64,000 bases of DNA, taken from the NCBI GenBank assembly GCA_028284365.1, contig JANQRW010000059.1, forward strand, positions 1 to 64,000, in the 5' to 3' direction. Position numbers and translations under genes: made by a program. Below the pieces are notes generated by a model. The model worked only from the letters and a program-made list of their open reading frames with translations, did no database searches and was not told the origin of the DNA. Shown one piece after another: positions 1 through 64,000 of this stretch (the stretch's first letter is position 1; every line of letters starts with the position of its first letter). The DNA comes from Marinicella sp. (lineage in GTDB: Bacteria > Pseudomonadota > Gammaproteobacteria > Xanthomonadales > Marinicellaceae).

Positions 1-68
1 TTCATTGAACTATTTACCGCCTTCACAATTTGCAAAACAGGCGGCATAATTAACATGGAAACTCTACT

Positions 69-296
69 TCAGGATGGCAGAAGTTCGGGGGGAAGGTCAT
101 CTGTCATTTCTAATTTGTAACGTTTTGATTTAGGCCTAGCGCCAAAGATATGAGCAGCCTCTCCTATCAGCGTGGATTTATTTGGATCAGAATTTGGGCC
201 AACTGTAGAAGCTCGACAATCAGGGTTTGAGCATATAAAGGCTGCTCTTTTTGAAAGTATATCAATGGTTTTTTTACTAAAATCAGGTGCTGTCAT
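69..296 (-). pseudogene. Truncated HNH-nuclease-like protein (N-terminal zinc/HNH segment only)
   Basis: Translation ..ILSKRAAFICSNPDCRASTVGPNSDPNKSTLIGEAAHIFGA.. matches the start of small HNH-type proteins, but the usual 'NGIWLC..C' half is absent before the stop. Confidence 0.5.
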
Positions 297-1068
297 GATT
301 TATCATTAATCATCCTAGTGATGATGAAACGCCCTCACACCAGTAATGGTCGAGTGGCACCAACGGTTTATGAACAATAGTATCTTGAGAACCAGAAGAG
401 TGTCTAGAAAACTCAGGCCTTTCAAATGACTTAAATTCATGAAAGGTGAGAATATCACAACCCTCAACCAAGCATAATTACTTGGTCGAGAGTTGGCTGT
501 GTAGGACGGACCGGCACACAGTTTCGGAGCCTGATGAGAACAGAGCAGGAACATAAACAATTATATTCTAATTTGATATGTTTGTCTTTTTACCATTAAT
601 AAAGAAAATTTAAAAAGCTTGATATAAATAACTGGCTTTAAAAAATAATTCAATTTGTGGGCCTCAAAAGTTTAACTTATATGTCCTTCAACGCCATGGT
701 GTGAAAAGACTGATAAGTTAAACTTTCAAGAACTAACATCAATAGCTTAAGTCTCATTTTCAAATAATTTCAACACATAAAATCGAATTGAACGAACTAT
801 TTGGGGAAATTATTTGTTTTCTTGTTTTTTAGACACAAAAAATGAAAGAATTAGCCTTAAGCATAAATGGTAAAACTTGAATCTGTCCTGAATTTTTCGA
901 GCCCTATCATTCCCCTCAGTATCTATAGTACTCTTAACATACTAATTGGGTTAACTATTTTGCATTCGAATCTTATGAAAAATTTAATTTACTCATTCAG
1001 GCTATAATATAAACTGTGCCTAAGCATTAGATTCAACTTATGAACCAGTAATAACTAAGGATTTTCAA

Positions 1069-1578
1069 ATGATCTTTAATAATGAATTTTTAGATAGGAA
1101 ACCAAAATTCCAAAAACAGCACCCACTATTCGATCTTGTGAATGGTGCAGCATATGTGGTTGTTGCCATTTTTTTGATGGCCTATATCGTGTATACAATC
1201 ACTAAAAATTCGGTACCTGAGGTTGAGTCATTACTCACAAACTATTCTTACGGGTTGTATTCAGCGATTTTGATATTGGTGATAAGCCATCTCAGTGTAA
1301 CTATATTAAGAAAGTTAGAAATGAAGCATTACAAATCATTTAATGCAGATGAAAAACTAGAGCTCTTAAGAAATGAGTCAGTAAATGTGAAAAAGTTAGT
1401 TGCGAATGATATCAAGGAAAACGGATATTTTTCAGCATATGGTTATTGGTTAGCTATGGATGTCATTAGTAGCAATAGAGATAAAGGTGAAGCAGAAAAC
1501 CTTACCAATGAAGAAATCAATCTCAATAATAAGTTATCGGAAAAGTATCCAGACTATTTCAATAAAGTAGATCGTTAA
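1069..1578 (+). CDS. Hypothetical membrane protein, two predicted N-terminal TM segments
   Basis: Intact 169-aa ORF with two hydrophobic stretches; a decayed partial copy lies at ~3128-3235. Confidence 0.6.
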   Translation: MIFNNEFLDRKPKFQKQHPLFDLVNGAAYVVVAIFLMAYIVYTITKNSVPEVESLLTNYSYGLYSAILILVISHLSVTILRKLEMKHYKSFNADEKLELLRNESVNVKKLVANDIKENGYFSAYGYWLAMDVISSNRDKGEAENLTNEEINLNNKLSEKYPDYFNKVDR

Positions 1579-1839
1579 ATAATCCTTTCTTTAAAATATC
1601 AGTTGTCAAAATAATTAACTGTCACATTCTTATAACAGCCTCCTAATGGAAATTTGGTCTATTGAATTCCTGAAAGATCTTAATCTTTCACAGGTTTCTT
1701 AAGCAATCAAAATGAGAGGAAACCAACGAATTCATTCAAATAGACAACTCCATTAATAATTGTTTAAATGAAATGTGCTTAATTCCTCCAGTCAGTGAAA
1801 AGGTCGTATAGACCCTTCGTAGTGATTTTCTGAAAAATA

Positions 1840-2607
1840 ATGACTATACCTATTGATTATAATCAAACCTTAATTTCACCAAAGAACCTAAGAACAGCAG
1901 AGGCCTATTGGACATACATAGCGACAACAAATGGAGAATCAGTGATCCTACCTGATGGACGCTGTGATGTGATTTTTCGACTCCATAAAAACTATCCCAA
2001 GAAAATTATTCCGGTAATAACTGGACCGAGCACAAAGGCATACAGAATTAGACAGGAAGTTGGGGATGTATGGATGGGAATTAGAATGAGGCCATCTAAT
2101 GGAGTTTTATTATGGAACGAGCGTCTAGAGATGGCTGTTGACACAGTTTCAAGAGGAAAAGATGCGCTACGTTTGTTACCCCAGCTTGCAAACATAGATC
2201 CGGAACAAATTACTAAAAAGAACCTCGGCAATCTCCTTAGCGATTTATTTGACTGTAGCACAATCAATGAATCAGTAGACACGCAAAACAAAACAATTGA
2301 TTTAATACACACCTCAGGTGGACGCCTAACAGTAAAGAGCTTATCCTCATTAGTAGGTTTTTCTGCGCGCCACTTAAATAGACTGTTTATCAGAAGCGTT
2401 GGAATATCAATAAAAAAGTACTCAAGGCTTGTTCAATTCCACCGATCATTGAGATTAATTCAAGAAGAAGGTCTTCAAATTGCTGAGGCAGCATTTGAAA
2501 GTGGGTATTCAGATCAGGCGCATATGACTCGTACTTTTCAGCATATTGGCGGGTTTTCCCCTTCAAAAATACCGCTAGGATTGACAATCCCTGAGTTGTT
2601 CAACTGA
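1840..2607 (+). CDS. AraC-family transcriptional regulator
   Basis: C-terminal AraC HTH: LTVKSLSSLVGFSARHLNRLFIRSVGISIKKYSRLVQFHRSLRLI...GYSDQAHMTRTFQHIGGFSPSKI. Confidence 0.9.
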   Translation: MTIPIDYNQTLISPKNLRTAEAYWTYIATTNGESVILPDGRCDVIFRLHKNYPKKIIPVITGPSTKAYRIRQEVGDVWMGIRMRPSNGVLLWNERLEMAVDTVSRGKDALRLLPQLANIDPEQITKKNLGNLLSDLFDCSTINESVDTQNKTIDLIHTSGGRLTVKSLSSLVGFSARHLNRLFIRSVGISIKKYSRLVQFHRSLRLIQEEGLQIAEAAFESGYSDQAHMTRTFQHIGGFSPSKIPLGLTIPELFN

Positions 2608-2682
2608 TGTCCGTTTTGTTCAATACATTCAGTGATGGACCCACTAGAGTTAACGTTGATTAAACTTGGAAAAAAATAACTT

Positions 2683-3069
2683 ATGAAATTTGGATACACA
2701 ATTATTTACGTATCGAATGTTCTCGATACAGTTACCTTCTATGAATCAGCTTTTGGTTTAAAACGAAAGTTTATCCATGAGAGTAATCTGTATGCTGAGA
2801 TGGAAACTGGCGAAACTGTTCTTGCGTTTGCCAGTAATGAGTCAGCTGAAATGAATGGAGTTGCCATTTTGCCAAATCACTCTTCGAGCCTGCCTGCAGG
2901 CTGGGAGGTTTGTTTTGTGACTCAAGAAGTAGAAAAAGCCTATAACCGTGCAATGGAAAAGGGGTGCATCCCCGTGAGTAAGCCTTTACAGAAACCCTGG
3001 GGCCAAATAGTATCATATGTGCGTGATTTAAATGGTTGTCTTATCGAAATTGCATCGCCTGTCTCATAA
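2683..3069 (+). CDS. VOC (glyoxalase/bleomycin-resistance) family protein
   Basis: MKFGYTIIYVSNVLDTVTFYESAFGLKRKF...GQIVSYVRDLNGCLIEIASP, VOC fold signature. Confidence 0.9.
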   Translation: MKFGYTIIYVSNVLDTVTFYESAFGLKRKFIHESNLYAEMETGETVLAFASNESAEMNGVAILPNHSSSLPAGWEVCFVTQEVEKAYNRAMEKGCIPVSKPLQKPWGQIVSYVRDLNGCLIEIASPVS

Positions 3070-3127
3070 TTTTGCATTAACAAATTAAACCCCTGCACCC
3101 TGTGATAAATAAATATGTTGCCATCAC

Positions 3128-3235
3128 TGATATTTTTCGGCATATGGTTATTGGTTAGTTTATGGATGTCATTAATAGCAATATTGATAAAAATGATGCT
3201 AAAAACCATTCCAATTAAGAAATCAGAATCAGTAG
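3128..3235 (+). pseudogene. Decayed partial duplicate of the 169-aa gene at 1069-1578
   Basis: tgatatttttcggcatatggttattggttag-tttatggatgtcattaatagcaat... aligns with 1423-1525; a 1-nt insertion after TTAG breaks the frame and a later GAA is TAA. Confidence 0.75.
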
Positions 3236-3291
3236 AGATGGGCTAGTCTATCTCTACTTCATACAAATATTTTCAAAAAATCTCCTTTTGA

Positions 3292-3383
3292 TTTACAAAT
3301 AATAGATATTTTGTCAACTTTTTGTTGACCTATGGTTACATGTTTGCTATATTTGCCAACATCAAGTTTACATATATATGTAA
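3292..3383 (+). promoter_or_regulatory. Promoter/operator of the detox operon
   Basis: -35 TTGACC (3325-3330), 17-nt spacer, -10 TATATT (3348-3353); GTCAAC-N5-GTTGAC inverted repeat 3313-3329; perfect 16-bp palindrome TTACATATATATGTAA 3368-3383; same architecture recurs at 17324-17423. Confidence 0.65.
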
Positions 3384-3421
3384 TTATGTAATCTATAAAT
3401 TAACAAAACAGGAGATTTTTT

Positions 3422-4633
3422 ATGCTTTCTACACCTATTACATATGCATTAAGAGTATTTACAAGACTCTATCCAACACAAAAACCGCTGGTATTTTCTG
3501 GAGTTGGTTCTACACAAAAATTAGCAAACCTTATGGTTGCTGCTGGACAATCAAAACCATTACTAATCACTGACAACTTTTTGTTAACCAGTGGTATGTT
3601 GGATGAGACCATCGCACATTTAAAAGAGAAAGGTTGTGACGTCGTTGTGTTTGATGACATTGCTCCAAACCCAACTTTCCAACATGTAGAAAAAGCCATT
3701 GAGGCCACGAAGCAAAACTCTTGTGACAGTATTTTTGCTATCGGCGGTGGCTCAGTTATTGATGTTGCAAAAGTTGTGGCAGCAGCTGTTACCAACGATA
3801 AGAGCTTGCACAAATTAACAGGTTTATTAAAGGTCAAAACACCACCATTACCGTTGTACATCACACCAACAACTTCAGGTACTGGATCAGAGGTTACCAA
3901 TGCAGCAGTTATTTCAGATACTGAAACTCATAAGAAGAAATTTTTTGTTGATCCTCAATATTTACCTATAGCTGCTTCATTAGATCCAGATCTTCTGAAA
4001 TCATTACCTGCACATATCACTGCTGCAGTTGGAATGGATGCGTTGACTCATGCTATTGAGGCATTTACTTCAAAAGTTAATTCTGCAGAAGTAGATCGGG
4101 ATGCTTCTCTGGCCATCAAACTATTGTTTGACCACCTACCTAAAGCATGCGCCAACGGCAATGATTTAGATGCCAGAGAGACTGTAGCCCAGGCTTCATT
4201 CTTAGCTGGTTATTCGTTTTCTAAGTCCAGCTTGGGATATGTACATGCGATTTCGCACCAAATCAGTGCACATTATGACACCCCTCATGGATTAGCCAAT
4301 GCAGTGATCCTGCCAAGAGTATTGGAGTTTAACAAAGTTGCATCCGAAAAACGCTTGGCTCAACTGGAACGCATGCTCAGTGGAAACAACACTGCCAGCA
4401 ACACAAAAGAGTTGGCTGAAAACTTCATTGGCAGAGTTAATTTGCTTTCAAGAACCATTGGTATTCCAGCCAGCTTGACAGAGTTAGATCAAGCTGATTT
4501 TAAAAAGATAACCAAAGACGCATTAGCAGAAGCTCGCGCATCATATGCAGTGCCCAAAGTCATGCGACGAAAAGATGTTGAGGCAATTTTAACGTCAGTT
4601 TCTAACGGACATCTTGAACTTTCATTCGCATAA
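3422..4633 (+). CDS. Iron-containing alcohol dehydrogenase
   Basis: GGGSVIDVAK, PTTSGTGSEVTNAAVI, MDALTHAIEAFTS, HAISHQISAHYDTPHGLANAVILP: group III Fe-ADH motifs. Confidence 0.93.
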   Translation: MLSTPITYALRVFTRLYPTQKPLVFSGVGSTQKLANLMVAAGQSKPLLITDNFLLTSGMLDETIAHLKEKGCDVVVFDDIAPNPTFQHVEKAIEATKQNSCDSIFAIGGGSVIDVAKVVAAAVTNDKSLHKLTGLLKVKTPPLPLYITPTTSGTGSEVTNAAVISDTETHKKKFFVDPQYLPIAASLDPDLLKSLPAHITAAVGMDALTHAIEAFTSKVNSAEVDRDASLAIKLLFDHLPKACANGNDLDARETVAQASFLAGYSFSKSSLGYVHAISHQISAHYDTPHGLANAVILPRVLEFNKVASEKRLAQLERMLSGNNTASNTKELAENFIGRVNLLSRTIGIPASLTELDQADFKKITKDALAEARASYAVPKVMRRKDVEAILTSVSNGHLELSFA

Positions 4634-4647
4634 ATAAAGGCCAGAAA

Positions 4648-5205
4648 ATGTTTAACGTAACAAAAAATGACTCTCTGAATGCCAAAGGCGTATTGGCAAC
4701 ATTTTCAAAGTATGGCTTTCAAAAGACATCAATGGAAAACATTGCCCATGCCGTAGGCCTTTCAAGACAGTCAATATATAAAAAGTTTGGCTCAAAAGAA
4801 AACTGTTATGAGTGGACCATAAAAACATACCTGAATGACATGTATTCAAGGGTGTTCACAATCCTCAGTAACGAAGATGTATCAACAAAGCAAACGCTAA
4901 TAAGGGTATTTGACATCGTTATTGGAGAAGCTATTGAAATAGTTAGTCAAGCTCACGGTACTGAAATTCTTGATGATGTTTTAAGAATTACCAATAGCTC
5001 TGATGACGACTGGCCTTTGAGGTTTCGTGCCAGATTAGCAGACTTCTTGGAGAGACATAACTACGTATCAAACATGAATGCCAATGTAATGGCATTTGCA
5101 TTGATATCAGTAGGCAAGGGCCTCTTGCTTGAACAAACTTCAAGAGACCAATTCGTTGAAGACATGACCTTGATAATTGATTGTCTGATCAACCAAAAAC
5201 AGTAA
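4648..5205 (+). CDS. TetR/AcrR-family transcriptional regulator (paralog of 10621-11178)
   Basis: N-terminal TetR HTH: FSKYGFQKTSMENIAHAVGLSRQSIYKKFGSKENCYEW. Confidence 0.92.
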   Translation: MFNVTKNDSLNAKGVLATFSKYGFQKTSMENIAHAVGLSRQSIYKKFGSKENCYEWTIKTYLNDMYSRVFTILSNEDVSTKQTLIRVFDIVIGEAIEIVSQAHGTEILDDVLRITNSSDDDWPLRFRARLADFLERHNYVSNMNANVMAFALISVGKGLLLEQTSRDQFVEDMTLIIDCLINQKQ

Positions 5206-5246
5206 CCAAATTTTTATTTTTAAATTAACACCAAAAGAGAAATATC

Positions 5247-6677
5247 ATGAACGCAGTAGTAAATATTAAACAAGACAACAACACCTCAAATGCTCAGTTA
5301 CAAGCTGACTTCGAAGCTATGAGGACACTTTATAACAAGAAACCAGCTCCCTCGTATGAATGCAGGAAAACTGTATTGAAAAGATTGAAAAAATCTTTGA
5401 TTGAAAACGAGCAAAATATTTATGAAGCTTTGAAAAAAGACTATGGATACAGGAGTGAATTTGATTCACTGATTGCTGATGTATTACCCAGTGTCGCAGG
5501 CATCAATTATGCCTTAAAAAGGCTGAAAAAATGGATGAAACCATCTAAACGGCATGCTGGTTTAATGCTTGCACCATCTAAAGTCACCGTACACTATCAG
5601 CCATTAGGGGTTGTGGGCGTCATCACTCCTTGGAACTTCCCTGTCTTTTTGGCGCTGGGTCCAGCCATTCAAGCTTTGGCAGCTGGTAATCGTGTGATGA
5701 TTAAAATGAGTGAGTTCACTCCTCATACCAATCAAGCTTTACGCAAAGTAGTCGAGCCTATCACCTCTCACGTGAAGATTGTTGAAGGTGAGGCTGAGAC
5801 AGGTGCTGCTTTTTCAGCTTTACCTTTTGATCATTTGATTTTCACTGGGTCTACGAATGTCGGCAAATTAGTTGCTCGTGCTGCTGCCGACAATTTGACT
5901 CCGATCACTCTTGAAATGGGTGGAAAATCTCCAACCATCATTTCTGATGAAATCAATATGGATGCTGCAGTGGATGCCATCATTATTGGCAAATCTGTAA
6001 ATTCCGGTCAAATCTGTGTATCTCCAGACTATGTTTTTGTTCCTGAGAATCGACAAACAGAATTTGTTGAAACGTTCAAAAAACGTTATGCAGAATATCA
6101 TTTGTCTGGAAACAATACCAATATCCAAACAAATATCGTTACTGAGCGTCAGTTTGACCGTTTGAAAGGTTTTTTAGCAGATGCAGAAGACCGAGGCGCA
6201 GATATCCATCCTGTTAAGAAACATGAGCCAAGAGATGGAAGACGAATTTATCCTCACATTGTGACCAATGTGAATGAGGATATGAAGGTCATGCAAGAAG
6301 AAATTTTTGGCTCAATTTTGCCTGTGATTACATACAAGCACATTGATGAGGTCATTCAATACATTAACGAACGTCCAAGACCACTTGCTTTATACATCAT
6401 GGCTACAGACAAAGGATTGATTAATAACCTGTTGCAAAACACTCACAGTGGTGGTGTATCGATCAATGATTCAGCCATGCATGTAGCTGCGGACGATGCT
6501 CCATTTGGAGGAATCGGCAATTCTGGAATGGGTCATTATCATGGCCATGAAGGATTCTTGACTTTCTCTAAAGCAAAAACTGTTCTGCATTCAAAAGCAT
6601 GGTTGCCTAAGAATAGATTCATATTGAAGAACCGTGACTTTGTATTTAGAGCATTGCGTAGATTTTTATTGAAATAA
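5247..6677 (+). CDS. Aldehyde dehydrogenase family protein (coniferyl-aldehyde-dehydrogenase-like)
   Basis: GVVGVITPWNFPVFLALGPAIQALAAGNRVMIK; FTGSTNVGK; LEMGGKSP; SGQICVSPDYV. Confidence 0.92.
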   Translation: MNAVVNIKQDNNTSNAQLQADFEAMRTLYNKKPAPSYECRKTVLKRLKKSLIENEQNIYEALKKDYGYRSEFDSLIADVLPSVAGINYALKRLKKWMKPSKRHAGLMLAPSKVTVHYQPLGVVGVITPWNFPVFLALGPAIQALAAGNRVMIKMSEFTPHTNQALRKVVEPITSHVKIVEGEAETGAAFSALPFDHLIFTGSTNVGKLVARAAADNLTPITLEMGGKSPTIISDEINMDAAVDAIIIGKSVNSGQICVSPDYVFVPENRQTEFVETFKKRYAEYHLSGNNTNIQTNIVTERQFDRLKGFLADAEDRGADIHPVKKHEPRDGRRIYPHIVTNVNEDMKVMQEEIFGSILPVITYKHIDEVIQYINERPRPLALYIMATDKGLINNLLQNTHSGGVSINDSAMHVAADDAPFGGIGNSGMGHYHGHEGFLTFSKAKTVLHSKAWLPKNRFILKNRDFVFRALRRFLLK

Positions 6678-6705
6678 AACCATAGGAAAAATTAAGAGAA
6701 TAATT

Positions 6706-7269
6706 ATGACCAACTTTACATTACATAATACCGACTCTTGCCCACAAGAGAGCAAGCCTTTGTTAGAGAAATCTCAAGCTGCTTTCGGGATGATTCCAGG
6801 GCTTCATGCTGTCATGGCTGAAGCACCTGGGCTTCTTGAAGCTTATCAAACAGTCCACGAGTTATTTGTAAACTCAAGTTTTAATAAGGATGAGTTAACA
6901 GTAGTTTGGCAAACAATTAATGTAGAAAATCAATGTCATTATTGTGTGCCTGCACATACTGGCATTGCAAAGTCTATGGGTGTTGATGATGACATCACCG
7001 AGGCGCTTCGCAATGAAACCCCATTGGCTGATAGTAAGCTTGAGGCTTTAAGAGATTTTACTTTGAATGTTATCAGGGAAAAAGGCCATGTTAATGATAG
7101 CAAAGTAAATGACTTTATTAATGCCGGCTATACCAAAAGACAAGTTCTTGAAGTGATCCTTGGGTATTCACAGAAAGTGATGAGCAATTACACGAACCAC
7201 ATTGCAAACACACCAATCGACAAGCCATTTGAAAAGTTTAAATGGCAAAAGCAATCGAGTAATAACTAA
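6706..7269 (+). CDS. Carboxymuconolactone decarboxylase / AhpD-like protein
   Basis: CHYCVPAHTGIAKSMGV motif and CMD-like helical sequence. Confidence 0.85.
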   Translation: MTNFTLHNTDSCPQESKPLLEKSQAAFGMIPGLHAVMAEAPGLLEAYQTVHELFVNSSFNKDELTVVWQTINVENQCHYCVPAHTGIAKSMGVDDDITEALRNETPLADSKLEALRDFTLNVIREKGHVNDSKVNDFINAGYTKRQVLEVILGYSQKVMSNYTNHIANTPIDKPFEKFKWQKQSSNN

Positions 7270-7281
7270 CTTAATCATAAC

Positions 7282-7307
7282 TGGCGCGATTCTATTCGCG
7301 CCATTTT
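7282..7307 (+). terminator. GC-rich hairpin plus T4 inside the operon, upstream of katG
   Basis: TGGCGCGA-ttctat-TCGCGCCA followed by TTTT. Confidence 0.6.
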
Positions 7308-7327
7308 CAAACAAATAGTAGGGGTAA

Positions 7328-9499
<2,172 letters not shown>

Positions 9500-9512
9500 T
9501 GGTGGATCAAAA

Positions 9513-10433
9513 ATGAAAAAAAGACTGAACTGGAACTTTGACACAGTTTCAAAACAACCCGATAAAATTGCAATTGTAACTGGAGCCAATCATGGTATTG
9601 GCTTGGCAACAGCAGAGTCCTTAGGACAAAAGGGCATTAAAGTGATCATGGCTTGTAGAAATGAAGAAAAAGCGATTGAGGCTTTAAACAAGCTTAAAAG
9701 TAAAAATAATGAATATGATATCGATATACTTAAACTAGATCTTAGCTCTCCTAGTTCAGTCATTTCTTTCTCTAAAAAGTTTAGAGAAAGGTACGATAAA
9801 TTGGATATTCTGATTAACAATGCTGGCATGTTATCAGAAGAAACTCAGGTAAATGAAAACGGGATAGAAATTCAATTTGCTACCAATCATTTGGGGCATT
9901 TTTTATTGACTAGCCAACTTTTAGATTTGGTCCCTGATTCGGAATCCTCTCGAATCGTTTCGCTGAGTAGTGTTGCTCATGAGTCTGCAAAACTCAGGTT
10001 TCACTCTCTGAATATACCACCTGAACCAGCATCAGGAACACTTTACGGTCAATCAAAACTTGCCAGCTTGTTATTTTCCTTCGAATTGGACAAACGTCTT
10101 AAAGCCAAAGGAAAAAAAATCAAGTCGATTGCTGTTCACCCAGGAATTTCAAGAACAGGATTATCAAATAACATCTCAATGATTTACAAATTAATATATG
10201 GTCTATTCTCCCCCTTGTTATTGCATTCAAATCTAAATGCAGCTCAACCTAGCCTTTTTGCAGCACTCTCAAAAAATGCTGATGGTGGTGAGTATTATGG
10301 ACCTCAAGGGTTTATGGAGTTTAAGGGTAAGGTTGGCATTGCACATAGGTCTAGATATTCGCGAGAACAAAAATACTGGAAAAATCTATGGGATTATTCA
10401 GAACAATTGTTGGACGTTAGTTTTGAGGTATGA
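9513..10433 (+). CDS. SDR-family oxidoreductase (retinol-dehydrogenase-like)
   Basis: AIVTGANHGIGLATAESLGQKG; INNAGML; YGQSK. Confidence 0.92.
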   Translation: MKKRLNWNFDTVSKQPDKIAIVTGANHGIGLATAESLGQKGIKVIMACRNEEKAIEALNKLKSKNNEYDIDILKLDLSSPSSVISFSKKFRERYDKLDILINNAGMLSEETQVNENGIEIQFATNHLGHFLLTSQLLDLVPDSESSRIVSLSSVAHESAKLRFHSLNIPPEPASGTLYGQSKLASLLFSFELDKRLKAKGKKIKSIAVHPGISRTGLSNNISMIYKLIYGLFSPLLLHSNLNAAQPSLFAALSKNADGGEYYGPQGFMEFKGKVGIAHRSRYSREQKYWKNLWDYSEQLLDVSFEV

Positions 10434-10620
10434 AGCACACTTTTATTACAAAAAGGCAAACAGTATATTTGTTCAATGAGGTTTGTTAATACGGAACTAA
10501 TTTCTATTATGAAGTATCTTAGATTTTAGTGATTCAACGTGGGTGGCTTTAAGTAAAGACACCCATATTCTTTATTTGAATGTATGGTAATAATTGAACT
10601 CCTATAATCAATTCAATTAC

Positions 10621-11178
10621 CTAGTAGTTAATAATTCCCTTGAGTATGATAGTCATATGTTCAAGAAACTCATCTCTTTGAGATTCCTCTAATAAAAGTC
10701 CTTTGCCTGCTGAGATTAAGCCAAAAGCCATACCTCTTGCATTTTCTTTTGCTGCGTAATCATTACGAACAAGAAAGTCTGCCAGCCGTGCTCTAAATCT
10801 AAGAGGCCAATCTTCAGGGGATGAATAAGTTGTTTTCAGAGTGTCCCTTAATATCTCAGCACCATGAGTCTTACTTACGATACCAACAGCTTCACCTATG
10901 AAGATATCAAAAACATTGATCAACGTTTGGAATGAATCACCAGTGTCATCCTCTAAAGTGATAAAAATATGACTGTACATCCCAGAAAGGTATGTGTTTA
11001 AAGTCCACTCATAACACTTTTCTTTGGTACCAAACTTTTTATAAATGGATTGACGAGTTACACCTATTGCACTTCCGATGTCTTCCATTGATGTCTTTTT
11101 AAATCCATATTGAGCAAAAGTAAGCATTAAGTCTTTTGCCTTAATATGTTCTTGATCAAGGTTGGCCTGATTTAACAC
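10621..11178 (-). CDS. TetR/AcrR-family regulator (paralog of 4648-5205)
   Basis: FAQYGFKKTSMEDIGSAIGVTRQSIYKKFGTKEKCYEW; same length (185 aa) and strong similarity along the full protein. Confidence 0.92.
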   Translation of the reverse strand: MLNQANLDQEHIKAKDLMLTFAQYGFKKTSMEDIGSAIGVTRQSIYKKFGTKEKCYEWTLNTYLSGMYSHIFITLEDDTGDSFQTLINVFDIFIGEAVGIVSKTHGAEILRDTLKTTYSSPEDWPLRFRARLADFLVRNDYAAKENARGMAFGLISAGKGLLLEESQRDEFLEHMTIILKGIINY

Positions 11179-11391
11179 TGATTTATACCTCTAAATTGCT
11201 GTGAGAATATGCATTGAAAATTGTTAGGAGGTCATTTGCATTTATCAACTCATAAGTTACGCATCGATAAAGTGAAGTTAACCTTCTTTTGTCAAATTAT
11301 ACTGTAGATGTAATTAATAGAAAACTCATCAATACATTCAGAACGACTTATCCAAGTATTTCTAGTAGTCAAGTGTTAGTTAATCGAACAC

Positions 11392-11424
11392 AAAAAAACC
11401 TGAAAAATTTTTCTTTCAGGTTTT
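11392..11424 (-). terminator. Intrinsic terminator of the RND operon
   Basis: AAAACCTGAAA-aatttttc-TTTCAGGTTTT; on the minus strand it is followed by a T-run. Confidence 0.75.
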
Positions 11425-11447
11425 CTGAGATAAAGTTGAATACTGAA

Positions 11448-12893
11448 TTATTTACCACGAAGATTTTGATCCCATCCTCCACCTAATGCTTTATAGATCG
11501 ATATCAACTTAATAAACACTTCTGTATCGCTTGCAGCTAAGCGATCTTCTGCATCAAGCTGCGTTCTTTCAGCAATCAGTACATCAAGAAAACTGTCAGC
11601 ACCAAGTTCAAATCTCTTTCTAGCTAATTCAGTTGCTTTAGCGCTGGAAATAGCAGCTTGTTGAAGGCTTTCTCTTCTTAATTCTTCATGTGCAAAACTT
11701 TCAATATTTGAATCAATTTCTTCTAATGCCAAAAGAATAGTCTTTTCAAAGTTGGCATAGTTTTCATCAATTCTTGCATCGGCGGCAAGAATGTTTGCTT
11801 TAATACCTTTCCTATTAAATATTGACCAACTCAACGATGGAGCAATGTTGCCGGTATAAGACTTACTATTAGAAAGTTCAGAAAATGATAATGAATTAAA
11901 GCCGATACTACCTTGTAATGAAATTCTGGGATATAAATTTGCTACATTAACATTATATTGCTCAACAGATGATGCAAGCATCCTTTCAGCTATTAAGATA
12001 TCAGGTCTGCGTTTAATCAAGCTTTCCGAATCTCCAATTGATACTATTGGGGGTACTTTCGGAAGAGGCTTGAGTTCAGATAAAACATCTTCGAACTCAT
12101 TTGGGGTTCGACCGGTTAAGACACTTAATCTATTGATTGATAAATCGATAATTTCTCTTAATGGTGGCAATGAGGACTCGGTGAGCAATACTCTTGTTCT
12201 GGATCGTGCTATATCAAGATCTGTGCTTCTTCCGCCTTTCTCTAACCTATGAGTTAAATCCAGTGTCTTTCTTTGGTTATCCAAATTCTTTTTTGCTACA
12301 TTAAGTCGATGTTGTCCACCTCGTAGCTCAATATAAGCTCTTGCAACTTCTGCAGCTACAATGACGTAGGTGTATTGCAGTCTTGCTTCATCTGCTTGAA
12401 GTAAAGCCAATTGAGCATTAATTTGAGAATCTATCCTCCCAAAAAAATCTAACTCCCAACTTGAATCAAAACTGACTTCATAATTACTGATCGTTGAATC
12501 GGGTGATTTCCCGTTGATTCCATTTTCACTCAAATGTAGATCTGTAATCTGGGCCTCGAAGCTTGTTTTTGGAAATTTGTCACCTTTGAACCCATGATAA
12601 AGTGCCCTCGATGCACGTACATTAGATTGAGCTATTTTTATGTCTTTATTAAATCTTAGAGCATCATCTATCAGCCTTGACAATATGGGATCTTCTAATT
12701 CATGCCACCAATTTACAACTGGTTCAGCAGCACTGAATTTAGAATTAATGGAGTTTATAGTTCTTGCTTTAGTCCCACTTTCAGTAAATTCAATAATATT
12801 TGGTTTTTGATAGTCTTTACCAACCATGCATGAAGTTAAGGCCACCGCCATCAAAAAGTTCATGCCCATTTTTAATATCATTTTATGATTCAT
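11448..12893 (-). CDS. RND efflux outer-membrane lipoprotein (NodT/OprM family)
   Basis: Lipobox-like MNHKMILKMGMNFLMAVALTSCMVGKDYQKP; ADEARLQYTYVIVAAEVARAYIELRG; start set at the internal ATG overlapping the upstream stop. Confidence 0.92.
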   Translation of the reverse strand: MNHKMILKMGMNFLMAVALTSCMVGKDYQKPNIIEFTESGTKARTINSINSKFSAAEPVVNWWHELEDPILSRLIDDALRFNKDIKIAQSNVRASRALYHGFKGDKFPKTSFEAQITDLHLSENGINGKSPDSTISNYEVSFDSSWELDFFGRIDSQINAQLALLQADEARLQYTYVIVAAEVARAYIELRGGQHRLNVAKKNLDNQRKTLDLTHRLEKGGRSTDLDIARSRTRVLLTESSLPPLREIIDLSINRLSVLTGRTPNEFEDVLSELKPLPKVPPIVSIGDSESLIKRRPDILIAERMLASSVEQYNVNVANLYPRISLQGSIGFNSLSFSELSNSKSYTGNIAPSLSWSIFNRKGIKANILAADARIDENYANFEKTILLALEEIDSNIESFAHEELRRESLQQAAISSAKATELARKRFELGADSFLDVLIAERTQLDAEDRLAASDTEVFIKLISIYKALGGGWDQNLRGK

Positions 12894-15800
12894 GTTGTAT
12901 CTCCAAATTTGCTGATTCATAGCCTTTAGAACGCCTGAACAAACTTTCAAGTTTTCTTGCTAACACATAAAATACAGGGGTGAAAATAAGGCCGAAGAAT
13001 GTAACGCCCAACATCCCACTGAATACAGCAACTCCTAAAGCTTGTCTCATTTCAGCACCAGCTCCTTCTGCTATCACCAATGGAACAACACCAAGTATGA
13101 ATGCAAAAGATGTCATTAAAATAGGTCGTAAACGAAGTTTGGCTGCTTGTGCTACAGCTTGATTGATATCAACTCCTTGATCTTCTTTTTGTTTAGCTAC
13201 TTCTACAATTAAGATGGCATTTTTACTGGCCAAACCGACCAGTACGATTAAGCCAATTTGGGTCAAAATATTGTTATCCATTCCAGCCATCGAAACACCG
13301 GTTATCGCCGATAGTAAACACATTGGAACAATCAAGATAACAGCCAATGGCAAAGTCCAACTTTCATACAAAGCTGCTAACAGCAAGAATACAAAAACGA
13401 CCGCCATTGCAAATGCAACCAGACCAGTATTTCCTGCATTTTTTTGCTGGTAAGCCAATTCTGTCCATTCATATGAAATCCCATCTGGAAGGATTGAATC
13501 AGCCAATGTTTCCATAGTCTCAAGAGCCTCGCCAGTGCTGAATCCTGGTGTTGTGCTACCGATTAAATCTACAGCAGGATACAAGTTATACCTCGGGACT
13601 CTTGAGGGGCCGGCTTGATCCTTGAATACCGCAACTGATCCAAGTGGTACCATTTTCCCCTGATCATTTCTTACTTTGATTCTGCTGATGTCGTCATGAG
13701 TCATACGGAATGGAGCATCTGCTTGTGCTGTCACTCGATATGTCCTACCCAAAAAATTGAAATCATTAACAAATGCTGAGCCCAAATAAACTTCCAATGC
13801 CTCAAACACGTTTCCGGTTGGAACGCCTAACTTTTCCGCACGTTCCCTATCTATATCTAGATAAAGTTGTGGAGTATTCGTTTCAAAGAAACTAAACACA
13901 CTTGTGGTGGCAGGTTCTTGGTTAGCAGCGCTTGCCAAATCCCACATAGCTTTTTCTAAAGTTCTGAGTCCCTGACCCGTTCGGTCTTGTAGCATCATCT
14001 TAAAGCCTCCACCATTTCCAATGCCTGGAACAGGGGGGGGAGGAATCACAACGATGAAAGCTTCATCAACCGCAGCCATAATAGCTCTCATTTCAGAAAC
14101 TATGTCTTCAACATTTCTTCCCTTAGCTTCACGTATTTCAAAATCCTCCAACACTGGAAATATCGCAGCAGCATTTGAAGCATTGGTAAAAGTTGCACCT
14201 GAAAAACCAGTAAACGCAACAGCGGTAGAAACGCCATCAACCTCTAGTATCTTATCGGTAGCCATTTGCACAACCTGGTCGGTTCTTTCAAGAGATGCAC
14301 CAGAAGGAAGCTGAACGCCTACTATCACATAACCTTGATCCTGAGGAGGAATAAAACCTGTTGGGACTCGATTAAACTGCCATGCAGTTACCAGCATCAA
14401 TCCTACATATACCACAATGACCAGTCCGCCAAATTTGATTATTTTCGAGACGAACGAACTGTATTTTTCAGATATCCAGTCCATCCCTCTGTTGAATTTT
14501 TCAAAGAAAAATCTAACAGGACTTCTCCAAAAACTTAGTTTGTTATTCTTACTTTTTGTGTGTGGTTTAAAGATTAAGTTGGCTATTGATGGACTAAGTG
14601 TTAATGAAACCAATACTGAGATTGTTGTCGCCACCGCAATGGTAATACTGAACTGTTTGTAAAATTGACCAGATATGCCGTCAATAAATGCGGTTGGGAG
14701 AAAAACTGCGATCAATACAATTCCAATAGCTACCAGTGCTCCTCCTACTTCACTCATTGTCTCTCTGGCAGCTTTTCTTACAGGCATTCCCTTTGAAATC
14801 AATCTTTCCATATTCTCAACCACAACAATGGCATCATCGACAACAATACCAATTGCTAACACCAATCCAAATAAAGACAAGCTATTTAATGAATACCCAA
14901 GCATATTCATCACAGCAAAAGTTCCTATGAGTGAAACAGGAATAGCCAAGATAGGTACAATTGATGCACGCCAGTTTTGCAAAAATAAAACAATAACCAG
15001 CACCACAAGGGCGATTGCTTCATAAATTGTCAAAATCACTGCATCAATTGATTCTTCAACAAACTCTGTTGGGTTGTAAACAACCTTAAATTCCAAGTCC
15101 TGCGGAAAATTAGCTGATAGGTCCTCCATAGTTGAGATAATGGACTTTGCAGTTTCTACTGCATTAGAGCCTGGTCGCTGAAAAATTGGTAAAGCCACCG
15201 CTTTACTGTCTCCAAGGTAGCCTTTGGTTGAATAGCTTTCAGCTCCTAGTTCGATTCGGCTGATGTCTTTCAGTTTAACAATACGACCATCGTTTCCAGA
15301 CTTAACTACAATATCCCCGAATTCTTCTGGGTTAATCAGCCTACCTTGGGTTTGAATATTCAGTTCAAATGCATTTTGACTGCCAACTGGTGGCTGATTT
15401 AGCGTACCACTGGCCACTTGAACATTCTGGCTTCTCATGGCCCTGATGACATCTCCAGCAGTAAGGTCTAATGAAGCAATGAGATCTGGGTCTAGCCAAA
15501 CTCTCATTGAATACAAGCTGGCCCCGAAAAGGCCAATATTTCCTACTCCATCAATCCTTGCTAACGGATCTATGATCTGAAGGGCAGCATAGTTTGCAAT
15601 GTAAGTTTGATCATAAGTACCTTTTGGTGAAAACATATTCACCACTATCATTAAATCCGGAGAATTCTTGCGTGTAGTAACACCCAGCCGCCTCACAGGT
15701 TCAGGCAATCTAGCCTCAGCTATTGCGACTCGATTTTGAACAAGTACTTGCGCTTGATCAAGATCAGTCCCAAGCTTGAATGTAATGGTGATGGTCATTC

Positions 15801-16068
15801 GACCATTTCCTGTTGACTGTGAGAACATATACAACATGTCCTCTACACCATTGATTTGTTGTTCAAGTGGTGTTGCCACTGTTTTTGCCAAAACTTCTGC
15901 ATTGGCTCCTGGATAAACAGCTTCAACTTGAATAGTTGGTGGAACAACCTCTGGATATTGTGCAACAGGTAAGTTTCTATATGAGAGTGTACCTACAATG
16001 ATGGCTATAATAGAAAGAACCGACGCGAAAATAGGTCGATCAATAAAAAAGTGTGCTATTTTCATCAC
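12883..16068 (-). CDS. RND efflux permease (HAE1/AcrB family)
   Basis: 1061 aa; FIDRPIFASVLSIIAIIVGTLSYRNLPVAQYPEVVPPTIQV; VLAIGIVVDDAIVVVENMER. Confidence 0.97.
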   Translation of the reverse strand: MMKIAHFFIDRPIFASVLSIIAIIVGTLSYRNLPVAQYPEVVPPTIQVEAVYPGANAEVLAKTVATPLEQQINGVEDMLYMFSQSTGNGRMTITITFKLGTDLDQAQVLVQNRVAIAEARLPEPVRRLGVTTRKNSPDLMIVVNMFSPKGTYDQTYIANYAALQIIDPLARIDGVGNIGLFGASLYSMRVWLDPDLIASLDLTAGDVIRAMRSQNVQVASGTLNQPPVGSQNAFELNIQTQGRLINPEEFGDIVVKSGNDGRIVKLKDISRIELGAESYSTKGYLGDSKAVALPIFQRPGSNAVETAKSIISTMEDLSANFPQDLEFKVVYNPTEFVEESIDAVILTIYEAIALVVLVIVLFLQNWRASIVPILAIPVSLIGTFAVMNMLGYSLNSLSLFGLVLAIGIVVDDAIVVVENMERLISKGMPVRKAARETMSEVGGALVAIGIVLIAVFLPTAFIDGISGQFYKQFSITIAVATTISVLVSLTLSPSIANLIFKPHTKSKNNKLSFWRSPVRFFFEKFNRGMDWISEKYSSFVSKIIKFGGLVIVVYVGLMLVTAWQFNRVPTGFIPPQDQGYVIVGVQLPSGASLERTDQVVQMATDKILEVDGVSTAVAFTGFSGATFTNASNAAAIFPVLEDFEIREAKGRNVEDIVSEMRAIMAAVDEAFIVVIPPPPVPGIGNGGGFKMMLQDRTGQGLRTLEKAMWDLASAANQEPATTSVFSFFETNTPQLYLDIDRERAEKLGVPTGNVFEALEVYLGSAFVNDFNFLGRTYRVTAQADAPFRMTHDDISRIKVRNDQGKMVPLGSVAVFKDQAGPSRVPRYNLYPAVDLIGSTTPGFSTGEALETMETLADSILPDGISYEWTELAYQQKNAGNTGLVAFAMAVVFVFLLLAALYESWTLPLAVILIVPMCLLSAITGVSMAGMDNNILTQIGLIVLVGLASKNAILIVEVAKQKEDQGVDINQAVAQAAKLRLRPILMTSFAFILGVVPLVIAEGAGAEMRQALGVAVFSGMLGVTFFGLIFTPVFYVLARKLESLFRRSKGYESANLEIQHES

Positions 16069-17225
16069 GCTTCTCCTGAATCTTCAGAGTTGATTTCTAA
16101 GCTTTCGAAAACTGGATTAACCCTCATGCCAGGTCTAATTTTTTGAAGGCCTTTAACGATAATATTGTCATTAGGGCTAAGTCCTGCATTGATTACACGC
16201 AATCTCTTATTGTGCAATCTACCTTGATCAATTACCTTCATTTCAACAATGTTTTCTTTGTTAACAACATATACAAATTTCCTGGATTGATCTGTGTTGA
16301 TTGCTTCATCTGGAATCAACAAAGCTTCAAAGTTCTCTCGGCCTATGAGTCTCGCGCGACCAAACATTCCAGGTGTGATTACTTCATCTTCATTTGAAAA
16401 TAGAACACGTCCTTGAATGGTTCCTGTACCACTGTCTAACCTGTTATCAACAAAGTCCATATGCCCTTCGTGAAGATATTCTTGCTCATCTTGAAGCTGA
16501 ACCAATACTTTGTTATTAGCAGTTCGAGAGCCTTCTCGCTCACCGGATTTATCTAGCCGAATGTATTTAAGTAATTCTCTTTCACCTGCTTCAAAATAAA
16601 AATGGATAGGATCAATTGAAACTACAGTTGTCAGCAAAGTGGCGTTAATCGCACCGCCAGTGACTAAATTGCCTACATTAACAAAATCTCTGCTTGCTCT
16701 TCCATCAATTGGAGATTTGACTTCAGTGAACTCTAAATCCAAAACTGCCTGATCTAATGTGGCTTTTGAAACCCTGAACTCTTGAATTCTTCTGTCCAGG
16801 TCTTCTTGAGAAATTGCTTTTGATTGTCTCAGGTTTTCTGCACGCTTAAGCTCTTTTGTCGCAAGTTCATGTTGTGCTTTGGCTCTTTCTACTATTATCT
16901 TAAAAGGACGTTGATCTATAACAAATAATGTGTCTCCTTTGTTAACTCGCTGGCCATCTTTGAATCTAATCTCTTGAAGATACCCACTGACACGAGAACG
17001 AATATTAACAGCCTCTACTGGTTGAAATCTACCGGTAAAATCATCCCATTCAGTGATCTCTTTAAGAATTGGGTTGGATACTTTAATGTTGATTGCAGGG
17101 GTGGGCAGCTTACCCTCTGTGGGTGTTCCTTGACATGCAACCAATAAAGCCATAATGGCAGTCGTTGTAAAGGCCTGCAATAATCGCCTGATAGCTTTGT
17201 TGTCTTTTCTCTTATTCATTTTCAT
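16065..17225 (-). CDS. RND efflux periplasmic adaptor (membrane fusion protein)
   Basis: VNIRSRVSGYLQEIRFKDGQRVNKGDTLFVIDQRPF; lipoprotein-like N-terminus LLVACQG. Confidence 0.95.
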   Translation of the reverse strand: MKMNKRKDNKAIRRLLQAFTTTAIMALLVACQGTPTEGKLPTPAINIKVSNPILKEITEWDDFTGRFQPVEAVNIRSRVSGYLQEIRFKDGQRVNKGDTLFVIDQRPFKIIVERAKAQHELATKELKRAENLRQSKAISQEDLDRRIQEFRVSKATLDQAVLDLEFTEVKSPIDGRASRDFVNVGNLVTGGAINATLLTTVVSIDPIHFYFEAGERELLKYIRLDKSGEREGSRTANNKVLVQLQDEQEYLHEGHMDFVDNRLDSGTGTIQGRVLFSNEDEVITPGMFGRARLIGRENFEALLIPDEAINTDQSRKFVYVVNKENIVEMKVIDQGRLHNKRLRVINAGLSPNDNIIVKGLQKIRPGMRVNPVFESLEINSEDSGEA

Positions 17226-17323
17226 TTCTACCTCAAAAAATACAAATTGACTGATTTCATCTGTGCATTGGCTCGTATATAGAAATCCAATTAACAGTGA
17301 TGTTCTTCTGTGTTAGCGTTGAA

Positions 17324-17423
17324 TTTACATATAAATCAATATATGTAAACTTAATGCATGCAATTTTACCGATAAATTATCATAAGTCAATTTAAAGTTG
17401 ACAAATAATTAATAATATGTAAA
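17324..17423 (-). promoter_or_regulatory. Promoter/operator of the RND operon, homologous to 3292-3383
   Basis: Minus strand: TTTACATATTATTAATTATTTGTCAACTTTAAATTGACT-N16-TAAAAT...AAGTTTACATATATTGATTTATATGTAAA; 10-bp inverted repeat TTTACATATA/TATATGTAAA. Confidence 0.65.
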
Positions 17424-17505
17424 CTAAAGGTAGGTTCTAAATAAGACAAATGTATCTGTTTAATTTTGAGCCATTAAATCTTTACAAACTATTAAACAGG
17501 AAAAA

Positions 17506-17721
17506 ATGATGAAAATATGTCAATACAAGCAACCAGAAAATAACCCTAATATTCATGGGTACATTGCAGCTGATGTTTTCTGTGATGAGTGCGCTCATAG
17601 AATGGAGCTTATGGGTGAGCAAAGCCCAATATTAACCAGTGAAGAATATTTATCTTCATGGGATGGAACTTGCGTTTTATGTAATAAAACCATGGACATG
17701 GAACAAGAGGAAAGGCTCTGA
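17506..17721 (+). CDS. Small CxxC-containing hypothetical protein
   Basis: 71 aa with two CxxC pairs (FCDEC, CVLC), possibly zinc-binding; ATG start preceded by AGGAAA. Confidence 0.5.
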   Translation: MMKICQYKQPENNPNIHGYIAADVFCDECAHRMELMGEQSPILTSEEYLSSWDGTCVLCNKTMDMEQEERL

Positions 17722-17782
17722 GAAATTTTGCTGCATTCAACTAAATAAGTTCAATTTAACTTACTCAACTTATACCATTATT

Positions 17783-18781
17783 ATGAAATCAATAACTACA
17801 ACAAGCTTAATAGTATTAATAATATTGTCTGCGATCAACTTCTCTTCTTCAGCTGCAGAATATGACTGGGTTTCTACTACTTTAGATAATGATTTATTTG
17901 TTGGTACAGACAATGGGTACACAAATGGCATTTATGTTTCATTATTCGAAACAGGTCAAAAGGCAGGAGTCAAACCAGATAATGACTGGCTTGTTAATCC
18001 ACTCATTTGGTCTATGCCCGAGGTCAAGGGAAGATCTGTTATTAACTCATATATGTTTGGCCAAACAATGATTACTCCAAGTGACATCAATATTGTTGAT
18101 CCAGATCAAAATGAAATCCCTTATTCTGCGTTATTGGCAGTCAACAATAGTTATGTCACATATGACTCAAGTGTAGCGGATTTGGTTTCTACGACTGTAG
18201 GAATTGTTGGGCCGTTGGCATTGGGTGAGGAAACACAAAGTCTCATACATCGGATTATCGGTTCTGATGACCCTCAAGGGTGGGACACACAACTTGAAAA
18301 TGAATTGGTGTTTCAATTCTCAAGAGCCAGGTTATGGAGGACATGGGTTTCAGAAAACAAGAAATTTGATTTACTAGTAAAAGCTGAAACGAATCTCGGA
18401 ACAATTAGCAGTGACATAAATGCGGGGGCGACTTTCAGATATGGAAAAGGTTTAGATGATTCTTATGTAACATCAATTTATAGTAGTTCAAGAGTAATTA
18501 ATCCAAGTGCTATCAACCGAGGTTGGTATGTCTTCTCAAGAATCAGTTCTGGATACACATTCAATCAAATTTACACGGATGGCAATACATTCAGAAACAG
18601 TAGATCCATTGATTATGAGAAAGAGTTTGTTGAGCTAAGCCTTGGGTTTACCTACTCATGGGAAAAATATTCCATCTCATTCAGTGTAACGGATGCAAAT
18701 ATTTTACAAAGTGGTGTGGAAAAAGAAACGTTACAGAATCTTACACAATATGGATCACTTACATTTGCATGGAAATTATAA
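17783..18781 (+). CDS. Outer-membrane lipid A deacylase LpxR-like protein (DUF2219-type)
   Basis: Signal peptide MKSITTTSLIVLIILSAINFSSSA then DWVSTTLDNDLFVGTDNGYTNGIYVSLFE, terminal aromatic residue region. Confidence 0.75.
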   Translation: MKSITTTSLIVLIILSAINFSSSAAEYDWVSTTLDNDLFVGTDNGYTNGIYVSLFETGQKAGVKPDNDWLVNPLIWSMPEVKGRSVINSYMFGQTMITPSDINIVDPDQNEIPYSALLAVNNSYVTYDSSVADLVSTTVGIVGPLALGEETQSLIHRIIGSDDPQGWDTQLENELVFQFSRARLWRTWVSENKKFDLLVKAETNLGTISSDINAGATFRYGKGLDDSYVTSIYSSSRVINPSAINRGWYVFSRISSGYTFNQIYTDGNTFRNSRSIDYEKEFVELSLGFTYSWEKYSISFSVTDANILQSGVEKETLQNLTQYGSLTFAWKL

Positions 18782-18785
18782 GAAT

Positions 18786-18820
18786 TAAAAAAGCCCGATA
18801 AGAAATACGGGCTTTTTTAA
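18786..18820 (+). terminator. Intrinsic terminator after the LpxR-like gene
   Basis: AAAAAAGCCCG-ataagaaata-CGGGCTTTTTT. Confidence 0.9.
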
Positions 18821-19052
18821 GATTTACCTTGTCTACATTAATTATCTAATTAACTGCAGGAACTTGATTTAAAGCTGATTGTTAGCTCAATCAACCTTAT
18901 ACCTATAAAAGTCATGTTTTTGTTAATTCTTCTCGATAATGAAAAAGTTAAATTCATTATTTAGTTCACAAAATTTCAACTTATTCGTTACAAAGTTTCA
19001 TTTTATGAGTCACTGAATTTCACATTTTAGTTTAACTAATGGGGGTAATAAA

Positions 19053-20267
19053 TCAATCCCAACTCAAGGCACCACCCGTCTGATACTCAGTAACCCTGGT
19101 TTCGAAGAAGTTCTTTTCTTTTCTTAGGTTTGATTGTTCATCGAGCCATGGCAGGGTGCATTCGGCGCCTGGGAAGGGTTCGTCGATGCCGAGTTGGCGG
19201 GCACGCCTGTTGGCGATGTAGCGGAACTGTTCGCTGTGGTCTTCAGCGGAGTAGCCGAGGATGGGGCGGCGCAGCAGGAATTTAGCGTAAGTTGATTCAG
19301 CGGCTTCTGACTCGTCCCACATTTCGCGGACTTTTGCTGGGTCGAGCTGGACGTTATTTTCCTCGATGATTTGTTTAACCACACGGATACCGAATGAGCA
19401 GTGCATCACTTCATCACGCATGATGTATTGTAACTGTTCGGCAGTGCCTTTCATCAGGCCACGTCTTTGTAGTGCGAAGATGGGGCTGAAGCCATTGTAG
19501 AACCAGCAGCCTTCGAAAATGGCACCAAAGAACATATAGGCCAGGACAAAATTCTCCAGCTCGTCTTTGTCGTTCAGGTCTATGTCCGGGCGCATCACAG
19601 AATTCAGGCGGCGGTTAGCGACTTGAATCTTTTGGTTGATCTCAGGGATCACGCGGTAGCGGTTGTAGATTTCACCTTGGTCCAGGCCAATGGTTTCAAT
19701 ACAGTGCTGGTATGTCCAGGTGTGTAAGGCTTCTTCATACACCTGACGTGCCTGATAAATCTGTAGTTCTGGTGCGGTCATTTTTTCCATCACCGCCAGG
19801 CCAATGTTGCGCATCGCCAGAATGTCCGAAGTGGTCAGGTATGACAACACGTTCTGGTAAACGTGTTTTTCATCATCTGTCAGGGTTTTGTTGTAATCAT
19901 GAACGTCTTGGGTCATGTTGATGTCCAAGGGTGTCCAGTGATTCTTGTTGGCGTTTAGGAAGAACTTCCACGCCCACGGGTATTTGAACGGAGCCAGTTG
20001 GTTCACATCGGTTAAACCGTTGATCACACGTTTGTCTTCGGCACGCACAGGTTCAACACCGCTCATTGCATTCTGATAGGTGTTTTCCGGCGTGACGTTA
20101 ATGGCAGCGGCTTCAGTTTCAACCGCAGCTGGTTTAACCGTGGTCTCAGTAACCGTTTCCTTTTTGGCAGCCGATTTCTCAGGGGCCGGCGGTACTGTCG
20201 ATTTGACTTGAGGCTTCTTTTCCTCTTGATTGTTACCGAGTCCGAGTGGATCGTCCCAATTCATCAT
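19053..20267 (-). CDS. nrdB: Ribonucleoside-diphosphate reductase, beta subunit
   Basis: WTYQHCIETIGLDQGEIYNRY, RDEVMHCSFG, C-terminal core of class I beta; ~80-aa low-complexity N-terminal extension. Confidence 0.96.
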   Translation of the reverse strand: MMNWDDPLGLGNNQEEKKPQVKSTVPPAPEKSAAKKETVTETTVKPAAVETEAAAINVTPENTYQNAMSGVEPVRAEDKRVINGLTDVNQLAPFKYPWAWKFFLNANKNHWTPLDINMTQDVHDYNKTLTDDEKHVYQNVLSYLTTSDILAMRNIGLAVMEKMTAPELQIYQARQVYEEALHTWTYQHCIETIGLDQGEIYNRYRVIPEINQKIQVANRRLNSVMRPDIDLNDKDELENFVLAYMFFGAIFEGCWFYNGFSPIFALQRRGLMKGTAEQLQYIMRDEVMHCSFGIRVVKQIIEENNVQLDPAKVREMWDESEAAESTYAKFLLRRPILGYSAEDHSEQFRYIANRRARQLGIDEPFPGAECTLPWLDEQSNLRKEKNFFETRVTEYQTGGALSWD

Positions 20268-20525
20268 GTTTACTACTCCGCGTATTGTAGAGAACCTTGC
20301 ACAGGTCGTGGATCATGTTAAAAACTTTGAAAACCAAATTTCTGTGATGGCCTTTCCTGCCTTGAAATTTTGCTTTTCAATTCTTTTTCCAAAGACCCTG
20401 ACTTATGTAGAGATCTCAAGTTGTTGTTTTTTTGGTGAGGTCCAAGGGTTTCACACCACTCTGCTGACACTCTCTATTTATTTTACCCAATTTACGATAC
20501 CTCATTCAAGGTTATTCGGGAAAGA

Positions 20526-20554
20526 TCAGCTGACCATCACACCAGGTCAGCTGA
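20526..20554. repeat. Perfect 10-bp inverted repeat between nrdA and nrdB
   Basis: TCAGCTGACC-atcacacca-GGTCAGCTGA just downstream of the nrdA stop. Confidence 0.85.
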
Positions 20555-20564
20555 ATGATTTTTT

Positions 20565-23450
20565 TTACTGGCAGGCCTCACAATCCGGATCGAGAATTGA
20601 GCATGCTTGTGGGGCGGCAGAACCCGGTTGTGTATCTGGTGCCGGGGTTTGGTTTGAGCTGGAATCAACACTTTTTTCAACATGTGTTGCGCCCACTGAG
20701 CGCAAGTAGTAAGTGGTTTTCAAGCCACGTACCCAAGCCAGTTTATACAATGAATCCAGTTTTTTACCTGATGGCTCAACCATGTACAAGTTCAAGGACT
20801 GACCCTGATCAATCCATTTTTGACGTCGTGAAGCCGCTTCCACCAGCCACCGCGAATCCACTTCAAAAGCAGTGGCGTATTTGGCTTTCAGGTGATCAGG
20901 CACACGGTCAATCGGCTGTACGCTGCCATCAAAATATTTCAAATCATTAACCATGACATCGTCCCACAGATCCAGGGCTTTCAAATCTTCAACCAAGTAG
21001 GGATTAATCACAGTAAACTCACCAGAAAGGTTCGATTTAACGAACAGGTTCTGATAAACCGGCTCAACTGACTGTGACACACCTGAAATGTTAGAGATGG
21101 TGGCTGTTGGTGCGATTGCCATGGTGTTGGAGTTACGCATGCCTTGTTCTTTCACTTTAGCGCGTAAATCATCCCAGTCCATGGCCATGCTTTGGTCCTG
21201 ATCAATGAATTGGCCGCGTTCCTGTTTCAACAATTCAACCGAGTCGATCGGCAAGATGCCTTGTGACCACAGTGAACCATCGTATGATGGGTAGGTGCCA
21301 CGCTCAGCGGCCAAATCACTGGAGGCGTTGATCGCGTAGTACGAAACCGCTTCCATGGTGTTATCCGCAAAATTAATCGCTTCTTCAGTGGCATAAGCCA
21401 TGTCCTGAATGTACAACGCATCCTGAAAACCCATCAAGCCCAGTCCAACTGGACGATGACGCAGGTTAGAACGACGCGCTTGTGGTACAGAATAGAAGTT
21501 ATAGTCAATCACGTTATCCAGCATGCGCATGGCAGTGGTGATGGTTTTCTTCAATTTCTTGTGGTCAATGCCTTTCTCAGTCACATGATGTGGCAAGTTA
21601 ACTGAGCCAAGGTTACAAACCGCGATTTCTTCATCTGAAGTGTTCAGGGTGATTTCGGTACACAAGTTAGATGAGTGCACCACGCCCACATGTTGTTGTG
21701 GTGAACGGATGTTACATGGGTCTTTGAAGGTGATCCAAGGGTGTCCGGTTTCAAACAACATACCCAGCATCTTACGCCACAAGTCATTGGCTTCCACTTT
21801 TTTGAAATTCCTGATTTCACCCGCTTCAGCTTTTTGCTCGTAAAACTCGTATTTTTCTTTAAATGCTTTTCCGTACAGGTCATGTAATTCTGATGCCTCT
21901 TCAGGTGAGAACAACGTCCAGCTTTCATTTTTAGCAACCCGTTCCATAAACAAATCAGGAATCCAATTCGCCGTGTTCATGTCATGGGTGCGGCGACGGT
22001 CATCGCCAGTGTTCTTACGCAGCTCTAAAAACTCTTCCATGTCGATGTGCCAGGTTTCCAAGTAAGCACACATAGCGCCTTTGCGCTTACCGCCTTGGTT
22101 AACCGCAACCGCTGTGTCGTTGGCCACTTTCAAAAATGGAACCACACCTTGTGATTCGCCGTTGGTGCCTTTGATGTGAGCACCCAAACCACGAACACGT
22201 GACCAGTCATTACCCAGGCCGCCAGCATATTTCGACAACAAGGCATCATCTTTAATGGCACTGAAAATACCATCCAGATCATCTGGTACGGTGGTTAAGT
22301 AACATGACGATAACTGCGGACGCAAAGTACCTGAGTTGAATAAGGTTGGGGTCGAGCTCATGAAATCAAATGAACTGAGTAAGTCATAGAATTCAATCGC
22401 TCTGGCTTCACGATCAATTTCATTAATCGCCAGACCCATTGACACGCGCATAAAAAAGGCTTGTGGCAACTCAATGCGGGTTTTACCCATGTGGATAAAG
22501 TAACGATCAAATAATGTTTGCAAACCCAGGTAAGTGAACTTTTTGTCACGCTCAGGTTTGATCGCTTTGGCTAAACGTGGCAAATCATAGCGGGTCAGCT
22601 CTTTATCCAGTAAATTCAGCTCTGCACCACGTTGGATGTATTTCCCAAAGTAGTCCGAATAAACCTCATTCATGTCTTTTTGGGTGGCATGTTTTTCTTC
22701 ACCGTATATAAAGCTCAAGGCTTCGGTGCGGATCCCATCCAACAACAAACGCGCAGTGACAAAAGAGTAATTTGGATCCTTCTCAATCAACACCCTGGCT
22801 GACATGGTCAATGATGCATTGACATCAGCTTCAGCCATACCATCAAATACATTTCTGCGCACGTCTTTGGCAACCAGATCTTTGGTTACGCCTTTCAAGC
22901 CTCGGGTGGCTTCAGTGATCAAGGTGTCAATGCGGTTAAAATCCAATGGCTTGCGATTACCTGCCGCATCAATCACATGTAATGTCTCTTCAGTGGTCGC
23001 AGGTGTTGAATCTTTTTTATTGGCCTTGGCTTTGGCACGCGCCCGTTTCTCGTTTTGCTTTTCACGATACAGCACATAATTACGAGCAGCTTTGTGTTCA
23101 CCCGCACGCATCATCGCCAATTCTACCTGATCCTGAATGTCTTCAATATGGACGGTACCACCATCTTCCATGTGTCTGAACAAAGCAAAATGAACCTGCT
23201 CGGCTAATTTCTCTACCGTTTCCCTGATGCGTCGTGATGCTGCCGCTTGACCACCTTCCACTGCCAAAAATGCTTTGGTCATGGCCACCTGGATTTTGGA
23301 CTGGTCATATGATGTGACCTTGCCATTGCGCCTGATGACTTTAAAGCGGCTGTTTTGTTGGTTGGTTGTTGTGTTTTCTGTGGTGGTTGACTTGGGTTCG
23401 GTTCCTTGAACAGTGCTGGATTGGCTTTCCTGTTGATCTGTATGCTGCAT
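20565..23450 (-). CDS. nrdA: Ribonucleoside-diphosphate reductase, alpha subunit, with two ATP-cone-like domains
   Basis: SCYLTTVPDDLDGIF, NLCTEI, C-terminal CSILDPDCEACQ; two N-terminal ATP-cone-like stretches (VIRRNGKVTSYDQSKI; VIDAAGNRKPLDFNRI). Confidence 0.96.
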   Translation of the reverse strand: MQHTDQQESQSSTVQGTEPKSTTTENTTTNQQNSRFKVIRRNGKVTSYDQSKIQVAMTKAFLAVEGGQAAASRRIRETVEKLAEQVHFALFRHMEDGGTVHIEDIQDQVELAMMRAGEHKAARNYVLYREKQNEKRARAKAKANKKDSTPATTEETLHVIDAAGNRKPLDFNRIDTLITEATRGLKGVTKDLVAKDVRRNVFDGMAEADVNASLTMSARVLIEKDPNYSFVTARLLLDGIRTEALSFIYGEEKHATQKDMNEVYSDYFGKYIQRGAELNLLDKELTRYDLPRLAKAIKPERDKKFTYLGLQTLFDRYFIHMGKTRIELPQAFFMRVSMGLAINEIDREARAIEFYDLLSSFDFMSSTPTLFNSGTLRPQLSSCYLTTVPDDLDGIFSAIKDDALLSKYAGGLGNDWSRVRGLGAHIKGTNGESQGVVPFLKVANDTAVAVNQGGKRKGAMCAYLETWHIDMEEFLELRKNTGDDRRRTHDMNTANWIPDLFMERVAKNESWTLFSPEEASELHDLYGKAFKEKYEFYEQKAEAGEIRNFKKVEANDLWRKMLGMLFETGHPWITFKDPCNIRSPQQHVGVVHSSNLCTEITLNTSDEEIAVCNLGSVNLPHHVTEKGIDHKKLKKTITTAMRMLDNVIDYNFYSVPQARRSNLRHRPVGLGLMGFQDALYIQDMAYATEEAINFADNTMEAVSYYAINASSDLAAERGTYPSYDGSLWSQGILPIDSVELLKQERGQFIDQDQSMAMDWDDLRAKVKEQGMRNSNTMAIAPTATISNISGVSQSVEPVYQNLFVKSNLSGEFTVINPYLVEDLKALDLWDDVMVNDLKYFDGSVQPIDRVPDHLKAKYATAFEVDSRWLVEAASRRQKWIDQGQSLNLYMVEPSGKKLDSLYKLAWVRGLKTTYYLRSVGATHVEKSVDSSSNQTPAPDTQPGSAAPQACSILDPDCEACQ

Positions 23451-23743
23451 GTGACTCGCTGAGTAAAAGTTGTTTGTTTAAATATTTAAGATTTGAACTG
23501 CTGATTACAACTCAATCTTGGCCCCTAAATTCCTCTCTGTAGCCAAGGATAATATCGCACCTATTTAACTTGTGGCAAGCAGAAAATTTTTTTATTTTTG
23601 CCACAAACACAATATCAATAACTTAGCAAATTATTCTCAATTTTGATTCAGAATCTTAAGAATTCAGCACCTGTATTTTATGCTCAAAGAGGTGTTTACA
23701 ATGTGAAACAAATGTTAAATAAAGGAATGATCTTGAGTCTTCA

Positions 23744-23870
23744 TTCACTTTTGTTCCCAACAAAAGTGAAAGCGACCGCAGCGAGCATATCTTTCTGCCT
23801 CGGGCTTACCCTCTCTGATTCGCTTTGCTCACCAACCGAGTCCGCCAGTCGAGCAGCTTAGCTGCTCTCA
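23744..23870 (+). repeat. Palindrome-rich interspersed repeat, copy A
   Basis: TTCACTTTTGTTcccAACAAAAGTGAA (23744-23770) ... GACCGCAGCGAGCATATC ... GTCGAGCAGCTTAGCTGCTCTCAAT; similar blocks at ~30060-30290 in opposite orientation. Confidence 0.6.
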
Positions 23871-23875
23871 ATCGC

Positions 23876-25207
23876 TCACGTTTTGTACTTAAATCGCCAA
23901 GTGTTCAAGATGGCCGCAGCGGTCAAACCAACAATGATTCCCATCCACAAACCTGGAGCACCTAAGCCTTGTTTAAAACACAAGTACCAAGAGGCCACAA
24001 AACCCAATAACCAAAAGGAACAGATGTTACTGAACATGATGAAGTTCATATCTTTGATGCCACGCAATGCCCCGGCAGCTGCCACCTGGATACCGTCGGA
24101 CAATTGAAACACGGCGGCGTAAAACAATAACCCAACCGCAATCAAACCCACCGCTTCGTCGTTGGTATACAGCGACACAATTTGCTGCGCAAACAGGACG
24201 GTGATGGTGGCGGAGATGATTTGTGTGAACAACACCATACCCACACCAATAAATCCGGCATTTTTTATATCGACCGGATGACCACGACCCACCGCATTAC
24301 CAACCCGAATGGTGATCCCCATGGACAAGCCCAAAGGCACCATGAACAACAAGGATGAAAAGTTCAGAGCAATCTGATGAGCAGCCACAGTTTCGGTAGT
24401 CAAGGATGAGGCCAATAAAGTGATCACTGCAAAAAAACCAACCTCTGCAAACATCGACACACCCACAGGAAAACCCAATTTGAAAAAGCGCCAAATCTCA
24501 GCCCAGTCAGGTCGATCAAATTGACCAAAAACATCAAAGGACCCAATGATTTTGTGTTTATGAGTGATGACCATGTAAGTCAACATTTGTATGGTGATGA
24601 CTGTGGCCGTGGCATAACCACAACCTTGTGCGCCCATTGCGGGAAAACCCAGCTTACCAAACATCAGGATGTAATTCAGCGGGATGTTTAGCATCAGACC
24701 CAAGAAACTGACATACATGGTGGTTTTGGTCACCGACAAACCATCAGCCAAATACCTCATGGCCACAAAGAACGACAAAGGAATCACGCCCCATGCCAGT
24801 GCATGTAAATAAGCCTCAGCCTTAGGAATCACTTCGGGTTGCGTATTAAACAACTTAAACAAGGGATCCATAAACAAAATCACCGCGGTAAAAACCAAGC
24901 CCAAAATCAAAGCCAGCCACAATGCCTGCCTGAAAAACGGGGTGATTTTATGGTGCTCTTTGGCACCATCCATATCAGCCACCACCGCAGGTATCGCCAT
25001 CAAAATACCAAACACAAACAAAATCGCAGCCGACCACAGCGAACTGCCTACAGCCACTGCTGCCAGGGTAACAGAACCCAAGCGGCCCGCCATCACTGTA
25101 TCCACAAAGGTCATCGCCACCACCGTTATCTGACTGATAATCAGAGGTAATGACAGTTTAATGGTTTGTGTTATGTGCCTTTTAACTGGCATCACTTCAT
25201 GAGACAT
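23876..25207 (-). CDS. MATE-family multidrug efflux transporter
   Basis: LSLPLIISQITVVAMTFVDTVMAGRLGSVTLAAVAVGSSLW; 12 hydrophobic segments. Confidence 0.94.
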   Translation of the reverse strand: MSHEVMPVKRHITQTIKLSLPLIISQITVVAMTFVDTVMAGRLGSVTLAAVAVGSSLWSAAILFVFGILMAIPAVVADMDGAKEHHKITPFFRQALWLALILGLVFTAVILFMDPLFKLFNTQPEVIPKAEAYLHALAWGVIPLSFFVAMRYLADGLSVTKTTMYVSFLGLMLNIPLNYILMFGKLGFPAMGAQGCGYATATVITIQMLTYMVITHKHKIIGSFDVFGQFDRPDWAEIWRFFKLGFPVGVSMFAEVGFFAVITLLASSLTTETVAAHQIALNFSSLLFMVPLGLSMGITIRVGNAVGRGHPVDIKNAGFIGVGMVLFTQIISATITVLFAQQIVSLYTNDEAVGLIAVGLLFYAAVFQLSDGIQVAAAGALRGIKDMNFIMFSNICSFWLLGFVASWYLCFKQGLGAPGLWMGIIVGLTAAAILNTWRFKYKT

Positions 25208-25286
25208 CACTAAATTATTACAGAATGATTCAATAAATACAGCAGAATCGATTAAACTGTGAATCATTCAATTTCACATCAATGAT

Positions 25287-26264
25287 ATGACTGCTACGGC
25301 TTTTGTTACTGGTTCAACGGGTTTTTTGGGTCGACATTTATGTCAACAACTGGTCAACGCTGATTGGCAGGTTTCTGCCATGTGTCGAAGCATACCAGAA
25401 AACCCAATCAAAGGGGTTAAGTATGTGCAGGCTGATTTACTGGATAAAGCCTCAATGATGGCAGTCATACCAGAACAACCCTGTTGTGTATTTCACACAG
25501 CGGCCGACACCAGTACCTGGCGACCTGAAGCGATGCGACAAACCGAAACCAACATCCAAGGTACACTGAACTTATTACAAGCAGCCGTGGCACAACAAGC
25601 ACAAAAGTTTATCTATGTTTCATCCATCACGACTTTTGGTGTTGATCATCACGGCATGGTTGAATTGAATGAGAACACACCTCAAGCAGGTCAATCCAGC
25701 TGGGTCAATTATGTCAAAACCAAAAGTCTGGCTGAAAAATTGGTTAAAGACCATGCCGACAAACTCAATACATTGGTTGTGAATCCGACACACATCATTG
25801 GCCCCGATGACCAACACAATTGGATTCGTTTGTTTAAAATGATGGCCACTGACACCCTGCCCACCATTCCAATTGGTGCGGGTTCCTTTGTTGATGTGCG
25901 AGATGTGGCTGATGGTTGTATTTTGGCAGCTGCAAAAGGAGCCTCTGGACAAAACTATATTCTAGGCGGTACCAATTTAAGCTTCGATACATTTATTGAT
26001 CAAGTGGCGCAGGCTTTTGGACTTGAAATCACCAAAAGACACAAACCAACCTGGTTAATCAGTTGGGTCGCTAAAATTTCATTGGCCCTCAGTTACATCA
26101 CAAAAAAACAGCCTGAGTTAACCCCTGAATCCTTACAAATTATCTCTCACAAATTCAGCACCACCAGTGCCAAAGCGAAAAAAGAATTGGGTTATGAAAT
26201 CAGACCATTGGCCACATCCTTGCAGGACATCAAAACCAACCTCGTTGCCCGCGGCATCCTCTGA
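25287..26264 (+). CDS. NAD-dependent epimerase/dehydratase family protein
   Basis: AFVTGSTGFLGRHLCQQLV; extended SDR pattern. Confidence 0.92.
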   Translation: MTATAFVTGSTGFLGRHLCQQLVNADWQVSAMCRSIPENPIKGVKYVQADLLDKASMMAVIPEQPCCVFHTAADTSTWRPEAMRQTETNIQGTLNLLQAAVAQQAQKFIYVSSITTFGVDHHGMVELNENTPQAGQSSWVNYVKTKSLAEKLVKDHADKLNTLVVNPTHIIGPDDQHNWIRLFKMMATDTLPTIPIGAGSFVDVRDVADGCILAAAKGASGQNYILGGTNLSFDTFIDQVAQAFGLEITKRHKPTWLISWVAKISLALSYITKKQPELTPESLQIISHKFSTTSAKAKKELGYEIRPLATSLQDIKTNLVARGIL

Positions 26265-26953
26265 TGTATAAATACAACAAAATCATCTTTGATGCCGATA
26301 ACACGCTGTTTGACTTTGACCGAGCCGAGGCAACGGCTTTGGTTAACACTTTACAACATTTCAAAATGCCCGCCCCAGATGGATTGATCCAGTTTTACCG
26401 CCGAATGAATGTCGCCATGTGGCAACAACTGGACGCCAAGCGAATCACCATTGCTCAATTAAAACAACAACGGGCTGAACAAATTTTTGAGTTTGTGGGC
26501 GGGGCCAATACCGACCACCAGACTTTCAGCCTGCACTATTTAGATGAATTGGCCCGCCATCAGTTTCTTTTGAAATCGGTGGCCGAAACCTTGTCTCTTT
26601 TGTCACCACATTGTGACATGGCCATCATCACCAATGGTTTGGCAAGGGTACAAAAGCCACGGTTTGAAAACAGTACAATCCAACCGTACTTTGGTGCCTT
26701 GGTGATCTCTGAAGAAGTGGGTATGGCCAAACCTGATCCTGAAATTTTCGCCCACACCTGTGACCTGATGAATTGGTCAGATCCCAAAGAAGTGATGATG
26801 GTCGGTGACAATTACCGTTGTGATATCCAGGGCGCAGCTGATTTTGGTATGCGGACTTGTTGGTTCAATTTGCGCCAACAAGTCCACAATTATCAAGATC
26901 ACCACCACGAGATTCACCATTTTGGTGAATTACTGGGTGTGTTAAAAAACTGA
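26264..26953 (+). CDS. HAD-family hydrolase, YjjG-like noncanonical nucleotidase
   Basis: IIFDADNTLFDFDRAEATAL; MVGDNYRCDIQGA. Confidence 0.88.
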   Translation: MYKYNKIIFDADNTLFDFDRAEATALVNTLQHFKMPAPDGLIQFYRRMNVAMWQQLDAKRITIAQLKQQRAEQIFEFVGGANTDHQTFSLHYLDELARHQFLLKSVAETLSLLSPHCDMAIITNGLARVQKPRFENSTIQPYFGALVISEEVGMAKPDPEIFAHTCDLMNWSDPKEVMMVGDNYRCDIQGAADFGMRTCWFNLRQQVHNYQDHHHEIHHFGELLGVLKN

Positions 26954-26961
26954 AGTTTATC

Positions 26962-27525
26962 TCAACCAGCAGCCGGCCACAACCAGGCAAAAGTACCCGC
27001 AACCACAGCAGCATAAATCAATGCGTCAATCAAATACCTGACTGTATTCGACCAGGGATGGCCATACCAAATTGAATAGGGAATCACACCATAACCGAAA
27101 GTGAGAAAACCTGTTGCCATAACCACGCGAAAAATGCTCATATAATCAACACCTGCAGGCAGTGATAAATGCGCCACGTAAGCAATGAATAAACAGGCTC
27201 CTATAAAAAACAAAATTTGTTGTCCTAATAATTTACCCATTGGCGGCATACCATCTGGCATCACACTGATCATCGCAACTGGTCCCGCTTTGAATTTATT
27301 TTGCATGACTTCATCATTCATGGCTTGCATATCCTGACAATGCGGTAGCGTGTATAAACCAGGCTTTGCACCTCGCAATGAATCAGCAACAGCATCTTCT
27401 TTGCTTAGCGGTTTGTAATCAGCATTGTGGTGTTTGATCACCATATGAAACAAGGCGCTGGCAACCCAACAGAAAATTCCACCCAATAAAATGGGCAGCC
27501 ATAATTGTGATAATGTTACTGCCAT
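26962..27525 (-). CDS. Hypothetical membrane protein
   Basis: Intact ORF from internal MAVTLSQLWLPILLGGIFCW with four hydrophobic stretches. Confidence 0.65.
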   Translation of the reverse strand: MAVTLSQLWLPILLGGIFCWVASALFHMVIKHHNADYKPLSKEDAVADSLRGAKPGLYTLPHCQDMQAMNDEVMQNKFKAGPVAMISVMPDGMPPMGKLLGQQILFFIGACLFIAYVAHLSLPAGVDYMSIFRVVMATGFLTFGYGVIPYSIWYGHPWSNTVRYLIDALIYAAVVAGTFAWLWPAAG

Positions 27526-27660
27526 ACTGACCTCCTCAATTATTAATCCGTTAATGATTTTACCACATCTACAATTGTGCTGAACCAGCCAAGCTTTAGG
27601 TCTCGCACAAAAAAGGCCACCACCGCGACCTTTTAATACCATAAAACCTAAATATCTGGC

Positions 27661-28191
27661 TTACGATGATGCTGCCTCAAACTCCTCTTTGGCGTGTTGA
27701 AATTGTGCCAGGGATTTTTCAACATACATCATCACTTCATCAACATAACCATCAGTCGAGGCCGACCAAACGCGGTTGATGTAGCGCTCTCCAGCAGCAA
27801 AACTGGACATGATATCGGCAAAAGCCTGAATACCAAATAAATGCTTCATGCTGTCTCTGGCATCAGCAAAATTCATTAAATCATCACGAAATAACTTGTC
27901 AATTTCAAAACGCATCTCATAGGTGGGTATCTTGTCTTTGCGCCCGTTGAGTGATTCCAGATTTTCAAGTATGTTGTTCAATGAATCCATCAAAACCTGT
28001 TTGTTGTTTTGTAATAAGTCACCCCGCTTGGCGGCTGCACTGGCTTCTTTCTTATAAATGAATGCGCCAACAAAACCAACCAACATAACTGGAATGAAAT
28101 AAGTCCAATTCATGGCTCTTTCATCTAAAGAAGCTAAAAATGCGCCTGCCAGAAATGACAGGATAACTAAAATAAATGCTATATTTTTCAT
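27661..28191 (-). CDS. Hypothetical membrane-anchored protein
   Basis: 176 aa, two N-terminal TM segments then a helical soluble part. Confidence 0.65.
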   Translation of the reverse strand: MKNIAFILVILSFLAGAFLASLDERAMNWTYFIPVMLVGFVGAFIYKKEASAAAKRGDLLQNNKQVLMDSLNNILENLESLNGRKDKIPTYEMRFEIDKLFRDDLMNFADARDSMKHLFGIQAFADIMSSFAAGERYINRVWSASTDGYVDEVMMYVEKSLAQFQHAKEEFEAASS

Positions 28192-28202
28192 GATATCTCT
28201 CC

Positions 28203-29945
28203 TTATCCAGCTGTGGCGATGACGTAAACGGCATTACCCACGCCAACCAGTGCTTCACCAACAATCAATCCCGCAGCGATTGGGATGCCTTTGGATTCTG
28301 ACCAAACTTTACCTGCTTTGCGATCAACAATTTCACGCAACAATGTACCCAAAGCATAAGTCAAAACAATATTAAAAGGCAGGTAGAAACCAAGCCCTAC
28401 GGTGATACCCAAACCCGCCTGTAATAATGACAACAAGCCACCGAGTACTGCACCAGCAATGTATTTTTCAGTTGGCACATCGCCGCCGGTGATGCCTTCA
28501 ACCATCGAAGCCAGTGCTTGGCCTTGAGGTGCTGGGAATTCATCACCCCCCAAACCAAAAGCTTTATCAAGGGTGAAAATCAAGATAATGACCACAATAG
28601 GACCTAACCAGGCACCGAAGAATTGGCCCAGTTGTTGTTTCCTTGGTGTTGCCCCAACCAGATAGCCAGTTTTCATATCCAGCATCAAATCAGTCGCCTG
28701 ACTCATCGCCACACATGTGGCAGCACCAACGGTAACCGCCGCAACCACCGCTGATGCGGTACTCATGCCACCAAAGGTTTGGGTAATCATGATCAGCAAT
28801 GTCACCGCAATTAAGGTCATACCAGATAAAGGTGACCAGTTGGTGCGACCAATGGCTTCGGACAAAATGATGCCTGCCATCCAAATCCATAAAGTGCCTA
28901 ACGCGCCCATCATCAAGCCACGCACAATACCCACCTCTTTGGTCGAAGTAACGGCCATAATACATAACAATACGGCAGCACCTGCAACCGCAAAATACAA
29001 TAATTTAATCGGTAACTCATCTTTGCTTAGTGCAGCTTCACTTTTGGCTGAAGACTGCATTGACTTAACCGCTGATTTAATCAACGGCAAAGCAAAAATC
29101 ACACCAACAACGGCGCCACCAATGAGCATACCAATACCTGTTGGACGAAATAACATCAAACGCAATTGATTGGGATCAGAAACCACTTCACCGGCAGCAT
29201 TTACAGGAAACATACCTGTGATATCCAACAACGGAGCAATGATCCAATAACAAACAAAACCACCAATGATAAAAGCCAAACCACCCCGGCCAGCAATGAA
29301 AGCGACACCAACGGTCATTAAAGATAAATACCATGTGCCATTGAGGTAGGCAGGTAATCCAAGTTGGTCAAAAAGTGCCCAGTCATGGACGTCATAATAG
29401 ATGGTAATCAAGTGTACCAAACCTGAAACCAGCATGGCCCCCAACAGCAACATGGCTTTGTTGATACCTGCACCAGGTGATTTGAGAATCGATGCCACTG
29501 CCACACCACCAGGATAAGTCAGACGCTCATAATCAATCATCTGTTTGCGCAAAGGAATGATAAAGGCAATGCCCAAAAATGCGCCAGCGATGGCTCCAAA
29601 GGTCAGCACATATGGGTTGAACTCTGTGGCATAACCCAGAATAAAAATCGCTGGCACTGAAAACATCATCCCCGATGATGCTCCATTGACGGCTGAAGCG
29701 ACGGTTTGGGTCACGTTGTTTTCGATGATCGAGCGGCGTCTTAAAATACCCCGCAATATACCAAAACCGAGTATTGCCGCCAGCTCCGAACCTTCGATTG
29801 AGAAGCCCAATTTAAGTGATGCATAACCAATGGACACAGCCAGTACCACACCCAAGAAATAGCCCACAATCACTGCATGAGGCGTCAGCTCTGGATAAGC
29901 GCCACGCGTAATTGGACCTGTAGCAGTTACCTGCGAATCAGACAT
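28203..29945 (-). CDS. OPT-family oligopeptide transporter
   Basis: 580 aa; HAVIVGYFLGVVLAVSIGYASLKLGFSIEGSELAAILGFGILRGI; DLMLDMKTGYLVGATPRKQQLGQFFGAWLG. Confidence 0.92.
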   Translation of the reverse strand: MSDSQVTATGPITRGAYPELTPHAVIVGYFLGVVLAVSIGYASLKLGFSIEGSELAAILGFGILRGILRRRSIIENNVTQTVASAVNGASSGMMFSVPAIFILGYATEFNPYVLTFGAIAGAFLGIAFIIPLRKQMIDYERLTYPGGVAVASILKSPGAGINKAMLLLGAMLVSGLVHLITIYYDVHDWALFDQLGLPAYLNGTWYLSLMTVGVAFIAGRGGLAFIIGGFVCYWIIAPLLDITGMFPVNAAGEVVSDPNQLRLMLFRPTGIGMLIGGAVVGVIFALPLIKSAVKSMQSSAKSEAALSKDELPIKLLYFAVAGAAVLLCIMAVTSTKEVGIVRGLMMGALGTLWIWMAGIILSEAIGRTNWSPLSGMTLIAVTLLIMITQTFGGMSTASAVVAAVTVGAATCVAMSQATDLMLDMKTGYLVGATPRKQQLGQFFGAWLGPIVVIILIFTLDKAFGLGGDEFPAPQGQALASMVEGITGGDVPTEKYIAGAVLGGLLSLLQAGLGITVGLGFYLPFNIVLTYALGTLLREIVDRKAGKVWSESKGIPIAAGLIVGEALVGVGNAVYVIATAG

Positions 29946-30059
29946 ATATTGCTCCCGTTGTTATTGTTGATCAGTTTGTTTTTAAACCCAAAAGTTTTGG
30001 CCTTAACCAAATTATAACACCACACAAAATGGTGGTTATCGAAATTTAAAAAGTAAATC

Positions 30060-30290
30060 TCTATTGAGAGCAGCAGAGCTACTCGACCAGCATAAGCAAT
30101 GAAAGCATGACGGTTTGCCTGAAAGGCAATAAGTCTTGCTTGAATACCGTAGCTCATCCGAAGTAGTATGACATGCTCGCTGTGGTCTCGATCTCTGATC
30201 CAGTCTCGATTCTAACACCGCCATCCTTGGCGGTGGCTTTCAAATTTGTCAGGAACACTTCGACTGAGCTCAGTGCAACGCAAAAGTGAA
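30060..30290 (-). repeat. Palindrome-rich interspersed repeat, copy B (diverged)
   Basis: Minus strand: ATTCACTTTTG...GACCACAGCGAGCATGTC...GGTCGAGTAGCTCTGCTGCTCTCAAT, collinear with copy A; contains internal hairpins CACCGCC/GGCGGTG and TTGCCT/AGGCAA. Confidence 0.55.
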
Positions 30291-30542
30291 TAAAGACCCA
30301 AGAGTATTCGTTGATTCTGTTTCTGAGTTTCCACTGATTAAAATCAGGTTATCAGCATCCTTAGACTGCTTGTTTTTTTCCTTCCTTAAATCTTTGGTTT
30401 TTTTTGGGATGCTTTCAGTGCCATCAAAGCTAACCACATTGGGCTGCGTTATTTGTGGTACATGATTTTTATCACCAGATATCCACACCATGGCCACAAA
30501 CAAGACAAGTATTAATACAGTTATGAAAACTATTTTTTTCAT
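30270..30542 (-). CDS. Hypothetical small exported or membrane-anchored protein
   Basis: 90 aa with N-terminal signal anchor MKKIVFITVLILVLFVAMVW; stop codon falls in the repeat. Confidence 0.45.
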   Translation of the reverse strand: MKKIVFITVLILVLFVAMVWISGDKNHVPQITQPNVVSFDGTESIPKKTKDLRKEKNKQSKDADNLILISGNSETESTNTLGSLFTFALH

Positions 30543-30679
30543 GATACTTTTTTCACAATGATGGCCTTCATAAATTGAAACACAATACGATCAAATCAGC
30601 AGGGCTTTGGCGTTTTATTACTGGATAACAGGCGCCATAAATAGATGCTCGCCACTTACCTAACCCAGAGGGCTGAGTT

Positions 30680-31534
30680 TTACAACTCATAAAAGGTGTC
30701 TTCGGACTTAAACCTTTGATGCACCAGTCCCAAATCTTTCAAAGTTTCTGTGGTTTCGGCCAACACCACTTTTTTTAGTTCAATTTTTTTACCCCATTTG
30801 GTGTAACTAAACCAAGACTCTACATCCTCTGGCAATAAATCAAACTTCTTGGCCACAATCTCAACCCGGCTGGGATCATCATATAATTTTTGTGCATGTT
30901 TTAAGGTTGACTCAATCAGTATTTTCACCTTATCCGCGTGTAAAGCCAAAGTCTGATGACTGGCAACCACCACAAAACAAGACCAAGGGGTTGGACATTC
31001 ACCGATGCGTCTGAATTCACCATTGTCCACATAAGGCTTGGTGGTGAATTTTTCCCAAAAGAACACATCAGCTTTGTCTTCTCGAAAAGCCATGCGCGCT
31101 CCATCCAAGTTATTAATTACCCGGAACTGTAATTTATGGACAGGCCAATCCTTCTGACGTGCATGTACATAAGGCATTAAATGCGAACCAGATCCATAGC
31201 GACTGATGGCATAACGGTGGTGGTAGATTTCGTTGACGTCATCTATATCCGAATCCGCTGGTACATGAATGCCCCAAATAATCGGAGACTCGGTATAAAA
31301 AGAAACTATTTTGTAATTGGCACTTCTGGAAATACCTGAAATGGCTCCTTCTGTCAGTAAAATAGCAACATCAAGATCATCATTTTTAATCGCCTGAATC
31401 ATGCCACCAGTACCTTCATAAAAATCAGTCCATTCAGGTTTGATACCTTGTGCTTGTAGCTCACCTGATTTTCTGGCCATGTGCCAAGGCAAATTATAAT
31501 GTTCTGGCACGCCGCCAATTCTAAGTCTGACCAT
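30680..31534 (-). CDS. Periplasmic-binding-fold protein (Ca3427/NMT1-like) without obvious signal peptide
   Basis: MVRLRIGGVPEHYNLPWHMARKSGELQAQGIKPEWTDFYEGTGGMIQAIKNDDLDVAILLTEGA. Confidence 0.78.
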   Translation of the reverse strand: MVRLRIGGVPEHYNLPWHMARKSGELQAQGIKPEWTDFYEGTGGMIQAIKNDDLDVAILLTEGAISGISRSANYKIVSFYTESPIIWGIHVPADSDIDDVNEIYHHRYAISRYGSGSHLMPYVHARQKDWPVHKLQFRVINNLDGARMAFREDKADVFFWEKFTTKPYVDNGEFRRIGECPTPWSCFVVVASHQTLALHADKVKILIESTLKHAQKLYDDPSRVEIVAKKFDLLPEDVESWFSYTKWGKKIELKKVVLAETTETLKDLGLVHQRFKSEDTFYEL

Positions 31535-31632
31535 GATATGGGCTCGAAAAAAAATCACATTGTATCATTTTCAAAGTGTGGCTTTGCTACAGTCATCACA
31601 TCCTGAAATGCTCATGTGCTAAAATTTCACTG

Positions 31633-32388
31633 ATGCGCTTTTTGTCCCTGTTATTGCTACTGATCTGCACCAACGCTTCTGGTGAAATTGAACTGTTAAT
31701 TGTTGGTGGCCAAAACCAACCCATAAAGTTTATGGCCTTGCCATTTGAATATCAGGGTGATGGTCTGAACCCTGCGGTGACCGTTGAAAACCACATTGTT
31801 CAAGCACTTTCAAGCACTGGTTTATTTACCATGCCCTTGCGCTATGAAAAACCACAGAATGAAGCCAATATGTTGGCTTGGCAGTTCGCTGGTATCCGCT
31901 ATGTTTTGCAAGGTGAGATTCGTGAACTTGAGGAAACCATACACCTTAAACTCACCATCAATGACACACTACTCCTTAAACCCACTTTAAGTACGGTGAT
32001 TTTGAATCCCAAAGAACTCGAGTTAAGCAGCCAGCTATTTGCCGATCAGGTTTATCGCAGCATGTTCTATACCACGTTCACCAATGATGAAGACAAACAA
32101 TATTTACACAATGAAGACCCCACTTTTACACGCTATTTGAATCAATTGGTTGTGTTATTCAAAGGTGCATGGAAAAGTCAGCTGAACCGAGGTACTTGTT
32201 CGGTTGAAATTCAACAGATGCCTGGTGGGGTACCATTTAAAAGTCAATTGCAAGAAGATTGTTTCAATGATTCTCAACTGGCCAAAGAAATTCAGGAGGC
32301 GCTGGATACCGTGAGTACACTGCCCTATGAAAAGTATCAGCAAGTGTTCGATAAATATTTAAAGCTACAATTCATCAGTACAGACTAA
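31633..32388 (+). CDS. Exported protein with TolB N-domain-like and TolA C-domain-like segments
   Basis: Signal peptide MRFLSLLLLLICTNASG; ALPFEYQGDG...VTVENHIVQALSSTGLF...WQFAGIRYVLQGEI (TolB-N-like); GTCSVEIQQMPGG...CFNDSQLAKEIQEALDTVSTLPYEKYQQVFDKYLKLQF (TolA-III-like). Confidence 0.6.
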   Translation: MRFLSLLLLLICTNASGEIELLIVGGQNQPIKFMALPFEYQGDGLNPAVTVENHIVQALSSTGLFTMPLRYEKPQNEANMLAWQFAGIRYVLQGEIRELEETIHLKLTINDTLLLKPTLSTVILNPKELELSSQLFADQVYRSMFYTTFTNDEDKQYLHNEDPTFTRYLNQLVVLFKGAWKSQLNRGTCSVEIQQMPGGVPFKSQLQEDCFNDSQLAKEIQEALDTVSTLPYEKYQQVFDKYLKLQFISTD

Positions 32389-33866
32389 TTGATCGGATGT
32401 AATATATCTGACTTAGCGTTTCTTTGTAAATGTAAATCAGTATCAATCAAATGACCGTCCATACCCCAGCTTTTCAACTTTTCAATGGCCCATTCCTGGG
32501 TTTTATCCTGGTGGCATTCATGGCAGGCATTGGGTGAGTTTTCAATCCCCAGTTTTTTACTCAATAATGGGTTCGGTATGGAGCCCATGTTGTGACTACG
32601 AACAAAGTGTGTAACACCTGCAACTGCATTGAGGATATTCTTTGGCATGTGACAATCATAACAGTAGGCACCAGGTCTGCCTGCTTTGTGGTTGGTATGT
32701 GCTGATAAATTTTCAGCTATAACCTCATGGCACCCCAAACAAAAAGCATTACTCTGTACGGTCGGCCGTAACAGCCCGGTTGCTGCAGCTTTTTTATTGT
32801 TATGAGGATCATGACAAGTGTAACAACGCATATCTGTCACTTGGTAATGACTGGAGTCAGCAAACGAACGAAATAATGTCCCCAACCCTTTTGGACGACC
32901 ATCTGGCCAAACTTCAACAGTTGGGTGTTTTCTGCCAGGAACCAAAGGCGCTTCATCAAAGTACGGTGATAAATCATTCAACTCACCATTGGCGTTAAAA
33001 CCAGGCTTATAGTTTCGATACAACGGTTGTCGTTTTCGGAAAATATCAGCACCATGACATCGGGCACAAACGCTCAAAGCAAAACCCTGTTCCTGATTCG
33101 CAGCATTAATGATAAAAGGTGCAGTTTTATTGAATAAATTTTGATCAAACCAAGAAACCAAACGATTCACAGGATGACCATTCATATAATTAACATGTTC
33201 ACTACCTGGACCATGACAAACTTCACAACCCACACCTATTTCAGTCCACTCAACCTGGGCAATAGTGTGTGTATTGTTCTTATAATTTTCCTGTAAATTA
33301 GTGGTATGACAACGAGCGCAATACAAGTTCCATGCTGAGTTAAGTGGCTTCATTTGCTCCCATAAATCATGGACCGACTGCGGCGACTGTTCTTGCTCAT
33401 TCCAATACGCAAAAAAGGCTTGTCTCGGTACCGACCATTGAATTGGCAAGCGCCGCAACACGCCTCCTTTTTCCTGTGTCAGATAAGTTTGACGGTATTG
33501 ATACCCTATGACTTTGTTGATTTTAAATTCAGAATAACTTTCACCACCTATGTCTTGAATCGCCATGAAAAATTCACCACCACGTTCATACATTTTTGCA
33601 GCAGGTTCATCAAATTCAGGATCTTGTTGTGGAAAGAAATAAGACCCGGAACTGAAGTCACCAACCACAGAACCTTGCTCAGGCAAACGCGCTATGTTGT
33701 GATGTGGAGAAATTTTCCAGGCATCATAGTTAATCCAATGGCAGTCGCCACATACTTCACTACCAACAAAGTCTGCATGAAAGACCTTTGGTGCAGGATC
33801 TCTGAAAAAATAAATGCCCAAAACAGCCGTTGCTAAAAATATCAAAAATATAAGGAGGTATTTCAT
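32385..33866 (-). CDS. Octaheme c-type cytochrome
   Basis: Eight CxxCH motifs (CGDCH, CARCH, CEVCH, CARCH, CYTCH, CLGCH, CYDCH, CHECH), N-terminal membrane/signal anchor. Confidence 0.9.
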   Translation of the reverse strand: MKYLLIFLIFLATAVLGIYFFRDPAPKVFHADFVGSEVCGDCHWINYDAWKISPHHNIARLPEQGSVVGDFSSGSYFFPQQDPEFDEPAAKMYERGGEFFMAIQDIGGESYSEFKINKVIGYQYRQTYLTQEKGGVLRRLPIQWSVPRQAFFAYWNEQEQSPQSVHDLWEQMKPLNSAWNLYCARCHTTNLQENYKNNTHTIAQVEWTEIGVGCEVCHGPGSEHVNYMNGHPVNRLVSWFDQNLFNKTAPFIINAANQEQGFALSVCARCHGADIFRKRQPLYRNYKPGFNANGELNDLSPYFDEAPLVPGRKHPTVEVWPDGRPKGLGTLFRSFADSSHYQVTDMRCYTCHDPHNNKKAAATGLLRPTVQSNAFCLGCHEVIAENLSAHTNHKAGRPGAYCYDCHMPKNILNAVAGVTHFVRSHNMGSIPNPLLSKKLGIENSPNACHECHQDKTQEWAIEKLKSWGMDGHLIDTDLHLQRNAKSDILHPIN

Positions 33867-35758
33867 TTTCGTTTCTGAATAATCTGCAATGTGCCATCAG
33901 TTAATTGGTCAACTGCAAAAAGACTGCCTTTTAATGCTGCCACTAATTCGCTTTTGTCCTTTTGGGTAGCATCATAACCCCAGTGATTGAATAAATACAA
34001 ATCTGTATCGCGTTTATGACGTGTTAAACTACCTCGAAAGTGCTCCTCTGTTCCGTTTTGTTCTGACCAAATTCGCAACACAATCAACTTATCTCCTTGC
34101 TTTTCACTCATTAACAATTTTTCAACTTCACCGCGATGTACATATGAAAACAAAGGCAACTCTTCAGCCTCAGGCTCAACTCGCATGGCTTGATAAACAT
34201 TACCCCATGTTCTTGGTTCCTGAACTTGCCAACCTAGTTTCATCAATTGATTCTTGAAGTCAACCAAATCTCCCATGAGTGTGATGTCCAATGTTTGTTG
34301 GCCATTGTTAGCCCATCCTGTGGTTTTGGCAGTAATTTGTTGCTGCAGCCATACAGGTTTAGTTGTTACCGTTGATGCTGCAAATAATACCCAGGCAACA
34401 AAAGGCATCAGTAAAGTGGTGGTTATGTATGCAATTTTTATGGGCAAGCCAAGAAATTGTTTACGACTGCGAGTCCGGTAGGCAATACCAATCAACATCG
34501 ACCAAATACTGGCAGTTAAAATCGATGACATCACCATAGCCAGGTTCATTTGATAGAAAAACAAGCTACTGAAAGCAAACAATAGGGTCAATATACCTGC
34601 CACCACATAAGGCCAACTGCGCCACTTAACCGGATAAGCACCGGCCACTACAATGGCCCAGAAACTGGATACTGCAGTGAACCAAAACACATGGTGAGAT
34701 GACCACAGATGCCAACCATCGTGACCAATAAAACAGATGAATATTGAGAATACGTAAGAAGAAATTGAAACCAATAACCAATGCTGTAACACTAAATTTA
34801 AGCGCCGATAAATCAACCAGAATGTCACCACCATGGTCACAACCACAATACTGATGTCATGTCCAATGAACAACAGCCATTTCATTGGCACCACCGTCCA
34901 GGGGTTGTGAAAAGCAAAGAAAAAAGATTCGGTGCTTTGATTCCATCGCAACAAAGTTTCATTAATCGCGGTAAACCAAATCGTGGCAATCAAAAACAAC
35001 AACAACAACATCGCCAGCATGGCCAAAGAACCCTTTTCCTGTTGTCTAGGATCAACCAAACCAGAAGTTAACTTGCCTAATGTGGGGTGTCTTTGGGTCC
35101 ATGCCAATAAAGAGCTGAGCCATTTATAGGTTTTGGGTACCAACAAAGCGTATACAAAATTTATCAACCAGTAAACCACCCAAATTAATACCACCAGCAC
35201 CAAAACCAGCACCGACAGTTTGACCGCAACTTTAGCCATGGTTTCCATCGCTGAACCAAACAATACGCCAGGCAATAAGTAAAACGGTGCCCACAAAACC
35301 GAAGCCACTGAACTGATGATGACATAACGTTTCACCGACATACCCATCATGCCACCAATGGCAGGAATAATTGGTCTGACTGGTCCCACAAAACGACCAA
35401 TGAAGACACTCACCCCACCATATTTAGCAAAAAAGTTTTGGCCTTTTTCAATCAAGTCCGGGAATTTATACATGGGCCAGATTTTAAGCAGTTTTTGTTT
35501 GTATTTATGACCAATCCAAAAGCTGATACCATCACCCATGAAAGCACCCAAAGTTGCCCACATCCAAGCGGTGTAAAAGTCCAACACACCCAAACCAATT
35601 AACGCTCCCAAACTGACTAAAAAGGCCGCACCTGGGAAAATGATACCAACCAATAAAATTGATTCTGTAAAAGCAAACAAAAAGATGAGCACCCCAGTCC
35701 AATTGGGGTTGGCTTGAATCCAATCATAGACGTCTTTAACCCATCCAGTTGGTTCCAT
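33863..35758 (-). CDS. DedA-domain / degenerate PAP2 / LssY-C-like fusion protein
   Basis: DedA: FLFAFTESILLVGIIFPGAAFLVSLGALIG...FIGRFVGPVRPIIPAIGGMMGMS; multi-TM middle with SSHH in place of PSGH; LssY-C-like tail; 631 aa. Confidence 0.82.
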   Translation of the reverse strand: MEPTGWVKDVYDWIQANPNWTGVLIFLFAFTESILLVGIIFPGAAFLVSLGALIGLGVLDFYTAWMWATLGAFMGDGISFWIGHKYKQKLLKIWPMYKFPDLIEKGQNFFAKYGGVSVFIGRFVGPVRPIIPAIGGMMGMSVKRYVIISSVASVLWAPFYLLPGVLFGSAMETMAKVAVKLSVLVLVLVVLIWVVYWLINFVYALLVPKTYKWLSSLLAWTQRHPTLGKLTSGLVDPRQQEKGSLAMLAMLLLLFLIATIWFTAINETLLRWNQSTESFFFAFHNPWTVVPMKWLLFIGHDISIVVVTMVVTFWLIYRRLNLVLQHWLLVSISSYVFSIFICFIGHDGWHLWSSHHVFWFTAVSSFWAIVVAGAYPVKWRSWPYVVAGILTLLFAFSSLFFYQMNLAMVMSSILTASIWSMLIGIAYRTRSRKQFLGLPIKIAYITTTLLMPFVAWVLFAASTVTTKPVWLQQQITAKTTGWANNGQQTLDITLMGDLVDFKNQLMKLGWQVQEPRTWGNVYQAMRVEPEAEELPLFSYVHRGEVEKLLMSEKQGDKLIVLRIWSEQNGTEEHFRGSLTRHKRDTDLYLFNHWGYDATQKDKSELVAALKGSLFAVDQLTDGTLQIIQKRK

Positions 35759-35760
35759 AA

Positions 35761-37035
35761 TTAAACCCTAATGGCGTTTTTCGCTGCAATTAAAGTTTGT
35801 TCAATGATGTCATCTGAGTGCTTGGAACTGACAAAGCCCGCCTCATAAGCAGAAGGTGCCATGTACACCCCAGCTTTAAGCATCGCATGGAAAAAACGTC
35901 TGAAATGAGCTTCATCGCACGTTGCTAAATCGGTAAAACCCTGCGCTTTTTCTTCCCGGAAAAACAAACCAAACATACCACCTTGGTGACAAGTTGAAAA
36001 AGGGACTCCAGCTTCATCGGCCACAACTTGTAAACCTTTTACTAATTTTCCAGTTTGAGTCGCTAAATGATCATAAAAACCATCAGCTGAAATGATGTTC
36101 ATCATGGCTGAACCGGCAGCCATTGCCAACGGGTTACCAGATAATGTACCAGCCTGGTAAACCGATCCTGATGGTGCAATGTAACTCATGATGTCTTTGC
36201 GACCACCAAAAGCGCCTACGGGCAAACCACCACCAATCACTTTACCAAAGGTGGTTAAATCGGGCTTAACTCCATACAACTCTTGGGCACCACCCTTGGC
36301 CACACGAAACCCGGTCATGACCTCATCAAAAATAAGCACAGAACCATGTTGGTCACACAAGTTTCGCATCCCTTGTAAATAACCATCAACAGGTTCAATC
36401 ATGTTCATATTGCCAGCTATGGGTTCCACAATTATGGCAGCCACATCCTCACCCACTTCAGCCATTACTTGTGACAGGCTGTCCAAATCATTGAATGGAA
36501 CAGTTAAAGTCAAATCTGCCACTGCATCTGGCACCCCTGGTGAACCTGGAATACCTAAAGTCAACACCCCACTCCCAGCTTTAACTAAGAAAGAATCAGC
36601 ATGACCATGATAACAGCCTTCAAATTTGATGACTTTATCGCGGCCACTAAACCCTCTGGCCAAACGAATGGCACTCATGGTTGCTTCAGTGCCTGAATTA
36701 ACCATCCGCACCAGCTCTATCGATGGAATCATGGCACAAATTTGTTCAGCCAAAGTCACTTCCGCCTCAGCCGGCGCACCAAAGCTCAAGCCTCTATCCA
36801 CAGCTTTATGTACCGCCGCCAATACAGTTTCATTGCTGTGGCCTGCGATCATCGGACCCCAGCTACCAATGTAGTCAATGTAAACCTTACCATTGACATC
36901 GTACATATGTGGGCCTTTGGCTGTGGCAATGAACAGTGGCTCACCGCCCACGCCTTTGAACGCCCTCACGGGTGAATTAACGCCGCCTGGGATGAATTGT
37001 TGCGCTTTGGTAAATAGCTTGTGGTTGTTATTCAT
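35761..37035 (-). CDS. hemL: Glutamate-1-semialdehyde 2,1-aminomutase
   Basis: [57 protein letters not shown]. Confidence 0.97.
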
Positions 37036-37133
37036 TTTCTGCTTTGGGCATGTCATAAATGAACCGCCATTATAAAGGTTTTGACATGGATTTGGGATGG
37101 CATACAATGGTCAATTTGTCATAATTCAGTATT

Positions 37134-38585
37134 TTGAAAAACTCTTCACAAAAGTCAAACACCAAACCCTATGCCATCGCTGCTGGACACGAACAAACAG
37201 CAGCAGCAGCGCAACAAATTTTACACCAAGGTGGCAATGCATTTGATGCCATCCTGGCAGCCATGATGATGTCGTTTGTGGCGGAACCGTTGTTATCATC
37301 CCCTGGTGGTGGTGGATTCATGATTGCTTCGGGATCAGAACAACCACCCAAAGTATTGGATTTTTTTTCCGACACCCCTAACATTTCAGCAACAAACATT
37401 AACACTGAACAAGTTGATTTTTATCCGATCATGGGCGACTTTGGGCCACGCCAGCAAGAGTTTCACATTGGCCATGCCGCCGCCGCAATTCCCGGAGTAC
37501 CAGCAGGTATTTTTAAAATTCACCAAGCACTGTGCTCTTTGCCTTTGTCACAAATTGCCGAACCAGCTATAAACGCTGCCAATCAAGGCATTCTGATTAA
37601 CCATCAACAGGCTTATGTGGCCTTGATTCTGAAACCCATCATTGAGTCAACACCAGAAGCCAAACAGTTGTTTCAGGGCTTTAGCGCTGGACATGTCTGG
37701 AAAAACCCCAAGCTAGCAAGTTTTCTTGCCACCCTGTCAAAGGCTGACCATGATTGGTTTTACCACGGTCAAATTGCCCAAAACATCTCTTGCCAAGATG
37801 ATGGGTTGCTTGAAGAAATTGACTTCACAAGCTATCAATGTGAAGTAAGAAAACCTCTGAGTTTAGAGCTGGGTTCACACCAAATATTAACCAACCCGCA
37901 GCCCAGCAGCGGCGGGTATTTAATTGTTGAGCAATTACGCCGATTGAAAAACAGACATGATGAGCTTGCCGTTTTGGAAGCCATGCAACATGCTGACGAT
38001 TTAAAAAGAAACCCGATGACAGAAGTCTCACGCGGCACCACCCACATGAGTGTAGCAGATGGTCATGGAAACCTGGCCAGCCTAACCCTGTCTAACGGCG
38101 AAGGTAATGGACAAGTCGTTGAAGGCTGCGGCTTTATGTTGAATAATTTTTTGGGAGAAGAAGACATCAATACCCATGGTTTTTTCTCATGGCGAGGAAA
38201 AAAGCGCATGCGCTCCATGATGTCACCCACTTTGGTATTACATCCAAAATCAAGCTATGCGCTGGGTACAGGTGGTTCCAACCGCATCAAAACTGCTTTA
38301 TTCCAAGTCATCAACCACCTCATCAATGGTAACAAACACCTTAAACATGCCATTGAAGCGCCCAGAATGCACTATGAGAACGGACATTTAGATATAGAAC
38401 CAGAATTCAATTCTGCGGTTTTAGAACAATTGAAAAAAAACAACCCAATCCACTCAGAATGGCATAACCACAACTTGTACTTCGGTGGCGTCAATGCAGT
38501 TCAAAATGGCCTCACCACCGCCGCAGTTGGCGACTTTAGACGCAATGGTTGTGGTATTGTTGGGCATCAGTCACTGAACAGATAG
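37134..38585 (+). CDS. Gamma-glutamyltransferase-family protein
   Basis: SSPGGGGFMI, GTTHMSVADGHGNLASLT (nucleophile Thr region), GTGGSNRI. Confidence 0.9.
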   Translation: MKNSSQKSNTKPYAIAAGHEQTAAAAQQILHQGGNAFDAILAAMMMSFVAEPLLSSPGGGGFMIASGSEQPPKVLDFFSDTPNISATNINTEQVDFYPIMGDFGPRQQEFHIGHAAAAIPGVPAGIFKIHQALCSLPLSQIAEPAINAANQGILINHQQAYVALILKPIIESTPEAKQLFQGFSAGHVWKNPKLASFLATLSKADHDWFYHGQIAQNISCQDDGLLEEIDFTSYQCEVRKPLSLELGSHQILTNPQPSSGGYLIVEQLRRLKNRHDELAVLEAMQHADDLKRNPMTEVSRGTTHMSVADGHGNLASLTLSNGEGNGQVVEGCGFMLNNFLGEEDINTHGFFSWRGKKRMRSMMSPTLVLHPKSSYALGTGGSNRIKTALFQVINHLINGNKHLKHAIEAPRMHYENGHLDIEPEFNSAVLEQLKKNNPIHSEWHNHNLYFGGVNAVQNGLTTAAVGDFRRNGCGIVGHQSLNR

Positions 38586-40289
38586 TCACTCATCACAACT
38601 GATGTCAGCCGGTTGTGCGAAAAGCGTCATGTCCATACTTCCTGCTACAAAATCAACACCATCAGCCGGACTCCAACTGAAATTCATATTGGCACAATCA
38701 GAAAACGCCAGTGTAAATGTACCCCAGTTACTGGTGACCACATCAGCAGCATTGAAGTTGGGAGGAAATAGCCCTCCAGTTACCAAGGTGACATCTAAAG
38801 TGGCCGTGCTACCTTCTACATCACCAGCACCAACCAACCACAGCTGGTTACCGTTGTTATCAAAAGTATACCAATAAACAACCATGCGATTATCTGCCAA
38901 AACCACCACATTCAACCCATGCCCATTTTGTTCTGGGTTAAACCACAAACCAGAGTGATGTGACTTAATATCAGCCAATTGCTGAAGCTTTGGTTTAACG
39001 ATAAAGACACCCCGATTGATGTCAGAAATCAGCACCGTGCCATTATCAAAAAATGGATAAACATTCCAGGCACCGCCAAAATTTGAACTGCTGTCAGGGT
39101 CAGGAAAGGTATCGAAATAGGCCACCTCTTCCATCTCGGCAGAATCCATATCACCCAGTTTTAAAATTCTTAAACCACGGGTGTAATTAGCCTGATAAGT
39201 GTAACCATCAACGATGTACTGATTGTGATCAATGGCCGCACCCGAGGCCTCATGAAAGCCAGTGATGGTTGGGTTATCCAGATCCATCATATCCATCACA
39301 TAAGTTCTGGTAGAATCGGGAACACCATCGCCCCTATCCAGTTCATCTAACTCATCATCAATCAGAAAATACCTTTCATCAGCAGTCAACCAGCCTTGGT
39401 GCGTGTATTGTTGGCCGTTGTAACCGGTTCTGCTGATCATGGTTGGGTTTGATTTGTTGGTCACATCCACGACCGTAATCGTGTCTTCATTACTGGCAAA
39501 ACAGATTTCTTTACCTCTATGATCTGCATCTGGTCCATCATATATCAAACATTGGGCATCATGAGTATAGCCATCATCACCGAAACAACTAACCAATTGA
39601 GGATTTACTGGGTTTTGAATGTTGACTATGTGCAAACCACCATTACAGGTATTGCTACCTACGACATAAGCAAAACCAGTGGCTTCATTGATCACGATGT
39701 TGTGTGCGCTTTGCAGATTCCCTCCCGTATAAACCTCATCTGGTAAAAATGTTTTTGGTGCGTCTTGTACATCTAGTAATTGAGTCAAATTAAATACCTG
39801 CATGCCATGGGGCTGATCATCTGCCACTATGTAAGCGTGTTCCTGATAGGTTTTGACATCACGCCAAGCCGATGCATTACCACCGGTACTGGGTAGGTTG
39901 CCCAAGTAAACTGGGTTAGCAGGGTCTGTTATTTCTACAAAAGAAGTGCCATCTGAACGACCCACCAGCGCGAAGTAACGACCACTGGCTTCATGCTTCC
40001 AACCCCAACTGTCAGAACCTTGACCACCTCCTATTTGACTGAGATCTAAATGACCTAGCAGGTCAATATTATTACAAGCAAAGATATCTGCTTTACCATT
40101 TTCACAAGTTCTTGGGCCAGCGTATTTGTAACCTTTGTAGGGTTGGTTATGAGCCTTATGCATCATCGCCACAAAATCCCAATCCGGATACTGTTTATTC
40201 AATTTAGCTGATTGTGTTGGGGTATGACAGGCCCAAGCAGTGAAGTTGATGATCAGAGCCATAAAAATGATGATATTTAGTTTTCTCAT
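38586..40289 (-). CDS. Choice-of-anchor B / LVIVD-repeat exported protein
   Basis: SDGTSFVEITDPANPVYLGNLPS, GLHIVNIQNPVNPQLVSCF, ITVVDVTNKSNPTMIS; C-terminal SGLWFNPEQNGHGLNVVVL..VYWYTFDNNGNQLWL domain. Confidence 0.85.
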   Translation of the reverse strand: MRKLNIIIFMALIINFTAWACHTPTQSAKLNKQYPDWDFVAMMHKAHNQPYKGYKYAGPRTCENGKADIFACNNIDLLGHLDLSQIGGGQGSDSWGWKHEASGRYFALVGRSDGTSFVEITDPANPVYLGNLPSTGGNASAWRDVKTYQEHAYIVADDQPHGMQVFNLTQLLDVQDAPKTFLPDEVYTGGNLQSAHNIVINEATGFAYVVGSNTCNGGLHIVNIQNPVNPQLVSCFGDDGYTHDAQCLIYDGPDADHRGKEICFASNEDTITVVDVTNKSNPTMISRTGYNGQQYTHQGWLTADERYFLIDDELDELDRGDGVPDSTRTYVMDMMDLDNPTITGFHEASGAAIDHNQYIVDGYTYQANYTRGLRILKLGDMDSAEMEEVAYFDTFPDPDSSSNFGGAWNVYPFFDNGTVLISDINRGVFIVKPKLQQLADIKSHHSGLWFNPEQNGHGLNVVVLADNRMVVYWYTFDNNGNQLWLVGAGDVEGSTATLDVTLVTGGLFPPNFNAADVVTSNWGTFTLAFSDCANMNFSWSPADGVDFVAGSMDMTLFAQPADISCDE

Positions 40290-40398
40290 TTCACAGTCCC
40301 AGTGAATATTTGGTACGCCTATTGTATCGATAAACTAAGCCCTGAAACAATGACTATTAAATCTTTCGTTGGCAGTATTTCAGACTCGGAGTTTCCGA

Positions 40399-43300
40399 TC
40401 AGTCAAAGCCATTAAAATAAATAATATCTTCTAAAGCTGGAAATTGACTGACTTCAGGTTGCTTAAACGGCACATCAAAAAGTGTTAGCCGAGCAAAATC
40501 ACCAGCACTGTTCTCCAAACCAGTTGATACAATATCATCTATCATGAAACGCATGATTGTTGCTGCATTATCTATAACTGCCTTGTTATTGGTATCTGTG
40601 GCTGTGAATTGTAGAACGCCATTCACATATCCACTTAACTGACCAGCACCACTGCGACTGAGGATAACCTGGAAATATTCATCACCAATCACCGAGTTCA
40701 CTGGACCCACTGCACCACTAACAGCTTCAAAGTTCAAAGCAGAATTGAAGTTATATAAACCCGCATCACCGGCTAAATCATTGAAGTCAATCAGCTTCAC
40801 ATAGCCGTTAGCGTCATCGATTTGTAACAACATTGCAATGGTGTATTCATCATCCAAAACCAATCCATCAACACCAAGTGAAAACCCTTCTCCAGCATCA
40901 AAAGGCAACACTGTTTTGCTCATTCCAAGCACCTCATCGCTTAAATAATCCAGTGAGCCGTTATAAACCAGGTCAGGTGCTCCCGGAATAACACTGCTCA
41001 AAGTATTTTCAAACCAATAATCAGCAACCCTGGCAGCTCGTACAGCGAGTTCACCACTGACAACCAAATCCGCTGAACTCGAGGCTGACAGCATTTCACC
41101 GTTTGCCAGTAAGCCTCCAATTTCACTACTAAATACGCCAAAAGATTGCTGCTCTGACAAGCGCACTGTCAAACTGAACTGGCAACTTGAGTTTCCGCTC
41201 AATGATGCATTTTCCAAGCTCAAAGTTTCACCTGCGATAAAATTTGATCCTTCACCACAAGGATTTTGTGGGATACCACCAATCACTTCATAGTCAGCAG
41301 TAACCAATTGCAAGGCATGTCCAAAACGGAAACCTTCAATAGTCTGGTCCGATAGGTTTTCAATCGAATAACTCACAACTGTCGTTCTACCTGCATCAGT
41401 TGGATTATCAAAGGTGAAGCTTAATGACAATGGAAAAATCTGCAGGTCAGCGGTGGCTGGCGAACCAAAAACACTCAACCCATTTATCGAGCCATTTACC
41501 GCCGCTGTTGTGCTTGGATAAGTGCCACCGTTTGCATCCATTGGCAATTGCATCGTTACGATAAACTCACAACTTTCACCAGCTGCAAGCTGACCACTGG
41601 TGAAAGCAAGCACCTCGGTTCCTGAAATAACAGAACCAGCACCACAAACATCATTCACAGGGGTAACAGAAGCAACCAACCCCCCAATGGTGACTGATAA
41701 ATCATGGGTGAAAGACAAATTTGACAAGGCCTCAGTACCACTTAGGTTCTGCAACGAATACTGCAATGAAACAACATCTCCTGGTGAATGGGGGCTGTCT
41801 AAAAATGCCATTGCAAAACCAATTAATTCAGAGTCGACAACCAAAGTACTTGAAGATGCCGCAATCACAGCACTGGAGGCATTGATGGTGGCACTGAGGT
41901 TACTGGTCAGGCTGTTGTATTGGCCATCAGCCGATGATACCGGAGTTTGTAAAGCCACTTGAAATGTGCAGCTTTCACCTGCAAGCAAATTTCCACCAAC
42001 AAAAATCAGCACGCTTGTACCTGATAGTGATGAGCCACTGCCACAAATACCAGACAGCGTACCATCTGTGGACACCAGCCCAGGCAAAATTTGATTCATG
42101 TTATGAGTGAAAACCATACCAGTGCTGTCAAATATCGAGTTATTCTCTATGGTAAATTCGAGCGTGACAGCCGCTCCTGATATCACTGGATCATCTAAAA
42201 ACTGATGGCTAAACGTCAACCCCCCAATGACCAACTCATCTTGACCTGCTGATGAGGAAGTTGATAGGCCGGCAGTGGTCGCGCTTAACACAGATGTGAT
42301 ACTCATGTAACTTCCTGGGGCAGCACTGGCCGGCACTTGCATACTGATATCAAATTCACAACTTGTCGCTGGCTGTATGTTGCCTCCTGTGAAGGTGATG
42401 AGACCTGCACCTGAAACAGACGAGCCTAAACCACAAACATCATTCAATGGTAAATTAAGGGCTGTCAACCCATTCAGGGTAGCGCCCAAATCCCAAGTAA
42501 AGTTCATGGCACTTGCCTCACCTGGACTGTTTTCAGCCAGACTGATACTAACCCGGGCATTAATCACATCACCAGGCATGACTGGATCATCAATAAACTC
42601 AACACTGAAATCAGGGCCTGTTACCACTGATAAAACATCACTGGCAATAACGCCTTGTTGTGCCAACCCATCAACCGTTGCGGTGATCGCATTGGTTTCA
42701 TTCAAGTAGTCCCCGGTTGGGGTATTCACTGGAACAGTTAGATCAGCACTGAATGTACAATCTTCCCCTGCAGCAAGATTAGCTCCACTGACGGTGAAAA
42801 TGTTTTGGCCACTGTTATTGGCAACAAACGCAATTGAACCACCACCACAAAAACCGCTTGCTGGTAAAGCGCTTAAAACAGCACCAGAAAGGAATCCTGA
42901 GATGTTATCCTGAAAGGCAATGTCAGTTGCAGCGCTGGTGGTACTGGTGTTGGAGATGGTGAATTCCATGGTGGTGGTATCACCAGCACCAATTGTACCA
43001 GTTAAAAATGTTTTACTTAACGAAGGTGCTGAACTAACGGTCAGAGGCCTTGTTGATGGATCACCAAAACTCTCCGCTGAGCTAACTGCTGATGTGATGT
43101 TCTGATAGGTTCCTGCAGTTGCATTGGCAGGAATTTGTAGGCTTACCACAAAATCACAACTTCCCTCCGGTGGCAAAACACCACCTGAAAAAGTGATTGC
43201 AGAACTGCCATTAACAACCGAGCCCATTCCACAAACATCATTCAGAGGTAGGTTGGTTGCAACCATACCAGATAGCGTCGCATCCAAGTCATTGGTGAAA

Positions 43301-44265
43301 CTGATCGCTGTTGCTTGGTCAGTGCGATTAAAATTAGTGATTGAAAACTCAAGATCAACCGTTCCTCCAGCACTGGTAAAACCGGGAAGAAAACGCTGAG
43401 CCAACAGCAATTCACCATTAATCTGATTCATCACAACAGCATCGGTTGCGAAACCACTGCCACCATTAGAACTGTTTAAAACTGAAGTTACATTTATTTT
43501 TTGGCCCACAAATGGTTCGACCATGACATCTACAGTTATTGTGCACATTTCACCAGGCATTAAAAAACCACTGAAAAAACTGATGCTGCTGCTGCCAGGT
43601 TCAGCCGTAACGGTGCCCAAACAAGTTGTTGTCAGGTTTGAGGCATCAGCCACCCGCATCCCCTCAGGCAGAGGGTCAGTAAAACTTAAATTAATAGCAT
43701 TAACTCCGACCAAAGAATTATCAACAGTAAAAGTTAAAGTGCTGAAGGCCTCACTAAAACCAAACTTATTGGGAGAAAAAGTTTTGGTTAAAATCGGACG
43801 ACTGGCTAAAACATCCAATGTACTTGTGGCATTGCCACTGTTACCTGCACTTGATGTTAGATCACTCGAAACATTTGTATATGAAGTGTCAAGATTTCCA
43901 GTCACAGTCACAGTCACATTAACAGTTACAGTACAAAAAGAAAAAGGAGCCAATGTGCCTTCACTGAAAGATATGGCAGAACCACCATCTGGCGCTGACA
44001 GTATCGCTCTGTCACAAGTGGTATTGGCATTGGCGGGTTCAGCCAGACTGATCCCCGATGGCAAAGTGTTACTAAAGCTCAGATCAGTGACCAAAACACC
44101 GGATTGATTGTTGATAACAAAACTGACTTCTGTTGAAGTGCCTGGTCCTATGGTTGATGGGCTAAAACCCATACCAAAACTTGGTTGAGCTCCTGCATAA
44201 TCGGTTGACAGCAAAAACACCAAAGCCAAAAACAACTTAACTTTTAAGTTTTCAATATGAATCAT
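40399..44265 (-). CDS. Large exported protein of tandem Cys-paired DUF11-like repeats with LamG-like C-terminal domain
   Basis: ~1288 aa; about eight repeats of the form ..L.LNDVCGxGSxxxGxxxxxFxGGxLxxxxSCxFxVxxxxP..; C-terminal VADYWFENTLSS...LamG-like; ends FNGFD. Confidence 0.8.
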   Translation of the reverse strand: MIHIENLKVKLFLALVFLLSTDYAGAQPSFGMGFSPSTIGPGTSTEVSFVINNQSGVLVTDLSFSNTLPSGISLAEPANANTTCDRAILSAPDGGSAISFSEGTLAPFSFCTVTVNVTVTVTGNLDTSYTNVSSDLTSSAGNSGNATSTLDVLASRPILTKTFSPNKFGFSEAFSTLTFTVDNSLVGVNAINLSFTDPLPEGMRVADASNLTTTCLGTVTAEPGSSSISFFSGFLMPGEMCTITVDVMVEPFVGQKINVTSVLNSSNGGSGFATDAVVMNQINGELLLAQRFLPGFTSAGGTVDLEFSITNFNRTDQATAISFTNDLDATLSGMVATNLPLNDVCGMGSVVNGSSAITFSGGVLPPEGSCDFVVSLQIPANATAGTYQNITSAVSSAESFGDPSTRPLTVSSAPSLSKTFLTGTIGAGDTTTMEFTISNTSTTSAATDIAFQDNISGFLSGAVLSALPASGFCGGGSIAFVANNSGQNIFTVSGANLAAGEDCTFSADLTVPVNTPTGDYLNETNAITATVDGLAQQGVIASDVLSVVTGPDFSVEFIDDPVMPGDVINARVSISLAENSPGEASAMNFTWDLGATLNGLTALNLPLNDVCGLGSSVSGAGLITFTGGNIQPATSCEFDISMQVPASAAPGSYMSITSVLSATTAGLSTSSSAGQDELVIGGLTFSHQFLDDPVISGAAVTLEFTIENNSIFDSTGMVFTHNMNQILPGLVSTDGTLSGICGSGSSLSGTSVLIFVGGNLLAGESCTFQVALQTPVSSADGQYNSLTSNLSATINASSAVIAASSSTLVVDSELIGFAMAFLDSPHSPGDVVSLQYSLQNLSGTEALSNLSFTHDLSVTIGGLVASVTPVNDVCGAGSVISGTEVLAFTSGQLAAGESCEFIVTMQLPMDANGGTYPSTTAAVNGSINGLSVFGSPATADLQIFPLSLSFTFDNPTDAGRTTVVSYSIENLSDQTIEGFRFGHALQLVTADYEVIGGIPQNPCGEGSNFIAGETLSLENASLSGNSSCQFSLTVRLSEQQSFGVFSSEIGGLLANGEMLSASSSADLVVSGELAVRAARVADYWFENTLSSVIPGAPDLVYNGSLDYLSDEVLGMSKTVLPFDAGEGFSLGVDGLVLDDEYTIAMLLQIDDANGYVKLIDFNDLAGDAGLYNFNSALNFEAVSGAVGPVNSVIGDEYFQVILSRSGAGQLSGYVNGVLQFTATDTNNKAVIDNAATIMRFMIDDIVSTGLENSAGDFARLTLFDVPFKQPEVSQFPALEDIIYFNGFD

Positions 44266-44523
44266 TCTTATCCCCCAATTTTGTCTTGTCATCTATCTTA
44301 ACACCTACAAAATTATTCCTCCAGAGTGGTTAGTGACTATTCGAATAAACTAAATCCTTAACCTCAATGAGTTGTTCGGCCCATCGACCCCTACCATGCT
44401 GGGCAGTACGCTCAAACAAGCACACCATCCGCTTTAAGCCTTCTTGCCTAGTAGCAAAACCACTTAAACGTTATTAAGACGCTGCTTAATTAAGCATACC
44501 GATCAAACCAGCCAGCAGAACTT

Positions 44524-44548
44524 GTTATCCACAATTGCTGTGGATAAC
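44524..44548. promoter_or_regulatory. Inverted pair of perfect consensus DnaA boxes
   Basis: gTTATCCACA-attgc-TGTGGATAAc; both match E. coli consensus TTATCCACA. Confidence 0.7.
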
Positions 44549-44605
44549 TTTGTGTACAAGTAAGGAAATTGGAGCATAAAAGGCGGTGTCATCAAATCAA
44601 GACAC

Positions 44606-44630
44606 GCTTTGGTTAATTTTTAACCAAAGC
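44606..44630. repeat. Perfect 11-bp stem hairpin
   Basis: GCTTTGGTTAA-ttt-TTAACCAAAGC. Confidence 0.85.
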
Positions 44631-44796
44631 AAATAAACCAATTAACATCAATGATTTACAAAACTTATTAGATGTTGTTTTTTAATTAGATACAGTAAAT
44701 TCTTGTTTTATGACTTCAATGTGACAAGGTGTGTATAAAATTAAAAAATCAAGTGTTTTTTTAATTTTTTCAATACAGCAAGTTTTGACAAGTTGC

Positions 44797-45717
44797 TCAT
44801 TCGCTATAAGCTTCAGCAGTGGCATCATGCGGGTGCAATGATTCATGATGGGTGACACGCAAATGAAACTGTTGTACCAGCTTCTCCCTGCTTAAAGCTT
44901 GCTTAATTCGACGCGCCGCATCTTCACAAAACATCAAGTTTTGACCATTTCTTAAGGCAAATGCCTGCTCATCAGCACGTTTCACTGCAGCTTGAACAGC
45001 CGTTTGTAATGCCTGCTCAACCAAGTCGATCATTTTTTGCAACGGCACTTGTTGTTGCTGTTGGTCTAACTTGACTTTAATCACTGCTGAACTGCGCTGA
45101 CTGTGCGGAGTGGCATTGATACCTTGTTCTGAGCCCAACCAGTCAACCACAGCTTGATAATCAAAATTCTCAGCATCAAAGTTCTGTTTGAAATTTTCCT
45201 GAATCAACTGGCGAGCCAAAGCAGCCGAACAAGGACAAGTACTGGAATAGGTTACTTGGAAACTTAAATATTGGCTGATGCCAGTCTTATGACATTGAAC
45301 CACGGTCAATTTAATCGGGTATGAACGCCAACCTGCATATTCACTCACCAATGCAGGGCGGCGCAGTAAAGCTTCCGACTCGACCTCAATCAAAGCGTTG
45401 CTGCTTAAACCCTGGTGTGATTGTAAAAATTGTTGGGTTAATTCTGTCAGCACTGAATAGTCAATATTTTGTTGACTGAACACATCATCACAAGCCAGGT
45501 ACAAACGTGACATATGAATGCCTTTAGAGACTTCATCGTCCAAAGAAACTTCTGCTCTTACTCGCGCCACTGCACTTGGAACAAGCGCATCAGCAGATAA
45601 ATTGAGCGGCATTTCAATGTCACTCATACCGACCCACTGGAGCTGGCCACCAATTAAGGCTTTTTCTTCTGCGGCAATATCCGGTAACGTGGGTGATTGG
45701 TTGGTTGAATCTAACAC
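44797..45717 (-). CDS. folE2: GTP cyclohydrolase FolE2 (type IB)
   Basis: QWVGMSDIEMPLNL; GIHMSRLY; TYSSTCPCSAALARQL. Confidence 0.93.
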   Translation of the reverse strand: MLDSTNQSPTLPDIAAEEKALIGGQLQWVGMSDIEMPLNLSADALVPSAVARVRAEVSLDDEVSKGIHMSRLYLACDDVFSQQNIDYSVLTELTQQFLQSHQGLSSNALIEVESEALLRRPALVSEYAGWRSYPIKLTVVQCHKTGISQYLSFQVTYSSTCPCSAALARQLIQENFKQNFDAENFDYQAVVDWLGSEQGINATPHSQRSSAVIKVKLDQQQQQVPLQKMIDLVEQALQTAVQAAVKRADEQAFALRNGQNLMFCEDAARRIKQALSREKLVQQFHLRVTHHESLHPHDATAEAYSE

Positions 45718-45801
45718 TGAACTGACAATTGATAGGTAAATCTGATAATGCGTCCTATCTTAACAAATTCAAGTGTGGTTTGGTATCCAAGCTTACTGAA
45801 C

Positions 45802-46932
45802 TTATAAGGTTTGCCAGTGATTCACTTTAAACCCCGATAATTCAATGGACAAATTCTTTTGTGCAGCAATGACTTTAAATTTTTCACCCATTTCCTCAGG
45901 CATCACCAGTTTCTTCATTTCAGTTACTTTTTTAAAATAACTTTGATAGTCGCCACTTGGATCAATACTTTGATCAATACCACTGTTAATCAAAAAATCG
46001 GCTTGGGTGGTAAAACCACAAACTTCCAAGCCAACCACCTCCATTGATTCTGCCACCGTTGTAAACTCAACAAATGCTGTTATGTCCTGTAAACCAACAT
46101 CTTGATATGGGTTGAAATTGGCTTGATGCCTGCGGTGGCACACCAAGGTTCCCTTGTTGCGTTGTGGGTGATAATAAACAGGTCGGCCATAACCATAATC
46201 AACCATTAAGACGATGCCTTTGCTTAAGCACTCAGTAATCGACTCCATCCAAGCAGCTAAATTGGGAATAAATTCAGAGCGATACCCATTGGGCAAACTC
46301 AATTTTTTTTGTTCAAGTTGCGACAACAACTCTGGCGAAAAATCCTGCCATTCTTCTGTCAATTCGCCCCCAACATCCGTTAGCATCAAGCGCTGGTATT
46401 TATTTTCGATACATTGAAAGACTTCAACTGGCAATGCATCTAAAACTTCATTGGCATATACAACGCCTTCAAAAGAGTCATGGGGCGGTGCATCCAGCCA
46501 TCGCACACGCTTAGCCAAGTCTTCGGGCAAAGCATTTATGGCATTTTGTTGGGTCAACTTTAAATCAGCACTGACTTCTAAAATCCAATACTCATCTGGC
46601 AAACATTCCATTGCAGCAAGTGCGACCAACACATCTGCACAAAACCGACCACTGCCAGCACCTAACTCAAAAACCACTGGTTTTGTTAAATTAGGCAGTA
46701 TTTCAGCAAAACAACGGGCATGACATTGTGCAAACAAGGTACCCAGTTCAGAGGATGTCACAAAATCACCTTCCACACCAAACTTGAATAAACCCGCACT
46801 GTAATACCCCAAGCCCGGTTCATATAAAACCATTCGCATAAATTCAGCAAAACTTATCGCACCTTTTTGTTTGATTTGTGCAGTGATTTTGTGTTGCAAT
46901 GAGCTTTTGATTTTTTCCAGAGAATTGGACAT
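45802..46932 (-). CDS. SAM-dependent methyltransferase, MidA/NDUFAF7-like (COG1565)
   Basis: AISFAEFMRMVLYEPGLGYYS..FGVEGDFVTSSELGTLFAQC; VFELGAGSGRF; VYANEVLDALPVE. Confidence 0.92.
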   Translation of the reverse strand: MSNSLEKIKSSLQHKITAQIKQKGAISFAEFMRMVLYEPGLGYYSAGLFKFGVEGDFVTSSELGTLFAQCHARCFAEILPNLTKPVVFELGAGSGRFCADVLVALAAMECLPDEYWILEVSADLKLTQQNAINALPEDLAKRVRWLDAPPHDSFEGVVYANEVLDALPVEVFQCIENKYQRLMLTDVGGELTEEWQDFSPELLSQLEQKKLSLPNGYRSEFIPNLAAWMESITECLSKGIVLMVDYGYGRPVYYHPQRNKGTLVCHRRHQANFNPYQDVGLQDITAFVEFTTVAESMEVVGLEVCGFTTQADFLINSGIDQSIDPSGDYQSYFKKVTEMKKLVMPEEMGEKFKVIAAQKNLSIELSGFKVNHWQTL

Positions 46933-46937
46933 ATTAA

Positions 46938-47519
46938 ATGACTTCAGAACTCAGTGTTTGGCTGTATAACAACCCTTATGATAAAAAACAAGAGGCCAAG
47001 CCTCAATCGGATGCTATTTTACAGCAGTTGTTACAAAACACGATGAATACTTCAATGACTGTTGATATTTTGGTCAATGATTATGGCAAACCTTACGTCA
47101 AAGGCCCTGTGTTCTTCTCACACTCCAACAGCGCCAATCTGTATGCTTATGTCGTTGTTGAGGGGTTTGAGGTTGCCATTGATGTCGAAAAGATCAAACC
47201 CCAAAGAAATGTGATAAAACTGGCCAAAAGACATTTTCATGAAGATGAAATCAAATACCTCAGTTCATTTTCCCACACTGAAGTTCAACGACAGTTTTAC
47301 AAGTTGTGGACGCGCAAAGAAGCTTGGTGTAAATTAGATGGTGGCACCTTGTGGTCTTATTTAAGTCGATCAGTTTTACCTGATGCAACCATGACCACAA
47401 CCAACGGACAAAACGTTCACATACAAACTTTACCTCATATCAAAGGCTTTGCATGCAGTGTCGCTGGCACCGAAGGCATTGAAAAAGTTTGGTTAAACAA
47501 CATTGGATCAGTGGCTTAA
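46938..47519 (+). CDS. 4'-phosphopantetheinyl transferase superfamily protein
   Basis: AIDVEKIKPQRNVIKLAKRHFHEDEIKYL...FYKLWTRKEAWCKLDGGTL. Confidence 0.88.
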   Translation: MTSELSVWLYNNPYDKKQEAKPQSDAILQQLLQNTMNTSMTVDILVNDYGKPYVKGPVFFSHSNSANLYAYVVVEGFEVAIDVEKIKPQRNVIKLAKRHFHEDEIKYLSSFSHTEVQRQFYKLWTRKEAWCKLDGGTLWSYLSRSVLPDATMTTTNGQNVHIQTLPHIKGFACSVAGTEGIEKVWLNNIGSVA

Positions 47520-47526
47520 GCTTGTG

Positions 47527-49260
47527 ATGAGAAATCTGTGTACAATTTATTTACTTGTTATTGTGTTTGGCGGTTGCCAAATCAGACCTGAAACCATTAA
47601 ACGGGTTGAACAAGTCATTGAGGTAAAAAAAGACAACACCACCACTTGTGCAATAACCAAACCCAATCGCTGTGCGATTGATTCACCCTTTGCTGCTGAG
47701 TACCAAAAAGCAGCAAAACTAGGTAAAAACAGCATGGTTTTATTGGATCATGGTGAAGAATCTTTGTTAGCCAGATTGCACTTAATTCGAGCAGCACAGG
47801 AGTCTATAGAAATACAGAGTTTTATATGGGTTAACGATGAAGCCGGTCACCTGGTTATCAGAGAGCTGCTGGCTGCTGCCAAGCGCGGCGTGAAAATCAA
47901 AGTCATCATCGATCAATTATTTTCTATGGGAAATTCCTGGTTAGTGACTGACATCGCTACTTTACATCAAAACCTGGAATTCAAACTTTACAACCCCGTT
48001 TTTCATGATGCCCACACCTCTGCTTTTGAGTTTTTCAGTGCCATGGCATGCTGTATGGCCCGTTTGAACAAACGCATGCATAACAAAGCATTCATAGTAG
48101 ATAACAAGTACGGTATCGTGGGTGGACGTAACTACCAAAGTCGCTACTACGACTGGGATGAATCTTTCAATTACAAAGACCGAGATGTACTGGCCATAGG
48201 CCCTGTGGTCAATGACATCACCACATCATTTGAGCAATTTTGGCAAAGCCCTCATGTGGTACCTGTAGAACACCTTCGTGATGTGAGTGCGCGCATCCTA
48301 AACAATGAAAGATCCAACGTTGACTGGCACCACCCCTTGCCTGAAAAAGCCAACCGCATATTACGTCAAGCCGATGATGAGGCCAAAGTGAGAAACACCT
48401 TTTTCCCGCACATCATCCAGGTTGAGAAGGTGGAGTACTTCAGTGACACCCATGACAAACCATTTAACAAAGCAGCACGCAAAGCCAATGATCAACTCAC
48501 ACAACGGATTCATGCCTTTTTCTCTGAAGCCAAACACAAGATATTAATTCAAACTCCTTACTTGATCTTCAGCCGTCATGCACGTAAAACCTTGAAAAAA
48601 TTACGCAAAAAAAACCCAGACCTGGCGCTTTTGGTTTCAACCAATTCGCTGGCTTCTACTGATGCCTATTATGTGTATGCAATTTCATATAAATACAAAA
48701 GGTTTTACTTAAAAAAACTGGGCATGCAAATATATGAATACAAAGATCGTCCTGGAATGGTAGCAGCCCATTTTGCACCTCATTCGGTTAATGCGAAAAC
48801 CCGTTTTGGGATGCACAGCAAATCTTTTGTGATTGATGATTACATTTCCATGATTGGCTCACATAATTTTGATCCACGCTCGGACGTGCTCAATACAGAG
48901 TCAGGTTTTGTTATTCACAGCAAGGAATTTGCCAAAGCCTTATCAACAAACATTAAGGCAGATATGCTAGACACCAACAGCTGGGTTGTGGCGGCCAAAG
49001 AACAAATACCTTTTTTTAGTAACATCAGTGGCTTCATCGCCACCATTTCAAGAAAGTTACCTATCTTTGATATCTGGCCTTTCCGTTACTCAACCAGTTA
49101 TCGACTCAAAGAAGGGCATGCCGAGGTGCCATCCAATCACCCTGATTTTCATAATAATTATGAAGCAATTGGCAATTTTCCAAATGTTGATTTGTCTTCT
49201 AAGCAAATACAAACGATAATAATATCTGCTTTTGCTGGTTTTGCTGAACCGGTAATGTAA
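47527..49260 (+). CDS. Phospholipase D-family (cardiolipin synthase-like) lipoprotein
   Basis: Lipobox LVIVFGGC; two HKD motifs MHNKAFIVDNKYGIVGGRN and MHSKSFVIDDYISMIGSHN. Confidence 0.92.
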   Translation: MRNLCTIYLLVIVFGGCQIRPETIKRVEQVIEVKKDNTTTCAITKPNRCAIDSPFAAEYQKAAKLGKNSMVLLDHGEESLLARLHLIRAAQESIEIQSFIWVNDEAGHLVIRELLAAAKRGVKIKVIIDQLFSMGNSWLVTDIATLHQNLEFKLYNPVFHDAHTSAFEFFSAMACCMARLNKRMHNKAFIVDNKYGIVGGRNYQSRYYDWDESFNYKDRDVLAIGPVVNDITTSFEQFWQSPHVVPVEHLRDVSARILNNERSNVDWHHPLPEKANRILRQADDEAKVRNTFFPHIIQVEKVEYFSDTHDKPFNKAARKANDQLTQRIHAFFSEAKHKILIQTPYLIFSRHARKTLKKLRKKNPDLALLVSTNSLASTDAYYVYAISYKYKRFYLKKLGMQIYEYKDRPGMVAAHFAPHSVNAKTRFGMHSKSFVIDDYISMIGSHNFDPRSDVLNTESGFVIHSKEFAKALSTNIKADMLDTNSWVVAAKEQIPFFSNISGFIATISRKLPIFDIWPFRYSTSYRLKEGHAEVPSNHPDFHNNYEAIGNFPNVDLSSKQIQTIIISAFAGFAEPVM

Positions 49261-49274
49261 CGAGAAAATAAATT

Positions 49275-50600
49275 ATGAACAATACCAATAAGATCATTAC
49301 TTTAGTTGTTATCGCAGCCCTGATTGGCTTGCCCTATTGGCGCATCAAACACAACAGTCAGTTTTTTGCCGAAGGGTTATTGGCTCATCTTGGGCAACTG
49401 GGCGAGTGGTCACACCAAAGCGTCGACACTGCCATCAATGGTGAATTAACCATCAACAACCTCACCTTCCGACCAACAGGCTACCAACAAACCATCAGCA
49501 TCAGTGCAATTGAAGTTCATACTGACATGAAAAAACTGTTGTTCAGTGGTTCTTCGGAACTTATCAGTCACATTCCACAAAACTTAACCATGACCTTTCA
49601 AAATGCACAAGTTACTGGAGGCAATGGCGACTTACAATCAGCCATCAACAGAGCCAACTATTGGCCTATGGCTGCTAATTATTTAGGTGCATTCGGCTGT
49701 GGAGAAGGTGCTGGCCCAAGTTTCAGCGACAACCAGTGGCAACAAATTTTCCCCAGTGCTCCAAGCTTCAACTTAGAGTTAAGTTATTCGTTGGTAGATG
49801 ACTACCACATCGATTTCAATATCAACATTGACAGCATGGACAATTGGTTTATCGCTTGGTCTGGAACCTTAACACGCAGCAGTGACATAGATAGAATTTC
49901 ATTCAATGACACAGTTATTGATACGCTTTATTACTACCAAGCAGACCAGGGTTTCAACAAAAAAAGAAATGATGTTTGTGCTGTTGCCAATAAAGATTCG
50001 TTCGCAGCCTACCGTTTAAACAGTGCTGAAGAAATTCAAAAACACTTGCGGGTTTTTGCCAATGCAGAGATGCCTGCCTTCCTGAGCAACCAATACCAAA
50101 GGGCATTGGGTGAAGACATAGAGCTTAATGCCATATTTGCTTTGCGCGAACCCAGATACATCTTTGAAGTGGCTGAAATGAGCCAAAAAGATTACTATGC
50201 TCAAATTGACATAGAAGCCGCCTTGGGCGAAAGCGAATACCAAAAGATTGAACTGGTAGAAATTGACTATCTTGAACTGGATATGGAAACCTTGCGTGCA
50301 GAAATGGAGGCTAAGCAAAAAGAAGCAGAACGCCTGGAAGCAGAAGCCAACAAACCCAAAGAGTTACTTAAAACCATAACACGATCAATTGGCAAAAACG
50401 TCAATGAAGTCACCATCAAGAATTGGTCACAAGCTGTGGGTAAAAACATCAAAGTAAGAACAAAACGTGGCAGGCCCATTTTTGGTCGTTTGCTATCAAT
50501 CAACGACAAACAGCTGACCATTGCCTCAAAATACATGCGTGGCGATGCCACCATCACGGTGATGCGTAATGATGTGGTTTCCATGAGCATCAGTCGATAA
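49275..50600 (+). CDS. Hypothetical membrane-anchored protein with small SH3/LSm-like C-terminal barrel
   Basis: N-terminal TM anchor; C-terminal VGKNIKVRTKRGRPIFGRLLSINDKQLTIASKYMRGDATITVMRNDVVSMSI. Confidence 0.6.
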   Translation: MNNTNKIITLVVIAALIGLPYWRIKHNSQFFAEGLLAHLGQLGEWSHQSVDTAINGELTINNLTFRPTGYQQTISISAIEVHTDMKKLLFSGSSELISHIPQNLTMTFQNAQVTGGNGDLQSAINRANYWPMAANYLGAFGCGEGAGPSFSDNQWQQIFPSAPSFNLELSYSLVDDYHIDFNINIDSMDNWFIAWSGTLTRSSDIDRISFNDTVIDTLYYYQADQGFNKKRNDVCAVANKDSFAAYRLNSAEEIQKHLRVFANAEMPAFLSNQYQRALGEDIELNAIFALREPRYIFEVAEMSQKDYYAQIDIEAALGESEYQKIELVEIDYLELDMETLRAEMEAKQKEAERLEAEANKPKELLKTITRSIGKNVNEVTIKNWSQAVGKNIKVRTKRGRPIFGRLLSINDKQLTIASKYMRGDATITVMRNDVVSMSISR

Positions 50601-50606
50601 GTCACT

Positions 50607-51572
50607 TTGAACCCGCCCGCTGCGAACATATGGAGCCGTTGGTGGCTGTGGCTCCTGTTGTTGTTTTGTTTATGTGCTTTGGCAATGTTGGTTGGCTCAG
50701 TGTTGACACCACCGGCTTCGCTGTTTGACCCAAGCTCTCCTCACTTTGAAATCATCTGGGAGCTGCGGTTACCGAGGGTCATCAATGCCATTTTAGTTGG
50801 CGGTAGCTTGGCCCTGTCCGGGCTATTGATACAAAACCTGGTTAAAAACCCTTTGGCCGACCCTTACCTTTTAGGAGTCTCAGGTGGAGCAGCCACCGTT
50901 CAGCTATTGGTTATAATAACAGGTCTCTCATTGGCTCAAAACACCTTATTTTTATTTGGCTTCATGGGCAGCTTAGGTGCAACCATGCTGTTACTAAGAC
51001 TGAGTTATCAAGGACGAATTAAGCCTGAAAAGATCACATTAAATGGTGTGGTATTGGCATTTGGTTTCGCCGCCATCATCAGTTTTGTCTTGGCCACGGC
51101 ATCCGGACAACAGATTAAGTCCATGATGTTTTGGTTGATGGGTGATATGAGTTTTGCACAGCCTAACTTTTTAATGCCAATAATAATTACACTTTGCCTG
51201 ATGCTGCTTTTAAAACAACACCGAGCTTTGGATTTATTGGCCAGAGGTGATTTATTTGCGCTTAAATCAGGGGTCAATACCCACCGAATTAACCTGATGA
51301 TTTTCATCATCACAGCTTTATTGACATCCATGGCGGTGGCACAAGCTGGCACCATTGGTTTTGTGGGGTTGATAATTCCGCATTTGGTGCGCATGATGGC
51401 CGGTTATCAGCACCAACAATTAATTCCCATGTGCTTTTTGGTTGGCGCATGCTTTCTGCTGGCTGCTGATACCTTGGCCCGAACCATAATGAGCCCACTG
51501 CAGTTACCTGTTGGTATTTTTACTGCTTTAATTGGTGTGCCAGTCTTTCTTTGGTTAAACAGGAAAGTTTAA
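50607..51572 (+). CDS. FecCD/BtuC-type ABC transporter permease
   Basis: LRLPRVINAILVGGSLALSGLLIQNLVKNPLADPYLLGVSGGA; TTG start. Confidence 0.93.
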   Translation: MNPPAANIWSRWWLWLLLLFCLCALAMLVGSVLTPPASLFDPSSPHFEIIWELRLPRVINAILVGGSLALSGLLIQNLVKNPLADPYLLGVSGGAATVQLLVIITGLSLAQNTLFLFGFMGSLGATMLLLRLSYQGRIKPEKITLNGVVLAFGFAAIISFVLATASGQQIKSMMFWLMGDMSFAQPNFLMPIIITLCLMLLLKQHRALDLLARGDLFALKSGVNTHRINLMIFIITALLTSMAVAQAGTIGFVGLIIPHLVRMMAGYQHQQLIPMCFLVGACFLLAADTLARTIMSPLQLPVGIFTALIGVPVFLWLNRKV

Positions 51573-52285
51573 TGCTGCAATTGACTAATTTAACCATCAG
51601 TCAGGGTGAATCTATACTTTTCAATAACCTTAATGGTGAGTTTAATAAGGGTGAGTTTTGGGGCATTATTGGTCAAAATGGGGTGGGGAAAAGCACCCTG
51701 TTACAAACCATTGCAGGTATTAACCACCCACTGTCTCATGGATCGATCACAGTCCAAGGTACAAATGTGAACCACATGGCCTCACAATTGAGAGCACAAA
51801 CCTTCAGCTATTTGCTACAAGACCAAGAGCCTTGCCTGGCATTTTCGGTTCGTGAAGCAGTTGGCATGGGTCGCTATCCCTGGCAAAGTAAAAAACAGGA
51901 CGATGAAAAAATTACCGAAACTGCCATGCAAACCTGTCGCATCAACCACTTGGCCAACAAATCAATTTTAAAACTGTCTGGTGGAGAACGCCGTAAAGTT
52001 GAAATCGCCACCTGTATCACCCAACAGTCAGATTTTCTGTTACTGGATGAACCATTGAACCATCTGGATTTGGTGTATCGCCAGCATATTCTAGAAGTGT
52101 TTGCTCAGATCAGCCAAAACCACTGTGTGATGATGGTCTGTCACGACATCGAAGCAGTCAAACAACACTGTTCGCATGTTTTGATGCTGCTGGCGAATAA
52201 TTGTTATCTGGCAGGGACTTCAGCTACAATATTAACTCAGGAAAACATAGGCCGATTATTTAATGACCACAGCCAGCACGATTAA
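51572..52285 (+). CDS. ABC transporter ATP-binding protein (BtuD/FecE type)
   Basis: GQNGVGKSTLLQTIAG, LSGGERRKVEIA, LLLDEPLNHLD; ATG overlaps the permease stop. Confidence 0.93.
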   Translation: MLQLTNLTISQGESILFNNLNGEFNKGEFWGIIGQNGVGKSTLLQTIAGINHPLSHGSITVQGTNVNHMASQLRAQTFSYLLQDQEPCLAFSVREAVGMGRYPWQSKKQDDEKITETAMQTCRINHLANKSILKLSGGERRKVEIATCITQQSDFLLLDEPLNHLDLVYRQHILEVFAQISQNHCVMMVCHDIEAVKQHCSHVLMLLANNCYLAGTSATILTQENIGRLFNDHSQHD

Positions 52286-54032
52286 GAACAAATTCATGGC
52301 CACCATTGCCAAACAATGGTTAGAGGCCAAAATCATCACGCAACAGGAATTTGTCAAACTGTTAGAAAAATCCACCATTTCTTCTGCTACCGTACACCCC
52401 TATATTTCGATCATAGACAACAAGCTCACCAACCACAAAACTGGCAAACCAATCACCTTGGAATTTTTGACCCAGTGGGTTGCCAAAATAAACAAGCTTG
52501 ATTACTTAAAAATCGATCCAACCAACATCAACGTCAATCAAGTCACACAAGTTATTTCTCAAGCCTACGCACAACAACATCAAATCCTTCCCGTAAATGT
52601 TGATAGCAACGAAATAGTGATTGCTGTAGCCGATCCCAAAAACACCAGTTGGTTATCAGACATCCAGAAAATTCATCGCCAAACCATCAGGCGTGTGCAC
52701 GCTAATCCCATTGACATCCAACGTTTGTTGTTTGAGTTTTATGGGGTCAACAAGCAGGTTCAAAGTGCTAAACGACTGCATAAAAACAAAAGCTCAGACC
52801 CAATTTTAAACCTAGAACAGTTGGTCAAACTCGGTACCAAAAAAGACATCAATGCTGATGACCAGCATGTGATTGGCTTGGTGGATTGGCTTTTACAATA
52901 CGCTTTTGATCAACGCGCCAGTGACATTCACCTGGAACCTAAGCGTGAAAATTGCCTGATCAGATTTAGGGTTGATGGCAAGTTACTTAAGGTTTATGAC
53001 TTACCTCCTGCTGTTATGGCCGCTGTTACCAGCCGCATCAAAATCCTTTCACGCATTGATGTGGCGGAAAAGCGCCGCCCACAAGATGGCCGGATTAAAA
53101 CACTGTCAAAAGGTAATCGTGAAATTGAGCTTCGGGTTTCGACCATGCCTACCACCTTTGGTGAAAAATGTGTGATGCGAATCTTTGATCCCGATGCGGT
53201 TGTGGTAAATTATGAAGATCTTGGCTTCAGTGAGGGTGAAGCTGAAAACTGGCGAAAATTAATCAACCGCCCCAATGGTATTGTCTTGGTCACTGGTCCC
53301 ACTGGTTCCGGTAAAACAACCACCTTGTATTCGACTTTGAAGCGCCTGGCCACGCCTGATGTTAACGTCTCAACAGTTGAAGATCCCATTGAAATGGTTG
53401 ATCCGGTCTTGAACCAAATGCAGGTTAATCCTAAGATTGGTCTACAATTTGCTGATGGTGTTCGAACTTTAATGCGCCAAGATCCAGACATCATCATGAT
53501 TGGTGAGATTCGTGATTTAGAAACAGCACAAATGGCTGTACAAGCTTCGCTGACAGGTCATCTGGTACTCTCAACATTACACACCAACGATGCCCCATCC
53601 AGCATCAACCGTTTGTTGGATTTAGGTGTGGCTGATTATCTGCTGCGAAGCACCTTGGCTGGTGTGTTGGCACAAAGACTGATTCGCTTGTTGTGTCCGC
53701 ATTGTAAAAAACCAACCAAAGTCGATGCTGAGCGTTGGGTCTCAATGGTGCATCCATTTGATATTTCGCCACCCAAAGAATTATTCGAAGCTGTGGGTTG
53801 TGATGAATGCCGCAATACCGGCTACCATGGTCGTTCTGGCGTGTTTGAAATGATGCCTATTCACAATGACATCCGAAAACTCATTCGCGATGACGTGCCT
53901 TCAGAAAAATTAGCGGCGGCGGCTTATCAACAAGGCATGATGCCTTTACGCATTTCAATCTCACACTTGCTAAAAGCCGGCAAAACTTCTTTAGAAGAAG
54001 CCATCAGGTTGGCGCCACCTGACTCCCAATAG
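52263..54032 (+). CDS. GspE/PilB-type secretion ATPase
   Basis: GPTGSGKTTTLYSTL, RQDPDIIMIGEIRDLETAQMAVQASLTGHLVLSTLHTNDA, LCPHC..CDEC zinc motif. Confidence 0.94.
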   Translation: MTTASTIKNKFMATIAKQWLEAKIITQQEFVKLLEKSTISSATVHPYISIIDNKLTNHKTGKPITLEFLTQWVAKINKLDYLKIDPTNINVNQVTQVISQAYAQQHQILPVNVDSNEIVIAVADPKNTSWLSDIQKIHRQTIRRVHANPIDIQRLLFEFYGVNKQVQSAKRLHKNKSSDPILNLEQLVKLGTKKDINADDQHVIGLVDWLLQYAFDQRASDIHLEPKRENCLIRFRVDGKLLKVYDLPPAVMAAVTSRIKILSRIDVAEKRRPQDGRIKTLSKGNREIELRVSTMPTTFGEKCVMRIFDPDAVVVNYEDLGFSEGEAENWRKLINRPNGIVLVTGPTGSGKTTTLYSTLKRLATPDVNVSTVEDPIEMVDPVLNQMQVNPKIGLQFADGVRTLMRQDPDIIMIGEIRDLETAQMAVQASLTGHLVLSTLHTNDAPSSINRLLDLGVADYLLRSTLAGVLAQRLIRLLCPHCKKPTKVDAERWVSMVHPFDISPPKELFEAVGCDECRNTGYHGRSGVFEMMPIHNDIRKLIRDDVPSEKLAAAAYQQGMMPLRISISHLLKAGKTSLEEAIRLAPPDSQ

Positions 54033-54035
54033 CTC

Positions 54036-54770
54036 ATGTTTCTGATCATTCAAACTGGTGATCCAGTTGCATCAGCCAAACAAAAATATGGCACTTTTGA
54101 CCAATGGTTTATCCAGGGTATGGGCATCTCACCACAGATTGCCCAAGTGGTGAATGTGCACCGCCAACAAGCTTTACCTGATGCAAAAATAGCAGCCGAG
54201 GACTTAACCGGCATCATCATAACTGGTTCACCTGCCATGGTAACAGATAAAGATGATTGGTTGTTGCAAACACAAAAGTGGCTCGAGGTGGTGTTACCAC
54301 AAAACATACCAACCCTAGGGGTTTGTTTCGGTCACCAACTTTTAGCAAACCTACTGGGTGGTGAAGTTGACTACAACCCCAAAGGCCGCAATCTGGGTTC
54401 TAGCAAGTTCATTTTAAATCAAGCTGCCAAAGAAGATGCTTTATTCAGCCACTTGAGTGAACACAGCAGCATAACAACTTTTGTCTCACATCTGCAACAC
54501 GTCAAACAATTACCAGCTTCAACCACTCGCCTGGGTTTTTGTGAAATGGATGAAAATCATGCTTTCAGATACCAACAACACATCTGGGGTTTGCAGTTTC
54601 ACCCTGAATGGAATGCAGCCATCACCCGAACATACATAGAAACACGCAACGATGATTTGTTAAATGAAGGACTGAACCCTGTCAAAATCATTCAAAAACT
54701 GAAGGCATCCCCACAGGCATATGATCTGTTACAACGATTCAAAACTTTGACAACTTCTTACCAAACTTAA
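54036..54770 (+). CDS. Class I glutamine amidotransferase-like protein
   Basis: [20 protein letters not shown] and WGLQFHPEW. Confidence 0.9.
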
Positions 54771-55483
54771 ATTTCAGCGTTGTGAAAAACATTTTGTACG
54801 TCATCCAGCTCATCCAGCATATCAATGAATTTCTCAAAATTCGGCAAGTCATCAGCTGCAATGGGTGTGGTGGTTTGTGGCACAAACTGAATTTCATCAA
54901 CTTCAAAGTCAATATCAGGGTAAGCATCTTGTAACGCTTGTTTGGCTTTGAAATATTCCGTGTGCGGCGCAAAAACGGTTAGTTTACCTCCTTCTGACTC
55001 AATATCGGTGACATCCACATCCGCATCCATCAATACTTCCAGAGCTGCATCTTCATCCTCACCAACAAACACCAAAATGGCGGCATGATCAAACATATGC
55101 ATCACCGTACCTTGGGTGCCAATTTTGCTGTCTGTCTTGGTGAAACACAAACGCACATCACCAAAAGTGCGGTTAGGGTTATCAGTTAAACAATCCACAA
55201 TCACCATACAACCACCAGGACCGTAGCCTTCATATCTGGCAACAGCAAAATCCTCACCACCAGCACCTTGTGATTTATCAATGGCATTTTTAATCACATG
55301 TGCCGGAACTTGAGCTTTCTTAGCGCGATCCAATAAACTTCGCAAAGCCAAATTGGCATCGGGATCAGGCCCTCCAGCTTTTGCACACACATAGATTTCA
55401 CGACTGAACTTGCTGTAAACCTTGGCGTTTTGATCTGAAGTCTTCGCCATTGATTCTTTGCGATTTTGGAATGCTCTGCCCAT
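54767..55483 (-). CDS. YebC/PmpR-family DNA-binding protein
   Basis: [68 protein letters not shown]. Confidence 0.95.
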
Positions 55484-55641
55484 ACTAATACTCGTGATTT
55501 AATAAAACTGGCTATTTTAACGCGAACTGATGTGTTTGCAAAATATGAGCTCAAGAAATGACACTTACTTGATTGACGTTCACAGTTCACTGACTTCAAA
55601 TAAATTTAAGATCTATTACAGAATATTAAGTGACGAACTCC

Positions 55642-56028
55642 TCAAATATGGATACTTTTGGCCATCACTTCGATTTCCAGTTTCATCTTAGTATCCAGTA
55701 AGTCTGCAATGATCAGTGTCGCCGCCGGCATGATCTGACCCAAGTATTTTTGCATAACTGGCCAACAGGGTTCAAAATCTTCACGCTTAGGAAAAATGTA
55801 CCTGACCCGCAACACATCATCTATAGATGCGCCCAGTTCATTCAGTGCTGCTACAATGTTTTTAAAACATTGCTCGGCCTGAACATGTACATCGTCGGAA
55901 ATTTGCATGGTTTTGTAATCATACCCGGTTGTGCCGGAAACAAAAATATAGTGCCCATCATCCACTGCTCTTGAGTAAGCAATGCGTTGTTCAAACTCTG
56001 AACCACTGGAAATTTTTTTAATACCCAT
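55642..56028 (-). CDS. RidA/YjgF-family protein
   Basis: DGHYIFVSGTTGYD...AEQCFKNIVAALNELGASIDDVLRVRYI. Confidence 0.92.
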   Translation of the reverse strand: MGIKKISSGSEFEQRIAYSRAVDDGHYIFVSGTTGYDYKTMQISDDVHVQAEQCFKNIVAALNELGASIDDVLRVRYIFPKREDFEPCWPVMQKYLGQIMPAATLIIADLLDTKMKLEIEVMAKSIHI

Positions 56029-56045
56029 AAAATCAACCTTACCAC

Positions 56046-56080
56046 TAAAAAAAACGGCAAGTTGATTAAAACTTACCGTT
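56046..56080 (-). terminator. Terminator-like hairpin with minus-strand T-run, between ypfJ-like gene region and ridA
   Basis: AACGGCAAGTT-gattaa-AACTTACCGTT (one mismatch); A8 on plus strand gives T-run on minus. Confidence 0.6.
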
Positions 56081-56110
56081 CAATTACTCTTACTTGGAAT
56101 ACCTGATTAA

Positions 56111-56977
56111 TCAAGCACCCTCTGAAAATACATTACAGGAATCATAATTACCTGTTTGTAAACCACGTTTAAGCCATTTAACCCGTTGTTCTGAAGAGCC
56201 ATGAGTAAAGGCCTCTACATTAACTCGACGACCAGCACGGGACTGGATGGTGTCATCACCAATCGAGGCAGCGGCACGCAAACCTTCTTCGACATCCCCT
56301 GGTTCCAACATATTTTTCTGTTGGTTGGCATGATGTGCCCAGACCCCAGCTAAACAATCAGCCTGCAACTCCATCATCACAGACAATTGGTTCACTTCGA
56401 CTTTTGAACGTGCTTGTTGTTGCCACTGTCGGACTTGTCGCTCCGTTCCAGTAATATTTTGAATGTGATGCCCCACTTCATGTCCAATGACATAAGCGCG
56501 GGCAAAATCGCCTGGCGCTCCCATGCGCTCTAACTGTCTGAAAAAACCCAGTGATAAATAAACCTTACTGTCGCCTGGACAATAAAAAGGCCCCACTGCT
56601 TCTGAGTTGATCCCACAACGCGATTGTACCTGACCATCAAAAAGTACCATTGATGGAGGTTGATATTTTTGCCCTGACCGACTGAATATTTGATTCCAAA
56701 TGTCTTCAGTTGAAGCAAAGATGACGGATGAAAACTCAGCTTGCTCTTGTTCTGCTGCTGATTGTTGTTTTGGGATTTGGACCTGTTGCTGGCTGCCGCC
56801 TCCGCCTTGCTGCATCATACCACCCAACAAAGAAAGTGGGTTTTGACCTGTAACCACAGCATAAATCAATGCCAAAACAATCATACCGCCAGATAATTTA
56901 GCACCACCTCTAACCACACCACCACGTCCACGACGGTCTTCAACTCGGGTGCTTCTTCTGTTGCCTTTCCAACGCAT
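56111..56977 (-). CDS. Neutral zinc metallopeptidase (YpfJ/KPN_02809-like)
   Basis: MRWKGNRRSTRVEDRRGRG; VIGHEVGHHIQNITG; ELQADCLAGVWAHH. Confidence 0.94.
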   Translation of the reverse strand: MRWKGNRRSTRVEDRRGRGGVVRGGAKLSGGMIVLALIYAVVTGQNPLSLLGGMMQQGGGGSQQQVQIPKQQSAAEQEQAEFSSVIFASTEDIWNQIFSRSGQKYQPPSMVLFDGQVQSRCGINSEAVGPFYCPGDSKVYLSLGFFRQLERMGAPGDFARAYVIGHEVGHHIQNITGTERQVRQWQQQARSKVEVNQLSVMMELQADCLAGVWAHHANQQKNMLEPGDVEEGLRAAASIGDDTIQSRAGRRVNVEAFTHGSSEQRVKWLKRGLQTGNYDSCNVFSEGA

Positions 56978-57030
56978 ATTAAAATCCTGAAACTCTAAAA
57001 TGAAACAGTATAACTGATTCTTGAGTAGAT

Positions 57031-58200
57031 TTATTTCACTTCATGGTTAAATTTTGTGAACGCAAAATACAATGCAACAACAGCCAAAGTATACAACGCC
57101 AACTGATGATTGATCACATCTTGTATGCCACCACCAAAATACATAAGTTTGTGTAAGGCATCCATCACCCAACCTGTTGGTAAAAATACAGCCAGTTTCT
57201 GCATCCACTCAGGCGCAACTTCAATCGGCCACCAACAACCACCCAAAGCTGCTAAAAACATCGAGACAATCACCGGGATACCATTAACTTGTCCTTCATT
57301 TTTAGCCAATGAACCCATCAAAACAGCAAAACCAGCACACGTGGCCGCCCAACTGAATAATAAGACAAATATCATGAGCCAATGCTCACCCCAATGAATC
57401 TTAAACAACAATGCACCCATAATCATGCCGTATATCAACTGACAAGTTGCCAACATCCACTTACCAACCCACTTACCAAAAATCAATTGTGATCGACTGA
57501 TCGGAGCTGCTGACAATCGTTTTAAGACCCCTGTTTTACGTTCTAAAAACAAGGCCAAAGCACCACTAGTCAAAGCAATCATCATGATGAACATAACCAA
57601 AATTCCAGGCACTGCTTGTTTAAAACCTGAAGGTATTTCTCGCTGCTCCCCGGCTTCAGACACATCAAGTGAAATGAGACGGGGGATCTCATTGGTCACT
57701 TGAAATTCAAAGTTTTGCCAATTTTCTGGTTGGATTTTTTTCAAAACCAATAAATCACCCAATGTTTGATAAATCGCTTTGTTGATTTTGAACTGGTGGT
57801 AATCACCACCCATGCCATCTGAATCAATGACGTACTGCATTTCTATTTCAGCACCAGCAGCCATTTGTACTTGCAAATTCTGGGGAACCCATAGCTGTCG
57901 GTCATAGTTATCAAATGACCATTTCTCTTTGTACAATGGCTGCGCCGGACTGAAAATACGCAAAGCATAATCTTCAGCTTCGAGTCGGTGCCGGATTTGT
58001 TTAAAAACCGGATCTTCCTGATCGCCCTCATACCAAACGGCCAATGTGCTAACCGTTCCGGAACCACCCCCAAAACCCTGAGTCGTGGTGCCAATAAAGG
58101 CAAAAAACACCAAAGGCATAACAAACAACCACACCAAAACCGTTTTGTCTTTCAAAGTGTAGAGGAAATCTTTATAAGCTATGAGCCAAACTTTTTTCAT
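57031..58200 (-). CDS. ABC-2 type transporter permease
   Basis: AYKDFLYTLKDKTVLVWLFVMPLVFFAFIGT...ERKTGVLKRLSAAPISRSQLIFGKWVG. Confidence 0.9.
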   Translation of the reverse strand: MKKVWLIAYKDFLYTLKDKTVLVWLFVMPLVFFAFIGTTTQGFGGGSGTVSTLAVWYEGDQEDPVFKQIRHRLEAEDYALRIFSPAQPLYKEKWSFDNYDRQLWVPQNLQVQMAAGAEIEMQYVIDSDGMGGDYHQFKINKAIYQTLGDLLVLKKIQPENWQNFEFQVTNEIPRLISLDVSEAGEQREIPSGFKQAVPGILVMFIMMIALTSGALALFLERKTGVLKRLSAAPISRSQLIFGKWVGKWMLATCQLIYGMIMGALLFKIHWGEHWLMIFVLLFSWAATCAGFAVLMGSLAKNEGQVNGIPVIVSMFLAALGGCWWPIEVAPEWMQKLAVFLPTGWVMDALHKLMYFGGGIQDVINHQLALYTLAVVALYFAFTKFNHEVK

Positions 58201-58210
58201 TGGTAACTCC

Positions 58211-59467
58211 TCAAACCTTGTGGATCAATTTTTTAATTAACTGCCGATCGAACAACCATAACACCAGCAACATAGCCAGACCAAGCACCAGCGGCACTGT
58301 CATGGCAACAACCATCCCCTCTCCTCGAATCAACCAATCCTTTAAACCAGTCAACAAAAAACCATTGGGCAAGAAATTACCAATAGCTGCCAACCAATCA
58401 GGCATGCTTTCCATTGGGAAAAAACTCCCCCCCAACATCAACAGAGGAAATGTGGTGGCATTAACAATGATATTCGCCACTTTCATACTTGGCATCATTA
58501 ACGCCAAAGTCACAAACAACAAATAAATAACCAAACCAGAAAAAACCAACCAGAGGATCACCACCGGCATTTTTGCCCAGGGCAAAGCAAAATACCAAGC
58601 ACCAAGCACGCCGAGCACTGATACAATCAAAGTAAAGATTGCCACCGCCCCAAACACCTGGCCATTGAAGTAATCATTTAACCCGGATGGCGCTGCTGAT
58701 AACCTTGGGATGACACCATTTTTGGCATCATCCCAGATTGCGATAGCTAATGAGTTCCCAGCAAATATCAAGGCCATAAATATGGCCCCAGGAAACATCA
58801 ACAAACCAAATGTCAGCGGTATACCATCACCATCCTCAACCACTTCTTCGACGGCTTTTTCAACCACTTTAAGTTGAGGCGGGAATATGGTTTCTTCCAA
58901 GTTTTCAATTTGTTGCTTGATGCCCAGAGTTAAAGCCACCAAATCAGCATCATTAAACTTTTGTTGTTCCAGCATCGGTTTAAGCACATTAAATTCTTTT
59001 TCAAACACAATTTGAATGTAGGTTGCTGCATCAACCAACAGTTGCATCGAGGTTTCCACCAATTGTGGCAAAATACGCTGAGCTGGGTTTTTCACCAGCT
59101 TTAAGTCGGTGGGTTCATTACTCAAAAATGCTTCACCAAAACCGTTATCAATGGTTATCCAGGCACTTGCCTCACCTGCATCCATTAAGCGTTTTCCCTC
59201 ATCAAGTGAGACTTGTTTGGTGGTGAAAATTTCAGCCAACGGTCCTTGTGCAAAACCGCCAGTGATAAACTGTGATACCATCGAATCATCCAAGTCCGTA
59301 ACCAAGAGCCTGCCAGTTAATTTGCCACTGCCAGTCCCCGCCAATAAACTCATCAGAAACACAATAATCATTGGGATGGCCAACCAAGAAATCAAACCCC
59401 AGCGTTCCCTTATAACGCGTTTGATTCTTAAGCTAGCGACAGTGAAAGACATTTTACTTCGTGCCAT
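58211..59467 (-). CDS. ABC-2 type transporter permease
   Basis: RVIRERWGLISWLAIPMIIVFLMSLLAGTG...DAKNGVIPRLSAAPSGLNDYFNGQV. Confidence 0.9.
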   Translation of the reverse strand: MARSKMSFTVASLRIKRVIRERWGLISWLAIPMIIVFLMSLLAGTGSGKLTGRLLVTDLDDSMVSQFITGGFAQGPLAEIFTTKQVSLDEGKRLMDAGEASAWITIDNGFGEAFLSNEPTDLKLVKNPAQRILPQLVETSMQLLVDAATYIQIVFEKEFNVLKPMLEQQKFNDADLVALTLGIKQQIENLEETIFPPQLKVVEKAVEEVVEDGDGIPLTFGLLMFPGAIFMALIFAGNSLAIAIWDDAKNGVIPRLSAAPSGLNDYFNGQVFGAVAIFTLIVSVLGVLGAWYFALPWAKMPVVILWLVFSGLVIYLLFVTLALMMPSMKVANIIVNATTFPLLMLGGSFFPMESMPDWLAAIGNFLPNGFLLTGLKDWLIRGEGMVVAMTVPLVLGLAMLLVLWLFDRQLIKKLIHKV

Positions 59468-59469
59468 GG

Positions 59470-60381
59470 TCAGTCTCTTAACTCACGGCCTGTTAACTTA
59501 ATGAACAGACTTTCTAAGTTTGCTTGCTGGACAGCCGTTTGTTTAACTTGATCGGCCTCAAACCGTGCCAAAATATCTGATAGCTGAGCTGCTGCATTTT
59601 CAGCCATAAAGCGAATGCTGTTATCCTGCCACTCAATCAGTTCAAATTCTGCAATAACAGCTTCATCTGTTAGAGAAAAATCACCCTGTAAGGTTATCAA
59701 GTCTTTCTCACCCAACTGGCTGCGTAATTCATCAACTGTGCCTTGGGCAATTATTTTTCCATGATCAACGATGGCTAAACGATCACACAAGCGCTCCGCT
59801 TCTTCCATGTAGTGTGTGGTGTACAACACCGCTGTACCTTGTGTTTTCAATGCTTCAACGGCGTTCAGTAAATGTTCCCTTGATTGCGGGTCAACACCCA
59901 CTGTAGGCTCATCTAATAACAACGCCTGGGGTTTGTGCAATATGGCACAAGCAAAATTAAGGCGCCTTTTCATGCCACCTGAATAAGTACTGACTAAATC
60001 CTTGGCTCTGGATTCCAAACCGACTTGTTGTAAAACTTCAGTGATGCGCTGTTGTAATTCAGCCCCCGAAAGTCCGTAGGCTTGTCCCCAGAAATTTAAG
60101 TTTTCTAGGGCATTTAAATCTTCGTAAATGGCCAAATCCTGTGGCACCAAGCCCAAGGAAGTTTTGGCCTGAATTGGCTCACCCATAACCGAATGATTGT
60201 TGATGAAAACTTCACCAACCGTTGGCTTTAGCAAACCTGAAATGCAGTTGATGGTGGTGGATTTTCCAGCACCGTTGGGGCCTAATAAGCCAAATATTTC
60301 TCCCGCTTGTACTTCAAAACTGATGTCCTCAGCCGCAGTGAAATCGCCATAATTCTTAGATAATGACTGTATTTTTATCAT
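59470..60381 (-). CDS. ABC transporter ATP-binding protein
   Basis: [46 protein letters not shown]. Confidence 0.95.
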
Positions 60382-60519
60382 TTTTTTGCCATGTTTTTGT
60401 GTTTAAAGAGCTTCCAGCCTATTCCAAAGATCAGGCCATGATCTCGCTCATATGTTTTTAACTATTATAAAAGCAAAATGTTACAATATGAACCAACTTA
60501 ATTTGAGTCTTACATTCCC

Positions 60520-60810
60520 TTGAAGTGGTTGAATATCATATTGGCGATACTGATTCTTTGGGCCTTGTTCCAACAGCAGTTTGGCGATGGCGGTAGAAAA
60601 GAATTGCGAGAAAAACAAATCTTACTTGAAAACCAACAAGCAGAAATAGAAAAACTCAAACAACGCAATGAACAATTAGCTGCCGAAGTAGCCAGCTTAA
60701 AAACAGGGCTGGATGCCATCGAAGAACGGGCGCGCGCTGAATTAGGGATGATCAAGGACGGTGAAACCTTCATCCAAGTCATCAACAAATCTGATCAAGA
60801 TGGTAACTGA
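60520..60810 (+). CDS. ftsB: Septum formation initiator FtsB
   Basis: TTG start; MKWLNIILAILILWALFQQQFGDGG + coiled coil + ARAELGMIKDGETFIQV; immediately upstream of ispD. Confidence 0.9.
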   Translation: MKWLNIILAILILWALFQQQFGDGGRKELREKQILLENQQAEIEKLKQRNEQLAAEVASLKTGLDAIEERARAELGMIKDGETFIQVINKSDQDGN

Positions 60811-61519
60811 TTCAAACAACCAGGTTCATGTCATCATAGTCGCCGCCGGCATTGGCAGTCGTTTTCAAAGCAGCTGTGATAGCCAACAAAATATCCCCAA
60901 ACAATATGCCTTGATTGATGACAAACCGGTCTTGTGGCACACCATCAATGCCTTCAACCAGATTGATGTTTTCGATATCACTGTAGTCTTACACCCCAAT
61001 GATGTTTTTTGGCCCAAGTTTGATTTTACCGGCTTTAAACACGCCATTCATACCAGTGTTGGTGGCATTGACAGACATGACTCAGTCCGTAACGGCCTGT
61101 TGTCACTGTCTCCTGAGAACAACAACTGGATTTTGGTACATGATGCAGCACGACCTTGTGTCAGCCCAAAAGAGATCAATGACCTGGTCCAGACTTGTGT
61201 GCTCAAACAGCAAGGTGGTTTATTAGCCAAGCCACTCAGTGACACCGTAAAAATGTCAAACAATAAACAAACTGTCGCTAAAACCATTAATCGAAATACT
61301 TTATTCGCTGCCTTAACGCCACAAATGTTTCGCCGCAAAGACTTACTGCAAGCACTCACCCTGTTCGAAGCCGACAGCATCACCGATGAATCATCTGCCT
61401 TGGAAGCACAAGGCCAACAACCGTTGATGGTCATGGGCAAATCAAGTAACATTAAAATCACCGAATTTGAAGACTTGGCCTTGGCCCAATTTATCCTTAA
61501 ACAACAGGGGAGAATTTGA
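60800..61519 (+). CDS. ispD: 2-C-methyl-D-erythritol 4-phosphate cytidylyltransferase
   Basis: VIIVAAGIGSRF...PKQYALIDDKPVLWHT; VHDAARPCV; TPQMFR. Confidence 0.96.
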   Translation: MVTDSNNQVHVIIVAAGIGSRFQSSCDSQQNIPKQYALIDDKPVLWHTINAFNQIDVFDITVVLHPNDVFWPKFDFTGFKHAIHTSVGGIDRHDSVRNGLLSLSPENNNWILVHDAARPCVSPKEINDLVQTCVLKQQGGLLAKPLSDTVKMSNNKQTVAKTINRNTLFAALTPQMFRRKDLLQALTLFEADSITDESSALEAQGQQPLMVMGKSSNIKITEFEDLALAQFILKQQGRI

Positions 61520-61992
61520 TGCGAATTGGCAGTGGTTTTGATGTACATGCTTTTGGCCCTGGAAATTTTGTCACATTGGGCAATGTTAAGATTCCTCATA
61601 AACATGGTTTTGTGGCACATTCAGACGGTGATGTTTTGATCCATGCCATTTGCGATGCCTTGCTCGGTGCCTGTGCGTTGGGAGACATCGGTCAGCATTT
61701 CCCCCCCTCAGAACCACAGTGGAAAGATTGTGACAGCGTTTTTTTCCTCAAGCGCTGCCAGCAGCTGATCCAACAACAAGGCTATGAAATTGGCAACATC
61801 GATTGCACCATCATAGCAGAAACCCCTAAGATCAAACCACACGCCAGCGCCATCCAGGCACGCCTTGCTGAAATTCTGGACACCACAAACAATCAAATCA
61901 GCATCAAAGCCACCACCACAGAAAAACTCGGCTTTACCGGTCGTGGTGAGGGCGTTGCTGCAGAGGTTGTTTGTTTATTACTCAAAAAGTGA
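61519..61992 (+). CDS. ispF: 2-C-methyl-D-erythritol 2,4-cyclodiphosphate synthase
   Basis: MRIGSGFDVHAFGPG, AHSDGDVLIHAICDALLGACALGDIGQHFP; KATTTEKLGFTGRGEGVAAEVVCLL. Confidence 0.97.
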   Translation: MRIGSGFDVHAFGPGNFVTLGNVKIPHKHGFVAHSDGDVLIHAICDALLGACALGDIGQHFPPSEPQWKDCDSVFFLKRCQQLIQQQGYEIGNIDCTIIAETPKIKPHASAIQARLAEILDTTNNQISIKATTTEKLGFTGRGEGVAAEVVCLLLKK

Positions 61993-62829
61993 TTTGTGAA
62001 TCGTATCAAAGCGAAATCTGAAATACTGATCAAAGGTATTTTGTACCAAGACATCATAACCCTCTGCGCCTAAATGAAAACAATCAATCACAAACCCAAC
62101 ATTGATTCGCATTGATTGAACAGGGCTGGGTAAGTCTAAATTGCCCGGCGGCAGTATTTCTCCCGGTTGTATGGGCGGATCGGCATCGACAAAGCCAAAA
62201 TAATTTTGCATTAAACCAAAATGGCTGACATGAAAAACTTTGGGGTTGGTTGATGCTGATGACGCGAAAGCCTGTTCAAATGACACCGCAACCGTATTCA
62301 ACTCCAGTGGCGCAGGATTCCCTAGGCTGTTGTGAAGATTGGCACAAATCAGCCCTGTAAAACCTCCTGTGGTGTCCTCAAAATTTGGGTAATCGTAAAA
62401 ACTCAACACAATCTCCATACCAATGTCATGGGCCAGGATATGATCAACCACTATTTGTAAGTCGATGATGATTTGATTCTGGATAGCAGTGACTTCCATC
62501 GGCATAGCAGCTGTACTCCACTGGTCCAGAAAATCATTGCCGCCTAAAGTCAGTTGCACGGTATCAATGGTTGGGTTGGCATTGAGGGCATCGGTGATCT
62601 TCTGTAACTCACTGGGCACGACCCAATCGCTGGCAGTTGAACCACTGATGGCCACATCATTTCCTAATGCAATAAATTGTGGATAATTACTGTCAGCAAA
62701 GACTTGGTTGTGAATACCATCATTCCATTGTTGTTCAGCCCAGCTGTCACCTACTATTAACACTTTGGTGGTTTGTGCCATCTGCTCAAATGGCAACAGC
62801 AATAAAATTATGGTTGCTATCTTTTTCAA
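61978..62829 (-). CDS. Exported SGNH/GDSL-type hydrolase
   Basis: VLIVGDSWAEQQW (block I), LGGND (block III), DCFHLGAEGYDVL (block V). Confidence 0.8.
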   Translation of the reverse strand: MKKIATIILLLLPFEQMAQTTKVLIVGDSWAEQQWNDGIHNQVFADSNYPQFIALGNDVAISGSTASDWVVPSELQKITDALNANPTIDTVQLTLGGNDFLDQWSTAAMPMEVTAIQNQIIIDLQIVVDHILAHDIGMEIVLSFYDYPNFEDTTGGFTGLICANLHNSLGNPAPLELNTVAVSFEQAFASSASTNPKVFHVSHFGLMQNYFGFVDADPPIQPGEILPPGNLDLPSPVQSMRINVGFVIDCFHLGAEGYDVLVQNTFDQYFRFRFDTIHKSLFE

Positions 62830-62896
62830 TCTAATAAACCCGCTGTTTTTATGCTTTTATTTGCTGTTACAATACGATTCATCACTCACATTGCCA

Positions 62897-63277
62897 ATGT
62901 CTTTTTGTATGTATATTATTGTAAAACAAATGCATGTCATATTGGTCATCATCAGCGTGGCTTTGTTTCAAGTGAGGTATTGGCGGATAAAATTCTTACA
63001 GCAGGAAACCAATAAACTCAGCAAAGTCATGCCCCATGTGGTCGATACACTTTTATTGATTGCGGGAGTTTCTCTGGCATGGCTGGGTGGATTTTCACCG
63101 TTTAATTCTCATTGGCTTTTGGTCAAAATAATTGCTGTGGTCGCCTACATTTTACTGGGCTTTATCGCCATGCGCAATGTTGGTTTAAAGCAGTGGCTTG
63201 CTTACCTATTGGCCACCATAATTGTACTTTATATCATGTCAGTGGCACATTTAAAAACAGTCTGGCCACTGCCATGA
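62897..63277 (+). CDS. SirB2-family membrane protein
   Basis: RYWRIKFLQQETNKLSKVMPHVVDTLLLIAGVSLAW...HWLLVKIIAVVAYILLGFIAMR. Confidence 0.85.
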   Translation: MSFCMYIIVKQMHVILVIISVALFQVRYWRIKFLQQETNKLSKVMPHVVDTLLLIAGVSLAWLGGFSPFNSHWLLVKIIAVVAYILLGFIAMRNVGLKQWLAYLLATIIVLYIMSVAHLKTVWPLP

Positions 63278-63804
63278 GCCAATCACAACAGCACGTTTAT
63301 TATTTAGGCATTGGTAGCAACACCAATCGCCGCGAGAACATCCAATCCTGTTTGAATTATTTTTTAAACTCATTTACATTTTGTGAAATTTCACCGGTAT
63401 ATCGCTCTGCTGCCTTTGGCTTTAAAGGGCCTGATTTTTTTAATCTTGTGACAAAAATTCAAACGGCATTCAAGCCCAGTGACTTAAAATTTTGGACCCA
63501 ACAAATTGAAAACATCCATGGCCGAGACCGTTCTAAACCACGTTACTCAAATCGCACCTTGGACATAGACTTGTTGCTTTGTGATGATCTGGTTATTGAT
63601 GACGGCTTTGTACAAATTCCCAGGCGTGAAATTTTAAAGCGACCTTATGTATTGAAACCCTTACAAGATTTAGCACCTGACCTGATTCATCCCTTGGTAC
63701 AAAAAAGGCTTGTCAACTTATGGCAAGCCTTGATGGTTTCAAATCAATCCAGTCTTGAACTGGTTGATGATATTTTTACATATCAACGATGTCATCACCT
63801 ATGA
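63274..63804 (+). CDS. folK: 2-amino-4-hydroxy-6-hydroxymethyldihydropteridine diphosphokinase
   Basis: YYLGIGSNTNRRENIQSCL; RSKPRYSNRTLDIDLLLCDD; PRREILKRPYVLKPLQDLAPDLIHP. Confidence 0.95.
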   Translation: MSQSQQHVYYLGIGSNTNRRENIQSCLNYFLNSFTFCEISPVYRSAAFGFKGPDFFNLVTKIQTAFKPSDLKFWTQQIENIHGRDRSKPRYSNRTLDIDLLLCDDLVIDDGFVQIPRREILKRPYVLKPLQDLAPDLIHPLVQKRLVNLWQALMVSNQSSLELVDDIFTYQRCHHL

Positions 63805-64000
63805 TTTCACCAACTTTAGCTGAATCTGCAACGAATAATTTAACCTTCTTCTTAAAGATTAAATCACCTTTAACCACCACATTCTTACCAATATAAACTT
63901 GAGGTACTTTTTTGTTGCTGTTGAACCAACCAGTGGATTTTTCAATAATGACATCACCACTGACTACAGTGCCTTCATCTAATTTGATGTTACCGTTTAC
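63776..64000 (-). CDS. Partial C-terminus of bactofilin/polymer-forming-like protein (runs off the window)
   Basis: Reverse-strand frame open to the edge: VNGNIKLDEGTVVSGDVIIEKSTGWFNSNKKVPQVYIGKNVVVKGDLIFKKKVKLFVADSAKVGEIIGDDIVDM*; beta-helix-like repeats; overlaps the folK 3' end. Confidence 0.6.
   Translation of the reverse strand, partial: VNGNIKLDEGTVVSGDVIIEKSTGWFNSNKKVPQVYIGKNVVVKGDLIFKKKVKLFVADSAKVGEIIGDDIVDM

Follow-up and report, generated by a model that had tools for sequence, protein, structure and literature searches.

We found that an element of approximately 215 bases near folE2, at positions 44525-44738 of the window (the whole 64,000-nucleotide stretch of Marinicella sp. DNA analysed here), is very probably a DnaA-reactivating sequence of the DARS2 type from a gammaproteobacterium of the Marinicella group, at which we infer nucleotide exchange. 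In E. coli, DARS2 is a DNA site that recharges the replication initiator DnaA with ATP. An earlier note on this DNA had suggested a datA- or DARS-like locus, an unrecognised origin or a DnaA-regulated promoter; a DARS-like reactivation locus is well supported, and the specific match is to DARS2, not datA. The source genome is a draft of 91 contigs. The features of the region, with the IHF and Fis sites called by consensus match, are as follows.

44525-44533, plus strand: DnaA box I, TTATCCACA, perfect; faces box II head to head
44539-44547, minus strand: DnaA box II, TTATCCACA, perfect; 5 bp from box I
44551-44559, minus strand: DnaA box III, TTGTACACA, 7/9; tandem to box II, with 3 bp between the two
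44611-44625, no strand given: predicted Fis-type site, GGTTAATTTTTAACC, 0 mismatches to GNTYAAWWWTTRANC; +86 from box I
44646-44658, plus strand: IHF-like site 1, CATCAATGATTTA, 1 mismatch to WATCAANNNNTTR; +121
44696-44708, minus strand: possible second IHF-like site, AAACAAGAATTTA, 1 mismatch
44730-44738, minus strand: DnaA box IV, TTATACACA, 8/9; +205
44797-45717, minus strand: folE2, a conserved neighbour (11 of 32 genus copies)

A head-to-head core of three DnaA boxes

The core has the layout TTATCCACA-N5-TGTGGATAA-N3-TGTGTACAA, which with its spacers reads TTATCCACA-ATTGC-TGTGGATAA-CTT-TGTGTACAA. We confirmed the inverted pair of perfect DnaA boxes that the earlier note had described, GTTATCCACA-attgc-TGTGGATAAC at 44524-44548; boxes III and IV had escaped that first reading. 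The perfect box TTATCCACA occurs 55 times genome-wide compared to 25 times for a reversed control. Since the genome has just two head-to-head pairs separated by 15 bp or less, one in the window and one on contig C72, both with a spacer of 5, and the reversed control has none, the inverted pair is not due to chance. DARS elements are described as characterised by a head-to-head arrangement of boxes I and II, which is essential to them (PMC10380432). A 5-bp spacer separates these two boxes in the window, as it does in the DARS1 and DARS2 cores of E. coli and in all genus matches, and box III follows box II in tandem at exactly 3 bp with a 7/9 match.

The E. coli DARS1 core (MG1655; L090:2108-2142) is TTATCCACT-ATTCC-TGTGGATAA-CCA-TGTGTATTA, and the DARS2 core (MG1655; L089:2636-2670) is TTATTCACC-TTTTC-TGTGGATAG-AGT-TGTGAAGAA; the latter corresponds to the box I-III region deleted in PMC4585315. 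L089:2952 was also considered as the DARS2 core and was rejected, as the box I-III region of PMC4585315 lies at L089:2636-2670 and L089:2952 is a second DnaA-box site. This second site (L089:2952-2986), TTATCCCAG-N5-TGTGGATAA-N3, lies on the mutH side of the DARS2 core, at a distance of approximately 316 bp, and resembles a degenerate core.

Predicted Fis and IHF sites beyond the core

The hairpin and the AT-rich tract that the earlier note had pointed out are both present, as a palindrome with 11-bp arms, GCTTTGGTTAA-ttt-TTAACCAAAGC, at 44606-44630 and as a region of 77.6% A+T at 44635-44790 (58.1% for the window). What that reading did not recognise is the predicted Fis site in the hairpin, and the IHF-like sites and fourth DnaA box in the tract. 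The centre of the hairpin is the predicted Fis-type site GGTTAATTTTTAACC, a consensus match. Perfect 11-bp arms with a loop of up to 10 occur eight times in the window, and a hairpin of this size alone is not rare; the hairpin at 44606-44630 is notable for its sequence and its distance from the core, both kept in relatives. An RNA hairpin or terminator of folE2 is unlikely. There is no T-run after the palindrome on the folE2 strand, and the palindrome-to-core distance is kept in copies away from folE2, which fits Fis.

Conservation of the module

The earlier note had proposed conservation of the boxes in relatives as a check, and this was borne out. The perfect pair is present in 17 of 18 genus genomes, with one to three copies in each, and its spacer is always 5 although 0-25 was allowed. 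At the order level the pair was found in 268 of 300 genomes, and among the matches listed the spacer is N5 save for a few N17 readings, these including a third tandem box. A looser core pattern was found in 209 of 369 sampled class genomes, while in a 120-genome sample of the phylum the core is patchy and its spacing less uniform. Box III (at least 6/9) lies at exactly 3 bp, on one side only, in all 32 genus (Marinicella-group) cores, compared to 0-2 of the 32 at any other offset from 0 to 11; it is also present in 21 of 24 order loci and 16 of 16 class loci sampled.

With box I set to 0 and box III rightward, the 32 genus copies align without gaps, and the module fades near +240 to +260; conservation is absent across the genus copies in the 200 bp left of box I. 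The Fis consensus in this alignment is GGTTAAWWWTTAACC at +86. A Fis site with at most one mismatch is found at +85/+86 in 25 of the 32 copies, with one match at all other offsets together, and IHF-like site 1 (at most one mismatch) lies at +119 to +121 in 29. The second IHF-like site, on the minus strand at +169 to +171, is found in 24 of the 32 and is weaker in the wider set (14/42), and box IV (at most one mismatch) is found at +202 to +205 in 28. Overall, most of the 32 copies, found in approximately five gene contexts, differ by no more than 1-2 bp in the spacing of this site lattice.

We found 42 matches, in 41 stretches, when named genomes were scanned for the core plus the Fis palindrome; these came from Marinicella species, Lysobacterales and other gammaproteobacterial MAGs. 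Even with 19 gap lengths allowed, the Fis site lies at +75 (n=3) or +85-87 (n=39), a step of approximately 11 bp, or one helical turn. An IHF-like site follows the Fis site by 33-36 bp in 39 of the 42 matches, and a DnaA box follows it by 118-120 bp in 31 of 41; these cross-genus offsets come from samples of loci, and copies in related genomes are non-independent events. The shorter register also occurs in some class members (L097, L098). One Lysobacterales MAG contig carries two core-plus-Fis modules 3.8 kb apart (L165:2519-2620 and 6342-6443), a possible local duplication.

Gene context and copy number

In the window, the module sits between folE2 and a DUF7933 gene. The predicted protein encoded at 40399-44292 has 1297 amino acids with seven DUF7933 stretches, and its gene occupies the position at which six relatives have priA. 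Among the 32 genus copies, 11 adjoin folE2 (six of these with priA on the other side) and 14 adjoin tauE and/or polA; the remainder lie at ffh-trpS (three; trpS was named by eye from sequence), at a photolyase gene (three) and elsewhere (one). The second full module of this genome (L001:6329-6351; G000:C72:64328-64350) lies between polA and tauE, approximately 0.4 kb beyond polA, and carries a perfect Fis consensus, an IHF-like site and box IV at offsets equal to those of the window module. A mobile repeat is unlikely, as the binding sites alone are conserved between copies and synteny on the folE2 side is kept.

We asked whether the boxes might instead be a DnaA operator for a neighbouring gene, which would ancestrally be priA (replication restart helicase) and here the 1297-amino-acid DUF7933 gene or none. 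The core lies within approximately 185 bp of the priA start in several genus and many order genomes, order-wide it is often directly upstream of priA, and in E. coli, polA is among the replication genes with DnaA binding upstream (PMC11317965). However, in the genome of the window priA is on another contig (C81) and has no module copy beside it, and the full module is thus independent of priA. Other neighbours of the module are polA/tauE, ffh-trpS and photolyase genes, and it is often found at the 3' ends of genes. Spacing inside the module is constant, whereas the distance from module to gene varies. Because the module outlives the loss of its usual neighbour priA, and is intact in many unrelated gene contexts, the DnaA-regulated promoter of the earlier note has become the less likely reading, and we consider an operator improbable.

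Comparison with datA and with the origin

A datA-like site for DnaA titration or ATP hydrolysis would share with the element several DnaA boxes and an IHF-like site in non-coding DNA. In contrast, a head-to-head N5/N3 core has not been described for datA and is a DARS signature in the literature, datA depends for its activity on the DnaA boxes that flank its IHF site and does not require a conserved Fis site, and its biochemical effect is the opposite. We therefore regard this reading as highly improbable.

Neither dnaA nor dnaN is nearby, as the earlier note had observed. The dnaA of the genome is on contig C55, in the order dnaA-dnaN-recF-gyrB; the gap between dnaA and dnaN (L002; G000:C55:16273-16361), which contains DnaA boxes and is AT-rich, is the likely oriC. 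The presence of DnaA boxes beside an AT-rich tract had suggested an unrecognised origin, a reading with next to no probability since the dnaA-dnaN origin is on another contig: the locus has neither adjacent dnaA/dnaN or gidA nor a tandem box cluster with an unwinding element, only three core boxes in head-to-head layout, and elsewhere a genome can carry as many as three copies of the element.

A probable DARS2 variant with its predicted Fis site before IHF

IHF plus Fis are required at E. coli DARS2, where ADP release needs both kinds of site and helical phasing (PMC4245941). The module resembles E. coli DARS2 (rppH-mutH region) in its three-box core, where an N5 spacer separates the head-to-head boxes I and II and an N3 spacer precedes box III, in an IHF-like site approximately 110-120 bp from box I, in a further DnaA box at approximately +205-211 and in its Fis sites. 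By consensus, the window has the IHF-like site at a fixed core distance (+121) and a perfect predicted Fis site at +86. The IHF-like site lies at +109 in E. coli, approximately one helical turn closer, which fits the shorter (+75 Fis) register. The core of E. coli DARS1 (bioD-uvrB) is nearly identical to that of the window; nothing in DARS1 corresponds, at these offsets, to the Fis, IHF and box IV lattice of the window module.

The order of sites differs. In Marinicella the strong Fis site is proximal, between core and IHF (core-Fis-IHF), whereas the essential Fis sites of E. coli DARS2 lie beyond its IHF sites (core-IHF-Fis). No conserved degenerate Fis consensus was found near box IV among the genus copies. 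Boxes I and II are perfect in the window module, unlike in E. coli DARS2, and box IV is opposite in direction to E. coli box V. The element lies at folE2/priA or polA/tauE in up to three copies, not at rppH/ygdT-mutH, a location that lies outside the mechanism. Points against the DARS2 reading are the Fis/IHF order, the non-mutH locus, a Fis-like protein of 69 bits and an IHF site with one mismatch. Since Fis precedes IHF, and box IV orientation, copy number and chromosomal place differ, the window element appears to be a variant of DARS2. A literature search that missed most subscription papers returned no relevant match for DARS2 with priA or Xanthomonas.

Proposed mechanism and implications

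The genome encodes DnaA, Hda (TIGR03420, 140 bits, under the 195 cut-off; adjoining a permease gene and dnaX), IHF alpha (pheT-ihfA), IHF beta (rpsA-ihfB) and a Fis-family protein (adjoining purH; its 69 bits fall short of the NCBIfam cut-off of 99), with neighbour genes named by eye from sequences. Therefore, the proteins exist for ADP-DnaA formation and DARS2-type reactivation. Alongside the established binding-site anatomy, fixed spacing, conservation and presence of dnaA, hda, ihfA, ihfB and fis, we infer binding, nucleotide exchange and cell-cycle timing at the module by analogy. ADP-DnaA would occupy the head-to-head boxes I and II, supported by box III, and the DNA would be bent by IHF in the AT-rich tract and by Fis bound to the palindrome, leading to ADP release. 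DnaA could then take up ATP again, and ATP-DnaA would rise ahead of the following initiation; the module should thereby recharge ADP-DnaA in growing cells. In E. coli, ATP-DnaA assembled from box V displaces Fis (PMC8682772), and box IV probably serves a comparable feedback or extra assembly.

We next considered chromosomal position. In G002, dnaA is flanked by two copies, the one at polA 83 kb away and the one at priA 85 kb away; one copy lies 87 kb from dnaA in G003, and copies lie at 114 and 216 kb in G017. Because the distance is 775 kb in G006 and varies widely in other families, proximity to the origin is a tendency in few genomes and no rule. A tentative and rather doubtful extension is that the DARS2 modules of the Marinicella lineage form a duplicated origin-proximal pair approximately 85 kb either side of oriC (as in Marinicella litoralis), fused to priA/polA intergenic regions, which might tie DnaA recharging to origin copy number and possibly to restart/repair gene expression. 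In E. coli, by contrast, DARS1 and DARS2 are single and mid-arm.

To our knowledge, work on DARS2 has been confined almost entirely to E. coli and its close relatives. A distant group in which the element reaches three copies per genome, keeps a fixed Fis-IHF-DnaA lattice and occupies other chromosomal positions amounts to a natural experiment that bears on which of the spacings are important and on the reason that the chromosomal position of DARS counts. The module often adjoins replication genes, and because its spacing is strict, a pattern search can annotate DARS2-type sites in many gammaproteobacteria that have yet to be studied.
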